In this document: positions 1 to 64,000 of the stretch, in pieces
Layout of the letters: each line of letters opens with the position of its first letter
How positions within the stretch are numbered: the first letter of the stretch is position 1
From: Gillisia sp. CAL575
Lineage (GTDB): Bacteria; Bacteroidota; Bacteroidia; Flavobacteriales; Flavobacteriaceae
Direction of reading: 5' to 3'
DNA length: 64,000 bases
Assembly: GCF_000403785.1 (NCBI RefSeq)
Contig: NZ_APHJ01000021.1
Span: 124,001-188,000, forward strand
The notes under the pieces: model-generated
Database searches by the model: none
What the model saw: the letters and a program-made list of their open reading frames with translations, nothing else
Told to the model about the DNA's origin: nothing
Position numbers and translations under genes: made by a program

Positions 1-740
1 CTGTCATCATAAGAATCTACCGCTACCTTAGCTTTTTCACCTGGAATACGGACCACTTTTTTAACTGTGATCAATCCATCAAAAACTTCAGGGATTTCCT
101 GTTCAAATAATTTCTCAAGGAAAACAGGAGCAGTACGCGACATAATAATCTGCGGCTTACTACCTTTTAATTCAACACTTTCAATAATTCCTCTTACGTT
201 TTCTCCTTTTCTGAAGAAATCTGAAGGGATTTGTCGATCTTTAGGAAGTATGATCTCGTTTCCTTCATCATCTAACAATATGATTGCTCTATGACGAATA
301 TGGTGAACTTCTGCAGTATAAATCTCTCCTTCAAGTTCCTTAAACTGCTTGTAAATATTTGTATTATCATGCTCATGAATCTTAGCAATCAAATTTTGAC
401 GTAACGCCAAAATAGATCTTCTTCCAAGATCCATTAGTTTAACTTCTTCAGAAACATCTTCACCAACTTCAAAATCTGGTTCAATTTTTCTTGCTTGCGC
501 TAGTGATATTTCCTGATTTGGATCTTCAACTTCTCCATCTGCAACCACAATACGGTTTCTCCAAATCTCTAAATCCCCTTTATCAGGATTTACAATGATA
601 TCAAAGTTATCATCTTCACCATATTTTTTCTTTAAAGCACTTCTGAAAACATCTTCCAAAATTGCCATTAAAGTTACTCGATCTATCAGCTTATCGTCTT
701 TAAATTCTGAAAAAGACTCTATTAAAGCGATATTTTCCAT
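1..740 (-). CDS. nusA: Transcription termination/antitermination factor NusA (3' end outside window)
   Basis: NusA binds RNA polymerase and nascent RNA and modulates pausing, intrinsic termination and antitermination. Only the first 246 or so codons are in the window; the frame stays open to base 1. The product starts MENIALIESFSEFKDDKL. Residues 1 to about 125 form the polymerase-binding N-terminal domain. An S1 domain follows (GEIYTAEVHHI to PQIIMSRTAP), then the start of the first KH domain (VRIPGEKAKVAV). The start codon lies 12 bp downstream of the rimP stop, the classical rimP-nusA order, with infB expected outside the window. Identification rests on N-terminal sequence, the S1-KH order and the neighbour. 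Confidence 0.96.
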   Translation of the reverse strand, partial: MENIALIESFSEFKDDKLIDRVTLMAILEDVFRSALKKKYGEDDNFDIIVNPDKGDLEIWRNRIVVADGEVEDPNQEISLAQARKIEPDFEVGEDVSEEVKLMDLGRRSILALRQNLIAKIHEHDNTNIYKQFKELEGEIYTAEVHHIRHRAIILLDDEGNEIILPKDRQIPSDFFRKGENVRGIIESVELKGSKPQIIMSRTAPVFLEKLFEQEIPEVFDGLITVKKVVRIPGEKAKVAVDSYDD

Positions 741-752
741 ATCAAATTATTA

Positions 753-1214
753 TTAAAATGTTATCACAACTTTAGCTTCCAAAACATCTTGAAATGCTAT
801 CGTAGCTTCTTTATCTACGGTCACTTTTCCTTTACCAACAGGCTTAGGCTCTCTTGCCTGCCATGTTATGGTAATTCCATCTTCTGAAACCTGCTGTAAT
901 TTCCCTTCAAATTTATTAGAATTTGTTTGGACAGCCAGTGTTCTTCCGATATTTTTTTTATACTGCCTAGGGAATTTTAAAGGTTCAGTAGCTCCTGCAG
1001 AAGCGACTTCTAATGAAAATTCTATTTCATCTTCGTCTAACTCTCCTTCAACTTTTCTACTTACCGCCACACAATCACTTACTGTAACCCCATTATCCCC
1101 ATCAATTATCACAGTTATGTGATTTTGATCGTTGATATTTAAGGCTATTAAAAATAAGGAATTATTTTCGTGAAAGGCTTCTTCCAATAAATTTTCTACT
1201 CTCTCCTGCAACAT
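753..1214 (-). CDS. rimP: Ribosome maturation factor RimP
   Basis: RimP is a cytoplasmic factor needed for maturation of the 30S subunit. The 153-residue product has the usual length and two-domain layout: an N-terminal domain with ITVIIDGDNGVTVSDCVAVSR and FSLEVASAGATEPLKFPRQY, resembling the family motif VSSPGxxRPL, then a small C-terminal SH3-like barrel. It is the first gene of the rimP-nusA operon and is followed 12 bp later by nusA. Its leader contains a hairpin plus T-run (1224-1249) between a -7 element and the start codon, so expression may be set by premature termination. Function is known from the family; the attenuation idea is inferred. Confidence 0.95.
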   Translation of the reverse strand: MLQERVENLLEEAFHENNSLFLIALNINDQNHITVIIDGDNGVTVSDCVAVSRKVEGELDEDEIEFSLEVASAGATEPLKFPRQYKKNIGRTLAVQTNSNKFEGKLQQVSEDGITITWQAREPKPVGKGKVTVDKEATIAFQDVLEAKVVITF

Positions 1215-1223
1215 AATGGTTAT

Positions 1224-1249
1224 AAAAAGAGGGGACTTTTCGTCCCCTC
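1224..1249 (-). terminator. Intrinsic terminator-like hairpin in the rimP-nusA leader
   Basis: On the minus strand an 8-bp GC-rich stem (GAGGGGAC / GTCCCCTC) closes a five-base loop and is followed by TTTTT, ten bases before the rimP start. No minus-strand gene lies upstream that it could terminate, because the neighbour is the plus-strand usp gene. It therefore sits inside the leader of the rimP-nusA mRNA, where an attenuator would be. Confidence 0.75.
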
Positions 1250-1276
1250 GCTGTATTTATTTTCGTTTCAACGCTG

Positions 1277-1284
1277 CAAATATA
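1277..1284 (-). promoter_or_regulatory. -7 element of the rimP-nusA promoter
   Basis: The minus strand reads TATATTTG, an exact match to the Bacteroidota -7 consensus TAnnTTTG. It would start transcription near 1270, upstream of the leader hairpin. No clear -33 TTG is seen at the usual distance, so the call rests on the -7 box and its position. Confidence 0.5.
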
Positions 1285-1370
1285 ATAAAAATAATTGAAG
1301 AATTGAAACAGCTTAGTAAATGAAATATAATTCGTAAATTTAATAAGACAATCATTCTTAAAGCTTTACC

Positions 1371-2201
1371 ATGAAAAGAATCCTCGTTCCTACTGACTTT
1401 TCCGTACAAGCGGAAAACGCATTAAAAGTTGCTGTTGAATTTGCTAAGCGTTTCGATGGAGAAATATTCCTACTACATATGTTGGAATTACCTTTACAAC
1501 TTGTAAATCCCGTAAGCGGAAGTAGCACCCAAGACTTGCCTGAAGCATTGTTTTTCATGAAGTTAGCAAGACAAAAATTCAAAAAACTAATAGACTCCCC
1601 ATTTTTAGAAGGAATAATAGTTCATGATATTGTAGAATTTCATCAAGCTTTTGATGGAATTATGGAAGTGAGCAAAGAACATAATTGTGATTTTATTGTC
1701 ATGGGTTCTAATGGTTCCAGCGGATTTAAGGAAGTCTTTATTGGATCTAATACAGAAAAAGTTGTTCGAAATTCCACCATTCCGGTGTTGGTAATAAAAA
1801 ACGAACACGAGAAATTCGACATTAATAACTTCGTTTTCGCTACAGATTGTGATCTGGAACATAAACATACTCTAAATAAAGCGATCCAATTTGCAAAAAA
1901 GATCAATGCCCATTTACATCTTGTCTATATAAACACCGCTAATAATTTTAAAACCTCGATAGAGGCTAATCAATGTTTAGAAGATTTTGTAAAAGGTGAA
2001 GATATAGAACATCATTCTCTTAATGTTTATAATGACGTTACGGTTGAAAAAGGCGTGCTTAATTTCGCAAAAAGCATCAATGCAGGCTTAGTGGGCATTA
2101 GCACTCATGGCAGAAAAGGATTAGCTCATTTCTTTAATGGAAGCATCAGTGAAGATCTAGTAAACCACGCAAACAGACCAGTGATCACTTTTAAGATCTA
2201 A
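1371..2201 (+). CDS. Tandem-domain universal stress protein (UspA family)
   Basis: The 276-residue protein has two UspA domains, about residues 1-146 and 150-276. Each begins with a beta strand typical of the fold (MKRILVPTDFS; NNFVFATDCD). Both carry the ATP-binding pattern G-x2-G-x9-G-S/T: GSNGSSGFKEVFIGSNTE in the first and STHGRKGLAHFFNGSISE in the second, so both may bind nucleotide. Family members are cytoplasmic stress-response proteins with varied partners, and the specific role here cannot be read from sequence. The gene is monocistronic and converges on the minus-strand gene at 2198, overlapping its stop by 4 bp. The start at ATG 1371 is the first in frame with the conserved strand. 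Confidence 0.92.
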   Translation: MKRILVPTDFSVQAENALKVAVEFAKRFDGEIFLLHMLELPLQLVNPVSGSSTQDLPEALFFMKLARQKFKKLIDSPFLEGIIVHDIVEFHQAFDGIMEVSKEHNCDFIVMGSNGSSGFKEVFIGSNTEKVVRNSTIPVLVIKNEHEKFDINNFVFATDCDLEHKHTLNKAIQFAKKINAHLHLVYINTANNFKTSIEANQCLEDFVKGEDIEHHSLNVYNDVTVEKGVLNFAKSINAGLVGISTHGRKGLAHFFNGSISEDLVNHANRPVITFKI

Positions 2202-3736
2202 AGAAAACTTTTTAGAGCTCCATTTCGAATACACAACCAAAGGAAATTCCAGAATGACTTTGTTTTGTCTCTGATTGCAGAAATGTTCTGTTGGTCTATT
2301 TTCTTATTTGCAGTTTCATTTTTCAAAATTAGGTTGGCGATACCAGATAAAAATTTATTTTTCCTAACACCATCTTTTCTGAGCACTTCCACTTTAAAAT
2401 CATGATATTGCAAACGGGTATCCCCTAGTGCATTGTCATCATTCCCGTAGAAATTAAAGAACATAGAAGATATCTTTCCTTCTACTACTATATTTAATGC
2501 CGGTTTTAAAAATGAATTCATAGCATCTGCAGATATTCCGGCAAGACTTCCAGAAAAGTTGAATTTATCTTTAGGGTCTCTAATATCAAATTCCATATTA
2601 AATTTCAAATTAGATTCCCCCATGAACTTAGTCTTCGCTTTAATAGTGGTTAGAGGAAAACCTTCAGCTTCCATATTTATATTAGAAACATTGGCAATAG
2701 ATACATTTAAATGGGAGAACATCACTTTTCCCGGCGGTTTTCCTGCCACAGATTTTTCTTCATAAATTAAACTGGAATTGGAAATCTGGATAGAATCAAA
2801 CTTCAATTTAGTATCAAGCTCTCTTAATTTTCTACTATATAGAGGTTTTATAGAAGTGTCATCTGGAAGAAGTTTATTTCTATAAACAAAAAATTCAGCA
2901 TTCTCAAAAGAAGTTGTCGCACTTTCTAGCTGAAGTTTATCTCCATTAAAGCCCCAAGAGAAACCTTTCATATTAAGAATAGGAACCTTCAATTCAAATC
3001 TATCTTTTTCTATATTTTGTCTTTGATCAAATTCTGCCTTGCTAAATATCGGGAGTATCCTGAGATCAGACATCTGCAAAGTTCCTTTATCGAGCTGAAA
3101 ATTTTTAACGTGAAGCTCATGTTCTGGATCTAAAGAATAAAATAGAGAGTCGCTTTCTATTGAAACTTCCCTAAATCTGAAAGGGATCTTATTTCTAAGA
3201 CTTTTTTTAGTAATATGAAGATCATAAATATCCATACTTTTAAGAGAAACATATAAGTCTTCTTTTACAGTATCATTTTTAGATATTTTTAGTTGACCAT
3301 CTTGAATCACCAAGTGCCTGATTTTTATATCCTCTTTAAAATCTTTTTTTGATGTATCCTTATCTCGGTCCTCAAGAGTGTCAGATGGAGTGATTAGAAT
3401 CTCAGGCTTTTTAAAAATAATCCTATCAAAGACAATTTTTTTATTGGAGAAATATTCTTTGTAGTCTAGATTTATAACACTTAATTCTTCAGACTTAATT
3501 ATTGCACCACCAAGTTTTAAGCTTGGACGGGAAACCACAGAACTACCGCTAATTATATCTACACTTATGTCCTCATATTCTACATTAGAATTAAGTAACT
3601 CCTGCTCTATTCCCGCCTTAATTTTTTGTTTCGCTATTTTATTAGCAAAGAATACAAGACCTAATAAAATAAATAGACCTATAAAAACATAAAGTATAAT
3701 CTTGTATTTCTTCTCCACGGTATCTGTACTTATCAA
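2198..3736 (-). CDS. AsmA-like single-pass membrane protein of unknown function
   Basis: This 512-residue protein has one N-terminal membrane segment (about residues 13-32, ILYVFIGLFILLGLVFFANKIA) followed by a long beta-rich soluble part. That part has repeated short amphipathic strands (ELSVINLDYKEYF, LKSMDIYDLHI, LNVSIANVSNINM) and a late block IKAKTKFMGESNLKFNMEF. This architecture resembles AsmA/DUF748-type envelope proteins, which form a periplasmic beta groove linked to lipid or outer-membrane homeostasis. No catalytic motif is visible. It stands alone, converging on usp. The family assignment is by general resemblance, so function stays unknown. Confidence 0.75.
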   Translation of the reverse strand: MISTDTVEKKYKIILYVFIGLFILLGLVFFANKIAKQKIKAGIEQELLNSNVEYEDISVDIISGSSVVSRPSLKLGGAIIKSEELSVINLDYKEYFSNKKIVFDRIIFKKPEILITPSDTLEDRDKDTSKKDFKEDIKIRHLVIQDGQLKISKNDTVKEDLYVSLKSMDIYDLHITKKSLRNKIPFRFREVSIESDSLFYSLDPEHELHVKNFQLDKGTLQMSDLRILPIFSKAEFDQRQNIEKDRFELKVPILNMKGFSWGFNGDKLQLESATTSFENAEFFVYRNKLLPDDTSIKPLYSRKLRELDTKLKFDSIQISNSSLIYEEKSVAGKPPGKVMFSHLNVSIANVSNINMEAEGFPLTTIKAKTKFMGESNLKFNMEFDIRDPKDKFNFSGSLAGISADAMNSFLKPALNIVVEGKISSMFFNFYGNDDNALGDTRLQYHDFKVEVLRKDGVRKNKFLSGIANLILKNETANKKIDQQNISAIRDKTKSFWNFLWLCIRNGALKSFL

Positions 3737-3873
3737 GCCAATTTACAAAGCTGAGGAGTTTTCTTGATTTGTGTTATACATATTTTAACTTATTTCCTTT
3801 AAGACACTGAAAACCTATACGTTAAATTTAAGTCAAAATGTAATTATTCAATTTAAATAACGACTCAAGGTAT

Positions 3874-3881
3874 TATATTTG
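3874..3881 (+). promoter_or_regulatory. -7 element upstream of the small membrane-protein gene
   Basis: TATATTTG matches TAnnTTTG and lies 45 bp upstream of the ATG at 3927. A -33 TTG is not obvious, so confidence is limited. Confidence 0.35.
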
Positions 3882-3926
3882 AATAATTAAATTTAGAATT
3901 TATAAAAACTATTACTCCTTTTAAAA

Positions 3927-4154
3927 ATGATATTTAAACTAGCATTAAAGATTGTGTTTCTGGCCACTGAAGTATTTCTTGGCTTTTACAGTTTGGTTAT
4001 GACAGACAGCTTGGGCATGAAATTTTTATTTTTCGCTTTTACAGCTTTTATCGTGGCATTTGCTATTACGAAATTTACAAATAAAATTTTACCTTCAGAT
4101 ATAGACTCGTTTCCTAATGACGACCTTATTGCTGAAGAATATATCAAAAAATAG
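3927..4154 (+). CDS. Small two-helix membrane protein, unknown function
   Basis: The 75-residue product has two predicted membrane helices, about residues 5-25 (LALKIVFLATEVFLGFYSLVM) and 30-50 (MKFLFFAFTAFIVAFAITKF). A short acidic tail follows (DIDSFPNDDLIAEEYIKK). It resembles small Flavobacteriaceae membrane proteins with no assigned role. A -7 promoter element lies upstream and a strong intrinsic terminator begins about 70 bp after the stop, so it looks like a complete single-gene unit. That supports a real gene despite its size. Confidence 0.65.
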   Translation: MIFKLALKIVFLATEVFLGFYSLVMTDSLGMKFLFFAFTAFIVAFAITKFTNKILPSDIDSFPNDDLIAEEYIKK

Positions 4155-4222
4155 AATTAAGCGTTAATAAAATTGTAGTCGAAGTTGTTGTAAAGATTGA
4201 AAGTGATAATGGCTATAATTTG

Positions 4223-4259
4223 AAAAATCCGATGAAATTGATTTCATCGGATTTTTTTT
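4223..4259 (+). terminator. Intrinsic terminator after the 75-residue membrane protein
   Basis: A perfect 16-bp inverted repeat (AAATCCGATGAAAT core, 2-base loop) ends in a run of eight T on the plus strand. It separates the small gene from the metallophosphoesterase, whose start lies 11 bp beyond. Confidence 0.85.
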
Positions 4260-4269
4260 ACAAGTACTT

Positions 4270-4896
4270 ATGAAGATTATTTGCATTTCTGACACTCACA
4301 ATAAACATGAGGATTTAATACTTCCTGATGGCGATTGTATAGTTCATGCAGGAGATTTTACAGAAGCGGGTACGAAAAAAGAAACCACTAATTTTCTTGA
4401 ATGGTATTCTTCAACTCCTTATAAACATAAAATATTGATTGCCGGAAATCATGATTTCTATTTGCAAAAGAAATCTTCTAAGTTAGAACAGTTCATTCCA
4501 TCCAACATTCATTATTTAGAAGATACTGGCGTGAGCATTGAAGATATCAACTTTTGGGGCTCCCCTTACACTCCGGGAGATAATAGCTGGGCTTTTACAA
4601 AAGATCGTGGTAGACCTATTTCTCAACATTGGAGCAAAATCCCTGCAACCACAAATATCTTAATTACCCACACCCCTCCTTTTGGCACCTTAGATGAGGT
4701 AGATAATAAATCTATGATTGGATGTAAAAATCTAAAAATGCGATTAAGTAAATTAAATATCAGTCATCATATATTTGGTCACGTGCATAATGACTATGGA
4801 AAAGTGAAAAGGGAAAAAACAACATACGTCAATTCTTCCTCTGTAGATCAATCCCATAGAATAATAAACCACCCCATTTCATTCATTTATCGATAA
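4270..4896 (+). CDS. Metallophosphoesterase (calcineurin-like, MPPED type)
   Basis: This 208-residue cytoplasmic protein carries the two-metal phosphoesterase motifs in order: SDTH (Asp8, His10), AGDF (Asp29), AGNHD (Asn60, His61), ILITHTPP (about residue 133) and GHVHNDYG near the C terminus. The short length and the HTPPFGTLD motif fit the MPPED1/2-like subgroup, small phosphodiesterases that act on cyclic nucleotides or other small phosphodiesters. The true substrate is unknown. The gene is preceded 11 bp upstream by a terminator and followed by an unlinked gene, so it is probably transcribed alone. Confidence 0.88.
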   Translation: MKIICISDTHNKHEDLILPDGDCIVHAGDFTEAGTKKETTNFLEWYSSTPYKHKILIAGNHDFYLQKKSSKLEQFIPSNIHYLEDTGVSIEDINFWGSPYTPGDNSWAFTKDRGRPISQHWSKIPATTNILITHTPPFGTLDEVDNKSMIGCKNLKMRLSKLNISHHIFGHVHNDYGKVKREKTTYVNSSSVDQSHRIINHPISFIYR

Positions 4897-4982
4897 AGTC
4901 CTTATATAGCCGCCTAAGAGCTCAGATAGTTAATTATTTGCTAATCAAGTAGATGTTAGGGTTTTATTAACATTATGAAGTG

Positions 4983-4990
4983 TAACTTTG
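4983..4990 (+). promoter_or_regulatory. -7 element upstream of the 113-residue gene
   Basis: TAACTTTG matches TAnnTTTG and lies 31 bp before the ATG at 5021. A TTAGG at 4956-4960 sits about where a -33 box would be but is not a consensus TTG. Confidence 0.5.
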
Positions 4991-5020
4991 CCTCTCAACC
5001 CTACGTAATTAATAATATTT

Positions 5021-5362
5021 ATGAACCTGAATATGGCAAACTTTACATTAAACGTAATCCTTGAAGATGTTAAAAATTTAATCTCTTATAGTATTACGAA
5101 TCAAGACGTAGACAACTCTAAGTTTGAAAGCTTACACAAAGCAATTATTAAAAGATATTTTGACGCAAAGAAAGTTAAAATTAATTATGCAGATCAGACC
5201 GTAGATCTTCAATTACCTGTAGCAAAAGCAAAGTATACTCCTATCACTTTTGAATGCTTAGACCTTGGAAGCTTTATTCAATCTTGTGTTAAAACAGATG
5301 AAAACAGCTTATATTTCTATCAGAATTTACTTACCCATTATAATATTGTAAGTGCAGCTTAG
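5021..5362 (+). CDS. Conserved-looking small protein of unknown function
   Basis: The 113-residue product is mixed alpha/beta with no signal peptide or membrane segment. An alternative start at 5033 (MANFTLNVILEDVKN) is plausible and would remove four residues. No family is recognised. Lys/Asp-rich helical segments (SLHKAIIKRYFDAKKVKINY) are followed by a strand-rich centre. It is flanked by a -7 promoter element and a strong terminator 24 bp after the stop, which makes it a self-contained single-gene unit and supports it being real. Confidence 0.7.
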   Translation: MNLNMANFTLNVILEDVKNLISYSITNQDVDNSKFESLHKAIIKRYFDAKKVKINYADQTVDLQLPVAKAKYTPITFECLDLGSFIQSCVKTDENSLYFYQNLLTHYNIVSAA

Positions 5363-5385
5363 GAAACAAAAATTAATTATATACT

Positions 5386-5420
5386 AAAAAATCCCCAACT
5401 GAGAAGTTGGGGATTTTTTT
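5386..5420 (+). terminator. Intrinsic terminator after the 113-residue gene
   Basis: A 15-bp stem (AATCCCCAACT / AGTTGGGGATT core) with a GAGA loop is followed by T7 on the plus strand. The A-run on the other side means it could also act on the minus strand, against the gene at 5579-6001. Confidence 0.88.
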
Positions 5421-5578
5421 ATTCTAGATTATTAAATTCTATTTGGCCTCATCTTGTGGCTAGATTAAGTTCTACTATTTTAAGTATTTTAGATCAAACT
5501 TCCTTTCCAGAAACTTTATATCTTAAAGTTGTTCTTTTTTCAATTAAGACTCTTTGACAATTTTTGAGATCAATTCGG

Positions 5579-6001
5579 TTAAAACATTACACCCGATTTC
5601 ATCAATAACCAAAGCAAAACAACACTTATTACACTTCCGCAGATAAGAAGAACTCGGATTTTACTTAACAATTTGGATTTTTCTTCTAAATCTGTATCAA
5701 CAGGTTCACTTTTATTTAATTTTATCCTTTTATTATAATATAAAAAACTTTCCTGCTGAATCACTTCCCTTCCTTCTTCAGAAATGGTATAAAGATCCTT
5801 CTGAATCTTTATAAAACCCGCCTGTAATAAATCCCTCAATACCTCTTCCTTCCAAGCTTCATATCGCAAATTTATCGCGATGCCTTTAGCATCACGAATT
5901 TCATAAAGAACATTATCCATTTTGTAATAAGAGGAAAGAATTGAAGATTTATAAGCTACTGCTGTCATCTGATAGAATGTTAGGGTTGATACATTTTTCA
6001 A
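5579..6001 (-). CDS. Hypothetical protein with C-terminal membrane anchor
   Basis: The 140-residue protein has an N-terminal helical region, then a stretch that reads like a winged-helix (WKEEVLRDLLQAGFIKIQKDLYTISEEGREVIQQE). A charged linker follows, and a C-terminal membrane helix (about residues 116-136, IRVLLICGSVISVVLLWLLM). Such tail-anchored DNA-binding-like proteins occur in Bacteroidota, but no named family is recognised. It stands alone, and the following 1.1 kb holds only repeats. Confidence 0.55.
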   Translation of the reverse strand: MKNVSTLTFYQMTAVAYKSSILSSYYKMDNVLYEIRDAKGIAINLRYEAWKEEVLRDLLQAGFIKIQKDLYTISEEGREVIQQESFLYYNKRIKLNKSEPVDTDLEEKSKLLSKIRVLLICGSVISVVLLWLLMKSGVMF

Positions 6002-6314
6002 TAAAACTAAATTAACAAAATTTTAAGATTTAAAACAAGGGGTGATGTGTTAAAATTTATCCTTGAAAGGAAAATTGTCGCTGTGGTAAATTATTAAGGT
6101 TAATTACCCAATTCGAAGGGATTAAGAAAAGATATTAAGGCTAATTGAAGATTAAAAAATGAAAAACCTCACTTAAAGAAAGATTTTCAATAAATAGCGT
6201 TTTTAATAGGACACAAAAAAGTGAAGAAAAATCTTACATGTTTAAAATCGAATCTTTATTTATTAATAACCCCACCAGATTCGTCAGGAAAGGGTTACGT
6301 AATTAATATTAATC

Positions 6315-6370
6315 ATCTTGCTGTTCCGACAACAATCGTGATTGTTTCAGCAGCTAGCAATATTTAAACT
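6315..6370 (+). repeat. Repeat copy related to 34903-34955
   Basis: Shares CTGTTCCGA, then ATTGTTTCAGCA, then a TTTAAACTGG/TTTAAACCTGG block with 34903-34965, in the same order and orientation. The central palindrome has decayed here. Confidence 0.6.
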
Positions 6371-6401
6371 GGATTCTTGACAGAGTTGTTTGACCCTGAA
6401 A

Positions 6402-6421
6402 CCTCCCGACGCTTCGGGAGG
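6402..6421. repeat. Short perfect inverted repeat (REP-like)
   Basis: CCTCCCGA, four-base loop CGCT, TCGGGAGG. The same TCCCGACGCTTCGGGA core recurs at 12474-12489. It is followed by a degenerate GTCACATCGAGCAGAGTCGAGATG unit at 6437-6460. Confidence 0.7.
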
Positions 6422-6482
6422 TGTTAAGCAAATTGTCACATCGAGCAGAGTCGAGATGCCAGAACATGTATAAAAGTAAAAT

Positions 6483-6568
6483 GTCATTCTGTCCCGATAG
6501 CTATCGGGATGTCGTAGAATCTTTGAGATGCTATAAATAAGAATAGATCCTTCCTGCGTCAGGATGAC
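6483..6568. repeat. 86-bp MITE/REP-like element with GTCAT...ATGAC ends
   Basis: Begins GTCATTCTG and ends CAGGATGAC, giving short terminal inverted repeats. Inside is the 18-bp perfect palindrome TCCCGATAGCTATCGGGA at 6492-6509. There is no coding content. The same end sequences and palindrome core recur at 12465-12557 and, partly, at 34911-34928. Confidence 0.65.
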
Positions 6569-6602
6569 AACAAGGAAACCTAATACTATCTGATTTTAAT
6601 CC

Positions 6603-6640
6603 TGCCACGCATGCACGAATACTTCTATGAAGAAAGCTTG
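6603..6640 (+). repeat. TGCCACG-ATGCACGAAT repeat copy
   Basis: Closely matches 34756-34793 (TGCCACGnATGCACGAATA, then TTCTAT). The two copies flank the exopolysaccharide cluster on either side and have the same orientation. Confidence 0.6.
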
Positions 6641-6781
6641 ACGCGCTTGCCCCATTCTCCGACAAATAGGGATGTCGGAATGTGGATTATATTGTCTAGA
6701 CTTGGACAGGCTCAGTCTGACAGTGAAAAATGTCAACTTCGAACTCCCGATGCTTCGGGGCGGTCTGACAATTCAAATCCT

Positions 6782-6894
6782 TTGTCATTTCGAACGGAAC
6801 ATAGTGGAGGAGAAATCTATATCACTTATAACACTCTCTACTCCATTGAGATCCCTCAATCGCTTCTTGCAGTTGCTCATATCGGGATGACATT
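6782..6894. repeat. Repeat unit with GTCATTTCGAAC...GGGATGAC ends
   Basis: Starts GTCATTTCGAACGGAACATA and ends ATCGGGATGAC. The form is the same as the 86-bp element at 6483, a dispersed non-coding repeat. An apparent protein frame across it is a by-product. Confidence 0.55.
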
Positions 6895-6912
6895 TAAGTG
6901 ATATATAAAACC

Positions 6913-6944
6913 AAAAAATCCCCGAAAGTTGCCCGTCGGGGATT
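6913..6944 (-). terminator. Terminator of the exopolysaccharide operon
   Basis: On the minus strand the stem AATCCCCGA / TCGGGGATT is followed by a T6 run (6913-6918), about 215 bp after the wzc stop. It is the first strong intrinsic terminator downstream of the operon. Confidence 0.75.
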
Positions 6945-7068
6945 ACTATTATAAAAGTTTGAATTCAAAGAATTAAATTGTTTTTCCGAAAGAGCCTTTG
7001 AACGGCTGAGAAATCTCAATCTTCAAATATGAGTTCTTTTCCAATGAGATCCGACCTAGGATGGAAAG

Positions 7069-7089
7069 ACCCTGAAATAAATTCAGGGT
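7069..7089. repeat. Short inverted repeat ACCCTGAA-TTCAGGGT
   Basis: An 8-bp perfect stem with a five-base loop, followed by GAC. A near-identical unit lies at 12533-12553. It belongs to the same dispersed family as the other repeats in this gap. Confidence 0.6.
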
Positions 7090-7160
7090 GACTTGAAAAT
7101 CAGGATGAAGATTTTTAAAGCCCTCCCTTCATTTTGGGAAAGGTTGGGGTTGGGATGACG

Positions 7161-9533
7161 CTAAAACCTGCCTTTTAACTTCTCAAAGAAACTTTTCTTT
7201 TCAACTCCATAAGCATAGCCATACTTATTACCATATCCAAAATTGGCAAGTTTTACATCGTTCAAGACAAAACTAACATCATGTAATTTGCCATCTTTCT
7301 TAGCATCTATAGCAAATTCAATAAGTTTCTTTTCAGTATATCCAGCTCTCACTACATAAAGAGTAAGATCTGCGTATTTATTGATCAGGAATGTATCTGT
7401 AACCAACATTACCGGTGCCGTATCTACCACGATATAATCATATTCAGATTTTAGATCTTCAAACATGCTGTGTGCCTTAGGAGTTCTCCATAATTCAGAA
7501 GGGTTTGGAGGAATACTTCCAGATGCCAATAGATCTAAATTAGAATGCAGCTGGGATTGCTTTATTAAAGATGTTAGTGATAGTGAAGCATCTACTAAAT
7601 AATCACTAATTCCTTTAAACTGTTTGGAATCCATTTCATACCGTTGCAATTGCGGATTTCTAAGATCTCCACCCATTATAAGTACTTTCTTACCAGAGTT
7701 TGCAAGAGTTAATGCCAAATTAAAGGCTGCAAAGGTCTTTCCCTCTCCCTTAACCGTAGAAGTAACGAATAACACATTAGCTCCCTCAGTATCTCCAGCA
7801 TTAACTAAAAGATATTGTAAGTTGGTATGTAAGATCCTGAATGCTTCAGAGAGTACAGAACGATCATTTTTGGTGATTAGATCCTCCTCTTTTCTAGCAA
7901 CTTTTGGGATCTCCCCAACTAAAGGGATTATTTTTATAGCCCGTTGCATATCCTTCTGACTTTCAATCTTATTATTGAACAGATTTTTTAAATAGATGAA
8001 TAAAAACGGAATTAAAAGTCCTAATATTAATGCTGCCAATAAAATTATCTTTCTTTTTGGTGATACGGGTTCCCTCAAGCTATAGGCTCTATCTACAATT
8101 TTGGCTTTTGGAGCAGTAACGGCTAAAGAAAGACTTGTTTCTTCTCTCTTTTGAAGTAGAAATAAATATAAAGCTTCTTTAATATTTTGCTGACGCTCAA
8201 TTCCTCTATATTGCTTCTCTTTCCCTGGAACAGAAGCGATCTTAGAGCCCATTGTAGCTGCTTGACTATCTAGGTCTGCTTTTGCAATTTGCAAATTAGA
8301 ACGCATCCTTGACAGACTTTGTAAGACATTAGCTCTAATTTGGTCTATTTGAGAATTTAGATCTACAACCACAGGGTTTTTAAGGGTAGAACCCCTTAAG
8401 ATCCTATTTCGTTCTAATACCAACGTGTTATATTCTGAAATAACAGCATTCACTCCAGATTCTGATATACCCAAATTAGAAGGCAAAAGATCTGAGTCTG
8501 AATCTTTAGAAAGGTAGTCTAGCATGGCATTACTCAACTCTAATTGCGTATTAATGTCTTGCCTCTTTTTATTAAAATCACTAGCATTCTCTATAAACAA
8601 CTGAGATTCTGCCTGTATATCTGTTAACTGATTGGATTCTTTGAATTCTTCTTTTCCTGTTTCTACAGAATCCAACTCCCCAGTAATTATATCCAGCCTG
8701 TCCTCAATAAAACGAGCCGTATTGGTAGCTACTAAATTCTTGTCTTCAATAGCCTGGCGGTTATATTCCAGAATTAGCTGATCTAATATTTGTTGAGCTT
8801 TTACCTTGATAGGATCATCCAGATTTAATTCTATTAAACTCGAATTTTTGTCTGTTAGATTTAAGTGAATTTTCCCTCTATAACTATCGGCAACTGAAGC
8901 TACTGTAGTAAAACTTATTTGTAAAGGATCTTCAATTTTTCCTTTAAAATTTTCAGCTTTATTAATTACAATGGTTGCAAAATCCAGGCTAACTGGTTCC
9001 CCAAAATTCAGATTCAGTTCTTCTTCTGTTAACTCATTCTGTAAAGTTAAACCCGTTTCCGTTTCATTAATAATACTATAGTTCTGAGCCTCTAATAACT
9101 CCTCTTGATTTTCTTGAAGGATCTGAATTTCATAAGGTTTGTTTACATAAAGCTCGGTAGTATTTACATCTCCTTCTGCATAAAAACGAACATTCAGCTG
9201 CAATTTCTTAGCTACATCTGTAATGAGTTGCTTGGAACGCAAAATTCCCATTTCATTTTCAATGCTATTACCACCGCCCATACCACTTAGAATTCCCATG
9301 TCTTCAAAAGCAGATAATTCCGACATGATACCGCCTTTCTTTTCATCTTTAATAATGATAGTAGCTTTAGTTTGGTAAATGGGGGTAGAATACCTTAAAT
9401 ATAAAAACGCAAAAACGATACAGAGTATTAAACTAATTAAGAACCATGGCCAATATCTAAGATACTTTTCTAATTCTTCTCGCAGGTTAATCTCTTCTTC
9501 CTGTTGATTGTAAAGTGTAGGTTGTTGGGACAT
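7161..9533 (-). CDS. wzc: Wzc-type polysaccharide co-polymerase with tyrosine kinase domain
   Basis: Inner-membrane co-polymerase that controls chain length and export, with a cytoplasmic BY-kinase domain. The 790-residue protein has membrane helices at about 31-47 and 497-520 flanking a coiled-coil periplasmic region with a Wzz fold. The kinase domain carries Walker A VKGEGKT (ending about residue 600), Walker A' VLIMGGDLRNP, where the usual first Asp is Gly, and Walker B IVVDTAPVM (Asp about 704). A C-terminal tyrosine cluster (Y767, Y771, Y773, Y775) is the expected autophosphorylation site. It starts 2 bp after the wza stop. No Wzb-like phosphatase is in the window. Confidence 0.95.
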   Translation of the reverse strand: MSQQPTLYNQQEEEINLREELEKYLRYWPWFLISLILCIVFAFLYLRYSTPIYQTKATIIIKDEKKGGIMSELSAFEDMGILSGMGGGNSIENEMGILRSKQLITDVAKKLQLNVRFYAEGDVNTTELYVNKPYEIQILQENQEELLEAQNYSIINETETGLTLQNELTEEELNLNFGEPVSLDFATIVINKAENFKGKIEDPLQISFTTVASVADSYRGKIHLNLTDKNSSLIELNLDDPIKVKAQQILDQLILEYNRQAIEDKNLVATNTARFIEDRLDIITGELDSVETGKEEFKESNQLTDIQAESQLFIENASDFNKKRQDINTQLELSNAMLDYLSKDSDSDLLPSNLGISESGVNAVISEYNTLVLERNRILRGSTLKNPVVVDLNSQIDQIRANVLQSLSRMRSNLQIAKADLDSQAATMGSKIASVPGKEKQYRGIERQQNIKEALYLFLLQKREETSLSLAVTAPKAKIVDRAYSLREPVSPKRKIILLAALILGLLIPFLFIYLKNLFNNKIESQKDMQRAIKIIPLVGEIPKVARKEEDLITKNDRSVLSEAFRILHTNLQYLLVNAGDTEGANVLFVTSTVKGEGKTFAAFNLALTLANSGKKVLIMGGDLRNPQLQRYEMDSKQFKGISDYLVDASLSLTSLIKQSQLHSNLDLLASGSIPPNPSELWRTPKAHSMFEDLKSEYDYIVVDTAPVMLVTDTFLINKYADLTLYVVRAGYTEKKLIEFAIDAKKDGKLHDVSFVLNDVKLANFGYGNKYGYAYGVEKKSFFEKLKGRF

Positions 9534-9535
9534 AA

Positions 9536-10330
9536 TTATCTAGCTATCAATACGATTAAGGAAATTAAAACTGAGGCAACAGAAATATAAACGGAAGCAT
9601 TTCTATTATATCCTGCACCTTGTTTTTGGGCATTATTTGGTTCTATATAAACCACATCATTCTGCTGCAAATAGTAGAAAGGGGAATTAATGATATTTGC
9701 ATCTGTCATATCTAAATACGCATAGGTTTTAGCACCATTTGTTTCGCGCATCACTAATACATTATCTCGTTGTCCATAAATACTCATATCTCCGGCAAGA
9801 CCTAATGCTTTAGGAAGACTTAAATATTCATCTTGTACGCTAAAAGTTCCCGGCCGGTTCACTTCTCCTAATACACTTACTTGAAAATTCACAATACGCA
9901 CATTTACAATAGGTTCTTGTACATACTCGCTAATAGCTATTTTTAACTTCGCCGCTAATTCTTGTCTATTCAAGCCAGCGACCTGAACAGTTCCTAATTG
10001 CGGAAATTCAATATTCCCATCGCTATCTACTAAAAATGACTGCAGCTGCGGAGTACCAGACACTCTTAATCCTGCATCTGAACCTCCAACAGAGGCTCCA
10101 ACTACGGGGAGATTAAAAGGCATTGCCGCCTCCATATTATAAGCAGAAACCGAAATTGTTAAAAGGTCATTAGGGGAAATTTGTAAGCCGTTCTTTGCGG
10201 CAGTGGCTTGCTGTTGAATTTCATCCAAGCCTTGAAAATAAGTGATCTCTTTTCTAGAGACACAAGAGGTAATGGTAAGTGTGGCCAGAAGTGCCAGAAT
10301 AACTTTAGGGAAAATATTTGAAAACTTCAT
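9536..10330 (-). CDS. wza: Wza-type outer-membrane polysaccharide export lipoprotein
   Basis: The 264-residue protein has a lipoprotein signal with lipobox ITSC (Cys23). A Poly_export domain follows (ISPNDLLTISVSAYN to SEYVQEPIVNVRIVNFQ), then one SLBB domain (VSVLGEVNRPGTFSVQDEYLSLPKALGLAGD). A C-terminal hydrophobic helix (about 244-263) probably spans the outer membrane. It is shorter than E. coli Wza, as is usual for Bacteroidota OPX proteins. It sits directly upstream of wzc and works with it as the export channel. A 99-bp gap separates it from the YjbH-like pair. Confidence 0.93.
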   Translation of the reverse strand: MKFSNIFPKVILALLATLTITSCVSRKEITYFQGLDEIQQQATAAKNGLQISPNDLLTISVSAYNMEAAMPFNLPVVGASVGGSDAGLRVSGTPQLQSFLVDSDGNIEFPQLGTVQVAGLNRQELAAKLKIAISEYVQEPIVNVRIVNFQVSVLGEVNRPGTFSVQDEYLSLPKALGLAGDMSIYGQRDNVLVMRETNGAKTYAYLDMTDANIINSPFYYLQQNDVVYIEPNNAQKQGAGYNRNASVYISVASVLISLIVLIAR

Positions 10331-10429
10331 TTTTTAATATTTGCTGCGAAAATAACTAATTAGATTTAACTAAACTTTAAGAATTTATAATAAGATGGCT
10401 ACCCGCTAAGATTAGACTGTAATAGATCA

Positions 10430-11557
10430 TTAATTTAAGGAATTGAGGTAGTTCTGATTGTATTGCCTTAAAATATCCGACAATCTTGGCATTCCAATTC
10501 TAAAATTTTGGCCTACAGCATCTACATTGTTATAAGTGTATTCCCATCTAAATTCTTCTGTGGTTCTAAGCTCTACTTTTCTGTTTCTAAAAATTTTGCC
10601 CGGAAATAAAGCGAATGCAAATTGAAAGCCTGTAGTAGTACCTATATCTGTTGCAGAAGCGAAAAGTCCTATTTCTGCAGCGGCAAATTGTTTAATAAGA
10701 TCGAACCTCACCCCCTTATCTTTAAATAAGAACTGACCTGCGGTTAATTTAATACTCAAGTTTTCTAAAGGCAATCTATATTCCACATCGGCAGTGGCAT
10801 AAATATCATCTAAAGGTTCGTTATAAAGGCTCAAGCCGTTTAACCAATAAAACCCAGTTAATCCAGTAGCTATTCCATAACTCCATCTTTTACTAAAATT
10901 GGCATGTCTAAATTCAAGATCTACCCCATACCTGTTATTATAAAAACTACCTACACTGGCAGAGATAAAATTATGATCCCAGGGCTGATTGAAATAATGC
11001 AGCATAGAAGGGGCGAGACGTAATTGCATGTTCTGATTATCCAGATTATTCACAATTGGAATCACTATTCCTGTTTGTACGCTTAAGCCTCTTGCTATAT
11101 AAACTCTGGTATCCAGGTTTATATTGAATTTTGTTTCAAAAGGATCTGAATAAAAACCGAATCTGGAAATCACTTCCGGATGAAGTCTTAAACTCAACCT
11201 ATAGTTTTTAAAAAGCTTGTTTTGATCCTTGAAATATGCGGTCTCCGATCTTGAAAGCCTTGAATATTCAAGGTCTTTACTGTTATATTTCCCCATCGGG
11301 ACATTGTGATAGATTGGAATAAAATTTAATTCTTCGCCATCCTGTAGAGATTTTTTAGAAATTAATAGTCCTGCATAGCGCATACTATGGAAAGGATTTC
11401 TAAATTCACGATGTTCAAAAAATAGATCTAAAGTGTCCTTAGTTCTAAGTATTTGAACATTCTCAAAACCAGCTTTAGTTAGTGTGTCTTTTATATTCTG
11501 GGCCTGAAAAACTATCGTAAACAAGCAGAAAAAAAAATTAATCCAGATCTTTCTCAT
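10430..11557 (-). CDS. YjbH-like exopolysaccharide protein, C-terminal half
   Basis: The 375-residue exported protein has a short signal peptide (about 1-19, FFCLFTIVFQAQ). A small domain follows (IKDTLTKAGFENVQILRTKDTLDLFFEHREFRNPFHSMRYAG), then a region of alternating beta strands ending in aromatic residues that looks like an outer-membrane barrel. The N-terminal motif resembles the middle of YjbH/GfcD proteins, which are about 700 residues long. Its start overlaps the upstream gene by 20 bp in another frame, which suggests translational coupling. I infer that this and the gene at 11538 together equal one YjbH. Function is probably polysaccharide secretion or surface attachment. Confidence 0.65.
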   Translation of the reverse strand: MRKIWINFFFCLFTIVFQAQNIKDTLTKAGFENVQILRTKDTLDLFFEHREFRNPFHSMRYAGLLISKKSLQDGEELNFIPIYHNVPMGKYNSKDLEYSRLSRSETAYFKDQNKLFKNYRLSLRLHPEVISRFGFYSDPFETKFNINLDTRVYIARGLSVQTGIVIPIVNNLDNQNMQLRLAPSMLHYFNQPWDHNFISASVGSFYNNRYGVDLEFRHANFSKRWSYGIATGLTGFYWLNGLSLYNEPLDDIYATADVEYRLPLENLSIKLTAGQFLFKDKGVRFDLIKQFAAAEIGLFASATDIGTTTGFQFAFALFPGKIFRNRKVELRTTEEFRWEYTYNNVDAVGQNFRIGMPRLSDILRQYNQNYLNSLN

Positions 11558-12350
11558 AGCGTCTTAAAGTTTTTGGGCCAAAATCGAGTGAAAAGTTTAA
11601 AGAAGTAGTAAAGCCGATTTTTTTACCTTCAAATGTATAGGCTTGAAGGTACAACCAGTCTTTCAATGCAAAGTAGGCGCCGGCATTTAATGTCTTTGAA
11701 TCATATTCAAGCATTAAACCTCCATATTTAAAAGGGCTATAAGAAACAGCACTAAAGAAACCATATAAGTAATCATTGCCATATATTTCCTTTCTATCTT
11801 GAACTTTTAGAGATTTCCAAAAAGTATTGTCTTCATTTCCTTTTCTAGTAAAAACATAAGGAGATCCAAACCCCGCAGAAAACTTCCAATTTCCACCTAT
11901 GGCCTGCACATTCTTAGTTAAAACAAGATAGTCATGGGCTAATATTGGCAACCTGGAACCAGGCGGTGTCCAGCCTAAAACTATAGAAGGCCAAATCTCT
12001 TTTTCCTTTAATAACCTGAATCTAAAATCTAATTGACGATCCCCTACTCCAATTTTATCTGATATTTCCGGTCTGTAGGCAATACTTAAATTCACTTCCA
12101 TAAAAGAGGTAAGGCTTGCCCTTACATTATAAAAGTTAATAGTATTCTTATCTAAAGCCGACTTAAATAATGAATACTCATTTGGCACATAAGAAAATGT
12201 AAAACCAAGAGGCTTTCCTTCCATCCAGTCTGCCGAGGGCGTGGTCATATAGCCGGGTTTCCCCATAATATTAACCTGAGCCTGAATATTCATAGCTGTA
12301 AGTATAAATAACAAGCAGAATAAAAAAGAAAATTTAGACTTAAGAGTCAT
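11538..12350 (-). CDS. YjbH-like exopolysaccharide protein, N-terminal half
   Basis: The 270-residue exported protein has a signal peptide ending near AQA (about residue 25). The motif VNIMGKPGYMTTPSADWMEG matches the start of YjbH-family proteins, where a G-x-x-x-TPSA element opens the mature chain. It is followed by barrel-like strands (LDFRFRLLKEKEIWPSIVLGWTPP, AGAYFALKDWLYLQAYTF). It overlaps the downstream gene by 20 bp and both precede wza-wzc. YjbH/GfcD proteins act in exopolysaccharide export. A sequencing frameshift is unlikely because the downstream half has its own signal peptide. Confidence 0.68.
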   Translation of the reverse strand: MTLKSKFSFLFCLLFILTAMNIQAQVNIMGKPGYMTTPSADWMEGKPLGFTFSYVPNEYSLFKSALDKNTINFYNVRASLTSFMEVNLSIAYRPEISDKIGVGDRQLDFRFRLLKEKEIWPSIVLGWTPPGSRLPILAHDYLVLTKNVQAIGGNWKFSAGFGSPYVFTRKGNEDNTFWKSLKVQDRKEIYGNDYLYGFFSAVSYSPFKYGGLMLEYDSKTLNAGAYFALKDWLYLQAYTFEGKKIGFTTSLNFSLDFGPKTLRRYEKDLD

Positions 12351-12380
12351 AATTAGAAAAGAGATTACTTAATAGATAAG

Positions 12381-12416
12381 TAATAAAACAGACTTGCCTT
12401 TTAACAGACAAGTCTG
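12381..12416 (-). terminator. Terminator after the 349-residue lipoprotein gene
   Basis: On the minus strand CAGACTTG and CAAGTCTG arms (8 bp, 12-base spacer) are followed by TTTTATTA. It lies between the lipoprotein gene and the yjbH-like pair, so the export genes may need their own promoter or read-through. Confidence 0.6.
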
Positions 12417-12464
12417 GTATATTATTTCTGTATATCCGTAAAGTGTTATAAATTGAAAAAGTAC

Positions 12465-12557
12465 GTCATTCTATCCCGACGCTTCGGGAGTGTCAGAATT
12501 TTAGAGCACTAATAATCAGAATGATAAATTGAGACCCTGAAATAAATTTAGGGTGAC
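12465..12557. repeat. 93-bp MITE/REP-like repeat inside the exopolysaccharide cluster
   Basis: Begins GTCATTCT and ends AGGGTGAC, with internal hairpins TCCCGA-CGCT-TCGGGA and CCCTGAAATAAATTTAGGG. It is the same family as 6483-6568 and 7069-7089, and lies in the 258-bp gap between the lipoprotein and yjbH-like genes. Confidence 0.65.
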
Positions 12558-12608
12558 GAAAGAACCATATAACTTAAAGTGGATACACAAATTATATTTA
12601 ATTAGGAT

Positions 12609-13658
12609 CTAGCTACCAGATCCTTGGTTGTGACATTTAGCGTAAGCAGCAGTTAATAAAGCATCTGCTTCTGCTTTTACAGCATCAAAATTAGAATTCA
12701 CTTCTTCGATTGTCTCATTATTTCTATTCTCAACAGTTTCTGTTTCCTCAATTTGTCTATCTTCGATTAAGTCTGTAGCTTCTTTCTCGAATTCATTAAT
12801 AACAGTTCTAGATTGTATAGTATTTAGTAAAGCAAATTGTCTAAGTTGTAATTTCAGATCATTATCATCAGCTGAATTGGCATAACCTAAAAGTGCGGTA
12901 GAAATAGATGAGGCAAGTGATCTATAATTATCAACTATTGTATGCAAATTTGTTTGTCTATCATCGAATCTAGCAATAACAGTTACAAGTCTACTTTCAA
13001 GGTTACTTGAAAAGGTATTTAGTTGCTCATCACGTTTTGCGATAGGAGCTTCCATTGCTTTATTGTAAGAAGCTAATGCAATATCAAAACAAGGACCAGT
13101 TCCAGCCTGACTCATAAGATTTGCCATTAGATCATTGATCACAATTCCTTCTTTAGTTAAGTCTTGTGCTCTGTTATAGTCTGCACTAAATGCTATTGTT
13201 GGGAAAAGCGCAGCAACACTTGCAGGTAGCGTTTCTAGCTCTGCAGCTAAAGCAGCATAATCTCCTGTTAATTCTGTAGCATTTAGAAGCTCTTCAATTT
13301 TAGCAGCATCTAAAGCTTGAGCTTCGTCTTGAAAATCTGTAGTTAATCCATCAGAAAAATTCCCAACAGCTGTTAAATTTTCTTTGGTAGCATCACTTAG
13401 GTCTCCAGATCCACTCTCGAAATCTGCAATCATTGCTTTTGTTGCTTCCGACTCGTTAACAGATCCTAAATCTGGTTCAGCGAATTCAATTTCGGGATCA
13501 TCCACATCAGGCATTTCACTTAAATTTTCGAATTCTTTGAATTCAAAAACTTCTGGGGCACCATCATCATTGCTACAGTTAACTAATAACAATGCAAAAA
13601 TTGCCAGTGCAAAGAATTTAATTGTGTTTTGGGGGAAATTTGTAAAATTGGTTTTCAT
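12609..13658 (-). CDS. Exopolysaccharide-cluster lipoprotein of unknown function
   Basis: The 349-residue protein has a lipoprotein signal with lipobox LVNC (Cys28). The next residues SNDDG resemble the acidic Bacteroidota lipoprotein export signal, so the protein may be exposed on the cell surface. The mature part is acidic at first (EFKEFENLSEMPDVDDPEIEF), then strongly helical with long amphipathic helices and a coiled-coil-like segment near the end (EKEATDLIEDRQIEETETVE). No enzymatic motif is seen. Its position between the sugar transferase and the export genes suggests a structural role at the surface. A -7 element lies about 75 bp upstream. Confidence 0.72.
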   Translation of the reverse strand: MKTNFTNFPQNTIKFFALAIFALLLVNCSNDDGAPEVFEFKEFENLSEMPDVDDPEIEFAEPDLGSVNESEATKAMIADFESGSGDLSDATKENLTAVGNFSDGLTTDFQDEAQALDAAKIEELLNATELTGDYAALAAELETLPASVAALFPTIAFSADYNRAQDLTKEGIVINDLMANLMSQAGTGPCFDIALASYNKAMEAPIAKRDEQLNTFSSNLESRLVTVIARFDDRQTNLHTIVDNYRSLASSISTALLGYANSADDNDLKLQLRQFALLNTIQSRTVINEFEKEATDLIEDRQIEETETVENRNNETIEEVNSNFDAVKAEADALLTAAYAKCHNQGSGS

Positions 13659-13731
13659 AAAAATGTTAATTTGATTAGTAAAATAATTATTAGTAAAATT
13701 CTTAGGTAAAATTATTTATTTGAAGAATTAG

Positions 13732-13739
13732 CAAATATA
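13732..13739 (-). promoter_or_regulatory. -7 element upstream of the lipoprotein gene
   Basis: The minus strand reads TATATTTG, matching TAnnTTTG, 74 bp before the lipoprotein start and just after the stop of the sugar transferase. No -33 TTG is evident. Confidence 0.45.
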
Positions 13740-13762
13740 CTTTTTTTAAATAATGGTATCGC

Positions 13763-15106
13763 CTAATAAGCTTTAGCTTCTCCAACAATAGCATTAGTAA
13801 GGGTTTGGAATATAATTTTTAAGTCGAGACTGGGTGACCATTTTTCCAGATAGAAAATATCTAACCTGGTTCTGTTAATGATATCACGGTTCTCCATTAT
13901 CTCCCCACGATACCCACGCACCTGGGCCAATCCGGTAATTCCCGGCTTAACATAGTGTCTTACCAGATATTTATCTACAGAACTTTCGTATTGATTTGTG
14001 TGTGCTTCCATATGCGGTCTTGGCCCAACTACACTCATGCAACCCATAAACACATTTAGAAATTGTGGTAGCTCATCTATACTAGTTTTTCTCATAAAAG
14101 CCCCTATTCTGGTTACCCTCATATCATTTTTAGAGGCCATTAAAAAATCTGAATCATTATTAACCGCCATAGATCTAAATTTAAGACAATGAAAAATCTG
14201 TTTATTAATACCATTTCTCTTTTGCTTAAAAAACACAGGGCCTTTGGATTCCCACTTTATTAAAATTGCCATCAAAGGTATTAGCCAAGATAGTAATGTA
14301 ACGATTACAAAACTTGAAAATACCAAATCGAAGATACGTTTGCCATACAATGCATAGCTAGTTTCAAGAGGAGATTTACGAAGATTTAAAATAGGAATAT
14401 GGTTCACCATTTCCATGTCCATTGCTCGAGTAAAAACTTCTTTATTATCTGGAATTATCTTGATCTTTTTAAAATTCTTATCGGCAAATGCTATGATATT
14501 ATGAAGTTCTACTTTATTTAGTTGAGAAGCATAACAGTAGATCTCATCAACAGAATTCTCTAGCACGTAATCAAGAGCATCGGCAACCTTGCCTTTATAA
14601 TTCTTACTACTGGATAACTGATTATCGAAAAAACCCATATAGCGATATCCCAATTCTGGTTCTAGAAAAATTTGCTTTAGCTTTTTTAAGTTATTATCTC
14701 TACCTATAACAATTACTGCAGCCGAATTTCCTCCCAATGCTCTGTAGCGATTCCGAACAAAAAAGAAGATCGCTCTATACAGTAAAAGACATCCAAATAA
14801 AACACTTAAAATATAGAATTGCTCATAACGGTTAAACACATAAGACTTAAAAGCCATTACGGTAAAGTATCCCAGACAGAATAGTAGGAACACCTGGACG
14901 AACCGGTGAAAGTTAGTAAAAAAACTCTCCTTTCTCGTAGTAGGATAAAATTGCATAAAAAAACAGATCAATAACCAAAAGCTATTGATAGCGATGAGCG
15001 ATCGCCAGCCGAAATAATTCACTGGACTAAAATAGGTCAATATGGCATTTATAATTAATAAATGCGCCACAATAGAAATTGGGATGATAAGATCAGATCT
15101 TTTCAT
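13763..15106 (-). CDS. Undecaprenyl-phosphate sugar-1-phosphate transferase (WcaJ/WbaP-like)
   Basis: Initiates repeat-unit synthesis by moving a sugar-1-phosphate from a nucleotide sugar to undecaprenyl phosphate at the inner membrane. The 447-residue protein has four N-terminal membrane helices, a Rossmann-like CoA-binding domain (NSAAVIVIGRDNNLKK), a fifth hydrophobic helix (about 258-280) and the catalytic Bac_transf domain. That domain shows FFKQKRNGINKQIFHCLKFRSM, RKTSIDELPQFLNVFMG, VVGPRPH and YVKPGITGLAQVRGYRGE. The Asp-Glu of IDELPQ is the catalytic pair known in this family. The sugar (glucose, galactose or other) cannot be told from sequence. It is the last assembly gene of the operon. 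Confidence 0.93.
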   Translation of the reverse strand: MKRSDLIIPISIVAHLLIINAILTYFSPVNYFGWRSLIAINSFWLLICFFMQFYPTTRKESFFTNFHRFVQVFLLFCLGYFTVMAFKSYVFNRYEQFYILSVLFGCLLLYRAIFFFVRNRYRALGGNSAAVIVIGRDNNLKKLKQIFLEPELGYRYMGFFDNQLSSSKNYKGKVADALDYVLENSVDEIYCYASQLNKVELHNIIAFADKNFKKIKIIPDNKEVFTRAMDMEMVNHIPILNLRKSPLETSYALYGKRIFDLVFSSFVIVTLLSWLIPLMAILIKWESKGPVFFKQKRNGINKQIFHCLKFRSMAVNNDSDFLMASKNDMRVTRIGAFMRKTSIDELPQFLNVFMGCMSVVGPRPHMEAHTNQYESSVDKYLVRHYVKPGITGLAQVRGYRGEIMENRDIINRTRLDIFYLEKWSPSLDLKIIFQTLTNAIVGEAKAY

Positions 15107-15145
15107 AAGGGGTTAAATTTTGAACAAGCTATTGTAGGGAAGAGC

Positions 15146-15907
15146 TTAAGAATTAGAAATCTTAAGTTTAGTTTTAATATATTCTTTTGAAAATAAAAAT
15201 AAAAATAGGGAATTGGTATAAAAATATCTTTTAAATAATCTTTTAGGTTCCTGCCCAAAACGAAATAGCCATTCTAAAGAAGCATTTTGCATCCACTTAG
15301 GAGCTCTTTTTTGCATCCCGATCATAACTGGAAGAGCACCACCAATACCAATCATGCAGGCATTGATCTTACCCTTCATAGAAGCCATCCATTTTTCCTG
15401 TTTTGGGCAGCCAAGAGCAACAAAAACAAAATTTGCATCGCTAGAATTTATTCTTTCTATGTACTCATTCTCTTCCTCTAAAGTGAGTGACCGGAAAGGT
15501 GGACTTATCACCCCTGCAATATCAAGCAGCGGATATTCTTTATTACAATAACTCTTAGTTTGGTCCAACATTTCCTGGGTACCTCCATAAAAAAAGACCT
15601 TTAAATTTTCCTTTTCAGAAATTCCCAAAAGATCTGGTAGGAGATCCATACCGGCTACCCTATCCTGTTTCTCTCCATGCAGCAGTTCTAATCCCTTAGC
15701 TAATGGCATCCCATCTGGAGTTACCACTTCTGCATTATTAACTATAGAAGCAAAAGCTATATCATTATAGGCTTCAATAAGCATATGAACATTTGCTACA
15801 CAGGTATAGGTTGATTTTTTAGCAACAGCATATTCACTAAGAACGCTAATAAAATCTTCATATTTCCCTGTGGAAACTTCCAGAGATAATAATGATTTTT
15901 TATTCAT
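15146..15907 (-). CDS. WecG/TagA/CpsF-family glycosyltransferase (GT26)
   Basis: GT26 enzymes add the second sugar to an undecaprenyl-pyrophosphate-linked intermediate. The protein shows family motifs in order: TCVANVHMLIEAYND, VVTPDGMPLAKGLELLHG, DRVAGMDLLPDLL, KVFFYGGTQEML, FVFVALGCPKQEKWM, GIGGALPVMIGMQKRAPKWMQNASLEWLFRFGQEPKRLFKRY. I place the start at ATG 15907 (MNKKSLLSLEVS, 253 residues). A longer frame begins at a TTG at 15964 with 19 extra residues unlike the family. It lies next to the initiating transferase, which fits a role in the second step. Confidence 0.9.
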   Translation of the reverse strand: MNKKSLLSLEVSTGKYEDFISVLSEYAVAKKSTYTCVANVHMLIEAYNDIAFASIVNNAEVVTPDGMPLAKGLELLHGEKQDRVAGMDLLPDLLGISEKENLKVFFYGGTQEMLDQTKSYCNKEYPLLDIAGVISPPFRSLTLEEENEYIERINSSDANFVFVALGCPKQEKWMASMKGKINACMIGIGGALPVMIGMQKRAPKWMQNASLEWLFRFGQEPKRLFKRYFYTNSLFLFLFSKEYIKTKLKISNS

Positions 15908-16007
15908 TTTATAATGAACTAGAGTTGATTTGGAAATCGATTTGATTAATTTATAATTAAGCAAAAGTATAAATGATTTATTTTGAGAATTAGATCAAAA
16001 GTGGAAA

Positions 16008-16535
16008 TTAATATATTTTTGATTCGTGAAGTTCTATCTCTTCGTCACTAAAACGCTTTTTGATAAACCTGGCAGGATTCCCTCCCACTATACTATAGGG
16101 TTCTATATCTTTCACTACTACAGATCCCGATGCGATAATTGCCCCTTTTGCAATTCTAACACCACTCATCACTATAGCACCATAACCAATCCATACGTCA
16201 TCTTCAATTATAACTTTTGAATCTAAGCCTTTCCAATTATAATCGTCATCTCTTATTTGCGAAGCTAATCTAATTGGTATTCCAATTTGCTCAAAATGAT
16301 GATCGTATCTCCCTACCAATGCTACATTGTTGGCAAATAAAACATTATTACCAATTTCCGCATCACATTCTATTTGCGAAAATCTTCCTATGTAACAATT
16401 ATCACCGATGATAATCTTATTTTTAGCATATAAAAACACGCTCCTACCGGCATGAAAATTATCACCAAAGGAATGCTGTTTCCACTTAAAATTGGTTAAA
16501 TAATAATCCCGTAATTTTTTAAGCTTCTGGATCAT
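16008..16535 (-). CDS. Hexapeptide-repeat acyltransferase (acetyltransferase)
   Basis: The 175-residue cytoplasmic protein has left-handed beta-helix repeats from about residue 28 ([35 protein letters not shown]). The catalytic loop with two histidines follows ([11 protein letters not shown]), then later coils ([55 protein letters not shown]). This is the WcaF/NodL-like xenobiotic or sugar acetyltransferase type, which uses acetyl-CoA and works as a trimer. It overlaps the next upstream gene by 4 bp, so it is translationally coupled in the exopolysaccharide operon. The target sugar is unknown. Confidence 0.88.
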
Positions 16536-17476
16536 CTTGTGTTTAACTTTTGTTTGATTTCTTCAAATAAAAGCTTTCTCCCGGTAGAAGTTTTCAAAGC
16601 ATTGATTCTAACTTCTAATTTTCTTTTTATTGAAAAATAATAAAGGAATTCGTTGGTAATTCTTTCTGATGGATAAGCAAATTCTTCAAACTTAAATTCT
16701 CTCTTAGGACTTGGTTTCATCCTAAAATTATAAGCACCTATGCCGTTGCAATGCGTTCCATCCGAATTAAAACCAATATTTTCAACAAGAGAATTTACTG
16801 GGTAAACAGAAAATTTATGGTTTCGAAAATGATCATAAGCCCAGCGGATATACCAAGAATTGTTTTTACCTGAAATAGAATCTTTGAGCATTTTTGGAGT
16901 ATCCTGACCGCATGATTTCGCAAACTTTGTCAATAAATCAGGGTTTGAGTCAATCTCTTTCTGCAGCCTAGTCCTATTAAAAATATTCTTATCCCATCTA
17001 TTCTCCCAAGTTGCCCAGCCCCAGGAAAAAGGTCTGGTTAGAATATAAAAATCTTCATTGAATTTTGATAACGGCAAGGAGTATCCATTAACTGACTGAA
17101 TATGCTCTTCCTCTTTATAGAACGATAAAGCCTCATTCATGAAATTGAGAAAATTAGGTGAGGTAATTAGATCGTCCTCCAATACTATCACCTTTCCATA
17201 CTCCTGAACAACCTCAGAAACACCGTTGATAATGGAATTTGCAAGTCCATTATTATCTTGCGATTCTCTAATTATTATTCTTTTAAAGCCAGTAATAGTT
17301 TTTAAATAATCCCTAACTTCCTGAATTCTGATAATTCCTTTTTCATCTTTTGGACCATCTGAAAAAATAAAAAGCTCACTATCCCAGGCCAAATAATTTC
17401 TTTTCAAGGCGTCAACCGTTTGGCTAGTTTCGTCAAGTCTGTTATAAGTAAAAAGGCAAATAGGAGATAATAACAT
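16532..17476 (-). CDS. Glycosyltransferase family 2-like
   Basis: The 314-residue protein has a GT-A fold opening ([24 protein letters not shown]). The donor-binding loop is [16 protein letters not shown] and the metal-binding acidic motif is [22 protein letters not shown] (EDD). [14 protein letters not shown] occurs later and is typical of sugar transferases resembling GNT-I in bacterial polysaccharide clusters. It is probably cytoplasmic and peripheral to the membrane. It overlaps the acyltransferase gene by 4 bp. Donor and linkage are unknown. Confidence 0.86.
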
Positions 17477-17483
17477 GTTTTAT

Positions 17484-18689
17484 TCAATAATATTTAGAAA
17501 CAATTTCGTCAATTTTATTATCCCAAGTTTGTAGCTGAGCATACTCAAAAGCATTCCTGCTTAATGTGTTATACAATTCTGAATCTCCTCCTATCCTTAA
17601 TATAGCCTCACCTAATTCTTTAACCAATAAAGGTGAATCTACCTTAACTTTTATACCTCTCGATGAATCTACAATTTGATCCTGACCATTGACAGCTATA
17701 GTTACGATAGGCAATCCAAAAGAGAAAGCTTCTACTAATTGAGCTGGACCCGAATCTCTTAAAGAGGTGAAAAAGAAAATATCGTTTTTGTTGTAGTGCT
17801 CTCGAACTTTTTCAAATGGAATGGCTCCAGTAAAAAAGACAGAAGATTTTATATCCCATTCTTGCACCATTTTTTCTGCTTCACTTCTCATTTCCCCATC
17901 CCCAACTATTGTCAACTTTATACCACTGTATCCTTTAAGTTCTTTCATTACTTCGAGAACTAGAGAAAGACCTTTTCTAGGCATCATCCTTCCTACCCAT
18001 AATAATCTTAGATTTGCAATTGCAGGTGTTCTTTGAATAAAATTTTTGGGATAGAAATCCTTTGCAAGAGCGGCATCTAGCGAAAAATGAATATTATTTC
18101 TATTAATCTTTTCTACTAGCTCTGCCGTTTCTTTATTTGCAACAATTATAACTTTAGCATTTCTGAGCATATTTTTATATGCAGGGTTATAATTAAGAAA
18201 AAGATAGCTCACTCTTTCTCTTCTAATTTCTGATTTCCATTTTCGTTCGCCAAAATATTTTTTTAATGTCAAAGGAGCCTTTTGTCCTCCACCAGTAGGA
18301 CCAAATAATAATGGAATTTTCAATTTATAAAGAAAAGTGCCTTGTTGTATACTTCCCCAAGATACATGATGTGCGAGATTAAAATTTATACATTTGTGAA
18401 GTTTTTTTGCCAGTTTAAGTGTTTTCCACTGCCATAGCATATAATAAAGATACATCGCTGGTTGAAAAGAGGTATACAACTTTTCTAAACCAAATGGAAG
18501 GCTTACAAAATGAAAGATTAAATTTTCGATATTTCCAAAATGCAGAATATCGCTCTTGTTTGTAGTTCTAGTAAATACGTGTACTTCAAATCCTCTATTT
18601 GCGAGTCCTATGGCCCAATTCCATCCGCTGGAAGATTCAGAACCTTTATAAGGATTACAAGAGAATGCTGAAAGTAATACTTTTTTCAT
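17484..18689 (-). CDS. Glycosyltransferase family 4
   Basis: The 401-residue GT-B enzyme has an N-terminal acceptor domain (VLLSAFSCNPYKGSESSSGWNWAIGLANRGFEVHVFTR) and a C-terminal donor domain (LLWVGRMMPRKGLSLVLEVMKEL, KLTIVGDGEMRSEAEKM). The retaining-enzyme motif is SLRDSGPAQLVEAFSFGLPIV. Family 4 enzymes transfer sugars such as mannose, glucose or N-acetylglucosamine with retention. The gene lies 7 bp upstream of the GT2 gene in the operon. The specific donor is not readable. Confidence 0.9.
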   Translation of the reverse strand: MKKVLLSAFSCNPYKGSESSSGWNWAIGLANRGFEVHVFTRTTNKSDILHFGNIENLIFHFVSLPFGLEKLYTSFQPAMYLYYMLWQWKTLKLAKKLHKCINFNLAHHVSWGSIQQGTFLYKLKIPLLFGPTGGGQKAPLTLKKYFGERKWKSEIRRERVSYLFLNYNPAYKNMLRNAKVIIVANKETAELVEKINRNNIHFSLDAALAKDFYPKNFIQRTPAIANLRLLWVGRMMPRKGLSLVLEVMKELKGYSGIKLTIVGDGEMRSEAEKMVQEWDIKSSVFFTGAIPFEKVREHYNKNDIFFFTSLRDSGPAQLVEAFSFGLPIVTIAVNGQDQIVDSSRGIKVKVDSPLLVKELGEAILRIGGDSELYNTLSRNAFEYAQLQTWDNKIDEIVSKYY

Positions 18690-18713
18690 GATTTCAATAA
18701 GCTCATTAAAAAT

Positions 18714-19595
18714 TTATGCATGTCTTTTCTCATCATAAAGTTTTTTCTTGATTCTTTTCAAAATCGCTTTACTTACTATATAAATCGTTTTATATATGCC
18801 ATCTATTTTTCTGGCAAAATTAAAAGGATGTAGAGTTTTTCTAGACAATTCCCTTAGTTCTTCAGGTAGCAAAGAGAACACATACTGTATATTATGTCTT
18901 AAAAATGGAAATCCATGATTAGATGTTTTGAAAGATATTTTTGTTAATTTTTCTTTATCATTTACAGAATCATATTGCTCTATATCCATTGTTGAAAGAC
19001 AAGACTGAAAATAGAAATAATCTACCTCGTTTATTAAAAAAGAATTAACTTTAAAATATTTAGATCTGTCACTATCTTTATATCTATAAAGTAAAGGATC
19101 TATAGAAGAATTGCTTTTTTTTAAGGTAATATTTAGATCTAACTGCGAATTAAAAGCATAAACCCTGTCAGCCTTTAAAAGGCTACCAAATAATACCGCT
19201 GCGTAACCACCTGCCGAACTTCCAATGGTGTATATTTTATATCCTTCTGTTTGGACAACTAAGAATTGTTTCAATTTTTCAGGAGAATTTAGTTGATCAT
19301 TTATTCCTTCAATATACCACTGCTTTTTAATGTCTCTAATAAAAATATGCTTTGATGCTCCTGGGTATTTGGAATTTTGCCATTCGTATTTATTTCTTTC
19401 AAGAATAGCATTTTTAAAAGATGACTCTGTATTTGGATAGTAGATTTCATTACTACTGAAGTATATAACACAAATTGGAGGCTGTGTATTAACCGTTCCT
19501 TCTTCCTCTACAATTTTAATATTATTCCCTGGAGAGAGAGCTTCCTTAATAAAATTGGAATCAATCTGAAATATTTGCTGATCCTTTACTTCCAT
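18714..19595 (-). CDS. Alpha/beta-hydrolase-like protein of the exopolysaccharide cluster
   Basis: The 293-residue protein has no signal peptide. A GSSAGGYAAVLFGSLL stretch (about residues 136-151) fits the nucleophile elbow G-x-S-x-G of serine hydrolases. It is preceded by a strand KIYTIG and followed by ADRVYAFNSQLDL. A histidine in SFKTSNHGFPFLRHN could complete the triad. The C terminus is basic (RIKKKLYDEKRHA). I do not recognise a named family. It may be an esterase or acyl-transfer enzyme for repeat-unit decoration. It overlaps the upstream GT2 gene by 10 bp. Confidence 0.65.
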   Translation of the reverse strand: MEVKDQQIFQIDSNFIKEALSPGNNIKIVEEEGTVNTQPPICVIYFSSNEIYYPNTESSFKNAILERNKYEWQNSKYPGASKHIFIRDIKKQWYIEGINDQLNSPEKLKQFLVVQTEGYKIYTIGSSAGGYAAVLFGSLLKADRVYAFNSQLDLNITLKKSNSSIDPLLYRYKDSDRSKYFKVNSFLINEVDYFYFQSCLSTMDIEQYDSVNDKEKLTKISFKTSNHGFPFLRHNIQYVFSLLPEELRELSRKTLHPFNFARKIDGIYKTIYIVSKAILKRIKKKLYDEKRHA

Positions 19596-20413
19596 AGTTT
19601 TGGAAAAATTAACCTCGTATGTATTAATAAGTAACTTTTTATTGCGTGTGTTGAACCCATATGTCTTCTAACATATCTAAAATATGCAACAGGCTCACTG
19701 TTCCCTAGAGGAGAATACAAAGATTTATATCTTTCTTTTAACGGAACTTCAGGTAAACACCACTTAGGTAAAGATTCATTCTCCTCACAGTAACCCATAT
19801 AATTTGGAGATACGTAGCTTAAAAATCCTTTTGATTTGGCACGCAGGGCATAATCATAATCTCCTATGGCATGTGGAAAAATTGGATCAAGATTACCTAC
19901 TACACTAAAAACTTTTTTCGGTACAAGTACAAGGTTGCCATTAATAACATTACACTGCTGTAGTTCTCCATTGGGTAGAATTACTTTACCATTATTTCCT
20001 CTTCCTCCATAAGTAGCTTTTCCTGAATTTGGAGATTTCATAGTTCCACAAATTATTGAATGACATTTCTCAGCCGACTCTATAAGCTCAATAATAGCTT
20101 TTGGAAGAATTATAACATCATCATTTAACCAGAGAAAATAATCATATTCATCACTTTCGGAAGCATTTTCCCACGCCAGATGCATTCCCCTGTTCCAATA
20201 AAGATTTCCAGTACCTTTAATAATGTTTACTTTAGGAAACTTTATCTTAACAGCCTCAGCTGTTCCATCATCAGAAGCATCATCGACTAGAAAAACATCA
20301 AAATCAAATTCTTGAGGCAATTCTGCAAAAAATAATGCATTTAAACATGCAATTGTTTTTTCTTTCCTATTATGGCAGGTTAAAAGAACGGCCATTTTAT
20401 ATTTAGTAATCAT
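19586..20413 (-). CDS. Glycosyltransferase family 2 (rhamnosyltransferase-like)
   Basis: The 275-residue GT-A enzyme opens with MAVLLTCHNRKEKTIACLNAL. It has the nucleotide-binding VFLVDDASDDGTAEAV, the acceptor loop GTGNLYWNRGMHLAWENA, and the DxD-like motif FLWLNDDVIILP. The GNLYWNRGM element is typical of a GT2 subgroup in O-antigen and capsule clusters, often annotated as rhamnosyltransferase or mannosyltransferase. The donor is not certain. It lies 5 bp downstream of the polymerase gene and overlaps the hydrolase-like gene. Confidence 0.9.
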   Translation of the reverse strand: MITKYKMAVLLTCHNRKEKTIACLNALFFAELPQEFDFDVFLVDDASDDGTAEAVKIKFPKVNIIKGTGNLYWNRGMHLAWENASESDEYDYFLWLNDDVIILPKAIIELIESAEKCHSIICGTMKSPNSGKATYGGRGNNGKVILPNGELQQCNVINGNLVLVPKKVFSVVGNLDPIFPHAIGDYDYALRAKSKGFLSYVSPNYMGYCEENESLPKWCLPEVPLKERYKSLYSPLGNSEPVAYFRYVRRHMGSTHAIKSYLLIHTRLIFPKLWK

Positions 20414-20418
20414 ATAAT

Positions 20419-21726
20419 TTAATTCTGCACTAAGTATGAGGTGGTCTCCGGAATATCAGAATAATATTCTCTGTATCGCTTATCAAAGATTCCTCGTACC
20501 CAGAGTTTTAATTCATAATCATCCATTTCTCTAAATTTAGTAGAATAGCAAATACCAATTGTGATCCATAGAAAAATATACTGTAATTCAAATACTGTAA
20601 AATCTTCTACAAATGCAAATAGCCACCGAAAAGCTACAAAAACTCCCAAAAGTTTCATAGTATAGCTATTTGATTTATACAATGCTAAAAAAGAAGCTTT
20701 GTAAAAGACTAAAAAATATAAAAATACTCCAATTAAGCCGTTCCAGGTAAATATATTATGTATCGCCACCTCTGATCCAAAACGCTCATTTTTACCAGTA
20801 CCAAGATCTTCTGCTAAAAAGTCTCCAAAGGCTATGGAATCATAACCACGTGCGGGGGTGCGTCCAAACAATGCATATTCGTTCTTAAGAGCAGATTCAA
20901 TAACCTCAACATATAAAAATGTACGCGTATCGGCCGTCAATGAAGCTTCTCTCATCTCTCCATTCTCAACAACTCGTGTGGTATAGTCTCCATTAATGTA
21001 TTCATTCATTTTAAACACATTAAATTGTCCTGAAATGCCAAGAACTAATAGTACAATGGGAATTATAAACAAGCAAAAACTACATATTCTCAAAAATTTA
21101 GGCCTAATTAAACGTCTGAAATAAAAGCTACAACCCAAAATACCAGCCACTAAAAAACGAATAATATTACTTCGAGCATCAAGGCTAAATAATATGACAA
21201 GCATCGAAATGAATAATATAAAAAATCTATACCTAACCGGTAACAAAAATATGAAGGGCAGTAAGAATAGGACAGGCACAAAATATTTCCCGTATAAATC
21301 TGCACCATGCTCCACACCAATAGTAAAAGGAATAAATACAAGGAACAACCATGGCATATATTTAAACCATTTGCGCAATAATTTCTGGATAAAGAAAGGA
21401 TTACCGGAGATATAAACAATTAATGGAATAAGCAACATAAAACCTGTTCCAACAAGATTCTTCCATTCCCAATAGTTTTCAGCAATAACAAATCCACGAA
21501 TAATACAAATTGTATTCCAGATCAATAGATATTTCACGGAATTAGCGTCTTTTCCAGGATCTATACGCCCTATTTTTTTACCAACATTGGCAACTAGTAG
21601 AATAATTAAAAACTCTATCACCCACCATAAAGTTGTATTTCCAATTTGTAGAGCAGTATAGGTATTTACCCTAACCAAGGTTAAGAACAAAAGAAGCCAT
21701 ATTAACCAATTCTGCTTTTGTTTCAT
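20419..21726 (-). CDS. Wzy-type polysaccharide polymerase (O-antigen ligase/polymerase-like)
   Basis: The 435-residue integral membrane protein has about 11-12 hydrophobic helices and a large periplasmic loop (about 230-300) containing TRVVENGEMREASLTADTRTFLYVEVIES and FGRTPARGYDSIAFGDF. Helices crowd residues 10-230 and 300-400. This layout, low similarity to anything else and its place among glycosyltransferases mark the repeat-unit polymerase that links units on the periplasmic face. Its start shares one base with the stop of the upstream gene (TAATG), so translation is coupled. Confidence 0.82.
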   Translation of the reverse strand: MKQKQNWLIWLLLFLTLVRVNTYTALQIGNTTLWWVIEFLIILLVANVGKKIGRIDPGKDANSVKYLLIWNTICIIRGFVIAENYWEWKNLVGTGFMLLIPLIVYISGNPFFIQKLLRKWFKYMPWLFLVFIPFTIGVEHGADLYGKYFVPVLFLLPFIFLLPVRYRFFILFISMLVILFSLDARSNIIRFLVAGILGCSFYFRRLIRPKFLRICSFCLFIIPIVLLVLGISGQFNVFKMNEYINGDYTTRVVENGEMREASLTADTRTFLYVEVIESALKNEYALFGRTPARGYDSIAFGDFLAEDLGTGKNERFGSEVAIHNIFTWNGLIGVFLYFLVFYKASFLALYKSNSYTMKLLGVFVAFRWLFAFVEDFTVFELQYIFLWITIGICYSTKFREMDDYELKLWVRGIFDKRYREYYSDIPETTSYLVQN

Positions 21727-22862
21727 TATATTTGGTTATACAATTTAGCAATACTCCGTGCATTTTTTTCCATATTGTATTTTTCATCAACGAAAAATTT
21801 TGCCTTACTTATAATATCCTCTTTAAGTAAATTATCATTATATAGCTTATTTATGCTTTGTACCAATTCGCTGATATCTGCTTTTATAAGTACTGCGTTT
21901 TGTTGCGTTGAATTAAAGTCTCTTAATCCAGGTACATCATATAAAACTGCAGGAATCTTACAAGCCATTGCCTCTATGGTAGTTAAAGAAATTCCTTCAA
22001 ATTTGCTTGTCATTAAATAAATATCTGAAGAAATTAAAAACTTCCGCACATTTTTCTGATTACCTTTAAAACGTATATATTTAGCCACTTTAAGGTCTTT
22101 TGCCAACTTTTCTTCTCCTGATAATGTATCTCCTTCCCCTAAATGAAAATAAATGGTATTAGGATATTTCTCTATAATACGTGGTAAGGCTTTGATAATA
22201 TCGGAATGTCTCTTAATATGACTACATCCGCCCACAGAAATAAGAACCAATGCATCTGTATCTATATTCAGCTCCTTTCTTATGACTTCTTTTTCTCCTT
22301 GAGCAGCCGGATAAAAACGATTATTACCATACCAATTATTAACGAGGGTGGTATTATTTAAAAAAATTTCGTGTTCGTTTTGGTAGACGGAGTCACTAAT
22401 AGTTTGAAAAGTGCAGTTGAATAAGTTTTTAGCCGTCCATCGCATCCAGATATGATACCATCTACTATACCACGATGTTGGAAAGACATTATGAAAAGTA
22501 TGCACACATTTTATTCCGGCAAGCCTAGCACAAAGTGCCATTCCCCAATAGGTAGCACTTGAGTGATTGTGGATTACCTCGTATTGTTCGCGCTTTATGA
22601 AATTTATAAATTTTGAATAGTAACCTAATCTTTGAATAACAGCTTTTTTTTTAGGTATAGTTTTATGATAAACGGTATATCCAGCCGCCCTAAATTTTGG
22701 TGAAAATTCACCCAAATTTTTAGCTGTAGCTACAACAGAAAGATCATATCCTAAAGATTTAAAGACTGGGGCAGCATCTACATACATAATTTCTGCACCT
22801 GAATACTTTAATTCGTGTAATATGTGTAAAACCTTCATCATTCTAATACTAGCGTTTCCCAT
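21726..22862 (-). CDS. Glycosyltransferase family 4
   Basis: The 378-residue GT-B enzyme begins VLHILHELKYSGAEIMYVDAAPVF. It has HTFHNVFPTSWYSRW in the acceptor domain, LISVGGCSHIKRHSDIIKALPRI at the start of the donor domain, and the retaining motif TSKFEGISLTTIEAMACKIPAVLYD (E-x7-E). Two starts are possible: ATG 22862, overlapping the acyltransferase by 14 bp, or ATG 22838, which gives the more typical N terminus MKVLHILHE. Donor unknown; a role in building the repeat unit is inferred from the operon. Confidence 0.9.
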   Translation of the reverse strand: MGNASIRMMKVLHILHELKYSGAEIMYVDAAPVFKSLGYDLSVVATAKNLGEFSPKFRAAGYTVYHKTIPKKKAVIQRLGYYSKFINFIKREQYEVIHNHSSATYWGMALCARLAGIKCVHTFHNVFPTSWYSRWYHIWMRWTAKNLFNCTFQTISDSVYQNEHEIFLNNTTLVNNWYGNNRFYPAAQGEKEVIRKELNIDTDALVLISVGGCSHIKRHSDIIKALPRIIEKYPNTIYFHLGEGDTLSGEEKLAKDLKVAKYIRFKGNQKNVRKFLISSDIYLMTSKFEGISLTTIEAMACKIPAVLYDVPGLRDFNSTQQNAVLIKADISELVQSINKLYNDNLLKEDIISKAKFFVDEKYNMEKNARSIAKLYNQI

Positions 22863-23790
22863 TTATTAATAAATTTAAGAGGGGATGTTTTTCAGAAAAA
22901 TAAAATATAAGTATGGAAAAAGTAATAGCAATTACTATTTCAACCCATGGCATATCAATAGGCAAACTTAGTTGAATAAACTGATGAAGAAACATTATTA
23001 CTAGTGAAGCATTCCCAATATAAGCTATTGCAGTCCCTAAAATGCCTTCTTTTAAATAGGCACTTAACGAAAGTACACCTGCCGTGGTTATAATTGCCAT
23101 TAATTCCGAAACAATGGGTATACCATACATATTATTTTTCATATCGAATTCATAGTTTAATTTCATAAAAAAGAATACAATAGCAATAATCATCAAGAAA
23201 ACCAGAGGTGCTTTGTATTTTTCAAAATCAAAATCTCTCAACGAATTACCTATAAGTAACATGGGAATTGCATATAAAATGACAGATATAGAAAATGGGA
23301 AATATTTTAAGAAGGAAAATGTAGAAATAATATGTGAAAAAATTAATAATACTACTGATAACAAAAGGAGCATTAATCTTTCTTTTCCTAATCTGATTTT
23401 TAGAATATTGATTAAAATTAATGAAATAAATAAAACCTGTGGAAACCAAAATGTTGTTGTAATACCATTTCCCCCAAAGATAGGACTTATAGCAATTGCA
23501 TTTTTATAAGTCAAATCACCTGCCATCTTCAAATTAAAAATCTGATATGGAAAAAACAATAAGCTAAAAAATAACAAAGGAATAATCAACCTGTAAAAAT
23601 GCTTTTTTGCAAGCTCTTTAGTGCTATAATTAGTTCTAATAAACATACCTGAAATTAGAAAAAATAATGGCATATGAAAAGTATATATTAATTGATTTAG
23701 TTGTTTTATTGGAGAGATGTGCCCCACTACAACCAATATTATACCTAATCCCTTTGCAATATCCACAAATCCTAAGCGCTCTACATTCAT
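22849..23790 (-). CDS. Membrane acyltransferase, acyltransferase-3 family (OafA/WecH-like)
   Basis: The 313-residue protein has about nine or ten membrane helices. Near the N terminus are the family's key residues: FVDIAKGLGIILVVVGH, with the conserved His at about residue 23, and YTFHMPLFFLISGMF. These enzymes add O-acetyl or other acyl groups to sugars across the membrane. It is short for the family and lacks the extra SGNH domain. In the operon it precedes a GT4 gene, which it overlaps by 14 bp. It probably decorates the exopolysaccharide. Confidence 0.88.
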   Translation of the reverse strand: MNVERLGFVDIAKGLGIILVVVGHISPIKQLNQLIYTFHMPLFFLISGMFIRTNYSTKELAKKHFYRLIIPLLFFSLLFFPYQIFNLKMAGDLTYKNAIAISPIFGGNGITTTFWFPQVLFISLILINILKIRLGKERLMLLLLSVVLLIFSHIISTFSFLKYFPFSISVILYAIPMLLIGNSLRDFDFEKYKAPLVFLMIIAIVFFFMKLNYEFDMKNNMYGIPIVSELMAIITTAGVLSLSAYLKEGILGTAIAYIGNASLVIMFLHQFIQLSLPIDMPWVEIVIAITFSILIFYFSEKHPLLNLLINGKR

Positions 23791-23883
23791 AAATGCTTAT
23801 ACATAGATTAAATTATTTTTTTTACTATTTTTAGCTTTAATTAAGGACTTTATTATCACTTCACAACTTAAAGGTTTAAAAAT

Positions 23884-24663
23884 TTAATAATCAAACTTGA
23901 GAGTATTAGTATCCTTTATTATTATTTTTTCCAAATTTAATTTCTCAAATTCTGAAGTCAGAACCATTTCGTGTTCCCCTGTCAATCTTAATCTTGATAT
24001 ATTATAACCAATAATTTTAGCTGGGCTACCACCAATTACCAAACTATCTTGCTCTTCAGGCACTTTAAATTCTTTATTTACTATCGAATTACTTGCAACA
24101 ACAGTTTTATCGGGTAAAATCGCACCTTTCATCAAACTAGATCTATTAGCCAACCAACAATCATCACCAATAATAATTTGTTTTTGTTTTGAAGCAACTT
24201 CCTTGGATCTACTATCTATTGTATAGTGAAAATTTGTGTCAATGATTTGAACATCCCACGCCGTTCTTAAATTTATACCTAAACTAATTTTCTGCTGCGA
24301 TATCACTTTATTTTTACCCCCAAACGTCACGTTATTTCCAAATTGGATCTTAGCATTTTTGAAGCAACTTATACATGTTCCAGTGCCAACTCTAATATTT
24401 TCACCACCGATTAAAACCTCGCCATGATTTGTCCAGTGTGATGGTGCCTTACCAAGAATTTCACTATGGATAGTTGAGAAAACAAACATCTTACGTTTAA
24501 TAGGAACTGTAAAATGAATTTTCCCGCTATTCCCATGGATAATAACCTTCTGATTCAACCAGAACGGTAATTTTAAAGCATCTTTATAGTTCAGAACTTT
24601 AAAATTGAAAATTATTGTCCTTATAAAATTAACTGCAAATCTTCCGTATCTATTCACCTTCAC
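23884..24663 (-). CDS. Hexapeptide-repeat acyltransferase
   Basis: The 259-residue protein has left-handed beta-helix coils from about residue 85 to 215 (GEVLIGGENIRVGTGTCISCFKNAKIQFGNNVTFGGKNKVIS, IIIGDDCWLANRSSLMKGAILPDKTVVASNSIVNKEF, SLVIGGSPAKIIGYNISR). The N-terminal 80 residues are basic and unlike short acetyltransferases. A histidine in IIDTNFHYTID lies where the catalytic His is found in the family. A role in acetylation of a sugar in the repeat unit is inferred. It is 4 bp downstream of the GT-D-like gene. Confidence 0.82.
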   Translation of the reverse strand: MKVNRYGRFAVNFIRTIIFNFKVLNYKDALKLPFWLNQKVIIHGNSGKIHFTVPIKRKMFVFSTIHSEILGKAPSHWTNHGEVLIGGENIRVGTGTCISCFKNAKIQFGNNVTFGGKNKVISQQKISLGINLRTAWDVQIIDTNFHYTIDSRSKEVASKQKQIIIGDDCWLANRSSLMKGAILPDKTVVASNSIVNKEFKVPEEQDSLVIGGSPAKIIGYNISRLRLTGEHEMVLTSEFEKLNLEKIIIKDTNTLKFDY

Positions 24664-24667
24664 TTAT

Positions 24668-25648
24668 TTACCAGTAACAAGCCCCTTCAACACTTTGAGC
24701 ATTTTTAGGTTTTGTTACTTCGCCAGGTCTTACCCAATGCTCGTTCATTAAATTACTATAGCTGCCTTTAGGTATGCCCCAGGTTATTACTCCATAATCT
24801 GGATTTTCCCATCTTTTACCCCTAATACCGAACAACAACTGCAAAGCACCACCCAAATGGACCGCTTTCTTACCTTGCCTTTTCACATGAGCAGTTAATG
24901 GAAAACCATATGCCCCGGCTCCTATTAAGCATACGTCATAATCTTGTTTATCTATTTCTGCTTTCATATAGTCAAGGGCCTCAAACCAAGTTTTAAAAGC
25001 ACTGTCACCCCCCAAACTTTGAACTGCTTGGATTGTCCTTAATTCAAATTCTGGCAATATCTCCTTATCAAATAAAAGACTTCTTTTTTTATACTGCTGT
25101 ACAATGGTTTCGCTAAATGGATGAACAACCAATACCTTTTTACCTTTTAAAGCTGAAGTCCAAGGTGTTTCTGACCAAAATGGCTCCAATAGACGAAGAT
25201 GCATATTTAAAGAATTTTTTGACCTATATATATCTACGTTTTTCTCTGTATATAACCACGATCCCAAAATATCCACCTCAGCTATATCTTTTAGCATCAG
25301 TTCGCAAAACTGAGAAATATGTTTTTCATCATTTGGAAAAAAACCTGCATTATTCTTCATACTATTCATTAGCTTTCTATTCCACCACCATTGGTCCGTT
25401 TTACCAACTAAATAAGAACTAATTCTATACTTATAATTTTTTATAGCTAAATAATTTAATAACATGTGTAATTCAAATGCCCCAAAACGAGCAATCATAC
25501 AGGGCTCTGGAGCTAACAACTTTTCACTTATTTTTATTGAAGCCATTTCTTGCTCTTGAATACCACGCACATATTTAAAAGGCTGTTTATCAACTTTTTG
25601 ATAAAATCTTCGGAAGACTTTCAGTGTATATATTAGTGGTTTATTCAT
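24668..25648 (-). CDS. Exopolysaccharide-cluster protein, possibly a GT-D-fold glycosyltransferase
   Basis: The 326-residue soluble protein is not confidently recognised. Near residue 52 MIARFGAFELHMLLNYL resembles the R-x-G-D-G-E region of DUF1792/GT-D glycosyltransferases, though the acidic residues differ. The C-terminal part CLIGAGAYGFPLTAHVKRQGKKAVHLGGALQLLFGIRGKRW resembles their end, where a Gly-rich turn precedes a strand and helix. LKGKKVLVVHPFSETIVQQY begins a Rossmann-like segment. I infer a sugar-transfer enzyme from these loose resemblances and from its place between fucosyltransferase-like and acyltransferase genes. Confidence 0.55.
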   Translation of the reverse strand: MNKPLIYTLKVFRRFYQKVDKQPFKYVRGIQEQEMASIKISEKLLAPEPCMIARFGAFELHMLLNYLAIKNYKYRISSYLVGKTDQWWWNRKLMNSMKNNAGFFPNDEKHISQFCELMLKDIAEVDILGSWLYTEKNVDIYRSKNSLNMHLRLLEPFWSETPWTSALKGKKVLVVHPFSETIVQQYKKRSLLFDKEILPEFELRTIQAVQSLGGDSAFKTWFEALDYMKAEIDKQDYDVCLIGAGAYGFPLTAHVKRQGKKAVHLGGALQLLFGIRGKRWENPDYGVITWGIPKGSYSNLMNEHWVRPGEVTKPKNAQSVEGACYW

Positions 25649-25712
25649 GGGTTTTATAGAAATTTGAAGCCTCTAAAATATTAAAATGGTTTTTGAATAA
25701 TTAAATAGAAAA

Positions 25713-26717
25713 TTAGCATAGAATTGGTAGGTTAGTAATTGTTCCATCATCATCAGCTAAAATCCAGTCCTTCCCCTTAGGATAACCATGCCAGAAGTTT
25801 CGCGGACAAACTTTTATTCCTTTATTTAATAATGCTGGTTTATAGGAAAATGAGCTTTTACTGGTAATTAGTAAATCGGCGTAAACCATATGAAGAAAAG
25901 AGTCTACAGCCGTCATGTCAAGACAAAACTTTAAATTCCTAAATTTTTGAAATTCAGAAAAATCTTTTTTCTCACCCTGAGAAAAAAGATAAATTTTAAC
26001 TGGCTTCTCAGTTTCAATATTATTTAAGACCTTCATTAATACTTTTTCAAAATAAGCATTATCCTGAAAGCGCATGAGCAAATTGGGATTCTGGTTTTCC
26101 TGGCCTATAACAATATCTCCACGACGTACATGAATGGCCACATTAAATTCATTTTTTGAATAAATAAGATTATCATTCTGTCTGGAACTTGAACTATAGA
26201 ATTTCCTCTGTAAATCGTCAATTACACCATGTTGCGCACGGTAAAACTGGTCCTGTTCGGCAATAAAAACAACCTTTCTACCTTTATAAGAAGTTATTAT
26301 TTTCTCTATCACTTCAATTTCTTTGGCACTGGTTTCGTCAAAAAGAGGAAGTAAGACTTTTTTGTATCCCTGTTTTTTGACTAATTGCTTTACAGTAATT
26401 TCATTCTCTCCAAATCCCAAGAAATCTTCCCATTTTGTTGAGGAGAATGGAATATGAGCGAATTTCAATCCAAAAAATCTTGCAAACCAATAACCTGCAA
26501 TCCAATTTGCCATTTGGTGCCCAATACCTGCACCAGGATTTGGTACTGCTGAAAAATAATTATCATTATTACCTTTCACTATTCTTATATAATTGCTTAT
26601 TTTTTTATGCCAGAAGGATCTATAAATAAAAATATCCAACTTATTTTTTCGGAATAAGCGAATAGTCTTCTGCCATAGTTTACGTTTAACTTTGCTTACT
26701 AAATCCGATGAATTCAT
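25713..26717 (-). CDS. Fucosyltransferase-like protein (HxRRGD motif)
   Basis: The 334-residue protein carries VAIHVRRGDIV at about residue 195, the H-x-R-R-G-D signature shared by alpha-1,2, alpha-1,6 and protein-O-fucosyltransferases. GAGIGHQMANWIAGYWFARFFGLKFAH near residue 63 is the N-terminal glycine-rich motif of such enzymes. A later ADLLITSKSSFSYKPALLNKG matches the conserved Ser-containing motif near the donor site. gmd and fcl in the same operon make GDP-fucose, which supports this donor. The exact linkage is unknown. Confidence 0.75.
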   Translation of the reverse strand: MNSSDLVSKVKRKLWQKTIRLFRKNKLDIFIYRSFWHKKISNYIRIVKGNNDNYFSAVPNPGAGIGHQMANWIAGYWFARFFGLKFAHIPFSSTKWEDFLGFGENEITVKQLVKKQGYKKVLLPLFDETSAKEIEVIEKIITSYKGRKVVFIAEQDQFYRAQHGVIDDLQRKFYSSSSRQNDNLIYSKNEFNVAIHVRRGDIVIGQENQNPNLLMRFQDNAYFEKVLMKVLNNIETEKPVKIYLFSQGEKKDFSEFQKFRNLKFCLDMTAVDSFLHMVYADLLITSKSSFSYKPALLNKGIKVCPRNFWHGYPKGKDWILADDDGTITNLPILC

Positions 26718-26763
26718 AAAAAATACTGTATTTTAAAAATAACTATGTTACCCAAAAATTAAA

Positions 26764-28293
26764 TTAGAATCTTACTCTTTTTGAGATATTTATTGAGAGC
26801 CTTCTGAATATTAATTTCTCCTCTTCATCCAATCCGAATATCCACACACACATTAGTAAAGAAATTGTGCTAACCACTAAAGAAATACATAATCTTAAAA
26901 TTCCTTGTGAAAAAATAAAACTTGTAGAATAAGAAAGAAGGTAAGTAATCAAGAATGTAAGTATGCATGGGAAAATAACTTTTCTAATAAAATGTAGTAA
27001 AGATAGATTGCAATATTTTTTAGTGAAATATAATGTAATGCCTCCCTTAAAAAGAGCGTAAACAATAAAGACAATGTAAAGATAATAAGGAGGATATTCC
27101 ATCCAGAACAATAAATAGGAAATAGGTAAAGGCAAAATTGTCAATATAGACTGGCAAATTTGAAATAATTTTATTTTTCCAACTGCGTTAATAGAAGTTA
27201 CTAAAGTAAGGAACAATTGCTCAATAAGTCCTTTCATCAATAAAAGCTGGCAAAATATTACTGCAAAATTTGGAATATCTATTAACCATATCTTAAGTAT
27301 ATATTTTGTTTCAATTAAAAAGGGAACATAAAATATCAATAATAAAAAGAAGCCTAATTTACTGCCTATCAAAGAAGCTTTTAACATTAAACTTCTATTC
27401 CCCGCCCCTTCGCTTTTCGCTATCATCGGATTTAAAGCCCTTAACATAACATTCGCAAAAGCGCTCAGCTGACCACTAACCTGTGCTGCAATTCCTTGCG
27501 CTGCATTTATAGCTGTGCCAAAGAAAATATTTAGTACTATTCCTTGCCCATAATTGGCCACAATACTTGTAGAGGAACCTGCAAAAGACCAACCGGCAAA
27601 ACTCGTCATTTCCCTAAACAGCGGTTTGTTATAATATTTTTTTATACCTATTTCTACTTCCTCATATTTTTTATGACAGTAAACTTGCCTTACTATAAGC
27701 AATACAACAGATAAAGAAGCCATAAGCAATCCGTAAGTCATCAATTTATCATAAGGAGAAAAAGAAAGGTATATCGCTATAGCCAGTTTTAAAACTACTT
27801 CTATAATCCTTAGAATAGCAACCAGGAGCATATTTTCATGCGCATTAATTACCGCGTCGTAAGGAACAGAAATTATAGTAAAAAAAGTGCTTATTATAAG
27901 GAACTGGAAAACATCTTTAGCTACATCAATACGGTCGGGCTCTATATTTAGAAACCCACTAAATAAAAAGTAACTACATCCATACAGGAATATTACAACT
28001 ACAACAGCAACCCCTATATGAAGAAGGAGACTTATATTAAAAATTTGCTTTTGTTTTATCTCTACTCCTTCACCCTGGGCATAAGACATGAATCTTTGGG
28101 AAGCGGAAGCCATTGCTGTATTTAGAAAAGTAAGCATCGCGATGGCACCACCAACAAGATTAAATACGCCAAAATCCTTAATTCCTAAGGAAGATAGGAT
28201 AAGCCTGGTGGTATAAAGTGAAACAAATACCGTTATGGCCATCTGGACATATAGAAATGCGGTATTTTTAGCTACTTTGTTAGCCTGGCTCAT
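26764..28293 (-). CDS. wzx: Wzx-type oligosaccharide flippase (MOP superfamily)
   Basis: The 509-residue inner-membrane protein has about 12-14 helices. It starts with the MOP/RfbX-like N terminus MSQANKVAKNTAFLYVQMAITVFVSLYTTRLILSSLGIKDFGVFNLVGG. This is typical of lipopolysaccharide/exopolysaccharide flippases, which move undecaprenyl-linked repeat units across the inner membrane. Together with the Wzy-like gene it defines a Wzx/Wzy-dependent route. It lies about 55 bp downstream of the UDP-glucose dehydrogenase gene. Confidence 0.9.
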   Translation of the reverse strand: MSQANKVAKNTAFLYVQMAITVFVSLYTTRLILSSLGIKDFGVFNLVGGAIAMLTFLNTAMASASQRFMSYAQGEGVEIKQKQIFNISLLLHIGVAVVVVIFLYGCSYFLFSGFLNIEPDRIDVAKDVFQFLIISTFFTIISVPYDAVINAHENMLLVAILRIIEVVLKLAIAIYLSFSPYDKLMTYGLLMASLSVVLLIVRQVYCHKKYEEVEIGIKKYYNKPLFREMTSFAGWSFAGSSTSIVANYGQGIVLNIFFGTAINAAQGIAAQVSGQLSAFANVMLRALNPMIAKSEGAGNRSLMLKASLIGSKLGFFLLLIFYVPFLIETKYILKIWLIDIPNFAVIFCQLLLMKGLIEQLFLTLVTSINAVGKIKLFQICQSILTILPLPISYLLFWMEYPPYYLYIVFIVYALFKGGITLYFTKKYCNLSLLHFIRKVIFPCILTFLITYLLSYSTSFIFSQGILRLCISLVVSTISLLMCVWIFGLDEEEKLIFRRLSINISKRVRF

Positions 28294-28347
28294 TCAAAAC
28301 CAATTAGAATATTAGATGCAAGAAAAAGTAGTTTAGAACTCATTTTT

Positions 28348-29742
28348 TTAATTCCCAATGGCGTAATACTCAAAACCTATTTCTTTCATTCTCTTTTGAT
28401 CGAGAAGTTTTCGTCCATCAAATATAAATGCCGGTTTCAACATATTCTCATAAATCTTTTTCCAGTCTAAAGATTTAAACTCATCCCATTCAGTTAGCAC
28501 AGCAATTGCATGAGAATTTTCGCAGGCAAGAAAAGGAGTTCTAACTACCTTTAATAATTTACGGTTTTCAACCTCACTTCTTGTTCCAATATAATCCAGA
28601 TCTGCATAGATCTGTTCTTCGGTTACTTTTGGATCATAAACAACAATCTCTGCCTGTTCATTCAACAAATAATCGGCAACATAAATTGCTGCAGATTCCC
28701 TAGTATCGTTGGTGTCCTTTTTAAAGGCCCAGCCTAATAAAGCTATTTTCTTTCCTGAAACGGTATTGAATAGTGTTTTCACAATATTGGCTGCAAATCT
28801 TCTTTTTTGATGGTCGTTCATTATGATAACTTGCTCCCAGTAATCGGCTACTTCATTAAGCCCATAACTTTTAGCGATGTAAACCAGGTTTAAAATATCC
28901 TTTTGAAAACATGAGCCTCCAAAACCAACAGAGGCTTTTAAAAATTTAGGACCTATCCTGGAATCCATCCCTACAGCTTTGGCTACTTCACTTACATCGG
29001 CACCAGTCTTCTCACATAACTCGCTCATCGCATTTATGCTAGAAACTCTTTGAGCAAGGAAGGCATTAGCAGTTAATTTTGATAATTCTGATGACCACAC
29101 ATTAGTAGTCAATATCTGCTCCTTAGGAACCCATTCAGCATATACATCTACCAGTGCCTGCATAGCATCTCGGCCTTCTTTAGAATCCATATCTCCTCCA
29201 ATAAGTATTCTATCCGGATTATGCAGATCTTCTATAGCAGTACCTTCTGCTAAAAATTCGGGATTAGAAAGAATTTGATAATTTACTCCATTACCAGTAT
29301 TATCGAGAATATTCTTTAAAGCTTGGGCAGTTCTTACTGGCAAAGTAGATTTTTCTACTACAATTTTATCTGTAGTAGAGACGCGGGCGATCTGCCGAGC
29401 ACATAATTCGATATATTTTAAATCGGCAGCCATGCCTTTTCCAATTCCGTAGGTCTTGGTAGGTGTATTCACCGAAATAAAGATCATTTCTGCTTCAGCT
29501 ATAGCTTTATCAACTTCCGTAGAGAAGAAAAGATTTCTTCCTCTTGCTTCCTTTACAACATCTGCTAAGCCCGGCTCATAAATAGGTAAGTTGTCGAGAT
29601 CTTCATCATTCCAGGCAGCGATTCTTTTTTCATTAAGATCTACAACCGTAACGTTGACTCCCGGGTTCTTCTGAGCTATTACCGACATTGTTGGTCCTCC
29701 AACATAACCGGCTCCTATACAACAGATATTCTTAATCTTCAT
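28348..29742 (-). CDS. ugd: UDP-glucose 6-dehydrogenase, animal-like subtype
   Basis: Oxidises UDP-glucose to UDP-glucuronate with two NAD+. The 464-residue protein has the N-terminal Rossmann motif [12 protein letters not shown], the conserved block [25 protein letters not shown], the catalytic-cysteine motif [11 protein letters not shown] and the C-terminal [15 protein letters not shown]. Motif wording such as KNLFFST-like [30 protein letters not shown] and [11 protein letters not shown] closely follows animal UGDH rather than bacterial TuaD/Ugd, as I recall those sequences. It supplies glucuronate to the repeat unit and lies between fcl and the flippase gene. Confidence 0.95.
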
Positions 29743-29776
29743 TTTATTTACTGATTTCGCTGATTAAAGCGGATAC

Positions 29777-29800
29777 CACGGATTTGAGCGGATTGCGCAG
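29777..29800 (+). repeat. Solitary copy of the CACGGATT repeat
   Basis: A 24-bp segment matching the left inverted repeat at 30812-30835 at 19 of 24 positions by eye. It lies in the 62-bp gap between ugd and fcl. Related GGATT/GATTA words surround it (29756-29806). Confidence 0.6.
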
Positions 29801-29804
29801 ATTA

Positions 29805-30755
29805 CTATATTTTAACTTCTTTGAATTTGTCCTGATTATTCAAAAACCATTGATAAGTTTTTTGAATCCCTTCTTCTAGATCAGTCGAAGCTTTCCAACC
29901 GGCATCTTTCATTTTGTCTACATTCATCAATTTACGAGGCGTACCGTCTGGCTTGAAACTATCCCAGATAATTTCACCTTTATGACCTACAACTTTTTGA
30001 ATTGCCTCTGCCAGTTCTTTTATCGTAAGGTCTTTTCCAGTCCCTATATTGTATAGGTGCTCGGGTAATTTATTTTCCAAGGCAAAAACAACAGCATCTG
30101 CCATGTCATCCACGTTTAAAAATTCCCTCATAGGGCTTCCACTACCCCATAGTTCGACAGGTTTATTATCGCTGTTCTTAGCCTCGTGAAATTTGCGGAT
30201 CATCGCCGGAAGTACATGAGAAGTCTTTAAATCGAAATTATCATGGCTTCCATATAAATTGGTAGGCATCAGGCTTACATAATCTTTTCCAAATTGTTTT
30301 CTAATCGCTTCACAAGCCTTTACTCCTGCTATTTTAGCTATCGCATACCATTCATTGGTAGGCTCCAGGCTATCTGTAAGCAAATATTCTTCCTTTAACG
30401 GTTGGGGAGCCATTTTAGGATAAATACAGGAGCTACCAAGGAAAATAAATTTGTTTACTTCTGATTTATGAGCAGTATCTATCAAGTTATTTTGGATCTG
30501 TAAATTCTCCATTAAGAACTGATAAGGATATTCGCTGTTTGCCAGGATGCCTCCAACTCTCGCTGCAGCATCTATAACTACCTCAGGCTTTTCTGCTTCG
30601 AAAAACTGATTTACTGCTGTTTGATCCCTAAGGTCCAATTCTTTACTGGTCTTCCCTAAAAGATTAGTATACCCCTTGGCTGTAAGAGCTCTCCAGATAG
30701 CAGCGCCTACCATTCCACGGTGACCTGCTATGTATATCTTTGATTCCTTATTCAT
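29805..30755 (-). CDS. fcl: GDP-L-fucose synthase
   Basis: Converts GDP-4-keto-6-deoxymannose to GDP-L-fucose (3,5-epimerisation and NADPH reduction). The 316-residue SDR enzyme has the nucleotide motif IAGHRGMVGAAI, AARVGGILANSEYP, the LGSSCIYPKMAPQPL block with the active-site Ser and Cys, and Y-x3-K in NEWYAIAKIAG. The C terminus LMNVDKMKDAGWKAST is typical. It follows gmd in the pathway, although a TIR-flanked GxxExxY gene now separates the two. Length is standard. Confidence 0.96.
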   Translation of the reverse strand: MNKESKIYIAGHRGMVGAAIWRALTAKGYTNLLGKTSKELDLRDQTAVNQFFEAEKPEVVIDAAARVGGILANSEYPYQFLMENLQIQNNLIDTAHKSEVNKFIFLGSSCIYPKMAPQPLKEEYLLTDSLEPTNEWYAIAKIAGVKACEAIRKQFGKDYVSLMPTNLYGSHDNFDLKTSHVLPAMIRKFHEAKNSDNKPVELWGSGSPMREFLNVDDMADAVVFALENKLPEHLYNIGTGKDLTIKELAEAIQKVVGHKGEIIWDSFKPDGTPRKLMNVDKMKDAGWKASTDLEEGIQKTYQWFLNNQDKFKEVKI

Positions 30756-30811
30756 ATTAATTTTACGTTTTGCCTGATGTCTTGACCGTTGATCAAATCT
30801 TCTTCTGATTA

Positions 30812-30835
30812 CACGGATTAATGCGGATTACGCGG
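30812..30835 (+). repeat. Left terminal inverted repeat of the GxxExxY cassette
   Basis: A 24-bp segment beginning CACGGATTAA and ending GATTACGCGG. The reverse complement of 31284-31307 matches it at 21 of 24 positions, with both 10-base ends identical. It is followed by further GGATT-type words up to 30870. Confidence 0.75.
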
Positions 30836-30896
30836 AATGTTTACGGATTTAAAAAATGATTCCGCGGATTGGTTCTATTGATGAGGCGTATTGGCT

Positions 30897-31283
30897 CTAA
30901 CTGTGAGTCGTGTTGACAAAACGTTTCCACTTTAGGCTTTTTTCTCCAAAATTAATTAGCAATCCAACTTCTTTATTTGTTGCCTTTAGATAATTGATGA
31001 CCTGACTCTCCAGATTCTTATTTAAGAAAGAAACTGATTTTATTTCCAGGATGATCTTTTCGTAACACACGAAATCGGCTATAAAATATTTGCTTAATTC
31101 AGAGCCGTCGTAGAAAACTTTTAGCTTTTTCTGAGTTTCGAAAGGTATTTCTTCTTTTTTCAATTCTCTCCTCAAAGCCTCTTCATATACGGACTCTAAA
31201 AATCCACTCCCCAAATTTTTATGAACAGTCATACACGCACCGATCACCTTGTAAGTTTCTTCTTCAAAAAGTAATTTACTCAT
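30897..31283 (-). CDS. GxxExxY protein (PD-(D/E)xK nuclease-like fold)
   Basis: The 128-residue protein has the family's naming motif in GFLESVYEEAL. It also has a PD-(D/E)xK-like core FIADFVCYEKIILEIKSV, where the Asp and the E-x-K could form a metal site. These proteins are common, scattered singly through Bacteroidota genomes, and their function is unknown. The gene lies between gmd and fcl, where it has no pathway role. Inverted repeats bound it and the right one touches the ATG. It is probably a passenger of the insertion rather than part of sugar synthesis. Confidence 0.88.
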   Translation of the reverse strand: MSKLLFEEETYKVIGACMTVHKNLGSGFLESVYEEALRRELKKEEIPFETQKKLKVFYDGSELSKYFIADFVCYEKIILEIKSVSFLNKNLESQVINYLKATNKEVGLLINFGEKSLKWKRFVNTTHS

Positions 31284-31307
31284 CCGCGTAATCTGATTTA
31301 ATCCGTG
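31284..31307 (-). repeat. Right terminal inverted repeat of the GxxExxY cassette
   Basis: On the minus strand it begins CACGGATTAA and ends GATTACGCGG directly before the ATG of the GxxExxY gene. Compared with the left repeat, three central bases differ. Confidence 0.75.
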
Positions 31308-31318
31308 AAATGTTTTAT

Positions 31319-32431
31319 TTATTCAAAGTAGTTTAAAATATTATATCCTCCTTCTTGCAAATGCTGCTCTTTCTGCATCAATTGCACATCACTCTGCATC
31401 ATGTCTTTTACAAGGTCTTGAAGATCATATTCCGGGGTCCAGCCCAGTTTGGTATTTGCTTTTGTGGCGTCACCAATAAGCAATTCCACTTCTGTTGGTC
31501 TAAAATATTTTGGATCTACCGCCAAAACTTCTTTCCCTTCTTCCAATTGGAATTCAGGATTGCTACATGATTTTACATATGCCTTCTCGTCTACTCCTTC
31601 TCCTTTAAATTCAAGTTCTATCCCCACTTCTGCAAAACTCATTCTAACGAAATCTCTAACAGGAGTTGTCTTTCCGGTAGCGATCACCCAATCCTCAGCT
31701 TCTTCGGCCTGAAGGATCATCCACATCATTCTTACATAATCCTTAGCATGACCCCAATCTCTTTGTGCATCTAAATTTCCTAAATAAAATTTATCCTGTA
31801 ATCCTAATGCTATACGGGAAGTAGCTCTGGTGATCTTTCTGGTCACAAAAGTTTCCCCTCTAATTGGTGATTCGTGATTGAATAATATTCCATTACATGC
31901 ATACATTCCATAGGCTTCACGATAATTAACCGTGATCCAATAGGCGTACATTTTTGCAACTGCATAAGGACTTCTTGGATAAAATGGAGTAGTTTCAGAT
32001 TGCGGCACTTCCTGTACCTTTCCATATAATTCTGAAGTGGAGGCTTGATAAATTCTAGTCTTCTTTTCTAAACCTAAGATCCTAACCGCATCTAAAATTC
32101 GCAAAGTTCCCAATCCATCTGCATTTCCAGTATATTCCGGAATTTCAAAGGATACGTGAACATGACTCATTGCAGCAAGATTATAAATCTCATCCGGCTG
32201 AATTTGCTGGATAAGACGTATTAAATTGGTACTATCTGTCATATCTCCATAATGAAGAATAAAACGTTGGTTTTCTTCATGAGGATCTTGGTACAAATGA
32301 TCTATTCTATCTGTATTAAATTGCGATGCTCTTCTTTTTAAACCATGAACAACATATCCTTTCTTCAAAAGGAATTCACTTAAATAGGCACCGTCCTGTC
32401 CTGTTACACCTGTAATTAATGCTACTTTCAT
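31319..32431 (-). CDS. gmd: GDP-mannose 4,6-dehydratase
   Basis: First committed step from GDP-mannose to GDP-fucose. The 370-residue SDR enzyme has the motif [35 protein letters not shown], the catalytic Thr and Glu in [13 protein letters not shown], and Y-x3-K in [15 protein letters not shown]. The block [19 protein letters not shown] follows, and the C terminus carries [16 protein letters not shown]. Length is normal. It lies 3 bp downstream of the cupin gene. Product and GxxExxY position fit an interrupted manC-cupin-gmd-fcl set. Confidence 0.97.
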
Positions 32432-32434
32432 TTT

Positions 32435-32776
32435 TTACTCTCTATTATAATCGTCTTCAATTCTTATGATATCGTCTTCGCCAAAATATGTCCCATGCTG
32501 AACTTCCACAAATACTAAAGGTTCATTAAATGGGTTCTCTATTCTATGTTTTGCGCCTAGAGGAATTATTGCCACTTCTCCCGTAGAATAATCTTTAATT
32601 TCACCATTTAAGGTGATTCTTCCTGTTCCATTTACCATAGTCCAAACTTCTGCTCGTTTATGGTGATATTGATAGGAAAGTCTTCCACCTGGATTTACTT
32701 CTATTCTTTTAACTTTGTGAGTATCTGCATCTTCCAACACCCAATACTGTCCCCAAGGTCTTATGTCGTGTTCCAT
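32435..32776 (-). CDS. Cupin-domain mannose-6-phosphate isomerase-type protein
   Basis: The 113-residue single-cupin protein matches the C-terminal domain of bifunctional mannose-1-phosphate guanylyltransferase/mannose-6-phosphate isomerase. It shows RPWGQYWVLED, KVKRIEVNPGGRLSYQYHHKRAEVWTMVNGTGRITLNGE and IIPLGAKHRIENPFNEPLVFVEVQHG, with His, Glu and a later His for metal binding. Here it is encoded separately, 2 bp after the nucleotidyltransferase gene. It probably interconverts fructose-6-phosphate and mannose-6-phosphate for GDP-mannose synthesis. Activity as a free domain is inferred. Confidence 0.88.
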   Translation of the reverse strand: MEHDIRPWGQYWVLEDADTHKVKRIEVNPGGRLSYQYHHKRAEVWTMVNGTGRITLNGEIKDYSTGEVAIIPLGAKHRIENPFNEPLVFVEVQHGTYFGEDDIIRIEDDYNRE

Positions 32777-32778
32777 AC

Positions 32779-33780
32779 TTATTTTATTAGTGGAGAACTA
32801 GCATCCTCCAAGATTTGATAAACTTCTTTCACTTTTTGAGAGGCTTCTTTAGTCAATACTAGATTTGCATCTGGAGTACAAACAAGGATGGAGTTTTCTA
32901 AGCCAACAAAGGCTGTGTATTTATCGCTTCCAATTACCATATTTCCAGCTTCATCTACAGGTTGTCCATTTTCTTTTAAATGATCATATACAGCTTCAAA
33001 GCTCCCCATGTCATTCCACTCAAAGCAAGACTTAACTACTTTTATCTTCTCACTATGTTCCATCACTGCATAATCTATGCTCACAGAAGGAATTGCCAAG
33101 GAGGCATTTAGATCTAAAAGTGCATTTTCTGATACTTGCCATGCCTCTAAAGATTTATTATAAACTTCCGGTGCATATTTTTTTAATTCTTCCAAATAGA
33201 CTCCCGCCTGAACACAAAACATCCCGCTATTCCAAAGAAAGTTTCCGGCTTCTATAAAATTACAAGCATCTTCTTTGTTCGGTTTTTCTCTAAACGATAA
33301 CACCTTCTCTGCATCATGCTCGATATAACCATATCCAGTTTCAGGTTTCGATGGCTCTATTCCAAAAGTCACAATGGAACCTTCTTTTGCTAACTCTATA
33401 GCTCTTTCTATAGATTTGGTATATTCTTCACCTTCTTTGATGATATGATCTGCAGGGGTAATTAGCAATATACTTTCTGGTGCTACAGCAAAAGCTGCAA
33501 AAGCAATTGCAGGAGCCGTATTACGTGGAGTAGATTCTACAATATTGGTATAATCTAAAACGTTCAGCTTTTTTAAACTAGCCTCTGAAAGTTCCGTGTT
33601 TTGTTGATTCCCAACCACAACAAGGCCATTTGAAAAAGCCGAATTTCGTTGAACAGCTAGTTCAAATAAAGAATTGTTAGAAAAAAGTTGAAGATATTGT
33701 TTAGGCCGTGATTGCCTAGAAAGGGGCCATAATCTGCTCCCAACGCCTCCGGTAAGGAGAACGTGAATAATTTGTTGCAT
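32779..33780 (-). CDS. manC: Mannose-1-phosphate guanylyltransferase
   Basis: Makes GDP-mannose from mannose-1-phosphate and GTP. The 333-residue protein has the nucleotidyltransferase signature VLLTGGVGSRLWPLSRQSRPKQYLQLF. It also has the metal-site region ILLITPADHIIKE, TFGIEPSKPETGYGYIE and FREKPNKEDACNFIEAGNFLWNSGMF. The C-terminal isomerase cupin present in many ManC/AlgA proteins is absent here and occurs as the next gene. It is the first enzyme gene after a 300-bp leader with its own promoter. Two GAAAGTAGG-CTAA repeats (33785-33817) precede the start. Confidence 0.95.
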   Translation of the reverse strand: MQQIIHVLLTGGVGSRLWPLSRQSRPKQYLQLFSNNSLFELAVQRNSAFSNGLVVVGNQQNTELSEASLKKLNVLDYTNIVESTPRNTAPAIAFAAFAVAPESILLITPADHIIKEGEEYTKSIERAIELAKEGSIVTFGIEPSKPETGYGYIEHDAEKVLSFREKPNKEDACNFIEAGNFLWNSGMFCVQAGVYLEELKKYAPEVYNKSLEAWQVSENALLDLNASLAIPSVSIDYAVMEHSEKIKVVKSCFEWNDMGSFEAVYDHLKENGQPVDEAGNMVIGSDKYTAFVGLENSILVCTPDANLVLTKEASQKVKEVYQILEDASSPLIK

Positions 33781-33784
33781 GTTA

Positions 33785-33817
33785 GAAAGTAGGCTAATCT
33801 TTTGAAAGTAGGGCTAA
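33785..33817 (-). repeat. Tandem 13/14-bp direct repeat just before manC
   Basis: GAAAGTAGGCTAA at 33785-33797 and GAAAGTAGGGCTAA at 33804-33817. On the transcribed strand both show a TTAGC-type box. A third TTAGC occurs near 33846-33851. Confidence 0.6.
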
Positions 33818-33856
33818 CAAAAGAATGAAAAATAATAAATTTAGGATGCTAATCTC

Positions 33857-33894
33857 ACGGCTTCGCCGTTCTAAGTCCCATTTTTTGGGCTTAG
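33857..33894 (-). promoter_or_regulatory. Two tandem hairpins in the exopolysaccharide operon leader
   Basis: In transcription order: a hairpin of CTAAGCCCA / TGGGACTTAG with one bulged base and an A5 loop (33871-33894), then ACGGC-GAA-GCCGT (33857-33869). They lie between the promoter near 34007-34034 and manC at 33780, directly downstream of the UpxY-like gene. UpxY/RfaH-type regulators act on such leader RNA or DNA, so this is a plausible target. The hairpin structures are visible; the function is inferred. Confidence 0.5.
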
Positions 33895-34006
33895 GTAATC
33901 TGTTTATTTAATTTCCTTTTTTATAGTAAAAGGCAAAACTATACGTATTTACATCAAAACTATTACGGATAACCGCAATATAAAAAGACATGATTTTTTA
34001 AGTCGG

Positions 34007-34034
34007 CAAATCTATATTTTAAATGAAGAATCAA
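34007..34034 (-). promoter_or_regulatory. Promoter of the manC-to-wzc exopolysaccharide operon
   Basis: On the minus strand TTG (34032-34034), spacer of 17 bp, TAGATTTG (34007-34014): a good match to TTG-N17-23-TAnnTTTG. It lies just after the stop of the UpxY-like gene and would give a leader of about 220 nt before manC. Confidence 0.6.
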
Positions 34035-34081
34035 CTATTGTTAAATGTTAAATATTTTAACTTTTAAAGCTATTTATCAAC

Positions 34082-34555
34082 TCAAACGATTTCTTTAATT
34101 TTAACATTGATGGTAAAACCCAATAATGGTAAAATAAGTTTCATTCGCTGCTTCCCAATTTCCTTAACTACAGCTTCTTGTTCCTTAAAATTACCATTCG
34201 CAATTATTATTTTATCGCCAGCGCTAATTTGCAAAACTCGAGCTTCATCCACCTGATCATTGCTCATCCATTCCTTTAAAACTTCAATTTCAGAATCCCT
34301 TACAATCGCAGGTTTTCTTAACCAAAATAGGTATCGGGAGTTATTGATAAAATCAAAAACCTTTTCCCGAGAATTTTCGGCAATATTGATAAACACAAAG
34401 GAGTTGAACAAGGGGGTTTTCACCCTTTTTTTTCTATCGCTCCATTGGCGTTCTGTAGTTATGCTTGGGCAGTAAACCTCAAACCCATTATTTTCTAAAG
34501 TTTCTGCCACTTTAAATTCAGATTTAAACTTGGTGCATATTACAAACCACGGCAT
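34082..34555 (-). CDS. UpxY/RfaH-like transcription antitermination factor (NusG paralogue)
   Basis: The 157-residue protein has a NusG N-terminal domain (MPWFVICTKFKSEFKVAETLENNGFEVYCP, KKRVKTPLFNSFVFINI, RYLFWLRKPAIVRDSEIEVLKEWM) and a short KOW-type C-terminal domain (ISAGDKIIIANGNFKEQEAVVKEIGKQRMKLILPLLGFTINVKI). Such specialised NusG paralogues are the first genes of Bacteroides capsule loci (UpxY) and let RNA polymerase read through long operons. Here it precedes the 27-kb exopolysaccharide operon, which fits that job. A TCACAA-AA-TTGTGA inverted repeat lies 16-29 bp upstream of the start (34571-34584). Confidence 0.9.
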   Translation of the reverse strand: MPWFVICTKFKSEFKVAETLENNGFEVYCPSITTERQWSDRKKRVKTPLFNSFVFINIAENSREKVFDFINNSRYLFWLRKPAIVRDSEIEVLKEWMSNDQVDEARVLQISAGDKIIIANGNFKEQEAVVKEIGKQRMKLILPLLGFTINVKIKEIV

Positions 34556-34570
34556 AGTATTCCTTATTCT

Positions 34571-34584
34571 TCACAAAATTGTGA
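34571..34584. promoter_or_regulatory. Inverted repeat upstream of the UpxY-like gene
   Basis: TCACAA-AA-TTGTGA, a 6-bp perfect palindrome 16 bp from the start codon. It could be an operator or an RNA hairpin in the leader. No other support. Confidence 0.3.
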
Positions 34585-34755
34585 GTTAGCATTCGTTTAA
34601 AATATTTCGGAGTAGGGCTTCGAAAAGAGTGAGAAAAACAAAAGTTTATTTCTCTAGCGCGAAGGTATTAACAAAGTTTTAATAATCCTCGAAAATTGAT
34701 CCTGAGAGTATTAATTTATTGTGTTTTGAATATTTTAATACAATGTGATTAATGT

Positions 34756-34793
34756 TGCCACGAATGCACGAATATTTCTATAAACAAACTTGA
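34756..34793 (+). repeat. TGCCACG-ATGCACGAAT repeat copy
   Basis: Matches 6603-6640 in the same orientation. It lies in a 519-bp gene-free stretch (34556-35074) that otherwise holds the repeat at 34903-34965 and unremarkable AT-rich DNA. Confidence 0.6.
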
Positions 34794-34902
34794 GTGATAA
34801 CACAAAATCTTTAGGGATCAAGAGACGAAATGTATGGGTAGTATTGTCTAGAATTTGAAAATTCCATACCTATCGAACAGTATAAAGAGCTCACTTGTAT
34901 CG

Positions 34903-34965
34903 TCATGCTGTTCCGATAGCTATCGGAATTGTTTCAGCATCTGGTTTAATTTAAACCTGGGTTTT
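34903..34965 (+). repeat. Palindrome-containing repeat related to 6315-6370
   Basis: Contains the perfect 18-bp palindrome TTCCGATAGCTATCGGAA at 34911-34928, then ATTGTTTCAGCA and TTTAAACCTGG. The copy at 6315 shares these flanks. Confidence 0.65.
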
Positions 34966-35074
34966 GATAGATTCTGAGGTTTAATCATATTTCGGCTAAT
35001 TCCCACTTTAACATCCCCACAACATATCTCCACACTTAAAATTTGTAATTTTAATTCAGTAAAAAAAACATATA

Positions 35075-35374
35075 ATGAAAAGTAATTTTAGTGAAATAAT
35101 TAAAGGAGAGACTCCTGTGTTGGTAGATTTTTATGCCGACTGGTGTGGTCCTTGTAAAACTTTGGCTCCTATCTTAATAGAAGCTAAGTCTTCTCTTGGA
35201 GATAAAGTGAAGATCGTAAAAATAGATGTAGACAAAAACCAAGAGCTATCTTCCCAGTATCAGGTAAAAGGTGTGCCCACATTAATACTATTTAAAGATG
35301 GAAAACAACTTTGGCGACAGTCTGGAGTTGTCCCAAAACAGGAAATCGTTAGAATCATTGAGTCACATTCTTAA
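35075..35374 (+). CDS. trxA: Thioredoxin
   Basis: Cytoplasmic protein-disulfide reductase. The 99-residue protein has the active site WCGPCK (about residues 26-31) and the cis-proline motif KGVPTLILFKDG. VKIVKIDVDKNQELSSQYQVKG is the usual central strand-helix. There is no signal peptide, so it acts in the cytoplasm. A paralogue at 39887-40183 shares the same frame but lacks the cysteines. A terminator lies at 35501-35532. The gene is probably monocistronic. Confidence 0.93.
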   Translation: MKSNFSEIIKGETPVLVDFYADWCGPCKTLAPILIEAKSSLGDKVKIVKIDVDKNQELSSQYQVKGVPTLILFKDGKQLWRQSGVVPKQEIVRIIESHS

Positions 35375-35412
35375 ATGAGGAGTGAAGAGACAAAAGTGAA
35401 GAATGAAGAGTC
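35375..35412 (+). repeat. GAGTGAAGA/GAATGAAGA-type degenerate repeats after trxA
   Basis: Directly after the trxA stop, four related words (GAGTGAAGAG, AGTGAAGAAT, GAAGAG) recur within 38 bp. Such purine-rich runs are common decayed microsatellites. Confidence 0.4.
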
Positions 35413-35500
35413 TTTCTAGAAAAAAAAAGGCTTTCTCGTACTCTACTTGCTCAAGTTCCTAAAAATTACAACATATTTCTAATTAGATAATAACACACAC

Positions 35501-35532
35501 AAACCCCGAACAAAAATGTTTGGGGTTTTTTT
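35501..35532 (+). terminator. Terminator downstream of trxA
   Basis: AAACCCCGAACA / TGTTTGGGGTTT, 12-bp stem with one G-T pair and an A4 loop, then a T-run. It is 127 bp after the trxA stop. Confidence 0.82.
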
Positions 35533-35595
35533 ATTGAAAATAATCTCTAGAGCTCCTTCTAGACTAAGGTCAGGCTCCTAGTTTGCGCTCGGAGT

Positions 35596-35613
35596 TCCGA
35601 TAACTATCGAGAT
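35596..35613. repeat. Degenerate TTCCGATAGCTATCGGAA palindrome
   Basis: GTTCCGATAACTATCGAGA is a decayed copy of the palindrome found intact at 34911-34928. It lies between trxA and tRNA-Gln. Confidence 0.5.
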
Positions 35614-35634
35614 CTCACCAAACAAAATTGAACA

Positions 35635-35667
35635 CAAAAAAACCCGAACAAAAAATGTGCGGGTTTT
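35635..35667 (-). terminator. Terminator of tRNA-Gln
   Basis: On the minus strand AAAACCCGCACA / TGTTCGGGTTTT arms close a hairpin followed by a T-run, starting 11 bp after the tRNA 3' end. Confidence 0.75.
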
Positions 35668-35677
35668 CTATTGAAGT

Positions 35678-35749
35678 TGGCCTACTAGGGCTCGAACCTA
35701 GACTCTTCTGTACCAAAAACAGACGTGTTGCCAGTTACACCATAGGCCA
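35678..35749 (-). tRNA. tRNA-Gln (anticodon TTG)
   Basis: The 72-nt minus-strand sequence folds as a complete cloverleaf. The acceptor stem is TGGCCTA/TAGGCCA, the D arm GTGT-ACAC, the anticodon stem TCTGT/ACAGA and the T arm CTAGG-TTCGAGC-CCTAG. The loop TTTTGGT gives anticodon TTG, reading CAA and CAG glutamine codons. CCA is not encoded. A consensus promoter lies just upstream and a terminator just downstream, so it is a single-tRNA unit. Confidence 0.95.
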
Positions 35750-35766
35750 GTATTTCAATACGGGTG

Positions 35767-35797
35767 CAAATTTAAAACAAACTTTATTTTACGCAAA
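35767..35797 (-). promoter_or_regulatory. Promoter of tRNA-Gln
   Basis: On the minus strand TTTG (35794-35797), a 19-bp spacer measured from the TTG, and TAAATTTG (35767-35774): a near-perfect Bacteroidota promoter. Transcription would begin about 10 nt before the mature tRNA. Confidence 0.75.
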
Positions 35798-35940
35798 CAT
35801 TTTTTCATCTTTTTTATAAATTATTTTTGGATTTTATTTTTTCCTCTCTCAACAGAAAATATTCGCTTTTAAGTCCCGTTATAAATACTTTCTTGTAATT
35901 ATTCTTAAATTCGCCTCATCATACTCAATATGCGCATAAT

Positions 35941-38900
35941 ATGACAGATTTTAACTTTGGTAAATGGAACAAAATACTAGGATGGCTGGTATTTGTAATT
36001 TCTCTTACTACATACTGGTTAACCGTTGAACCCACGGCAAGCTTCTGGGATGCTGGGGAATATATAGCTACTGCAGCCAATTTGGAAGTAGGACATCCTC
36101 CGGGAGCACCGCTTTATCAAATGATGGGCGCCTTTTTTGCCACTTTTGCACCAGAAGCAAGCAACATTGCACTTCTAGTAAACATGATGTCTGGCTTAGC
36201 TAGTGCTTTTACTATTCTTTTTATGTTCTGGTCTATTGTACTCTTACTCCAAAAGGTTACAGGCCCGGTAGTAAGCTTAAGCGATAGCAAGAAAATGGCT
36301 ATCTTAGGTAGTGCCCTTGTTGGTTCTTTAGCCTTCACTTTTACAGATAGTTTTTGGTTTAATGCTGTAGAGGCCGAAGTTTATGCCATGGCTGCTTGTA
36401 TGATGTCTATTTTATTTTATCTGGGACTACTCTGGGAACGAGATATGTTTGCACCACGAGGAAATCGTTGGGTAATTCTCATCTCTTTTGTTGTTGGTCT
36501 TTCCTTTGGGATCCACTTTATGGGTCTTCTTACCATTCCAGCAATTGGATTTTTATACTATTTTAAGAATTATAAGAAGATAACTATTAAGAATTTCATT
36601 ATTGCCAATCTCGCAGTAGTGGCGGTTCTAATGTTTATTTTCAAACTCCTTCTACCTTACACGCTTACATTTTTTGCTTCTTCTGAAGTTTTCTTTACCA
36701 ATTCTATTGGCCTTCCTTTTAATTCAGGTACTATTATAGCACTTTTAGCTATTGTCGCTATTTTTTACTTCGGAATTCAATATACCCGAAAGAAAAGTTA
36801 CTTTCAGCTTAACACCTTACTTCTTTTTATTCTGTTTATTCTGATTGGTTTCTCGAGTTGGACTATGCTTCCTATTCGTGCGAATGCAAATACAGTGATC
36901 AATGAGAACAGCCCAGATAATGCCCGTGAATTACTGGCTTATTATAACAGAGAGCAATATGGAGAAACTCATTTGTTCTACGGTCCTCAATTCTCTGAAA
37001 TGTACAGCGGACTGGATGCAGATAACCCATATTTGGATGATGCTCCAAACTACGAAAAGGATAAAGAACTAGGTAAATATGTAATTGTAAACGATTATAA
37101 AAACGCAAGACAAAACTTAGACGATAGCCACAAAACAGTGCTTCCTAGAATGTGGAGCACACAGCATGCTGCTAACTATATGCAATTTACCGGGCCACTG
37201 GAATTTACCGTTAAACCAGAATACCAAAGTGAAGACCAGTTGCTTACCGCTATTTCTGAATTTAGAAAAAATATTGCTTTAGGAAGGGTAGACAACGAAG
37301 CTTATCACCAATTCCTAAATCAGTTTAGTGAATATTTAAACATAGAAAAGCCTTCTTTTGGATCTAACCTAAGCTACTTATTAGAATATCAATTCGGTTA
37401 TATGTATTGGCGTTATTTTATGTGGAATTTCACAGGAAGACAAAATGATATTCAAGGTCAGTACTCCGATTCCGACGGAAATTGGCTAAGCGGAATCAAG
37501 TTTATAGATGAAATGAGATTAGGATCGCAGGACGATCTGCCTTCAGACATGAAGAATAATAAGGCGAGAAACACCTATTTCTTCCTGCCCTTCATACTAG
37601 GACTTATCGGACTATTCTTTCATTTCAAAAAAGATAAAAAAGGTTTTTGGGTTCTTATGGTGTTTTTCCTATTTACTGGGATCGCTTTAAAGATCTACTT
37701 AAATGAACGCCCTTTCGAACCTAGAGAACGTGATTACGCCCTAGTAGGTTCTTTTTATGTATTTGCTATCTGGATAGGATTTGGGGTCTATGCGATCTTT
37801 GATTCTATTAGGAAACACCTAAAACCATCCTTTGCTGCTCCAATTGCAATTGCCGTCTGCTTTTTAGCTGTGCCAACAGTATTAGCGTCTCAAAACTGGG
37901 ATGATCATGATAGATCGGACAGGTATTCTGCCTTAGCAATGGCTAAAATGTATCTGGATTCTGTAGATGAAAATGCCATTTTATTTACTATTGGAGATAA
38001 TGACACTTTTGCTCTTTGGTATGCCCAGCAAATTGAAGGCTATAGGAGAGATGTGCGCATTGTAAACACCAGCCTCTTTGCTACTGACTGGTATATCTCT
38101 CAAATGAAGCGAAAAGCATGGGATAGTGATCCTATTCCGAGCCAATTAGAATATAAGCAGTACCGAGCGGGTACAAACGAATTTGTAATGTATCAGCAGG
38201 TTACTAAAGACACCATGGCTATCCAGAATTGGATGAATTGGATTGCAAGTGACAATCCTGGAACTCAAGGTCAGCTACAAAGCGGACAGGTAGTGAATAC
38301 CTTCCCTACCAAGAATATTCGTATCCCAGTAGATAAGAATATTGTTCTTAAGAATGGAATTGTAGCACAGAAAGATGCAGATCTTATTGTAGATAATATC
38401 TTTTTAGAGCTTAATGGAAATGTGATCTACAAGAACAGACTACTAATGCTGGATATTATCGCAAATAATAATTGGGAACGTCCAATCTACTTTACAGGTG
38501 GTAGTTATGGAGACGACGATTATTTATGGATGAAAGATTACCTTCAGTTGGACGGAGTAGCTTATAAGCTGGTTCCAATTCAAACTAAAGTAAATCCTCG
38601 CTTCCAGTATGAAATGGGAAGAGTAGATTCAGATAAAATGTATAAGATCGCAAAGAATTGGGATTGGGGGAATATGGAAGACACTAGCATTTATCATGAC
38701 CCTGAAACCAGAAAAAATTCCATTACTTATAGAGGTAATATAGGAAGGTTGATCGAGCAGCTTTTAATTGAGAATGACACTGCCAGAGCAAAGGAAATGA
38801 TAGATCTAGCAATGGAGAAAATGCCTTTAGATTATTATGGATATTATACTCTTCTTGAACCTTATATAAACGGTTATTTTGAAGTAGGTGAACCAGAAAA

Positions 38901-39234
38901 AGCAAAGGAACTATGGACAAGGATCGCCGCCAAATACCAAGAGAACCTTAAATATTATAGCGGTTGGGATGAAGAGAGACAGTATAATTTTGCTGATGAT
39001 ATCATTACAGACATGGAGAGATATAGATCTTTAATAGATCTATTATTTAGAAATGGAGAGCAAGAATTTGCTAGGGAGAAAGCTGAAGAATTCAATAATT
39101 ACTTGAAACTGTTCCCAAGATTCTATGATGAAAGTGAAGAAGAAAGTGATGCCCGAACCTTGCCAACAGATTCTGCTATAGAAAGTGAATTTCAAACAGA
39201 GCAAAGCTTACCAGAATTAGATAGTACACTATAG
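35941..39234 (+). CDS. DUF2723 membrane protein, probable protein O-glycosyltransferase-like
   Basis: The 1097-residue protein has about ten to twelve helices in residues 10-330 and 550-650. The family motif is TVEPTASFWDAGEYIATAANLEVGHPPGAPLYQMM near the start, with FEPRERDYALVGSFYVFAIWIGFG in the middle and GDNDTFALWYAQQIEGYRRDVRIVN in the soluble part. A C-terminal helical, TPR-like domain follows (about 940-1060), then an acidic tail. Human TMEM260 belongs to the same DUF2723 family and is an O-mannosyltransferase, so a protein glycosylation role is plausible but unproven in bacteria. The start at ATG 35941 gives a normal N terminus. Confidence 0.85.
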   Translation: MTDFNFGKWNKILGWLVFVISLTTYWLTVEPTASFWDAGEYIATAANLEVGHPPGAPLYQMMGAFFATFAPEASNIALLVNMMSGLASAFTILFMFWSIVLLLQKVTGPVVSLSDSKKMAILGSALVGSLAFTFTDSFWFNAVEAEVYAMAACMMSILFYLGLLWERDMFAPRGNRWVILISFVVGLSFGIHFMGLLTIPAIGFLYYFKNYKKITIKNFIIANLAVVAVLMFIFKLLLPYTLTFFASSEVFFTNSIGLPFNSGTIIALLAIVAIFYFGIQYTRKKSYFQLNTLLLFILFILIGFSSWTMLPIRANANTVINENSPDNARELLAYYNREQYGETHLFYGPQFSEMYSGLDADNPYLDDAPNYEKDKELGKYVIVNDYKNARQNLDDSHKTVLPRMWSTQHAANYMQFTGPLEFTVKPEYQSEDQLLTAISEFRKNIALGRVDNEAYHQFLNQFSEYLNIEKPSFGSNLSYLLEYQFGYMYWRYFMWNFTGRQNDIQGQYSDSDGNWLSGIKFIDEMRLGSQDDLPSDMKNNKARNTYFFLPFILGLIGLFFHFKKDKKGFWVLMVFFLFTGIALKIYLNERPFEPRERDYALVGSFYVFAIWIGFGVYAIFDSIRKHLKPSFAAPIAIAVCFLAVPTVLASQNWDDHDRSDRYSALAMAKMYLDSVDENAILFTIGDNDTFALWYAQQIEGYRRDVRIVNTSLFATDWYISQMKRKAWDSDPIPSQLEYKQYRAGTNEFVMYQQVTKDTMAIQNWMNWIASDNPGTQGQLQSGQVVNTFPTKNIRIPVDKNIVLKNGIVAQKDADLIVDNIFLELNGNVIYKNRLLMLDIIANNNWERPIYFTGGSYGDDDYLWMKDYLQLDGVAYKLVPIQTKVNPRFQYEMGRVDSDKMYKIAKNWDWGNMEDTSIYHDPETRKNSITYRGNIGRLIEQLLIENDTARAKEMIDLAMEKMPLDYYGYYTLLEPYINGYFEVGEPEKAKELWTRIAAKYQENLKYYSGWDEERQYNFADDIITDMERYRSLIDLLFRNGEQEFAREKAEEFNNYLKLFPRFYDESEEESDARTLPTDSAIESEFQTEQSLPELDSTL

Positions 39235-39251
39235 TAATTGCGAGAAAAGCA

Positions 39252-39890
39252 ATGGCATACTTAAAAAATATTTCCAAATTAGGGAGGCTTCTAGCTCCCT
39301 CCCTTTTATGGAATATGCCACGCAATACTAATACCATCTACCTTAGTTTTGATGATGGTCCTCATCCCGAGATCACTCCAAGGGTTCTAAATACTTTAAA
39401 AGCCTATGATGCAAAGGCCACCTTTTTTTGTGTAGGAGAGAATATTTTGCAATTTCCTGAGGTGTTCCAGCAAATAATTGCTGAAGGCCATTCCTTTGGA
39501 AATCATACTCACAATCATCTGAAAGGTTGGGAAACGTCAACTTCCAACTATCTTGAGAATACACTAAAAGCTGAAGATGCTATTTCCAATTATTCTGGAA
39601 TCATGAATCATCAAAAGTTTTTCAGACCTCCATATGGAAAAATAAAACATTCTCAGGCAAAACGATTGAAACAACTTGATTATAAGATTGTAATGTGGGA
39701 TGCCTTAAGCGCAGATTTCGACCCAAGTATTACTGCAGAGGAGTGCTATAACAATGTAATTGAAAATACTAAAGCAGGAAGTATTGTTGTTTTTCATGAT
39801 AGCGAAAAAGCTTCAAAAAAATTGAAATCTGTACTCCCAAGAGTATTGGAGTATTATTCAAGCAAAGGATTTACGTTTAAAGGGCTTTAA
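39252..39890 (+). CDS. Polysaccharide deacetylase (NodB-homology domain)
   Basis: The 212-residue CE4-type enzyme removes N- or O-acetyl groups from polysaccharides. Motifs in order are TIYLSFDDGPHPEITP (Asp-Asp of motif 1), ATFFCVGENILQFPEV, HSFGNHTHNHLKGWE (the His-x3-His metal ligands), FRPPYGK (motif 3), MWDALSADFDP and VVFHDSEKA. All catalytic residues expected for a zinc-dependent deacetylase are present. No signal peptide is evident. It lies 17 bp downstream of the DUF2723 gene and its stop overlaps the convergent gene by 4 bp. Confidence 0.93.
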   Translation: MAYLKNISKLGRLLAPSLLWNMPRNTNTIYLSFDDGPHPEITPRVLNTLKAYDAKATFFCVGENILQFPEVFQQIIAEGHSFGNHTHNHLKGWETSTSNYLENTLKAEDAISNYSGIMNHQKFFRPPYGKIKHSQAKRLKQLDYKIVMWDALSADFDPSITAEECYNNVIENTKAGSIVVFHDSEKASKKLKSVLPRVLEYYSSKGFTFKGL

Positions 39891-40183
39891 ATGTATTCTT
39901 GCAAAAGTCCAATCAGCGTATTGGCGTCTTGTTCGCCATTTTGTCGCCATTTCATTTCTCCTCCTTTATAGATCATAAGCGTAGGAAGACCTTTTACTCT
40001 TAGCGCTTCAGCCAGCTGAGCATTCTTATCTACATCTATTTTAATGATCTTTGCCTTATCTCCCAAAGCTGCAGCAACATCCCTAAGAACAGGGTGCATA
40101 GCATTAGAGGCTTCGTTCCATTCGGTATAAAAATCCAATAACACCGGAATGTTTAAATCTATTAATTCACCAAATTTTGACAT
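39887..40183 (-). CDS. Thioredoxin-fold protein without catalytic cysteines
   Basis: The 98-residue protein aligns along its whole length with the thioredoxin at 35075 (VLLDFYTEWNEASNAMHPVLRDV versus VLVDFYADWCGPCKTLAPILIEA; KIIKIDVDKNAQL; VKGLPTLMIYKGG). The active-site WCGPC is replaced by WNEAS, so both redox cysteines are missing, while the cis-proline is kept. It cannot be a thiol reductase. A chaperone-like or protein-binding role is possible. It is encoded convergent to the deacetylase. The frame is intact, which argues against a pseudogene. Confidence 0.9.
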   Translation of the reverse strand: MSKFGELIDLNIPVLLDFYTEWNEASNAMHPVLRDVAAALGDKAKIIKIDVDKNAQLAEALRVKGLPTLMIYKGGEMKWRQNGEQDANTLIGLLQEYI

Positions 40184-40259
40184 AAAATTAAAAGCTAAAT
40201 TTAAATTAGATCTTAATACCTAGTTGAGTACTAAGATCAAATATAGTAATTTCTTTGAA

Positions 40260-41486
40260 TTATGCGGGTTTTGAGCCTTTTCGAAGTTCTATAACTGAAA
40301 TTTCCGGCCAGATCCCAACCCTTCCTGGATATGCTAAATATCCAAAGCCACGGTTCACATTAATATATCTTCCGAATTCCTCATAGATTCCTGCCCAATT
40401 CTCGTATCTATATTGCACCGGGCTCCATTTGAACCATCCTGGGATTTCAATTCCAAACTGCATTCCGTGAGTATGCCCACTTAAGGTTAAATGATAATTA
40501 TTACCATCGGTTTTTATCTTCTCCTGCCAATAGGAAGGGTCATGGCTCATTAAGACTTTAAACTCTTGTGGTGACAATCCTTTCCCTGCAAGATCCAGAT
40601 CACCCATTTTCTTAAATCCGCCGGCTCCCCAGTTCTCTACTCCCACTAAAGCTATTCTTTCCCCATTTCGTTCTAGGAATCTGTGTTCGTTAAGCAAAAG
40701 GTCCCAGCCCATCTTAGAATGCACCTTTTTTAATTCTGCAACATTATTTAATCTTGCCTGATCACTCTCCCATTGTACATAATCCCCATAATCATGATTT
40801 CCGAGTACCGAGAATACTCCATCTTTTGCACTAAGTTTAGAGAAAGTATCCATCCAAGGATCCATTTCAGTAGCCTTGTTATTCACCAGATCTCCCGTAA
40901 ATAAAATGGTGTCTCCTTTTTGTTCATTAACAAGATCTACTGCATATGCTATCTTCTCTTTATTATCAAAACTTCCGCTATGAATATCACTAATTTGGGT
41001 TATTCGATAACCGTCAAAAGCGCTAGGTAGATCTTCAAAATATAAGGTATAATTAAGCACTTTATAATTATACTTTCCTTTATACATTCCGTAGAGCAAA
41101 GAAGCAAAAGGAATTGCCGCAATTCCTAATGCGATCTGACTTAAGAAAACTCTTCTGGAAGGCATATCAAAAGCAGCTTTCGTGGAAAACAGTTTATTGT
41201 AGATTGCTATTACAAAACGAACAATGTCCTCTCCAAACATAAACAATGTGAGAAGAATTTTGCTCACCACAAAAGCAAGCACAATTCCCATAGCATAACC
41301 TCTCCCACTTCCAAAGCCACCGCTAGGATTTGGTTGTGAGAACTGATAAATAAGATTTCCCAATACAAGTAAAGAAAGAATTACATAAGAGATATGAATC
41401 CAATTATGTCTGGTAAGTGTTTTAACCGCCTGAAAAGCATAAATATCAACTAGTATGTAAAAACAAATAAATAGGAACCAACGCAT
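40260..41486 (-). CDS. Membrane-bound metallophosphoesterase (YkuE-like)
   Basis: The 408-residue protein has four N-terminal membrane helices (about residues 1-20, 30-50, 66-90, 113-135). A calcineurin-like phosphoesterase domain then holds the motifs QISDIHSGSFD, ILFTGDLVNN, SVLGNHDYGDY, KVLMSHDP and LSGHTHGMQFG. All metal ligands are present. YkuE-type enzymes of this form act at the membrane, some on lipid phosphates; the substrate here is unknown. The gene follows the thioredoxin-like gene on the same strand with a 76-bp gap before it, so it is probably independent. Confidence 0.88.
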   Translation of the reverse strand: MRWFLFICFYILVDIYAFQAVKTLTRHNWIHISYVILSLLVLGNLIYQFSQPNPSGGFGSGRGYAMGIVLAFVVSKILLTLFMFGEDIVRFVIAIYNKLFSTKAAFDMPSRRVFLSQIALGIAAIPFASLLYGMYKGKYNYKVLNYTLYFEDLPSAFDGYRITQISDIHSGSFDNKEKIAYAVDLVNEQKGDTILFTGDLVNNKATEMDPWMDTFSKLSAKDGVFSVLGNHDYGDYVQWESDQARLNNVAELKKVHSKMGWDLLLNEHRFLERNGERIALVGVENWGAGGFKKMGDLDLAGKGLSPQEFKVLMSHDPSYWQEKIKTDGNNYHLTLSGHTHGMQFGIEIPGWFKWSPVQYRYENWAGIYEEFGRYINVNRGFGYLAYPGRVGIWPEISVIELRKGSKPA

Positions 41487-41600
41487 GGGGTATTCAATTT
41501 TTGGCGAAGATACTTTTAATCACTGCTTTAAGTTTTGATTTTATAGATAAATTAACGCCAAAAAAGCCTTGAGTGCTTAGAATCCTTATGAAAAGGAGGA

Positions 41601-41635
41601 AAATAAAAGAGCAGATTCAAAATGAATCTGCTCTT
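41601..41635 (-). terminator. Terminator after bdhA
   Basis: On the minus strand a 13-bp perfect stem (AAGAGCAGATTCA / TGAATCTGCTCTT, loop TTT) is followed by TTATTT, 35 bp after the bdhA stop. It ends the catabolic cluster. Confidence 0.82.
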
Positions 41636-41669
41636 AAAAATAATTCAAACTTAAAACAATCACTCAACA

Positions 41670-42440
41670 TTACTGTGCGGTCCATCCTCCATCTAGTGTG
41701 TAGGCCGAACCGGTTATTGATGAAGCATTATCCATAGCTAGGAATACGGCTAATTCAGCTATTTTTTCTTCAGGAATAAATTCTTTTACAGCTTGCTTTT
41801 TAAGCATAATCTTTTTTACAACTTCAGCTTCAGATAAATTATGAGCTTTCGCCTGATCTTTAATTTGTCCTTCAACCAGAGGTGTTTTCACATATCCCGG
41901 GCATATCGCATTACAAGTAATATTATCTCCGGCGCCTTCTAGTGCCAAAACCTTAGTTAAACCTATCACTCCATGTTTTGCCGCCACATAAGCCGACTTA
42001 AATTCTGAAGCTCGTAGCCCATGAACAGAAGAGATATTGATAATCCTCCCAAACTTATTTTCTTTCATAGATTTCCACACTGCTTGAGAAGCTATAAATA
42101 CCGAGCTTAAATTAATTGCAATGATGGCATTCCACTTTTCTAAAGGAAAATCGGCTACTGGAGATACATATTGAATTCCAGCGTTATTTATTAGAACCTC
42201 TATACTTCCAAAATTAGAAATAGCGGCTTCCACCAGTTGCTTTATCGCTTCGGGTTCTAGCAGATTTGCATTGGAAAATGCAGTTTTTACATTGTTTTCT
42301 TTCCCTACTTTTAGGGAAATTTCCTCGCCATTCTTTTCTAAACCATGAAACATGATGTTATAACCTTCACCTGCAAAGGTTTTTGCTATGGCTAGTCCAA
42401 TTCCACTAGTACTTCCAGTTATTAGCGCTGTCTTTTTCAT
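41670..42440 (-). CDS. bdhA: 3-Hydroxybutyrate dehydrogenase (SDR family)
   Basis: Oxidises (R)-3-hydroxybutyrate to acetoacetate with NAD+. The 256-residue SDR enzyme has the motif ALITGSTSGIGLAIAKTFA, LINNAGIQYVSPVADFP, ISSVHGLRASEFKSAYVAAKHGVIGLTK with Ser, Tyr and Lys, and the substrate-lid segment NAICPGYVKTPLVEGQI. QVSPVADFP, HGLRASxxKSAYVAAKHG and ITGSAYTLDGGWTAQ are characteristic of this enzyme rather than generic SDRs. It overlaps the hydrolase gene by 4 bp at the end of the cluster. Confidence 0.9.
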   Translation of the reverse strand: MKKTALITGSTSGIGLAIAKTFAGEGYNIMFHGLEKNGEEISLKVGKENNVKTAFSNANLLEPEAIKQLVEAAISNFGSIEVLINNAGIQYVSPVADFPLEKWNAIIAINLSSVFIASQAVWKSMKENKFGRIINISSVHGLRASEFKSAYVAAKHGVIGLTKVLALEGAGDNITCNAICPGYVKTPLVEGQIKDQAKAHNLSEAEVVKKIMLKKQAVKEFIPEEKIAELAVFLAMDNASSITGSAYTLDGGWTAQ

Positions 42441-43228
42441 GAGTTCATAAAGTTTAAAACTACTTTATTAAATTCTGTGGGTTGATCCATTGTAACTCCA
42501 TGTCTAGAATTTTTAATAATTTCCAACTTGGCATTCTTCATTTTTTCAACATATTTTACTTTAGAATCTATTGGAGTATAATCTAATTCTGAAGCAATCA
42601 CCAAACTTGGAATTGCAATCTTTTCGATATTATCTCCTAATCCCCATTCCATTAATGTTATAAAAGAATTATAATAAGGATCCAGCCTATTTTCGCTGGC
42701 TCTCTTATAAAATATCTGCTGAAGCTCTTTTTGCTCAGGATCTGGAAACATACCCTCAGAAACTTTCTTGGCCATTGCTTGCATTCCTTCAGATTTTAAT
42801 AGAGTTGTCCTTTCCTGAATCATTTGCTCTCCAAACTCACCTAGATTATTAAAATCTGGTGCTGTATTTACTATCACCATTTTATTAAATATTGATGGAT
42901 ATTTCACAGCCATATCAAAAGCGATTGCACCTCCCATTGAAAAACCAACTACTGTGCATTTTTCAATATTAAGAGACTGCAAGAGCAATTTCATGTCTTC
43001 TCCACATTGAGAGATTCCATAGTCTTCTTTCAAACTGGGCTTAGTAGAATTTCCATGTCCTCTAAGATCTGGAGCAATCACCCTGAAAGCTTCAGAAAAA
43101 GCCTCCTTTTGGAAATCCCAATCTGCTTTAGTAGAACCCAAACCATGGAGAAGAAGCATTACTTCCCCTGCTCCTTGGTCTAGATATTCTATACTAATAC
43201 CGTTTGATAACTTCTTTTTGTTAATCAT
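42437..43228 (-). CDS. Alpha/beta hydrolase (3-oxoadipate enol-lactonase-like)
   Basis: The 263-residue cytoplasmic hydrolase has the oxyanion region LLLHGLGSTKADWDFQ and the nucleophile elbow VVGFSMGGAIAFDMA (Ser about residue 97). The acid is in ASELDYTPIDSK and the catalytic His in NSRHGVTMDQP. There is no signal peptide, so it acts inside. Likely substrates are esters or lactones; a hydroxybutyrate oligomer is possible from the context. It overlaps bdhA by 4 bp. Confidence 0.85.
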   Translation of the reverse strand: MINKKKLSNGISIEYLDQGAGEVMLLLHGLGSTKADWDFQKEAFSEAFRVIAPDLRGHGNSTKPSLKEDYGISQCGEDMKLLLQSLNIEKCTVVGFSMGGAIAFDMAVKYPSIFNKMVIVNTAPDFNNLGEFGEQMIQERTTLLKSEGMQAMAKKVSEGMFPDPEQKELQQIFYKRASENRLDPYYNSFITLMEWGLGDNIEKIAIPSLVIASELDYTPIDSKVKYVEKMKNAKLEIIKNSRHGVTMDQPTEFNKVVLNFMNS

Positions 43229-43244
43229 TTATACCGCTTTAAGA

Positions 43245-45728
43245 TTACTTGCGTAAAGCTTCAATTGGCAAATGATATTTTAATTCTACTTGGAACAATC
43301 TCCCTATTGTTGGGGAAGCCACAAATTCTCTAACCTCAGATCCAAACAAGTTGGTGATGCTTGCACCAATTGCAAGATCTTCAGTAATATGATAACCTAC
43401 GTTTAAATCTACATTCACGAAATCCCCTAATGGACCATAGTTCCAGGTTCTTCCATTTCTTGCATTTTCAAAAATATCATTTGTACCATCTCCATTAAGA
43501 TCTTGTGTTTCTGCAGCGATATTTATTCCGGAGAAAAAGTCATACTGCTCAACATATCTACCATATACAGATCCGTAAAACTTATCTGAAGAATAATAAT
43601 ACCCTAATCCCATTTTGTTTTTAGGAGTATTTATTGGTAGATCGGTCTTGGTAACCACTCCATCTTTATTAGCATCGTTTGCAAGGTCATTTTCATCTAA
43701 ATCAAAATCGAAGTAGGAATAATTAAATGACACTCTATGCTTATCATTAAAATAATAATTTAATCCCAGATCGGCTCCATAAGTATCTACAGATCCAAAA
43801 TTTAAGTATGTCAAAACAAAAGCTCCTGTAGATCCAGGAATCAATTCTCCAATTGGAGTATCTCCTCTTGTGGCAACAGGAGAAGTAGCAGAAATATTAA
43901 TAAGTGGACTTAAGAAATCTTCAGATTGATTGTAATAAGCATTTACATCTAAGAGCAATTTATCTCCAGCGATCTTACCTTTATACCCAATCTCGTAAGA
44001 ATTGATGGTCTCTACTTTTAATGGATCTATTACGGTTCCATTTTCTAAAGTGAATCCTTCTCCATTTCCTAATACAAGACCTCCAAATAGGTTTCCGCTT
44101 AAGTTTAAAATTGAAGGCGCAGCAATTCCTTTTCCATAAGTTGCTCTAAAACTTCCAAAATCGAAGTTCTTAACGATGGCTGCTTTCGGAATAAAATTCC
44201 CTCCATATAATTCATGATCATCATATCTACCTACAAATAATAAATCTACATCTGCATCATCAAAAGTATATTCCAATTGACCATATACTCCTGTTTGATC
44301 TATAACAATTGCCCCGTCTGAGTCTAATAAATAAGTGTTCTTAGAATCGGCATTATCTTGCTGATATTGTGCTCCTACTACATAAGAAAGGGCACCAAGA
44401 TTATTATTGTATTGAGCTTCTGCATTAAATCTTCTAGAAGCATCTTTAAAAACACTTCCTCTTGGTAAACTTATTCCTCCATCTGGAATTCCTTCTATTG
44501 GGAACCACTGCTCTGTAAACGAACGTTGAAGTGCCTCTTGCTCAGTAAAACCATTATTAATAAATGAAACATAATTCTGTGTTCTCTGATTAATAGCATA
44601 AGTATCTTCTGTCTTACTCCAAGTATGATATAAATTGGCGTAAAAATGTGGCGAAACTAATTTTACCTGTGCATAATCTATAGACCAATCTTTAATCTGG
44701 TTTCTACCAGCATTGGTAACTCCTAGGTTACTATTATTACTGTGCCCATAAGAAGCAATAATATCTGTTTTATCTGAAAGACCATAATAAACAGCTCCTC
44801 CGTATTTAGTTGTAGAAAAATCTTTATCTAATTCTAATTCTGGGTACGCAGTTGTGCCCACATAAACAGAATCTACATAATCAAATTCTTCACCTTGTGT
44901 GTGCTCTCCCCAAACCTTGAAGGAGAAACTATCATTTAATTTCATTGCATGTCTCAGTCTCGCACTGAATACACTTTGATTTCCTGCTGAAACAGCTACA
45001 TCTGTACCCTCAGATGTTCTAGGATCTTTTGTTAACGTAGCAACTAATCCATTATGGGCATTTGGCCCATATAATGCCGCATTGGGACCAAGAATAATCT
45101 CTACTCTTTCAATATCATCTTTTGTAATAGTTGTAAAAGAACCAAATGGTAAGCCAGTAGCTACCAGAGAAGAAATTCTTGAATCCTCAATTTGTAAATT
45201 CTTTGAATTGAAAGCAGAGTTAAATCCACGGATATTGATTCCTGTACCTTGCACTCCACTTCTAACATAATCTACCCCTTTTTGTCTTGAGGCTAATTCT
45301 CCCACACTTCCAGCATAATTGGAAATTTCTTGTGCTCCAATAATTGCTATAGTTGCAGGCGCTCTTGTAACTTTTTGAGGTCTTCTGTTTGCAGAAAGCA
45401 CAACCTCATCCATCATGGAGGAAGAAGCCTCTAAACTAAAATTCATTGTAATTGCAGCTCCCTCTGTTACTACTATTTCTTTCGATACAGATTTATACCC
45501 AATAAAAAATACATCTATAGTATATGTTTCTGCCTTTAGATCTTTAAGACTGTAATTTCCACTTTCATTTGCCGAAACACCCGTATTTGTACCCCTAATT
45601 ACAACGCTTGTTCCCTCAAGAGGTTCTTGAGTGACTGCGTCCAGTACAGTTCCGCTAATACTACCCGTTTGGGCTAATGAAGCAAGGCTGAAAAAAATGC
45701 TTAAAAGCATCATTATTTTAATCTTCAT
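43245..45728 (-). CDS. TonB-dependent outer-membrane receptor
   Basis: The 827-residue protein has a signal peptide ending at SLAQT (about 20). A carboxypeptidase-regulatory-like domain covers about 22-105 (GSISGTVLDAVTQEPLEGTSVVIRGTNTGVSANESGNYSL), then comes a plug (VVLSANRRPQKVTRAPATIAIIGAQEI) and a beta barrel ending HLPIEALRK. No SusD partner is nearby, so it is not a SusCD pair. It probably imports a small substrate for the cytoplasmic enzymes of this cluster. The gene has its own promoter region with an operator-like motif shared with the symporter gene. Confidence 0.92.
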   Translation of the reverse strand: MKIKIMMLLSIFFSLASLAQTGSISGTVLDAVTQEPLEGTSVVIRGTNTGVSANESGNYSLKDLKAETYTIDVFFIGYKSVSKEIVVTEGAAITMNFSLEASSSMMDEVVLSANRRPQKVTRAPATIAIIGAQEISNYAGSVGELASRQKGVDYVRSGVQGTGINIRGFNSAFNSKNLQIEDSRISSLVATGLPFGSFTTITKDDIERVEIILGPNAALYGPNAHNGLVATLTKDPRTSEGTDVAVSAGNQSVFSARLRHAMKLNDSFSFKVWGEHTQGEEFDYVDSVYVGTTAYPELELDKDFSTTKYGGAVYYGLSDKTDIIASYGHSNNSNLGVTNAGRNQIKDWSIDYAQVKLVSPHFYANLYHTWSKTEDTYAINQRTQNYVSFINNGFTEQEALQRSFTEQWFPIEGIPDGGISLPRGSVFKDASRRFNAEAQYNNNLGALSYVVGAQYQQDNADSKNTYLLDSDGAIVIDQTGVYGQLEYTFDDADVDLLFVGRYDDHELYGGNFIPKAAIVKNFDFGSFRATYGKGIAAPSILNLSGNLFGGLVLGNGEGFTLENGTVIDPLKVETINSYEIGYKGKIAGDKLLLDVNAYYNQSEDFLSPLINISATSPVATRGDTPIGELIPGSTGAFVLTYLNFGSVDTYGADLGLNYYFNDKHRVSFNYSYFDFDLDENDLANDANKDGVVTKTDLPINTPKNKMGLGYYYSSDKFYGSVYGRYVEQYDFFSGINIAAETQDLNGDGTNDIFENARNGRTWNYGPLGDFVNVDLNVGYHITEDLAIGASITNLFGSEVREFVASPTIGRLFQVELKYHLPIEALRK

Positions 45729-45803
45729 AAGTTGATTGTTTAATTATTTTAAGACCAAATTAACAAGTAGAACCGCTTTTGAATCTTTGGATTCGCTTTA
45801 GTT

Positions 45804-45813
45804 AAGTGCGACC
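45804..45813 (-). promoter_or_regulatory. Shared 10-bp motif upstream of the TonB receptor
   Basis: The plus strand reads AAGTGCGACC, 76 bp upstream of the receptor start. The identical 10-mer lies 74 bp upstream of the symporter start (51276-51285). A -7 box TAATTTTG (45818-45825) lies 5 bp before it in transcription order, so it would overlap the transcription start, a typical operator position. Confidence 0.6.
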
Positions 45814-45817
45814 AAAA

Positions 45818-45825
45818 CAAAATTA
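45818..45825 (-). promoter_or_regulatory. -7 element of the TonB receptor promoter
   Basis: The minus strand reads TAATTTTG, matching TAnnTTTG, about 90 bp before the start codon. No clear -33 TTG. Confidence 0.4.
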
Positions 45826-45854
45826 TAATTAGAAAAGTTAATAAATTAGACTTT

Positions 45855-47291
45855 TTAAGCGCTTACAAGCTGCTTTTTAAGGTGCGACTTAATTTTAGAA
45901 AAGACATCTGGTAGGATAAAAGTCAGCCTATTAACAAAGGCAAAAAGATCTTTTTTTCCTTTATCTGTAAGCTTAAAATTTGATGTTGTATTTATAAGAT
46001 CTTCTAATAATTTTTCTTCGGGAATAGATCCATTCATGTATAAAGCCAGAAAAAAATACCAATGAATTTTAGGGATGAAATCCTCCTTATTCATCACTTC
46101 CAACTCTCGTTCTAGCAGCTCGTATTTGTTGACCATTTTCACTACTTCTACATGTTTTTCTGTAGCGGTGAGCAGCATTAAATAATTGGAAAAGAAATGT
46201 CTCCAGCGGTGCTCGAAGACATGTTGCTTATTATTAAAAAGGAAATTTTCTGCAAAAGTTTCCGCGATCTTTAAACGCTTATTTCTAACCAGCGTTCTAA
46301 TATAATGCGTTGCAAACCCTAATCTTTGATGATTATTATTGGACTTTTTAAACAGTGCGTAATTCTCTGTGAGAATGTTTAAAGCTTGTTTATTCTTCTC
46401 CCGCTTCAATAGAATTGCGATGAGATTATTTAAATAGAATAACTTATCGCTGTTTTCCTGTTTTACTGAAAGATGAGCATAATATTCTGCTTTTTCAGCA
46501 TCATCCAGATTGGAGTGTAAAATAACTCTGTTTGCATAATAGTTAAAAAGCACTCTTTTAGAATACATCTTACCATCGCTGAAGCATTCATCTATATAAT
46601 CGAAAACCAACATCGCTTTCTGGTATTCTTTATAATTAAAGTATAGGAACACCAACCTTATAAAGGAATTGTATTTGTTTTTTCCATCCAGCTCTTCACT
46701 GTATAAATAAGAAAGCAATTGTTGCTCCCAATGCATCGTGTTTAAAGTGCCGCTCGTATATTCCTGTGTAAGATCTTTAGTTGCATAAAAGAGCTGCTCT
46801 TTCACCTTTATAGACTCTTCGTAAAACTTCTTGTTTTCCTGAAGAAAACTCTCGGTGAACTTACAGTCCTGGTATCTAAAACGAATTAATAAGTAGTCCT
46901 GAAATTCTTTTAAAAGCTCGTAAAATTTCTGAAAGTAAAAAGAAGTGTTATTGTAAGTTGAAATATGACTCAGAAGCTCTTGTTCTTCCTTAGGAGTAAT
47001 GGTATCGGTGATTATCTGTTTTTCGGTAAAGGATAAATATTCCAAATGCGCATCTACATCTACCGTTCCCAGCTTAGTGTTGATCCATTTTTTGATGTAG
47101 GCATATTTCCTTTTATCAATGTCTTCATCAAAACTTTCAACGCTATCAAATCTCTCCGCATTAATGCATACCTTCTTAAGTATTGATTCCTTTTCCTCAT
47201 CTCTAATCCTGTTTTCTTTTAAAAGAAAAGATGCCTCATGAGGGAGAATTCCTTCAGCAAAATCATTAAATATCTTTAGTTTAGATTTCAT
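45855..47291 (-). CDS. Alpha-helical repeat protein of unknown function
   Basis: The 478-residue protein is cytoplasmic (no signal or membrane segment). It is nearly all helical with TPR-like pairs (FIRLVFLYFNYKEYQKAMLVFDYIDEC, LFYLNNLIAILLKREKNKQALNILTENY, GFATHYIRTLVRNKRLKIAETFAENFL). No DNA-binding domain or catalytic motif is seen. Its start overlaps the upstream hydrolase by 4 bp, so it is co-transcribed with the catabolic cluster. A regulatory or scaffold role is possible but unproven. Confidence 0.75.
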   Translation of the reverse strand: MKSKLKIFNDFAEGILPHEASFLLKENRIRDEEKESILKKVCINAERFDSVESFDEDIDKRKYAYIKKWINTKLGTVDVDAHLEYLSFTEKQIITDTITPKEEQELLSHISTYNNTSFYFQKFYELLKEFQDYLLIRFRYQDCKFTESFLQENKKFYEESIKVKEQLFYATKDLTQEYTSGTLNTMHWEQQLLSYLYSEELDGKNKYNSFIRLVFLYFNYKEYQKAMLVFDYIDECFSDGKMYSKRVLFNYYANRVILHSNLDDAEKAEYYAHLSVKQENSDKLFYLNNLIAILLKREKNKQALNILTENYALFKKSNNNHQRLGFATHYIRTLVRNKRLKIAETFAENFLFNNKQHVFEHRWRHFFSNYLMLLTATEKHVEVVKMVNKYELLERELEVMNKEDFIPKIHWYFFLALYMNGSIPEEKLLEDLINTTSNFKLTDKGKKDLFAFVNRLTFILPDVFSKIKSHLKKQLVSA

Positions 47292-48220
47292 TCCTGATTC
47301 ATAAAATCTTCAATTTCACGATTTACTTCAGCAGCTTTTTCAAAATTCACAAAATGACCAGCTTTTTCAATGATCTTTACCTCTAGCTGTTGCATATGTT
47401 CTTTTGCCGTTTTACTTAAATTCAGTAAATCTAGAGTTGGATGAAAATACCTATTCGGGATCAAAGCGTCTTCCTTGCCAAATATCATAAGTACAGGCAT
47501 TTTAATTTTATTAAGATCTTCCAAAACAGGCTCATCTAACATAGCTGCGATATTATTCACGATAATTATAGAATGCTCTTTAAAATCACTTGCCTCTTTC
47601 ATTCCAATCCTATCCTTTACCATGAATTCTGCCTCAGCAGGAAATTCATAGAAATTCATTTTAAAATTATTCCTTATTTGCTCTTCAGTAGCATTCTGAA
47701 CCATTTCTGCGGTATAAGAAACTTTTAAAATACCTGCTTCTTGCGGACTAAAGGTTTCAATTCCTGCTGGAGCAATTAGAATAAGTTTTTCAAAATTCTC
47801 GGGATGATTCAAAACTGAATGTATAGCAACTTGACCACCCATAGAATGCCCAACTAGGCTGACATTTTTAAGTTCCTTTTGCTGAATGAATTCATTAATA
47901 AAGCAAGCATAATCTGCCATTGAATAATGATTGGAATTCTTACTTGATTTTCCATAACCCGGAAGGTCTATTGCTATGCTTGTATAATTTTCCTTAAGCT
48001 TAGCTATATTTTTGCTCCATGCTTCCATATTACTGGAAAGTCCGTGAACAAATAACAACACATTATCTCCTGCACCTTCTTCGAGGTAGGCGATTTCTTC
48101 TGATTTTATTTGAATCTTTTTCACGGCAGTATCATAATTTAGGGTCTCACTTATGGTCGTTTGTGCGGTAATGCTTAAGCTATAGATGAACAGGATGCTA
48201 AACAACATTTTTCTTATCAT
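47288..48220 (-). CDS. Exported alpha/beta hydrolase
   Basis: The 310-residue hydrolase has an N-terminal signal peptide (MLFSILFIYSLSITAQ, about 1-20). The oxyanion motif is LLFVHGLSSNMEAW, the nucleophile elbow VSLVGHSMGGQVAIH, the acid is in FGKEDALIPN and the His in EKAGHFVNFE. The signal peptide places it in the periplasm, unlike the cytoplasmic hydrolase at 42437. That fits stepwise ester cleavage: outside first, then inside. It overlaps the acyl-CoA synthetase by 23 bp and the helical-repeat gene by 4 bp. Confidence 0.85.
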   Translation of the reverse strand: MIRKMLFSILFIYSLSITAQTTISETLNYDTAVKKIQIKSEEIAYLEEGAGDNVLLFVHGLSSNMEAWSKNIAKLKENYTSIAIDLPGYGKSSKNSNHYSMADYACFINEFIQQKELKNVSLVGHSMGGQVAIHSVLNHPENFEKLILIAPAGIETFSPQEAGILKVSYTAEMVQNATEEQIRNNFKMNFYEFPAEAEFMVKDRIGMKEASDFKEHSIIIVNNIAAMLDEPVLEDLNKIKMPVLMIFGKEDALIPNRYFHPTLDLLNLSKTAKEHMQQLEVKIIEKAGHFVNFEKAAEVNREIEDFMNQE

Positions 48221-49721
48221 GATCTAGAATTTTATATAATGCTTTGAGTTTTTCTCTATCTATCTTCCCAATGCCAGATTTGGGTAAAGAATCGAGACAA
48301 ATAATATCTTTTGGAACTTTGTACCCTGCTAGGTACTTTTTTAAATGACTTAAAATATCTGTGACATCCAGATTCTCGCTTTTTAAAACTATAAAAGCAA
48401 CACCTATCTCGCCCCAATTTTCATTTTCGATTCCTACTACTGCTGCTTCCCGAACAAGATCATACTTATATAAAATATGTTCGATCTCGGATGGGTGAAT
48501 ATTTTCTCCTCCAGAAATATAAAGCTGGGTTTTCCTTCCTAGCACATAAATAAAACCATCTTCATCATATTTAGCCATATCTCCAGTATACAGCCACTCT
48601 TCCCTTATTTTATTAAGCGAATAACCAGAATTGTTCCAATACCCAGGAGTTACTATATTTCCCCGCAAGCAGATCTCCCCAGCTTCCTGAATTGCAACTT
48701 CTTCATTTTCTGAATTAACTATTTTAATATCTACGTAAAAATTAGGCTTGCCAATGGAACCTTTTTTCCATAATGCATCATGATAATGAAGCGAAGTAAT
48801 GCAAGGGCCAGCTTCAGTTAATCCGTAACCTTGGCTAAGTAAAATTCCTTTTTCTGCCCATGCTTCAATTAGTGGAATTGAGAGTGGCTCCCCTCCCACC
48901 ACGATGTACTTCAACTTATTCGGAGTGAAATTTGAAAAAGCCTTGTTTTTAGCCATCATTCTAAGCATAGTAGGAACCGCCAAAAACAAAGAAATAGGTT
49001 CGCTCTCCAGATAGTTTAATACCTTTTTCGGCTTAAATCTTTTTAGAAAATCTACTCTTGCGCCACGATGTAACATAGGTAGCAATAAAACATTCCATCC
49101 AGAGGTATGGAATGGTGGTAATACATTTAAAGTGTGATCTAAGGAAGTTAACTCAAGCTGCATAGAGGTATTGAGACTGTTCCAAAACATCATCCGATTA
49201 GTATATATCACCCCTTTTGGTTTTCCTGTTGTTCCCGATGTATAAAAAATAAAAATAGGCTGGTCTACTTCTATTATGAACTTGATGTTTTCCTCATCTT
49301 GGCTTAATTTATTAGCTTCAGCAAAGAAGGATTCAAATTTTACTGTCGGAATATTCTTGATTTCAGACTGCTCATTCAGCAAATTAAATTGCGTGAGTTC
49401 GGCTAGGATCAAAGAGGGATTTACATCATTTATATAATGTAATAATTCATATTCTGTAGCTCGAAAATTTAAGGGCACCAGGATGAGACCGAGGCGTTGA
49501 GCTGCAATAAATAGCATTAAATACTCCGGAGAATGTGCCGCTATAACTGCAATTCGATCTCCTTTTTTAAGCTGAAAATGATTTAAAAGATAAGAACCTA
49601 CCTTTCGAGACTTATCATCCAATTGTTTGTAACTGAGACTAAGACCGGTATCCAAAGACATCACTGCCTTTTTATTTGGTTTGTAAGATGACCATTTGGA
49701 GACCCAGTCTAAATAATTCAT
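48198..49721 (-). CDS. Acyl-CoA synthetase (AMP-binding, FadD-like)
   Basis: Activates a carboxylic acid to its CoA thioester via an acyl-adenylate. The 507-residue protein shows the P-loop YTSGTTGKPKGV, SQGYGLTEAGP, the hinge WLYTGDMAKYDEDGFIYVLGRKTQLYISGGENIHPSEIE and the C-terminal catalytic Lys in KSGIGKIDREKLK. It is too short to be acetoacetyl-CoA synthetase and resembles medium-chain or hydroxy-acid ligases. Substrate is not readable. It starts 4 bp inside the symporter stop and overlaps the exported hydrolase gene. Confidence 0.9.
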   Translation of the reverse strand: MNYLDWVSKWSSYKPNKKAVMSLDTGLSLSYKQLDDKSRKVGSYLLNHFQLKKGDRIAVIAAHSPEYLMLFIAAQRLGLILVPLNFRATEYELLHYINDVNPSLILAELTQFNLLNEQSEIKNIPTVKFESFFAEANKLSQDEENIKFIIEVDQPIFIFYTSGTTGKPKGVIYTNRMMFWNSLNTSMQLELTSLDHTLNVLPPFHTSGWNVLLLPMLHRGARVDFLKRFKPKKVLNYLESEPISLFLAVPTMLRMMAKNKAFSNFTPNKLKYIVVGGEPLSIPLIEAWAEKGILLSQGYGLTEAGPCITSLHYHDALWKKGSIGKPNFYVDIKIVNSENEEVAIQEAGEICLRGNIVTPGYWNNSGYSLNKIREEWLYTGDMAKYDEDGFIYVLGRKTQLYISGGENIHPSEIEHILYKYDLVREAAVVGIENENWGEIGVAFIVLKSENLDVTDILSHLKKYLAGYKVPKDIICLDSLPKSGIGKIDREKLKALYKILDHDKKNVV

Positions 49722-51202
49722 ACCTTCTTTTTACTAAATAAATATAGAGAATTACCAATTATAAATGAGGCCACAATAGCAATAGCTGCCGAAACTCCCG
49801 GATTATTCACTGGCTCCTGCATGTAAGGCGTAAACCGACCATAATAAATGATAAAGTGTAGAGCAACCGCCGAAACACTTGCAATGATCACCGCATTTTT
49901 ACTTACTTTTTTAAAGTAGATCCCAAACAGTACTGGTACAAAAGCTGCAGCGAAATATGCATACACTCCATTTTGAGCAAAGATTGCTACACTAATATCT
50001 GGGTTTAAAATTTGATCATAGCTCAGTAAAAAACTGACAATTCCCAGTGCTATAATCACAATCTTATTTAATGCAAATCCGCTTATTTTTTTTACTGAAG
50101 GAAATAACGGAGTAATAAGATCTGTACTTATAGTGGTTGACAGAGACTGAATTAATCCTTCCAAAGTTGAAAGCCCTGCCGAGATAAGTCCGGCAACTAT
50201 TATAACTCCAACTCCGGCTGAAAAAGTTTTGACTACATAAGCCGAAACCAGTTCATCCATTTTAAGAGGAACTCCTTCTAAAGTAAGATCTGGAAATGTA
50301 ATTCTTGCATAAAAACCAACCATAACCACTAAAAAGAAAACCGTCATACAGCCAATTGCGATAAATAGGTATTTATTTACAGATTTAGCATCCCTTAAAA
50401 ATAAAGATTTTGTAATAATATGAGGTTGACAAACAATAGCGATCCCTATAATAATTTGGCAGAAAATTATTTCGAAATAATCACGAAACAAAAAGCTCTT
50501 TTCATTGGTGGTTTGGGTAAGATTTGGGTCTATATTATCCAGTATATTGGCAAATCCATCTAGCCCTCCATTAAAATATTCAGCCCCGGATAGTATTAAA
50601 ATAATTGCCACTACAAACATGATGATCGCTTGGATAGAATTGGTATAAACCATAGAATTGGCACCTCCAAACATCATATATCCAAACACAAATACTATTA
50701 AAGCTAACAAAACATAAAATGGTTCTAGATTTAAAGACTTGGAAATTATTTGAGTTAGACCCACACAGATCAAAACAATGAAAGTGATTAACAATAATGA
50801 TAAAAAAGCAAAGAAAATAGTTAAGCCTTTGCTGTCATAACGTTTACCGATCCATTGAGCCATGGTCAAAGCTTTTACGGTAGAACCATATTTTTGAAAT
50901 GCTTTGGTAAAGAAAATTAGAGAGCAAAAAATTGCAATAGGCATTACAAACCCAAAAGAGATCAGGCCAGAAAAACCATATAAAGCAATAAACCCTGGGT
51001 TTATTATAAAGGTTGCCGCACTGGTCATAGATGCAGCTAAAGACAAGCCAACCGCCCATGCCGGGAATCCTTTGCTACCGAGTGCGAAATCATCTATATC
51101 TTTTGTTTTTCGCATTCCGCGAACCACAAAGAATATTATTACCAATGAATAAACAATAAGGAGAAGAGTAACGTATAAAGACCAAGTTTCACTTGCAAAC
51201 AT
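49718..51202 (-). CDS. Sodium:solute symporter (SSF family)
   Basis: The 494-residue inner-membrane protein has about 13 helices. SSF motifs include GSKGFPAWAVGLSLAASMTSAATFIINPGFIALYGFSGLISFG near the start, IVAGLISAGLSTLEGLIQSLST (sodium site region, after helix 8) and FGYMMFGGANSMVYTNSIQ. SSF carriers take up acetate, proline, monocarboxylates or sugars with Na+. Co-transcription with an acyl-CoA synthetase and a 3-hydroxybutyrate dehydrogenase suggests a monocarboxylate or hydroxy-acid. It is the first gene of this minus-strand cluster. Confidence 0.9.
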   Translation of the reverse strand: MFASETWSLYVTLLLIVYSLVIIFFVVRGMRKTKDIDDFALGSKGFPAWAVGLSLAASMTSAATFIINPGFIALYGFSGLISFGFVMPIAIFCSLIFFTKAFQKYGSTVKALTMAQWIGKRYDSKGLTIFFAFLSLLLITFIVLICVGLTQIISKSLNLEPFYVLLALIVFVFGYMMFGGANSMVYTNSIQAIIMFVVAIILILSGAEYFNGGLDGFANILDNIDPNLTQTTNEKSFLFRDYFEIIFCQIIIGIAIVCQPHIITKSLFLRDAKSVNKYLFIAIGCMTVFFLVVMVGFYARITFPDLTLEGVPLKMDELVSAYVVKTFSAGVGVIIVAGLISAGLSTLEGLIQSLSTTISTDLITPLFPSVKKISGFALNKIVIIALGIVSFLLSYDQILNPDISVAIFAQNGVYAYFAAAFVPVLFGIYFKKVSKNAVIIASVSAVALHFIIYYGRFTPYMQEPVNNPGVSAAIAIVASFIIGNSLYLFSKKKV

Positions 51203-51275
51203 AGAATTGTGGAGAATAATGAAAAGTGAAATTAATATTTATACTTCCGCTAAAAGTTTAATTTAAATAAAACTA

Positions 51276-51285
51276 AAGTGCGACC
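51276..51285 (-). promoter_or_regulatory. Shared 10-bp motif upstream of the symporter operon
   Basis: AAGTGCGACC on the plus strand, 74 bp before the symporter start. The same 10-mer lies 76 bp upstream of the TonB receptor. A TAACTTAG (51285-51292, one mismatch to TAnnTTTG) precedes it in transcription order. It probably binds one regulator for both units. Confidence 0.6.
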
Positions 51286-51435
51286 TAAGTTATATTTTTA
51301 TAAATATAGTCCAAATCAGCTACAAATTAAAGGATACTTTGTTTAGGACTTAAATATTCACAAACTAATTTCCAGATTGCTGTTTTTAATAAAGTGTAAT
51401 ATTTAAATTTAGGCTTCGATAAAATCAGTTTCAGT

Positions 51436-52431
51436 TTGAAAAGACGGAATTTTATACTTCAATCAATCTTGGGATCTGCAGTATTAGGAATTTTTTCTAA
51501 TTCCGTAACTGCATTCAACCTAGATAAATCATTAAAAAATTCAGCAATGATATCATATAAATCAAATATATTCCCTTTAACCATAGCCACTTGGAATTTT
51601 CCGAATGCCAGTAAAAGAGCCGGAGAATTGTTAGCTGAAGGAGCCACCGCTTTAGACGCTGTAGAACAAGGAGTGATGGTAGAAGAAGCAGATATTAGAA
51701 ATACCACAGTTGGTAAAGGTGGCGCACCAGATAGGGATGGAAATGTCACTTTAGATGCTTGCATTATGTCCCCGAGCGGGGATGCCGGCGCAGTGGTCTA
51801 TTTAAAATACACTTCTCATGCAGCCTCTGTGGCTAGGAAAGTGATGGAAGAAACTCCGCACGTGATGTTAGCGGGAGAAGGAGCCGATCTTTTTGCAATT
51901 CAGCAAGGATTTGAAAAGGAGGAGCTTTTTACTGAAGGCTCAAAATTGGCATATCAAGAATGGCTGAAAAAGAAAGAATACAAACCAATAATAAATATCG
52001 AAAACCATGACACCATTGGAATGTTATGTATAGATAAGAATGGAGATATTGCTGGTGCATGTACCAGTTCTGGTTTATCATATAAAATAAATGGTCGCGT
52101 TGGAGATTCCCCAATAATTGGTTCTGGATTATTTTTGGATAATGAAGTTGGTGGTGCAGTTGCAACAGGAATGGGAGAAGCAATTATGAAAAGTGTTGGA
52201 AGTTTCCTGATCGTAGAATTAATGAGACAAGGACAATCCCCACAAGATGCTTGTGAAGAAGCGATAAACAGAATTATTAAAGCCAATCCAAATTTCAAGG
52301 AATTTCAGGCGGCATTTATCGCAGTAAATAAGAAAGGAGAAATTGGTTCTCATTGCATCCAGAAAGGCTTCAGTTATGTGAAATATCAAGATGGGAAAAA
52401 TGAAAATATTCCTAGTTCTTATAATTTTTAA
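51436..52431 (+). CDS. Glycosylasparaginase (N4-(beta-N-acetylglucosaminyl)-L-asparaginase)
   Basis: Cleaves the bond between N-acetylglucosamine and asparagine in glycoasparagine. The 331-residue Ntn hydrolase has the autocleavage motif NHDTIGMLCID with the nucleophile Thr at about residue 193. GNVTLDACIMSPSGDAGAV, SSGLSYKINGRVGDSPIIGSGLFLD and GGAVATGMGE are typical of the family. The N terminus KRRNFILQSILGSAVLG is a twin-arginine-type signal. The start is TTG at 51436; no in-frame ATG occurs between the nearest upstream stop and the signal. It is divergent from the symporter. Confidence 0.9.
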   Translation: MKRRNFILQSILGSAVLGIFSNSVTAFNLDKSLKNSAMISYKSNIFPLTIATWNFPNASKRAGELLAEGATALDAVEQGVMVEEADIRNTTVGKGGAPDRDGNVTLDACIMSPSGDAGAVVYLKYTSHAASVARKVMEETPHVMLAGEGADLFAIQQGFEKEELFTEGSKLAYQEWLKKKEYKPIINIENHDTIGMLCIDKNGDIAGACTSSGLSYKINGRVGDSPIIGSGLFLDNEVGGAVATGMGEAIMKSVGSFLIVELMRQGQSPQDACEEAINRIIKANPNFKEFQAAFIAVNKKGEIGSHCIQKGFSYVKYQDGKNENIPSSYNF

Positions 52432-52902
52432 ACGCTCACTTAGGGTTTTTCCCCGAAAAACGCCTTGGATATCTATCTAGAAGTTAGAATTTTTTCTTAA
52501 ATCCTTTTTTGCAGAATATGTGGTGAAATTTCCGAGATTCAGAATGGGTGATTTTTCCATCGCCTATCCGCGGAAATTTTAGTACGGTTTTTGGCATTTT
52601 CGCCAAAAAATTCCTTGAAAAAGGCGTCGTTTTGTTTGCTTCGTTTATTTTGGACGAGCAAAATAAATGAAGGGCAGGTAAAAAAATAATCTTTGAGTTA
52701 AATTTTCAATCCAACAAAACGTAAATATTTACTTAAATTTTTTGAAGATATACAGCAATAACTAGACTTTCTGTCACTTTTATTAAGTTTTTGAAAAACC
52801 ATCAGATGGAAGTGATTAACCAATAAATTTCAGTTTTAAAATTTCAAAACCCGTTATTCAACAATAACTTTGTAGTTTTGAGATTCGAATAAATTCTTAC
52901 CC
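52432..52902. other. 471-bp gene-free region with inverted repeats upstream of polA
   Basis: No open frame of note. Two visible structures: a 13-bp inverted repeat, CTTCGTTTATTTT at 52639-52651 with AAAATAAATGAAG at 52660-52672 (one G-T pair), and an 8-bp one, TTTTTGGC / GCCAAAAA at 52588-52609. The -7 element of polA lies at 52865. The region looks like decayed non-coding repeat DNA. Confidence 0.6.
52865..52872 (+). promoter_or_regulatory. -7 element of polA
   Basis: TAACTTTG matches TAnnTTTG and lies 31 bp before the polA ATG. No clear -33 TTG. Confidence 0.5.
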
Positions 52903-55734
52903 ATGGCAGACCAAAAACGCTTATTTCTACTTGACGCTTACGCTTTAATTTTTAGAGGATATTATGCATTTATAAAAAATCCGAGAATTAATTCTAAAGG
53001 CTTGGATACCTCTGCGATTATGGGGTTTACAAATTCTCTTTTTGATGTAATTCGTAGAGAGAGGCCAGATCATTTAGCGGTATGCTTTGATAAGGATGGC
53101 AGCCATGAACGCACCGAATTATATTCCGAATACAAAGCAAACAGAGATGCCACTCCTGAACCAATTTCTATTGCAATTCCTTATATAAAAGATATCCTTC
53201 ATGCAATGCATATTCCCGTGGTGGAATTACCAGGTTGTGAAGCAGATGACGTAATTGGAACCTTGGCTAAACAAGCCGAAAAAGAGGGTTACAAGATTTT
53301 TATGGTGACTCCAGACAAGGATTTTGCACAGTTGGTTTCAGAAAATATTTTTATGTATCGCCCTGCAAGAATGGGGAATGGAATAGAAATTTTGGGGATT
53401 CCCGAAGTTCAGAAGAAGTTTGGTGTAGAACGCCCGGAGCAAGTAATAGATTTTCTTGGAATGATGGGAGATGCTTCAGATAATATCCCCGGACTTCCCG
53501 GAGTAGGTGAAAAAACAGCGAAGAAATTTTTAGCTGAATACGGAAGCATGGAAGAACTTTTAGCAAATACAGATAAGCTGAAAGGAAAAATGAAAGAGAA
53601 GATTGAAGCCAATAAAGAATTAGGAACCCTCTCGAAAAGACTAGCAACTATTATCACAGATTGTGATGTACAATTTCATGCTGAAAATTACGAATTGTCT
53701 CAACCAGATGGAGATAAAGTTCAGATGTTGTTTGAAGAACTGGAGTTCCGAAGATTGAAAGATCAGTTTTTAAAATTATTTTCAGGAGAACAAACGGCTA
53801 CGCCTACTCAAGTTTCAGGAACTCCGACAGCAAAAGCGCAAGCAAAGGATTCAACCGCAGGTGCTGGACAATTTTCTTTATTTGGTGGAGATGCTACTGT
53901 TATTGAAGAAACTTCTAGTAGAAAAGACCTGTCAACTTCTGGGCATGTATATCAAAGTCTAACCAGTAATATGGCGACTGAGTTATTTCTGAAAAATTTA
54001 TTGAAGCAAACCAGCGTATGTTTTGATACAGAAACTACTAGTTTAAATCCGTTGGAAGCAAAATTGGTTGGAATTGCATTTTCATGGGAAGCAGGAAAAG
54101 GGTTTTATATGCCATTCCCGGAAGATGATGCGGAAGCGCAAGCGATCATTGAGAAATTACGCCCCTTTTTCGAATCAGAAGATATTGAAAAGATTGGACA
54201 GAATTTAAAATATGATATAAAGGTTCTTGCAAAATATAATATTGAGGTAAAAGGCAAATTATTCGATACCATGATCGCACATTATCTTATTAATCCTGAT
54301 ATGCGACATAATATGGATGTGCTCGCAGAAACCTATCTCAACTACACTCCGCAGTCTATCACAGAACTTATTGGTAAGAAAGGAAAGAATCAGGGAAATA
54401 TGAGAGACGTTCCTTTGGATAATCAGACAGAATATGCTGTTGAAGATGCAGATATTACGCTTCAGCTAAAACAACAATTTCAGCCAGAATTAAAAGAAGC
54501 TGAGACTGAAAAATTATTCAATGATATAGAAATTCCGCTGGTAAGAGTTTTAGCCGATATGGAATTGGAAGGCATCAATCTAGATGAAGATTTCTTAAAA
54601 TCGCTTTCTTCAGAATTAGAAAAAGATATCGCAAGCCTAGAAAAACATATTTATGAAGAAGCAGGAGAAGAATTTAACATTGCATCTCCAAAACAATTAG
54701 GTGTTATTCTTTTTGAAAAATTAGAATTAGTAAAAAAGCCGAAAAAGACTAAAACAGGTCAATATTCTACAAGTGAAGATGTGCTTTCCTATTTAGCTTC
54801 AGATCATGAAATTATTAAAAGCGTACTAGAATACAGAGGCCTAGTAAAACTAAAGAATACTTATGTAGACGCTTTACCAACTCAGGTTGAAAAAACAACT
54901 GGCAGAGTGCATACAGATTATATGCAAACAGTTGCTGCTACTGGAAGATTGAGCTCCAATAATCCAAATTTGCAAAACATCCCAATTAGAACAGAAAGAG
55001 GAAGACAAGTAAGAAAGGCATTTATTCCGCGAGATGAGAATTATACTTTACTAGCGGCAGATTATTCCCAAATAGAACTTCGAATTATTGCGGCCTTGAG
55101 CAAAGAGGATACTATGATCGAAGCTTTTAAGAAAGGAGAAGACATTCATGCATCTACTGCTGCCAGGGTATTTAATGTTCCTTTAGAGGAAGTGACCAGA
55201 GAACAACGGAGCAATGCAAAAACGGTAAATTTTGGAATCATTTACGGGGTTTCCGCTTTTGGATTGAGCAATCAGACCGATCTTTCCAGAGGGGAAGCAA
55301 AAGACCTTATAGAAACCTATTATACCACATATCCTAAATTGAAAAGCTACATGCAAGAGCAAGTAGATTTCGCAAGAGATAATGGTTATGTGCAAACTGT
55401 GCTTGGAAGGCGCAGGTATTTAAAAGATATCAATTCACAAAATGCAGTAGTTCGTGGTGCTGCAGAACGAAATGCAGTGAACGCACCAATCCAAGGAAGT
55501 GCAGCAGATATTATAAAATTAGCGATGATCAATATTCACCTCAAATTAAAAGAGGGTAATTATAAAACTAAAATGCTTTTACAAGTTCATGATGAATTGG
55601 TTTTTGATACTTACAATGAAGAATTACCAGAAATGAGAAAAATGATTAAGGAGGAAATGGAAAACGCTTTTAAGATGGAAGTTCCTTTGGATGTAGATTT
55701 AGGAGAAGGTAAAAATTGGCTGGAGGCACATTAG
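52903..55734 (+). CDS. polA: DNA polymerase I
   Basis: The 943-residue protein has all three Pol I domains. The 5'-nuclease covers residues 1-290 (LLDAYALIFRGYYAF, PGCEADDVIGTLAK, FLGMMGDASDNIPGLPGVGEKTA). The 3'-5' exonuclease covers about 350-530 with FDTETTSL, NLKYDIKVLAKY and the YAVEDAD motif, so proofreading looks active. The polymerase covers about 560-943 (LAADYSQIELRIIAALS, RSNAKTVNFGIIYGVSAFGLS, LLQVHDELVFD). It fills gaps in repair and removes RNA primers. A heptamer tandem repeat begins at its stop codon and a bidirectional terminator follows. Confidence 0.97.
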   Translation: MADQKRLFLLDAYALIFRGYYAFIKNPRINSKGLDTSAIMGFTNSLFDVIRRERPDHLAVCFDKDGSHERTELYSEYKANRDATPEPISIAIPYIKDILHAMHIPVVELPGCEADDVIGTLAKQAEKEGYKIFMVTPDKDFAQLVSENIFMYRPARMGNGIEILGIPEVQKKFGVERPEQVIDFLGMMGDASDNIPGLPGVGEKTAKKFLAEYGSMEELLANTDKLKGKMKEKIEANKELGTLSKRLATIITDCDVQFHAENYELSQPDGDKVQMLFEELEFRRLKDQFLKLFSGEQTATPTQVSGTPTAKAQAKDSTAGAGQFSLFGGDATVIEETSSRKDLSTSGHVYQSLTSNMATELFLKNLLKQTSVCFDTETTSLNPLEAKLVGIAFSWEAGKGFYMPFPEDDAEAQAIIEKLRPFFESEDIEKIGQNLKYDIKVLAKYNIEVKGKLFDTMIAHYLINPDMRHNMDVLAETYLNYTPQSITELIGKKGKNQGNMRDVPLDNQTEYAVEDADITLQLKQQFQPELKEAETEKLFNDIEIPLVRVLADMELEGINLDEDFLKSLSSELEKDIASLEKHIYEEAGEEFNIASPKQLGVILFEKLELVKKPKKTKTGQYSTSEDVLSYLASDHEIIKSVLEYRGLVKLKNTYVDALPTQVEKTTGRVHTDYMQTVAATGRLSSNNPNLQNIPIRTERGRQVRKAFIPRDENYTLLAADYSQIELRIIAALSKEDTMIEAFKKGEDIHASTAARVFNVPLEEVTREQRSNAKTVNFGIIYGVSAFGLSNQTDLSRGEAKDLIETYYTTYPKLKSYMQEQVDFARDNGYVQTVLGRRRYLKDINSQNAVVRGAAERNAVNAPIQGSAADIIKLAMINIHLKLKEGNYKTKMLLQVHDELVFDTYNEELPEMRKMIKEEMENAFKMEVPLDVDLGEGKNWLEAH

Positions 55735-55765
55735 TAGTTAGTAGTTAGTAGTTAGTAGTTAGTAG
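55731..55765 (+). repeat. Five perfect copies of TTAGTAG
   Basis: A 7-bp tandem repeat that includes the polA stop codon (TAG at 55732-55734). All five units are identical. Confidence 0.9.
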
Positions 55766-55813
55766 AAAATAAATATTTTAAACTGAATAAAAATTATTTT
55801 AAGATTTATATAA

Positions 55814-55849
55814 AAAAAAGCTGTCCCACTTAAAAAGGACAGCTTTTTT
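55814..55849. terminator. Bidirectional terminator between polA and the lipocalin-like gene
   Basis: AAAAAAGCTGTCC / GGACAGCTTTTTT, a 13-bp stem with T-runs on both strands. It ends polA on the plus strand and the convergent lipoprotein gene on the minus strand. Confidence 0.85.
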
Positions 55850-55867
55850 ATTAAAATGGAAACTGTA

Positions 55868-56452
55868 TTATTGCCTAGTATATTCCAGAGACAGAATCCT
55901 AATTTTTGATGCTGAGGTATCTCCTGGATCTGTTACATATATATTCGATTCTGCTTTTGAAACATCAAATGCAAATGTAGTTGCATTATAGTTTAATGGT
56001 TTTCTATCTGTGTATATGGTTCCGTCTATATTGATATTAAGAACAAGATCTGTGCCTTCAACATCCCAAGTTCCAAAATCAACTCTATTCTTAACACATA
56101 CAAATTCAGCATTAGTAGTTCCACCATTAAAATCTAAACGTGCATTGGTGGTAGCAAATTCTCTTACTACACTTCCATCGGCTTTAGTCTCTTTATTAAA
56201 AGTCACTTTCATATCATTAAAACAAGCGGATTCATTTATTAGGTTGTTATCTCCAGTTCCATCTTGATTAAGATCTACCAAAGTATCAGCCTGCATAGCA
56301 GAAAGTTTCCACTCTCCAATAAGATCATCAGAATCAATAGTTGTTGAAAAATTGCTTGATTTAAAAGAGTTGGAGTCGGCAGCATCTTCCTTGGTGCAAG
56401 AAAAGCTTAAGAAGGATAGTGCTATAATTAGAGTGATACTTGGTAATCTCAT
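55868..56452 (-). CDS. Lipocalin-like lipoprotein
   Basis: The 194-residue product starts MRLPSITLIIALSFLSFSC, a lipoprotein signal with lipobox SFSC. The mature part opens DSDDLIGEWKLSAMQADTLVD, typical of small Bacteroidota lipocalin-like proteins, and continues as beta strands. It is probably anchored in the outer membrane; function is unknown. A longer frame begins at 56542, but the first 30 residues do not look like a signal. A -7 promoter element at 56487-56494 lies inside that longer frame, so I choose ATG 56452. Confidence 0.8.
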   Translation of the reverse strand: MRLPSITLIIALSFLSFSCTKEDAADSNSFKSSNFSTTIDSDDLIGEWKLSAMQADTLVDLNQDGTGDNNLINESACFNDMKVTFNKETKADGSVVREFATTNARLDFNGGTTNAEFVCVKNRVDFGTWDVEGTDLVLNINIDGTIYTDRKPLNYNATTFAFDVSKAESNIYVTDPGDTSASKIRILSLEYTRQ

Positions 56453-56486
56453 AATGTAGGTATTTGATATTAGGGAATCTAAAGTG

Positions 56487-56521
56487 CAAACGTAGTGTAT
56501 TATGTAGGTATTTTGTGACAA
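56487..56521 (-). promoter_or_regulatory. Promoter of the lipocalin-like lipoprotein gene
   Basis: On the minus strand TTG (56519-56521), a 24-bp spacer, TACGTTTG (56487-56494). The spacer is one base beyond the usual range. Its position supports the shorter start. Confidence 0.45.
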
Positions 56522-56730
56522 TATTAACACGAAAATTACCACTCATCGTTAAATATAGTATTTCAACGTTTAAGAATTTGGAGAATATTTTTAATTTTTG
56601 ACCGCTATTTAATTTCTAATTTATCTTAGCTAATACCAATCGTTAAGCTTTCATCTAGACCATCTTTTCACAGTAAATCAAGAGTATTGATAGTCAATGA
56701 TTTCTGTTCTAATAAATTAATGAAGGTCTA

Positions 56731-56761
56731 TTTGCATTCTGAATTTATAATTGTACATTTG
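56731..56761 (+). promoter_or_regulatory. Promoter of rplM-rpsI
   Basis: TTTG (56731-56734), a 19-bp spacer, TACATTTG (56754-56761): near-perfect Bacteroidota promoter. Transcription would start close to 56767, right at the leader hairpin. Confidence 0.75.
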
Positions 56762-56764
56762 CAC

Positions 56765-56800
56765 CCCTGATTTCCCGATAGATTTATCTAGGGGACAGGG
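56765..56800 (+). promoter_or_regulatory. Structured leader of rplM mRNA (possible L13 autoregulatory element)
   Basis: A long hairpin in three helices: CCCTG/CAGGG, TTCCC/GGGGA and TAGAT/ATCTA around a TT loop, with two small left-side bulges (AT and GA). It lies at the predicted 5' end of the mRNA, 35 bp before the GTG start. A leader of this shape is the usual setting for feedback by a ribosomal protein. The hairpin is visible; its function is inferred. Confidence 0.6.
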
Positions 56801-56835
56801 AATGGAATGTTTAATAACAAGTAAAATTAATTAGT

Positions 56836-57291
56836 GTGGACACATTAAGCTACAAAACAGTATCGGCCAACAAGGCTACCGTGACCAAAGATTGGGTACA
56901 CGTAGATGCTGATGGTCAGACTTTAGGTCGTCTTTCTACTCAGGTTGCAAAATTACTAAGAGGGAAATTCAAGCCTAACTTCACCCCACACGTTGATTGC
57001 GGTGATAACGTAATTGTTACCAATGCCGAGAAAATCAACTTAACAGGAAAGAAATGGGATTCTAAAGAATACATTCGCCATACTGGCTACCCTGGGGGAC
57101 AACGCAGTCTAACTGCAACCGAACTTTTCAATAAAGGACCGGAAAGGTTAATTGAAAATGCGGTAAAAGGAATGCTACCTAAAAACAAATTAGGCGCAGC
57201 TATATTCCGTAATTTAAAGGTATATGTAGGATCAGAACATGATCAATCTGCACAAAAGCCTAAAACTATCAACCTAAACGATCTTTTGTAA
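56836..57291 (+). CDS. rplM: Ribosomal protein uL13
   Basis: The 151-residue protein belongs to the 50S subunit. Family motifs are WVHVDADGQTLGRLSTQVAKLLRGK, DNVIVTNAEKINLTGKKWDSKEYIRHTGYPGG and AVKGMLPKNKLGAAIFRNLKVYVGSEHDQSAQKP. The start is GTG at 56836 (MDTLSYKT). The stop shares a base with the rpsI start (TAATG), so translation is coupled. A structured leader with its own promoter lies upstream. Confidence 0.97.
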   Translation: MDTLSYKTVSANKATVTKDWVHVDADGQTLGRLSTQVAKLLRGKFKPNFTPHVDCGDNVIVTNAEKINLTGKKWDSKEYIRHTGYPGGQRSLTATELFNKGPERLIENAVKGMLPKNKLGAAIFRNLKVYVGSEHDQSAQKPKTINLNDLL

Positions 57292-57677
57292 TGGAAGTTA
57301 TTCACAAAATTGGCCGTAGAAAAACGGCTGTTGCACGTGTATATGTTGGACAAGGAAAAGGCAACATTACTATCAACAAAAAGGATCTTAACGATTATTT
57401 CACTACAGGACCTTTAGTTTATAAGGTAATGCAACCTCTAAACATGACTGGAAACGAAGAGAACTTCGATATCAAAGTTAATGTTTACGGTGGTGGTATC
57501 ACTGGACAAGCTGAAGCTATCCGTCTTGCTATATCTAGAGCGATGGTAGAATTAGACCCGGAAAACAGAGCTACATTAAAGCCTGAAGGTTTAATGACCA
57601 GAGATCCAAGAATGGTAGAACGTAAGAAATTCGGACAGAAGAAAGCTAGAAAGAAATTCCAGTTCTCTAAACGTTAA
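57291..57677 (+). CDS. rpsI: Ribosomal protein uS9
   Basis: The 128-residue 30S protein begins EVIHKIGRRKTAVARVYVGQGKGNITINKKDL. It ends with the conserved positively charged tail VERKKFGQKKARKKFQFSKR that reaches the decoding site. Coupled to rplM by a one-base overlap, the conserved pair. The product has the usual length. Confidence 0.97.
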   Translation: MEVIHKIGRRKTAVARVYVGQGKGNITINKKDLNDYFTTGPLVYKVMQPLNMTGNEENFDIKVNVYGGGITGQAEAIRLAISRAMVELDPENRATLKPEGLMTRDPRMVERKKFGQKKARKKFQFSKR

Positions 57678-57683
57678 TATCAG

Positions 57684-57800
57684 TGGGCATTGCCCAAAAG
57701 TTCATTTAAAAATTAAAATTTTTGTTGTTGCTCCGATGTCACACTGAGCGTGTTGACGAGTAGGAGGTTAGTTTAGCATCTAAACCACGCTTTAGCGGGG
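57684..57800 (+). promoter_or_regulatory. Structured leader region of rpsB
   Basis: The 157-bp gap between rpsI and rpsB contains three hairpins: TGGGC-ATT-GCCCA (57684-57696), GTTTAG-CAT-CTAAAC (57771-57785) and CGC-TTTA-GCG (57788-57797). A GTCACACTGAGCG word (57739-57751) resembles the dispersed repeat family. It may be an S2 feedback leader; this is inference from position and folding. Confidence 0.4.
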
Positions 57801-57834
57801 TTGCTATCTCAACAGAACGTAAACTATTACAAAA

Positions 57835-58788
57835 ATGGCAAACAAAGTAGAAGTAAAAGAATTACTTGATGCAGGTGTACATTTTGGACACCTTACAAGA
57901 AGATGGAACCCGAACATGGCCCCATATATCTATATGGAACGCAATGGGATTCACATCATAAACCTATATAAAAGTGCTGCAAAAATGCAGGAAGCTGGTG
58001 AAGCTCTTAATAAGATCGCTGCTAGTGGAAGAAAAATACTTTTTGTAGCTACCAAGAAACAAGCTAAAGAAATTGTTGCAGAACACGCAGCAAAAGCTAA
58101 CATGCCTTTTATCACTGAAAGATGGCCTGGTGGAATGCTTACAAACTTTATCACTATCCGTAAGGCAGTTAAGAAAATGTCTTCTATTGATAGAATGAAA
58201 AAGGATGGTACTTTCAACACTCTTTCCAAGAAAGAACGTTTACAAGTAGACCGTTTAAGAGCTAAGTTAGAGAAAAACTTAGGTTCTATTTCAGAAATGA
58301 GCCGTCTTCCTTCTGCTCTATTTGTTGTAGATATTACCCGTGAGCATATCGCGGTTAAAGAAGCTCAAAAATTAAACATTCCAATCTTTGCAATGGTTGA
58401 TACAAATTCTGATCCTCGTGAAGTAGAATATGTGATTCCATCTAATGATGATGCTTCAAAATCTATTGACAAAGTTGTTTCTTACATGGCAGAATCTATT
58501 ATTGCTGGTCTTTCTGAAAGAAAGTCTAACAAAGATGCTAAAGAAGACAACAAAGAGGAGAAAGCCGACAAAGCTCCTAAAGCAAAAAAATCTGATGATA
58601 AAGTAGAAGCTCCTTCTAAAGATGCTGAAGATAAAAAAGCAACGAAAGAAGCTAAAGCTGATGTAGAAGTTCCTTCTACAGATGCTGAAGATAAAAAAGC
58701 GATGAAAGAGGCTAAAAAAGATGTGAAATTAGAATCTAAAGAAGAAACACTTGAAAAAGCTGCAGATTCTACGGAAGAGAAAGAATAA
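57835..58788 (+). CDS. rpsB: Ribosomal protein uS2 with long charged C-terminal tail
   Basis: The 317-residue protein carries the S2 core in residues 1-230 (LLDAGVHFGHLTRRWNPNMAPYIYMERNGIHIINL, RWPGGMLTNFITIRKAVKKM, IPIFAMVDTNSDPREVEYVIPSNDDA). About 85 extra residues follow that are Lys/Glu/Asp/Ala-rich and probably disordered. The tail holds a 60-bp tandem duplication (58603-58722). Function in the 30S subunit is well established. It lies upstream of tsf, the conserved rpsB-tsf pair. Confidence 0.97.
   Translation: MANKVEVKELLDAGVHFGHLTRRWNPNMAPYIYMERNGIHIINLYKSAAKMQEAGEALNKIAASGRKILFVATKKQAKEIVAEHAAKANMPFITERWPGGMLTNFITIRKAVKKMSSIDRMKKDGTFNTLSKKERLQVDRLRAKLEKNLGSISEMSRLPSALFVVDITREHIAVKEAQKLNIPIFAMVDTNSDPREVEYVIPSNDDASKSIDKVVSYMAESIIAGLSERKSNKDAKEDNKEEKADKAPKAKKSDDKVEAPSKDAEDKKATKEAKADVEVPSTDAEDKKAMKEAKKDVKLESKEETLEKAADSTEEKE
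58603..58722 (+). repeat. Tandem 60-bp duplication in the rpsB tail
   Basis: Units 58603-58662 and 58663-58722 both begin GTAGAAG and encode V-E-x-P-S-x-D-A-E-D-K-K-A-x-K-E-A-K-x-D. They differ at a few third positions and some residues, so the duplication is not recent. Confidence 0.85.
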
Positions 58789-58810
58789 CATACCTTTTTA
58801 AGTAATATAT

Positions 58811-58856
58811 AAGTCGTTTAGATCTTTCTTCAAACAAAGCTAAACGACTTATTTTT
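58811..58856 (+). terminator. Terminator-like hairpin between rpsB and tsf
   Basis: AAGTCGTTTAG / CTAAACGACTT, an 11-bp perfect stem with an 18-base loop, followed by ATTTTTT. It would reduce transcription into tsf. Confidence 0.7.
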
Positions 58857-58881
58857 TAAAAACTAAAAAATTTTAAACATC

Positions 58882-59706
58882 ATGGCAAATATAACAGCCG
58901 CAGAAGTAAATAAATTAAGAAAATCTACCGGTGCCGGTATGATGGATTGCAAAAAAGCATTAGTGGAAGCTGATGGAGATTTTGAATTAGCAATCGAAGT
59001 GTTACGTAAACAAGGTCAAAAAGTTGCTGCAAAACGTGCCGACAGAGATTCTTCTGAAGGAGCTGTAATTGCTAAAGTTAATGATGACGCTACTAAAGGT
59101 GTGATTGTTTCTTTAAACTGTGAGACAGATTTCGTTGCGAAAAATGATACTTACGTAGCTATGGCTACTCAAATTGCAGAAATTGCACTTTCTACTTCTT
59201 CTAAAGAAGAACTATTAGCAGCAGATTTCAACGGAATTTCTGTTCAGGATAAATTAACTGAGCAAACCGGAGTTATTGGTGAGAAAATTGAAATAGGAGA
59301 TTACCGTACTATGGAAGCTCCTTTTGTAGGTTCTTATATTCATGCAGGTAATAAAATTGCTGTTCTAACTGGACTTTCAAAGAATGTTGAAGGAGCTGAA
59401 GAAGCTGCTAAAAACGTATCTATGCAAGCTGCAGCTATGAACCCAGTTGCTTTAAATGAAGAAGGTGTAGATCAAACTATCATCGACAAAGAAATCGAGA
59501 TCGCTAAAGATCAATTAAGACAAGAAGGAAAGCCAGAAGAAATGTTAGATAACATTGCTAAAGGCAAGATCAAGCGTTTCTTTAAGGATAACACTTTAGT
59601 GAACCAAGATTATATTAAAGATAACAAAATGAGCATCTCTGCTTACATTAAGTCTGTAGACAAAGATCTTAAAGTTGTTTCTTTTGAAAGAGTTGCTTTA
59701 GGTTAA
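58882..59706 (+). CDS. tsf: Elongation factor Ts
   Basis: Nucleotide exchange factor for EF-Tu. The 274-residue protein has the N-terminal UBA-like domain (AAEVNKLRKSTGAGMMDCKKALVEADGDFELAIEVLRKQG), the core with VSLNCETDFVAKNDTYVAMA, YIHAGNKIAVLTGL and MQAAAMNPVALNEEGVD. The C-terminal module has IAKGKIKRFFKDNTLVNQDYIKDNKMSI. Length and order are standard. Its transcription passes a terminator-like hairpin after rpsB, so its level may be tuned there. Confidence 0.97.
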   Translation: MANITAAEVNKLRKSTGAGMMDCKKALVEADGDFELAIEVLRKQGQKVAAKRADRDSSEGAVIAKVNDDATKGVIVSLNCETDFVAKNDTYVAMATQIAEIALSTSSKEELLAADFNGISVQDKLTEQTGVIGEKIEIGDYRTMEAPFVGSYIHAGNKIAVLTGLSKNVEGAEEAAKNVSMQAAAMNPVALNEEGVDQTIIDKEIEIAKDQLRQEGKPEEMLDNIAKGKIKRFFKDNTLVNQDYIKDNKMSISAYIKSVDKDLKVVSFERVALG

Positions 59707-59726
59707 GCAATCATTTTATATTATAA

Positions 59727-59763
59727 AAAAACCCGTTTCAGTTACTTGAAACGGGTTTTTAAT
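59727..59763 (+). terminator. Terminator after tsf
   Basis: AAAAACCCGTTTCA / TGAAACGGGTTTTT, a 14-bp perfect stem with a T-run. It can also act on the convergent minus-strand gene at 59773. Confidence 0.88.
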
Positions 59764-59772
59764 TTTTAGCAT

Positions 59773-60519
59773 TTATTCTATTTTGTACAGCACCGGTTTG
59801 CTAGGCGAAGCATCATTCTCAAATGAACCTATTTGTAGATTTAAAATATACATTCCATCTTTAATTTTACTAGCCACATAGATTAGTTCTGTAATCGTAG
59901 TATCAAATCTTGTGTTTTTAGGATAATCCCAAAAGGCCTTGTGAGCTAATAGCTTTCCTTCATCTTTTTCCTTATCTACAGAAGGTAGATCGATTAAAAG
60001 GTGCTTAATTCCACATTCTCTAATATATCTGGCAGCAGCCTCCTCTAAATAAGGCCAATTGGTATGAGAATATTTTTTACTACGCTTTTCAATATAGTTT
60101 GGTAATGTTCTAATTACAATCGCTTCAGCCTCATTTTCTTTTAGCAAACTTTTAATTTGAGCTTCAGTGATCACTAAATCTTCTCCCTGATTCTCTGGTT
60201 CAATGGAGATTACTTTAGCAGTAAAAAAGAAAGTCTTTAAGGTTTCATTTATACCATGAAATTCTCGTGTTATATGACCCACACATTCGGTATGCGTGCC
60301 ATGTGCATGAGGATTGAAATAAATATTATTGAAATTGGTAGAACTCCCAGCAGTTACTTTCCCTGTAAAATCACCATCCACAACTGGCTGGATCTTAGGC
60401 GGATTCAAGTACCAAGCAATCGGATTCTTATCATCTCCCCTTAAAACAAGAGAAATATCCAATGGCTTAGAGAGATCTATATTGTAAGATTTATTTTTAT
60501 GTTCAATTTCTGCTTTCAT
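59773..60519 (-). CDS. Cyclase-family hydrolase (kynurenine formamidase-like)
   Basis: The 248-residue protein has the metal-binding motif NPHAHGTHTECVGHI near residue 73, in place of the H-x-G-T-H-x-D-x-P-x-H of the family. The usual Asp of that motif is Glu here and the following proline is Val. A central VIRTLPNYIEKRSKKYSHTNWPYLEEAAARYI and a C-terminal YVASKIKDGMYILNLQIGSFENDASPSKPVLY complete the fold. Members hydrolyse N-formylkynurenine or other amides. The substrate is uncertain. It lies between tsf and hemW and is not clearly linked to either. Confidence 0.78.
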   Translation of the reverse strand: MKAEIEHKNKSYNIDLSKPLDISLVLRGDDKNPIAWYLNPPKIQPVVDGDFTGKVTAGSSTNFNNIYFNPHAHGTHTECVGHITREFHGINETLKTFFFTAKVISIEPENQGEDLVITEAQIKSLLKENEAEAIVIRTLPNYIEKRSKKYSHTNWPYLEEAAARYIRECGIKHLLIDLPSVDKEKDEGKLLAHKAFWDYPKNTRFDTTITELIYVASKIKDGMYILNLQIGSFENDASPSKPVLYKIE

Positions 60520-60554
60520 CTAAATACTCTTGTCCGGAGTCTATAATATTTTCT

Positions 60555-61682
60555 CTAATTTATAAAAAACAAATTACTGGCAATCCCGTCACTTAAGAAC
60601 TTCCCTTTTTTTGTGACCGTAATTACATTTTCATTTTGTTTTAATAATCCTAATTTAATTTCATTGGAAGCCTCATTTAATAAATGGGTTTTATATAAAT
60701 TCCCAAACCGCTCTTCCACTTCATTAATATCAATTCCCCATATGGTGCGCAGTCTAGTCATTACATATTCATTATATCTATCTGTAGTGGAAAGTTCTTC
60801 TTGCTCTAAAGGCAACTTTCCCATTTCTATAGATTTCATATAAAGCGTATTATTACTGATATTCCATTTTCTGTTTTCTCCATCATAAGAATGAGCAGAA
60901 GGCCCAATTCCTAAATAAGGTTTTCCAAACCAATAGGCTGTATTATTTTCAGAGAAAAACCCTGGTTTTCCATAATTAGAAAATTCATAATGAGTAAAGC
61001 CTTTCTCCTTCAGTCGCATGGTTAAAATATCGAAATGTGCTCTTGCAGCTTCATCATCTACCGGCTTCACCTTTCCTTTTTCAATCATTTTCTTAAGAGC
61101 TGTGTTAGGCTCGATAGTTAACGCATAACATGAGAAATGTGGTAAACCAAGCGACAAAGCAGTTTCAATATTTGTCTTCCAACGCTCGTTGCTCATTCCT
61201 GGAATTCCGTAAATAAGATCTATGGATATATTCTCAAAAAACTGTTTAGCCATTTGTATGCTTTCCAAAGCTTCGGTTGCATTATGTGCTCGGTTCATTA
61301 ATTGTAAATCCTCTTCAAAAAAAGATTGCACCCCAATGCTCAATCTATTTATTCCGGCCTTTTTAAAGATTTTAATATTCTCAAGAGTCAAATCATCTGG
61401 GTTTGCTTCCAAAGTGATCTCTGCATCTTCCCTAACTTCGAAATTATTGTTTATCGTATCACAGATCTGCTTCAATTCTTCTGAAGAAAGTAACGAAGGA
61501 GTCCCTCCACCAAAATAGATAGTATCCAGCTGCTTTCCGGGTAATTCATCCTTTCGAAGCCTAATCTCTTCACATAACATACTCACTAGTTCTCCTTTTT
61601 TTCTAATCGAAGTAGAAAAATGAAAATCACAATAGTGACAGGCCTGCTTACAAAAAGGGATATGTATATAGAGAGACGACAT
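60555..61682 (-). CDS. hemW: HemW, radical-SAM heme chaperone
   Basis: Long called oxygen-independent coproporphyrinogen oxidase-like, HemW binds heme and delivers it to target enzymes. The product has the radical-SAM cluster motif CKQACHYCDF near residue 11, YFGGGTPSLLSSEEL, EANPDDLTLEN and GVQSFFEEDLQLMNRAHN. The HemW C-terminal domain follows. The start at ATG 61682 gives MSSLYIHIPFCKQ, the family N terminus; a TTG at 61697 adds five residues. It is the last gene of a ruvC-four-helix-hemW row. Confidence 0.93.
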   Translation of the reverse strand: MSSLYIHIPFCKQACHYCDFHFSTSIRKKGELVSMLCEEIRLRKDELPGKQLDTIYFGGGTPSLLSSEELKQICDTINNNFEVREDAEITLEANPDDLTLENIKIFKKAGINRLSIGVQSFFEEDLQLMNRAHNATEALESIQMAKQFFENISIDLIYGIPGMSNERWKTNIETALSLGLPHFSCYALTIEPNTALKKMIEKGKVKPVDDEAARAHFDILTMRLKEKGFTHYEFSNYGKPGFFSENNTAYWFGKPYLGIGPSAHSYDGENRKWNISNNTLYMKSIEMGKLPLEQEELSTTDRYNEYVMTRLRTIWGIDINEVEERFGNLYKTHLLNEASNEIKLGLLKQNENVITVTKKGKFLSDGIASNLFFIN

Positions 61683-61699
61683 AGTTTCAGTTAACAATG

Positions 61700-61712
61700 A
61701 TCAATTAGCAAT
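61700..61712 (+). repeat. Left terminal inverted repeat of the four-helix-bundle cassette
   Basis: ATCAATTAGCAAT, a perfect inverse of 62073-62085. It lies 18 bp upstream of the hemW start, followed by further ATCAATT words. Confidence 0.75.
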
Positions 61713-61714
61713 AA

Positions 61715-62074
61715 TCAATTTTTGATTCTTGTAGTTTTCAAATTTGAAAACATTATTTTGGATAGTTCATTTGCTATCTCATAAGAATTTTGGAATGTAT
61801 CTACCTCCAAATTTTCTGAGTCTTGTAGAAGTGACAACCAATATTTTCCCTCAAGACTTTCTTTATAAGCTATAGAAATTTTTGCTGAAAAGTCAACTTT
61901 GGAAATCGCTCCATTTGCTTCAGCTACATTAGCTCCAATAGAGGTGCCAGATCTCAATAATTGTTTGGATAATACAAACTCCTTTTTATAAGCAATAAGA
62001 TTTTTGTAAATACTTATTATTATCAATGCAAAATCATAAGATTTCTTCGAAAGTGGGTTATTAATTTCACTCAT
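61715..62074 (-). CDS. Four-helix-bundle protein (23S rRNA intervening-sequence family)
   Basis: The 119-residue protein has the family motif LLRSGTSIGANVAEANGAIS, then KISIAYKESLEGKYWLSLLQDSENL, in a four-helix fold. Members are often found within intervening sequences of 23S rRNA genes, but also singly elsewhere. Here no rRNA is near. Function is unknown. Inverted repeats bound it, one overlapping the start codon. Confidence 0.88.
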   Translation of the reverse strand: MSEINNPLSKKSYDFALIIISIYKNLIAYKKEFVLSKQLLRSGTSIGANVAEANGAISKVDFSAKISIAYKESLEGKYWLSLLQDSENLEVDTFQNSYEIANELSKIMFSNLKTTRIKN

Positions 62075-62085
62075 TGCTAATTGAT
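62073..62085 (-). repeat. Right terminal inverted repeat of the four-helix-bundle cassette
   Basis: On the minus strand ATCAATTAGCAAT directly precedes and includes the first two bases of the ATG. A related CTAATTG/TTATTGATT stretch occurs at 63980-64000. Confidence 0.75.
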
Positions 62086-62091
62086 ATTAGT

Positions 62092-62649
62092 TTATTGCTT
62101 TTTGAGTTTACTCGGATTTTGCTTTACAAAGGAATCCCAACCCGTATAACTTTTACCCACTTCCACTCTACCGGAATTGTAAAAATGACAGACCGCTGCT
62201 GCCAATCCATCTGTTGAATCTAAATTCTTAGGCAATTCTTTAAGACCCAACAAACTTTGCAGCATCTTAGCCACTTGTTCCTTACTGGCATTCCCATTGC
62301 CTGTAATGGCCATTTTAATCTTTTTGGGCAAGTATTCTGTAATAGGAACTTCTCTGGATAATCCGGCAGCCATGGCTACCCCTTGTGCTCTCCCGAGTTT
62401 TAGCATAGATTGCACATTTTTCCCAAAAAAGGGTGCTTCTATAGCGATCTCATCTGGATGAAAAGTATCAATTAACTCCACGGTACGCTCAAAAATTAGT
62501 TTCAGTTTAATATAAGGATCGCTATATTTCTGAAGTAACAACTCATTAAGTTGTAAAAACTCCATTTTTTTGTTCACTACCTTGATTAAACCAAACCCCA
62601 TAATGGTGGTTCCAGGGTCGATTCCTAAAATAATTCGTTCGTTTTTCAA
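62092..62649 (-). CDS. ruvC: Holliday junction endonuclease RuvC
   Basis: Resolves Holliday junctions as a dimer with RuvAB. The 185-residue protein has the first catalytic Asp in ILGIDPGTT and the Glu in EIAIEAPFFGKNVQSMLKLGRAQGVAM. The C-terminal acidic pair region is LDSTDGLAAAVCHFYNSG. All four catalytic acids of the family seem present. Length is normal. The gene lies 18 bp upstream of the four-helix-bundle gene, so the insertion separated it from hemW. Confidence 0.95.
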   Translation of the reverse strand: MKNERIILGIDPGTTIMGFGLIKVVNKKMEFLQLNELLLQKYSDPYIKLKLIFERTVELIDTFHPDEIAIEAPFFGKNVQSMLKLGRAQGVAMAAGLSREVPITEYLPKKIKMAITGNGNASKEQVAKMLQSLLGLKELPKNLDSTDGLAAAVCHFYNSGRVEVGKSYTGWDSFVKQNPSKLKKQ

Positions 62650-62763
62650 AAGCGGAAAGTCTTTAGCGGTTACCCATTCTTAATAGTTTGTTTACTTTTG
62701 AATAGGCTTTACAAAGCTACATAATTCTACTTAGCAATTCTGTTAATCTGGCGATCTGTAAAC

Positions 62764-63918
62764 ATGCAATTATTTATAATTTTTATGATTGTGCTCACCC
62801 TAAGTTATGCGGTTTTGATAATTGCACTCCTCCTTGGTTGGAAAAAGGTCGAAAAGTTTAAATTGAAGGGAGTTACACCGGCAAACAAATTTTCCATAAT
62901 AATTCCTTTTAGAAATGAAGCCGAAAATTTACCAGCTCTGCTGTATTCACTATCCAACTTGGATTATCCAAGATCTTATTTTGAAATCATTCTGGTGAAT
63001 GATGATTCTGAAGACAATTCTCTGCAAGCCTGTTTTAATTTTAAACAATCTCACCCAAATCTCGTTTTTTCTATAATTAATAATAATAGAAAAACAAACT
63101 CTCCAAAAAAGGATGCCATAATAACAGCTATTGAAGCGTCCAGATTTGAAAACATCTTAACTACAGATGCAGATTGTATAGTTCCAAGCAAATGGCTGGA
63201 AGCATATAATGAAAGTGTTCTAGGAACCAAGGCTAACTTAATAGCTGGGCCTGTAAGTTTTCTAAATGGACCATCTAATAAAGAAAAGTTCTTAAACTAT
63301 CTGATTGCTTTTCAAGATTTGGATTTTATGAGTCTGCAAGCTGTCAGCATAGGAGCATTCGGATTAAAAAAACCTTTTATGTGTAATGCCGCCAATATGT
63401 GTTATAAGAAAGATGCCTTTTTAAATGCAGAAGGATATGTAGGGAATTCAAATATTTCTGGTGGAGATGATGTTTTTCTACTTCAGAAGTTTATCGAATT
63501 AAATTACCCGGTATCCTACTTAAAATCTGAAGTTGCTATTGTAAAAACGAAACCTCAGCCCTCCTTAGAATCACTGTTTTCACAACGAATTCGGTGGGCA
63601 GCAAAAGCGACAGCTTATAAAAGCACTTTTGCAAAGCTCGTTGGACTAATCGTTTTATTGGTAAATCTATTCTTGGTGATTGGACTTATTTTGACTCTCT
63701 TAAACAAAGTGAATTATGAACTAGTGCTCTTCAGTTTTCTTATAAAGTTTTTGGTGGATTTCATATTACTTTATCATTCAGCAATTTTCTTCAGAAAGCA
63801 ATTGATACTGAGTCATTACTTATGGTCTAGCCTTTTATATCCATTTTTCTCCACAACAGTAGCGATTGCATCTTTATTCAGTGGATTCCAATGGAAAGGA
63901 AGAAATTTTAGAAAATAG
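62764..63918 (+). CDS. Membrane glycosyltransferase family 2
   Basis: The 384-residue protein has an N-terminal membrane helix (about 3-23). The GT-A domain starts at FSIIIPFRNEAENLPALLYSL, with ILVNDDSEDNSLQ (donor site), TTDADCIVPSKWLEA (the D-x-D) and QRIRWAAKATAYKS (Q-x-x-R-W), the processive-type motif. Three C-terminal helices follow (about 295-375). This resembles hydrolipid or polysaccharide GT2 enzymes. Substrate unknown. It is divergent from ruvC. Confidence 0.88.
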   Translation: MQLFIIFMIVLTLSYAVLIIALLLGWKKVEKFKLKGVTPANKFSIIIPFRNEAENLPALLYSLSNLDYPRSYFEIILVNDDSEDNSLQACFNFKQSHPNLVFSIINNNRKTNSPKKDAIITAIEASRFENILTTDADCIVPSKWLEAYNESVLGTKANLIAGPVSFLNGPSNKEKFLNYLIAFQDLDFMSLQAVSIGAFGLKKPFMCNAANMCYKKDAFLNAEGYVGNSNISGGDDVFLLQKFIELNYPVSYLKSEVAIVKTKPQPSLESLFSQRIRWAAKATAYKSTFAKLVGLIVLLVNLFLVIGLILTLLNKVNYELVLFSFLIKFLVDFILLYHSAIFFRKQLILSHYLWSSLLYPFFSTTVAIASLFSGFQWKGRNFRK

Positions 63919-63941
63919 AAAAAGTCACTTCTCAACTATAA

Positions 63942-63973
63942 CCTGTATTGAGCGAAGTCGAAATGACTTGTCG
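63942..63973 (+). repeat. GAGCGAAGTCGAAATGAC repeat copy
   Basis: TATTGAGCGAAGTCGAAATGAC resembles the CATCGAGCAGAGTCGAGATG unit at 6440, part of the dispersed palindrome family. It lies 24 bp after the GT2 stop. Confidence 0.5.
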
Positions 63974-64000
63974 CTGCCAACTGCTAATTGTTTATTGATT

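Follow-up and report, generated by a model that had tools for sequence, protein, structure and literature searches.

The window (the whole stretch of 64,000 nucleotides of Gillisia sp. CAL575 DNA that was analyzed) contains, between gmd and fcl, a small gene of the GxxExxY family held between two arms of short words in inverted order. This locus is one example of a widespread unit in which a small PD-(D/E)XK (RecB/Cas4-like) gene is flanked by arms made of CRCDRA words (C, A or G, C, not C, A or G, A). Two other families, S23/IVP and DUF559, are also found between inverted arms, each with words of another type, and these family-specific word sets suggest a form of gene unit, bounded by repeats, that is as yet undescribed.

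The GxxExxY gene (PDDEXK_3, 128 amino acids; 30897–31283, minus strand) is the core of the unit, with profile matches to PF13366 (E = 8.8e-41, 139.4 bits for a cut-off of 22) and to TIGR04256 (E = 4.9e-44, 149.4 bits for a cut-off of 35) and with the PD-(D/E)XK residues. As the preliminary description had it, a small nuclease-like gene lies between gmd (GDP-mannose 4,6-dehydratase; 31319–32431, minus strand) and fcl (GDP-L-fucose synthase-like; 29805–30755, minus strand). The upstream arm (31283–31311, minus strand) reads toward the gene CACGGATTA / ATCAGATTA / CGCGGA and abuts the start codon, the minus-strand start being at 31283; one repeat had indeed been noted to end there. The downstream arm (30808–30836, plus strand) reads ATTACACGG ATTAATGCGG ATTACGCGGA, and the additional words TTTACGGATT and CCGCGGATT extend it to about 30867. 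The two arms are 29 nt each, 86% complementary, and 446 nt apart; the inverted repeat of 24 nt with 21 matches that was noticed at the outset lies inside them. When the 350-nt upstream flank is shuffled by dinucleotides, 3 of 3000 sequences reach the observed score. GxxExxY is the sole gene inside the arms, and no transposase is present between them.

A further copy of the repeat had been reported at 29777–29800. It belongs to a gene-less series (about 29750–29805, plus strand) that lies between ugd and fcl and is made of words of the arm class; its match to the downstream arm is equaled by 1 of 1000 shuffles. The words of the series (CGCTGATT, AGCGGATA, CACGGATT, AGCGGATT, and CGCAGATT) are a mixture and do not make a clean third terminal inverted repeat (TIR). 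The arms around the gene are likewise series of short words, not classical TIRs: of the TIR-bounded cassette first proposed, the gene and its repeats stand as a unit, but with word series that vary by locus instead of a fixed TIR. When GGATTANNCGGATT was searched in the same genome with at most one mismatch, 32 matches were obtained (vs. 14 for the reversed control), and among the seven match sites read away from the window locus none resembles the word series.

PF13366 has three matches in this genome, at three unrelated places, and all three genes are flanked by inverted words, with a different word at each: CGGATTA in the window, CGCAGAT at the second locus (L002), and CACGAAT at the third (L003). 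The repeats anticipated at the other copies are thus there, with a common grammar and a different sequence, and the contrary outcome, copies devoid of such repeats, did not come up. Taken singly, the arms at L002 and L003 stand out only modestly from shuffled sequence (79 and 43 of 3000 as high, respectively) and, therefore, the case rests on a survey.

Sixty Bacteroidota genomes were surveyed, with GxxExxY present in 28, S23/IVP in 44, and ParE, used as control, in 41. The named GxxExxY loci come from named genomes, where the best 80 were taken out of 542 confirmed ones instead of a random draw, and their gene ends were set by reading on to the stop. Removal of 27 entries with proteins more than 80% identical and of three with short flanks reduced the 252 survey entries to 222 loci, the window gene included. 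The arm score is that of an alignment between the 350 nt upstream and the reverse-complemented 350 nt downstream, with a threshold of at least 20. At this threshold, inverted arms are found in 40 of 67 named and 33 of 66 Bacteroidota GxxExxY loci (73/133, de-duplicated) and in 30 of 60 S23/IVP loci, vs. none of the 29 ParE controls (Fisher p of 2.6e-9, 2.4e-7, and 4.1e-7, respectively). The arms are often eroded or absent, since 60 of the 133 GxxExxY loci stay under the threshold. Direct repeats scoring at least 20 are less frequent (30/67 and 19/66 for GxxExxY, 9/60 for S23, 1/29 for ParE). An earlier control, not de-duplicated, gave 17 of 174 open reading frames near the named loci at 20 or above vs. 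55 of 79 GxxExxY loci, with wrong coordinates for four loci at contig ends (L136, L153, L184, and L191) that are corrected in the 222-locus survey.

Among all the loci of its family, a locus's own downstream arm is the best partner in 44/133 GxxExxY, 24/60 S23, and 1/29 ParE cases, and it ranks in the top 5% in 83/133, 43/60, and 7/29, respectively; pairings of arms across different loci score far lower than own pairings. Within a locus, a word is common to both arms, and between loci the word differs and drifts with the protein. The word content of the GxxExxY arms tracks protein identity (rho 0.25, equaled in 0 of 500 permutations), with rho −0.01 in the far flanks. For S23, arms and proteins show no correlation (rho 0.07, p 0.23). 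An outsize low-complexity array (L182) was omitted from this Mantel test and from the word-spacing, wobble, k-mer, and target-site-duplication tests below.

With tandem words defined by a start spacing of 8–12, CRCDRA words flank the gene on each side at 45 of 67 named and 23 of 66 Bacteroidota GxxExxY loci (68/133), and at no S23 (0/60) or ParE (0/29) locus. In flanks 500–850 nt off, they are on both sides in 0/61 named and 1/64 Bacteroidota GxxExxY, 0/59 S23, and 0/26 ParE loci. Among the families tested, CRCDRA arms are confined to GxxExxY. The spacing has its maximum at 9 (92 cases at 8, 213 at 9, and 124 at 10). Most words point toward the gene: upstream, 53 are inward, 16 outward, and 15 in both directions; downstream, the numbers are 63, 21, and 3. 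Among 11 GxxExxY loci from beyond Bacteroidota or from its margin (genomes from the other phyla listed below for S23, with Idiomarina, WOR-3, and Balneolaceae), 8 have CRCDRA words on both sides, the exceptions being L124, L126, and L132.

The flanks of S23 genes follow another rule, with period 7 the best in 40 of 60 loci. Self-matches of at least 19/24 at that period occur in 39/60 S23 loci vs. 4/67 and 6/66 GxxExxY and 1/29 ParE loci. The window has such a gene, the second armed family (S23/23S rRNA IVP, PF05635; 61715–62074, minus strand), with the heptads AATGATC AATTAGC AATAATC AATTTTT beside it (61694–61722, plus strand) and matching heptads on the opposite side at about 62073–62098; as an inverted repeat this pair is not significant (969 of 3000 shuffles as high). 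A k-mer classifier separates GxxExxY from S23 arms with a balanced accuracy of 0.76 (mean of 0.50 and maximum of 0.73 over 200 permutations), as compared with 0.53 on the far flanks. In other phyla (Chloroflexota, Acidobacteriota, Verrucomicrobiota, Gemmatimonadota, and Melioribacteraceae, mostly MAGs with binning errors possible), 29 of 30 fetched S23 loci (the partial match L383 left out; not de-duplicated, and with flanks down to 60 nt) have inverted arms in 20 cases, period 7 in 24, and CRCDRA on both sides in none.

The protein itself appears to be a conserved nuclease. An alignment of 30 GxxExxY proteins shows D70 in every sequence and E80 and K82 in at least 90% (L043 deviates), by which the predicted PD-(D/E)XK nuclease residues are intact. 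The AlphaFold model has a pLDDT of 91.9, and the nearest PDB entry in a fold search is Cas4 SSO0001 (E = 3.5e-4; chain G at 3.1 Å rmsd with E = 1.9e-3), with weaker matches to RecE, lambda exonuclease, and others. A resolvase was considered and set aside: the profile match to T7 endonuclease I is non-significant (E of 0.5 and 0.95), and in the fold search Cas4 comes first, with a Holliday junction resolvase at E = 0.29. Judged from codon comparisons within the genus, the GxxExxY genes are under purifying selection, with dN/dS of 0.05 for L003 (vs. G015) and of 0.05, 0.06, and 0.15 for L002 (vs. G013, G006, and G002, respectively); dS was saturated in two additional pairs. In three genomes (L423, L424, and L425), GxxExxY is fused in frame at the N terminus of RecQ, and both AATCAGCG and AATCAGTG, which are GxxExxY words in reverse complement, occur in the linker DNA of the fusion.

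DUF559 (PF04480) is the third armed family. Ahead of the test, we predicted from known repeats of this kind that its arms would be C-rich. Of 30 fetched loci, 23 entered the arm test, weak partial matches being left out. The solitary genes among them, 15 loci of which one was dropped for a short flank, have inverted arms of at least 20 in 8 of 14 cases and C-words on both sides in 8 of 14; C-words are on both sides in 1/67 and 3/66 GxxExxY, 2/60 S23, and 2/29 ParE loci. No CRCDRA pair occurs around the 14 solitary DUF559 loci. Unexpectedly, eight more DUF559 matches lie within long open frames, with arms of at least 20 in 5 of 8, and the DUF559 domain is found together with both arms in frame inside leuS, metH, hsdM, and hsdR (host genes identified with Pfam for leuS of this genome and of G126, metH, hsdM, and hsdR, and by eye for the remaining leuS). 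The leuS of the present genome (L426; G000:C18:174500-181500, open frame 1810–5127) has an in-frame insert of 468 nt, in which a DUF559 nuclease domain stands between C-rich inverted arms, adjoining the editing domain. The inserts in leuS occupy one site in this genome, G014, G130, and G106, and another site in G126, so that leuS of this genome and leuS of G126 each provide the empty site of the other. In other Bacteroidota, DUF559 is in frame at the other leuS site (L434) and in metH (L431), hsdM (L430), and hsdR (L429). Of all the observations, these in-frame inserts point most clearly to an arm–gene–arm assembly that behaves as one inserted unit, and they do so for DUF559, not for GxxExxY.

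For GxxExxY, gain and loss can be followed at a few sites. Among 20 fcl loci, two are without gmd in reach, and the gmd–fcl junction is readable in 18, with GxxExxY present in 3 and absent in 15, some of the latter being more distant gmd–fcl pairs. The empty junctions that the preliminary description asked for thus exist, two of them (L036 and L040) in the same genus as the window. The three occupied junctions are the window, L035 (same genus), and L043 (another genus). In L035, the protein is 36% identical and the words are quite different (CACAGAG type); in L043, the protein is 59% identical, the arms are almost gone, and the unit could be the same old insertion as that of the window. The empty junction L044 contains a gene-less word array. 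At the L003 site, among 12 relatives, the gene is present in G014 (where the open frame is not intact in the ORF search), G015, and G007; remnants are seen in five (G001, G004, G005, G006, and G010), and neither gene nor words in G002, G003, G009, and G013. At the L002 site, the gene is present in G001, G002, G003, G006, and G013 and absent in G004, G005, G008, G009, G010, G014, and G015, with three more unreadable. Decay alongside gain is seen at several sites, and the pattern of the L003 site in the genus, with its five remnants among 12 relatives, also fits an old decaying insertion. At the L002 site, unit-free relatives (L198, L212, and L206) have another hairpin repeat, of GGGCGTTACCC...GGGTCGGGC type, and G006 (L195) has both GxxExxY units and a hairpin of that type.

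Hairpins with the L003 word and no gene are found at nine listed places in G002 and at three in the present genome. G002 has dispersed near-identical repeats of at least 300 nt (L237–L244) with a gene-less CACGAAT hairpin at their center. Since G002 has many such solo hairpins while its own L003 site is empty, the pairing between gene and cognate word may not be strict. Target-site duplications, another expectation of the preliminary description, are largely missing: an exact flank match of at least 9 is present at only 5 of 102 loci (vs. 0.6% of mismatched pairs), and flank duplications occur only in tandem arrays, at L035 and L195. In L035 (G001), CACAGAG-type hairpins are in tandem, and a 22-nt stretch from the end of gmd is repeated alongside, as is the start of fcl; in L195 (G006, L002 site), there are two tandem GxxExxY units, and after each of them comes a duplicate of the 5′ part of the next gene. 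Tandem duplication explains both as well as insertion does. A phage origin of the unit was also considered, and the phage collection gave no match; eight plasmid records contain distant relatives, all below 60% identity.

We give a slight preference to the reading in which a nuclease gene and its cognate foldback arms spread together as one unit; of this reading, recognition and movement are the parts that we infer. The GxxExxY protein would recognize its own arms, probably in the form of DNA hairpins or of cruciforms that the inverted words extrude, and would cut there; repair or replication would copy the unit, or a gene-less hairpin, into new intergenic sites, and correction between the hairpin arms would keep the two arms alike. 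S23 is not a nuclease and, hence, a nuclease mechanism is not the whole story of the class. The broader proposal, held tentatively and with a shade less assurance, is a general undescribed class of foldback units, with unrelated orphan cores inside family-specific inverted arrays, that would spread with their arms from phylum to phylum, no transposase being inside them, and would shed gene-less hairpins, which would account for some of the intergenic repeats in bacterial genomes. Its cores would be the GxxExxY nuclease (CRCDRA, spacing about 9), the S23/IVP four-helix bundle (degenerate heptads, period 7), and the DUF559 nuclease (C-rich hairpin words). The arrays could instead have come first, as dispersed repeats into which orphan genes inserted or between which they recombined, and gene-less arrays do exist at 29750–29805, at the empty junction L044, and dispersed in G002. 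This order of events is unlikely, however, with CRCDRA on both sides of 68/133 GxxExxY vs. 0/60 S23 loci, and of 0/29 S23 loci of other phyla in genomes whose GxxExxY loci do have CRCDRA. The sorting of the grammar by gene family is strict, which argues against passive landing, unless insertion is word-specific, and that would be recognition again.

Pairing at the RNA level, with the unit excised or processed as a stem like the 23S rRNA intervening sequence, is suggested by S23/IVP, the protein of the 23S rRNA intervening sequence, being the second family with arms, and by arms able to pair in the sense transcript. We consider it quite unlikely, because the mismatches on the sense strand of the GxxExxY arms comprise 256 wobble-type vs. 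290 other transitions (73 loci) and those of the S23 arms 73 vs. 84 (29 loci); a first run, with the four contig-end loci miscoordinated, gave 197 vs. 222 and 21 vs. 33. Without an excess of G–U-compatible mismatches, pairing of DNA is favored over pairing of RNA, although not proven, and a search of window positions 27000–34000 against Rfam gave no match up to E = 1. That the words are binding sites of the protein for autoregulation, in an immobile unit, would agree with serial short words near the start codon, with word content that tracks the protein, and with purifying selection; but words also occur downstream, in inverted order, solo hairpins lie far from the gene, and operators do not explain why DUF559 units, built to the same plan, stand in frame within host genes, so that this model is, in our judgment, improbable. 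Finally, the arms of L002, L003, and the window S23 gene are individually modest (79, 43, and 969 of 3000 shuffles), as chance or the base composition of AT-rich intergenic DNA would produce; with 0/29 ParE loci in the same 60 genomes, almost none in the far flanks, and far lower scores across loci, such an origin is hardly credible.

The units resemble several known systems without coinciding with any. REP/RAYT systems combine a Y1 HUH transposase (TnpA_REP) with single REP palindromes. Like the GxxExxY unit, they have a small nuclease-type gene, inverted short repeats, and dispersed gene-less repeats; their repeats are cognate to the protein, and the words that track the GxxExxY protein, with the solo hairpins, are a possible counterpart. 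Unlike them, the GxxExxY protein is PD-(D/E)XK, not Y1 HUH, and its arms are serial words with a spacing of 8–10. In 23S rRNA, the copies of the S23/IVP gene are within stem-forming inserts. These intervening sequences share with the present units an orphan gene inside an inverted repeat and the S23/IVP family itself, but the units here stand between protein genes (gmd and fcl in the window), show no RNA-pairing bias, and have arms of heptad arrays (S23) or CRCDRA words (GxxExxY). Rickettsia palindromic elements are palindromic DNA in frame in protein genes and are not known to carry a gene of their own; the DUF559 units are similar in-frame palindromic insertions, but with a nuclease domain between the arms. 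Insertion sequences with TIRs and MITEs also have inverted termini and gene-bearing and gene-less forms, whereas the present units have no transposase between the arms and few target-site duplications, and, unlike those of insertion sequences, their termini vary by locus (three words for the three copies of this genome). Homing endonucleases and inteins likewise place a nuclease gene at sites empty in relatives, as with the in-frame DUF559 inserts. In contrast to these, the GxxExxY copies of this genome are at three unrelated places with no single conserved target, DUF559 is in four host genes and at two leuS positions, and word arms are not known as a part of homing endonuclease or intein systems.

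Cyanobacterial STRR are tandem intergenic heptamers of period 7, like the S23 arms. So are the TAACTGA heptamer repeats, intergenic in Beggiatoaceae, Cyanobacteria, and Bacteroidetes (PMC4679880); the S23 arms differ from them by being inverted around a gene, and the main text of that paper does not contain the term "s23". The term "GxxExxY" occurs in two papers, PMC8934634 and PMC12085832. Among the matches listed in a literature search, mostly open-access, no paper links GxxExxY, S23/IVP, or DUF559 to such arms. The class is held to be new, since the defining features of the nearest kinds were looked for and not found in these units; its mechanism is a proposed one.

No function has been agreed on for GxxExxY, S23/IVP, or DUF559, although all three orphan families are common; short word repeats between genes, too, are a common feature that lacks an explanation. 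The tie between family and grammar gives the protein a candidate DNA site and the repeat a candidate protein, an association open to testing on any genome collection. If the units move, they would offer bacterial genes a route of spread for which they need not encode a transposase, and the DUF559 inserts, being in frame, would represent the entry of such units into essential genes.
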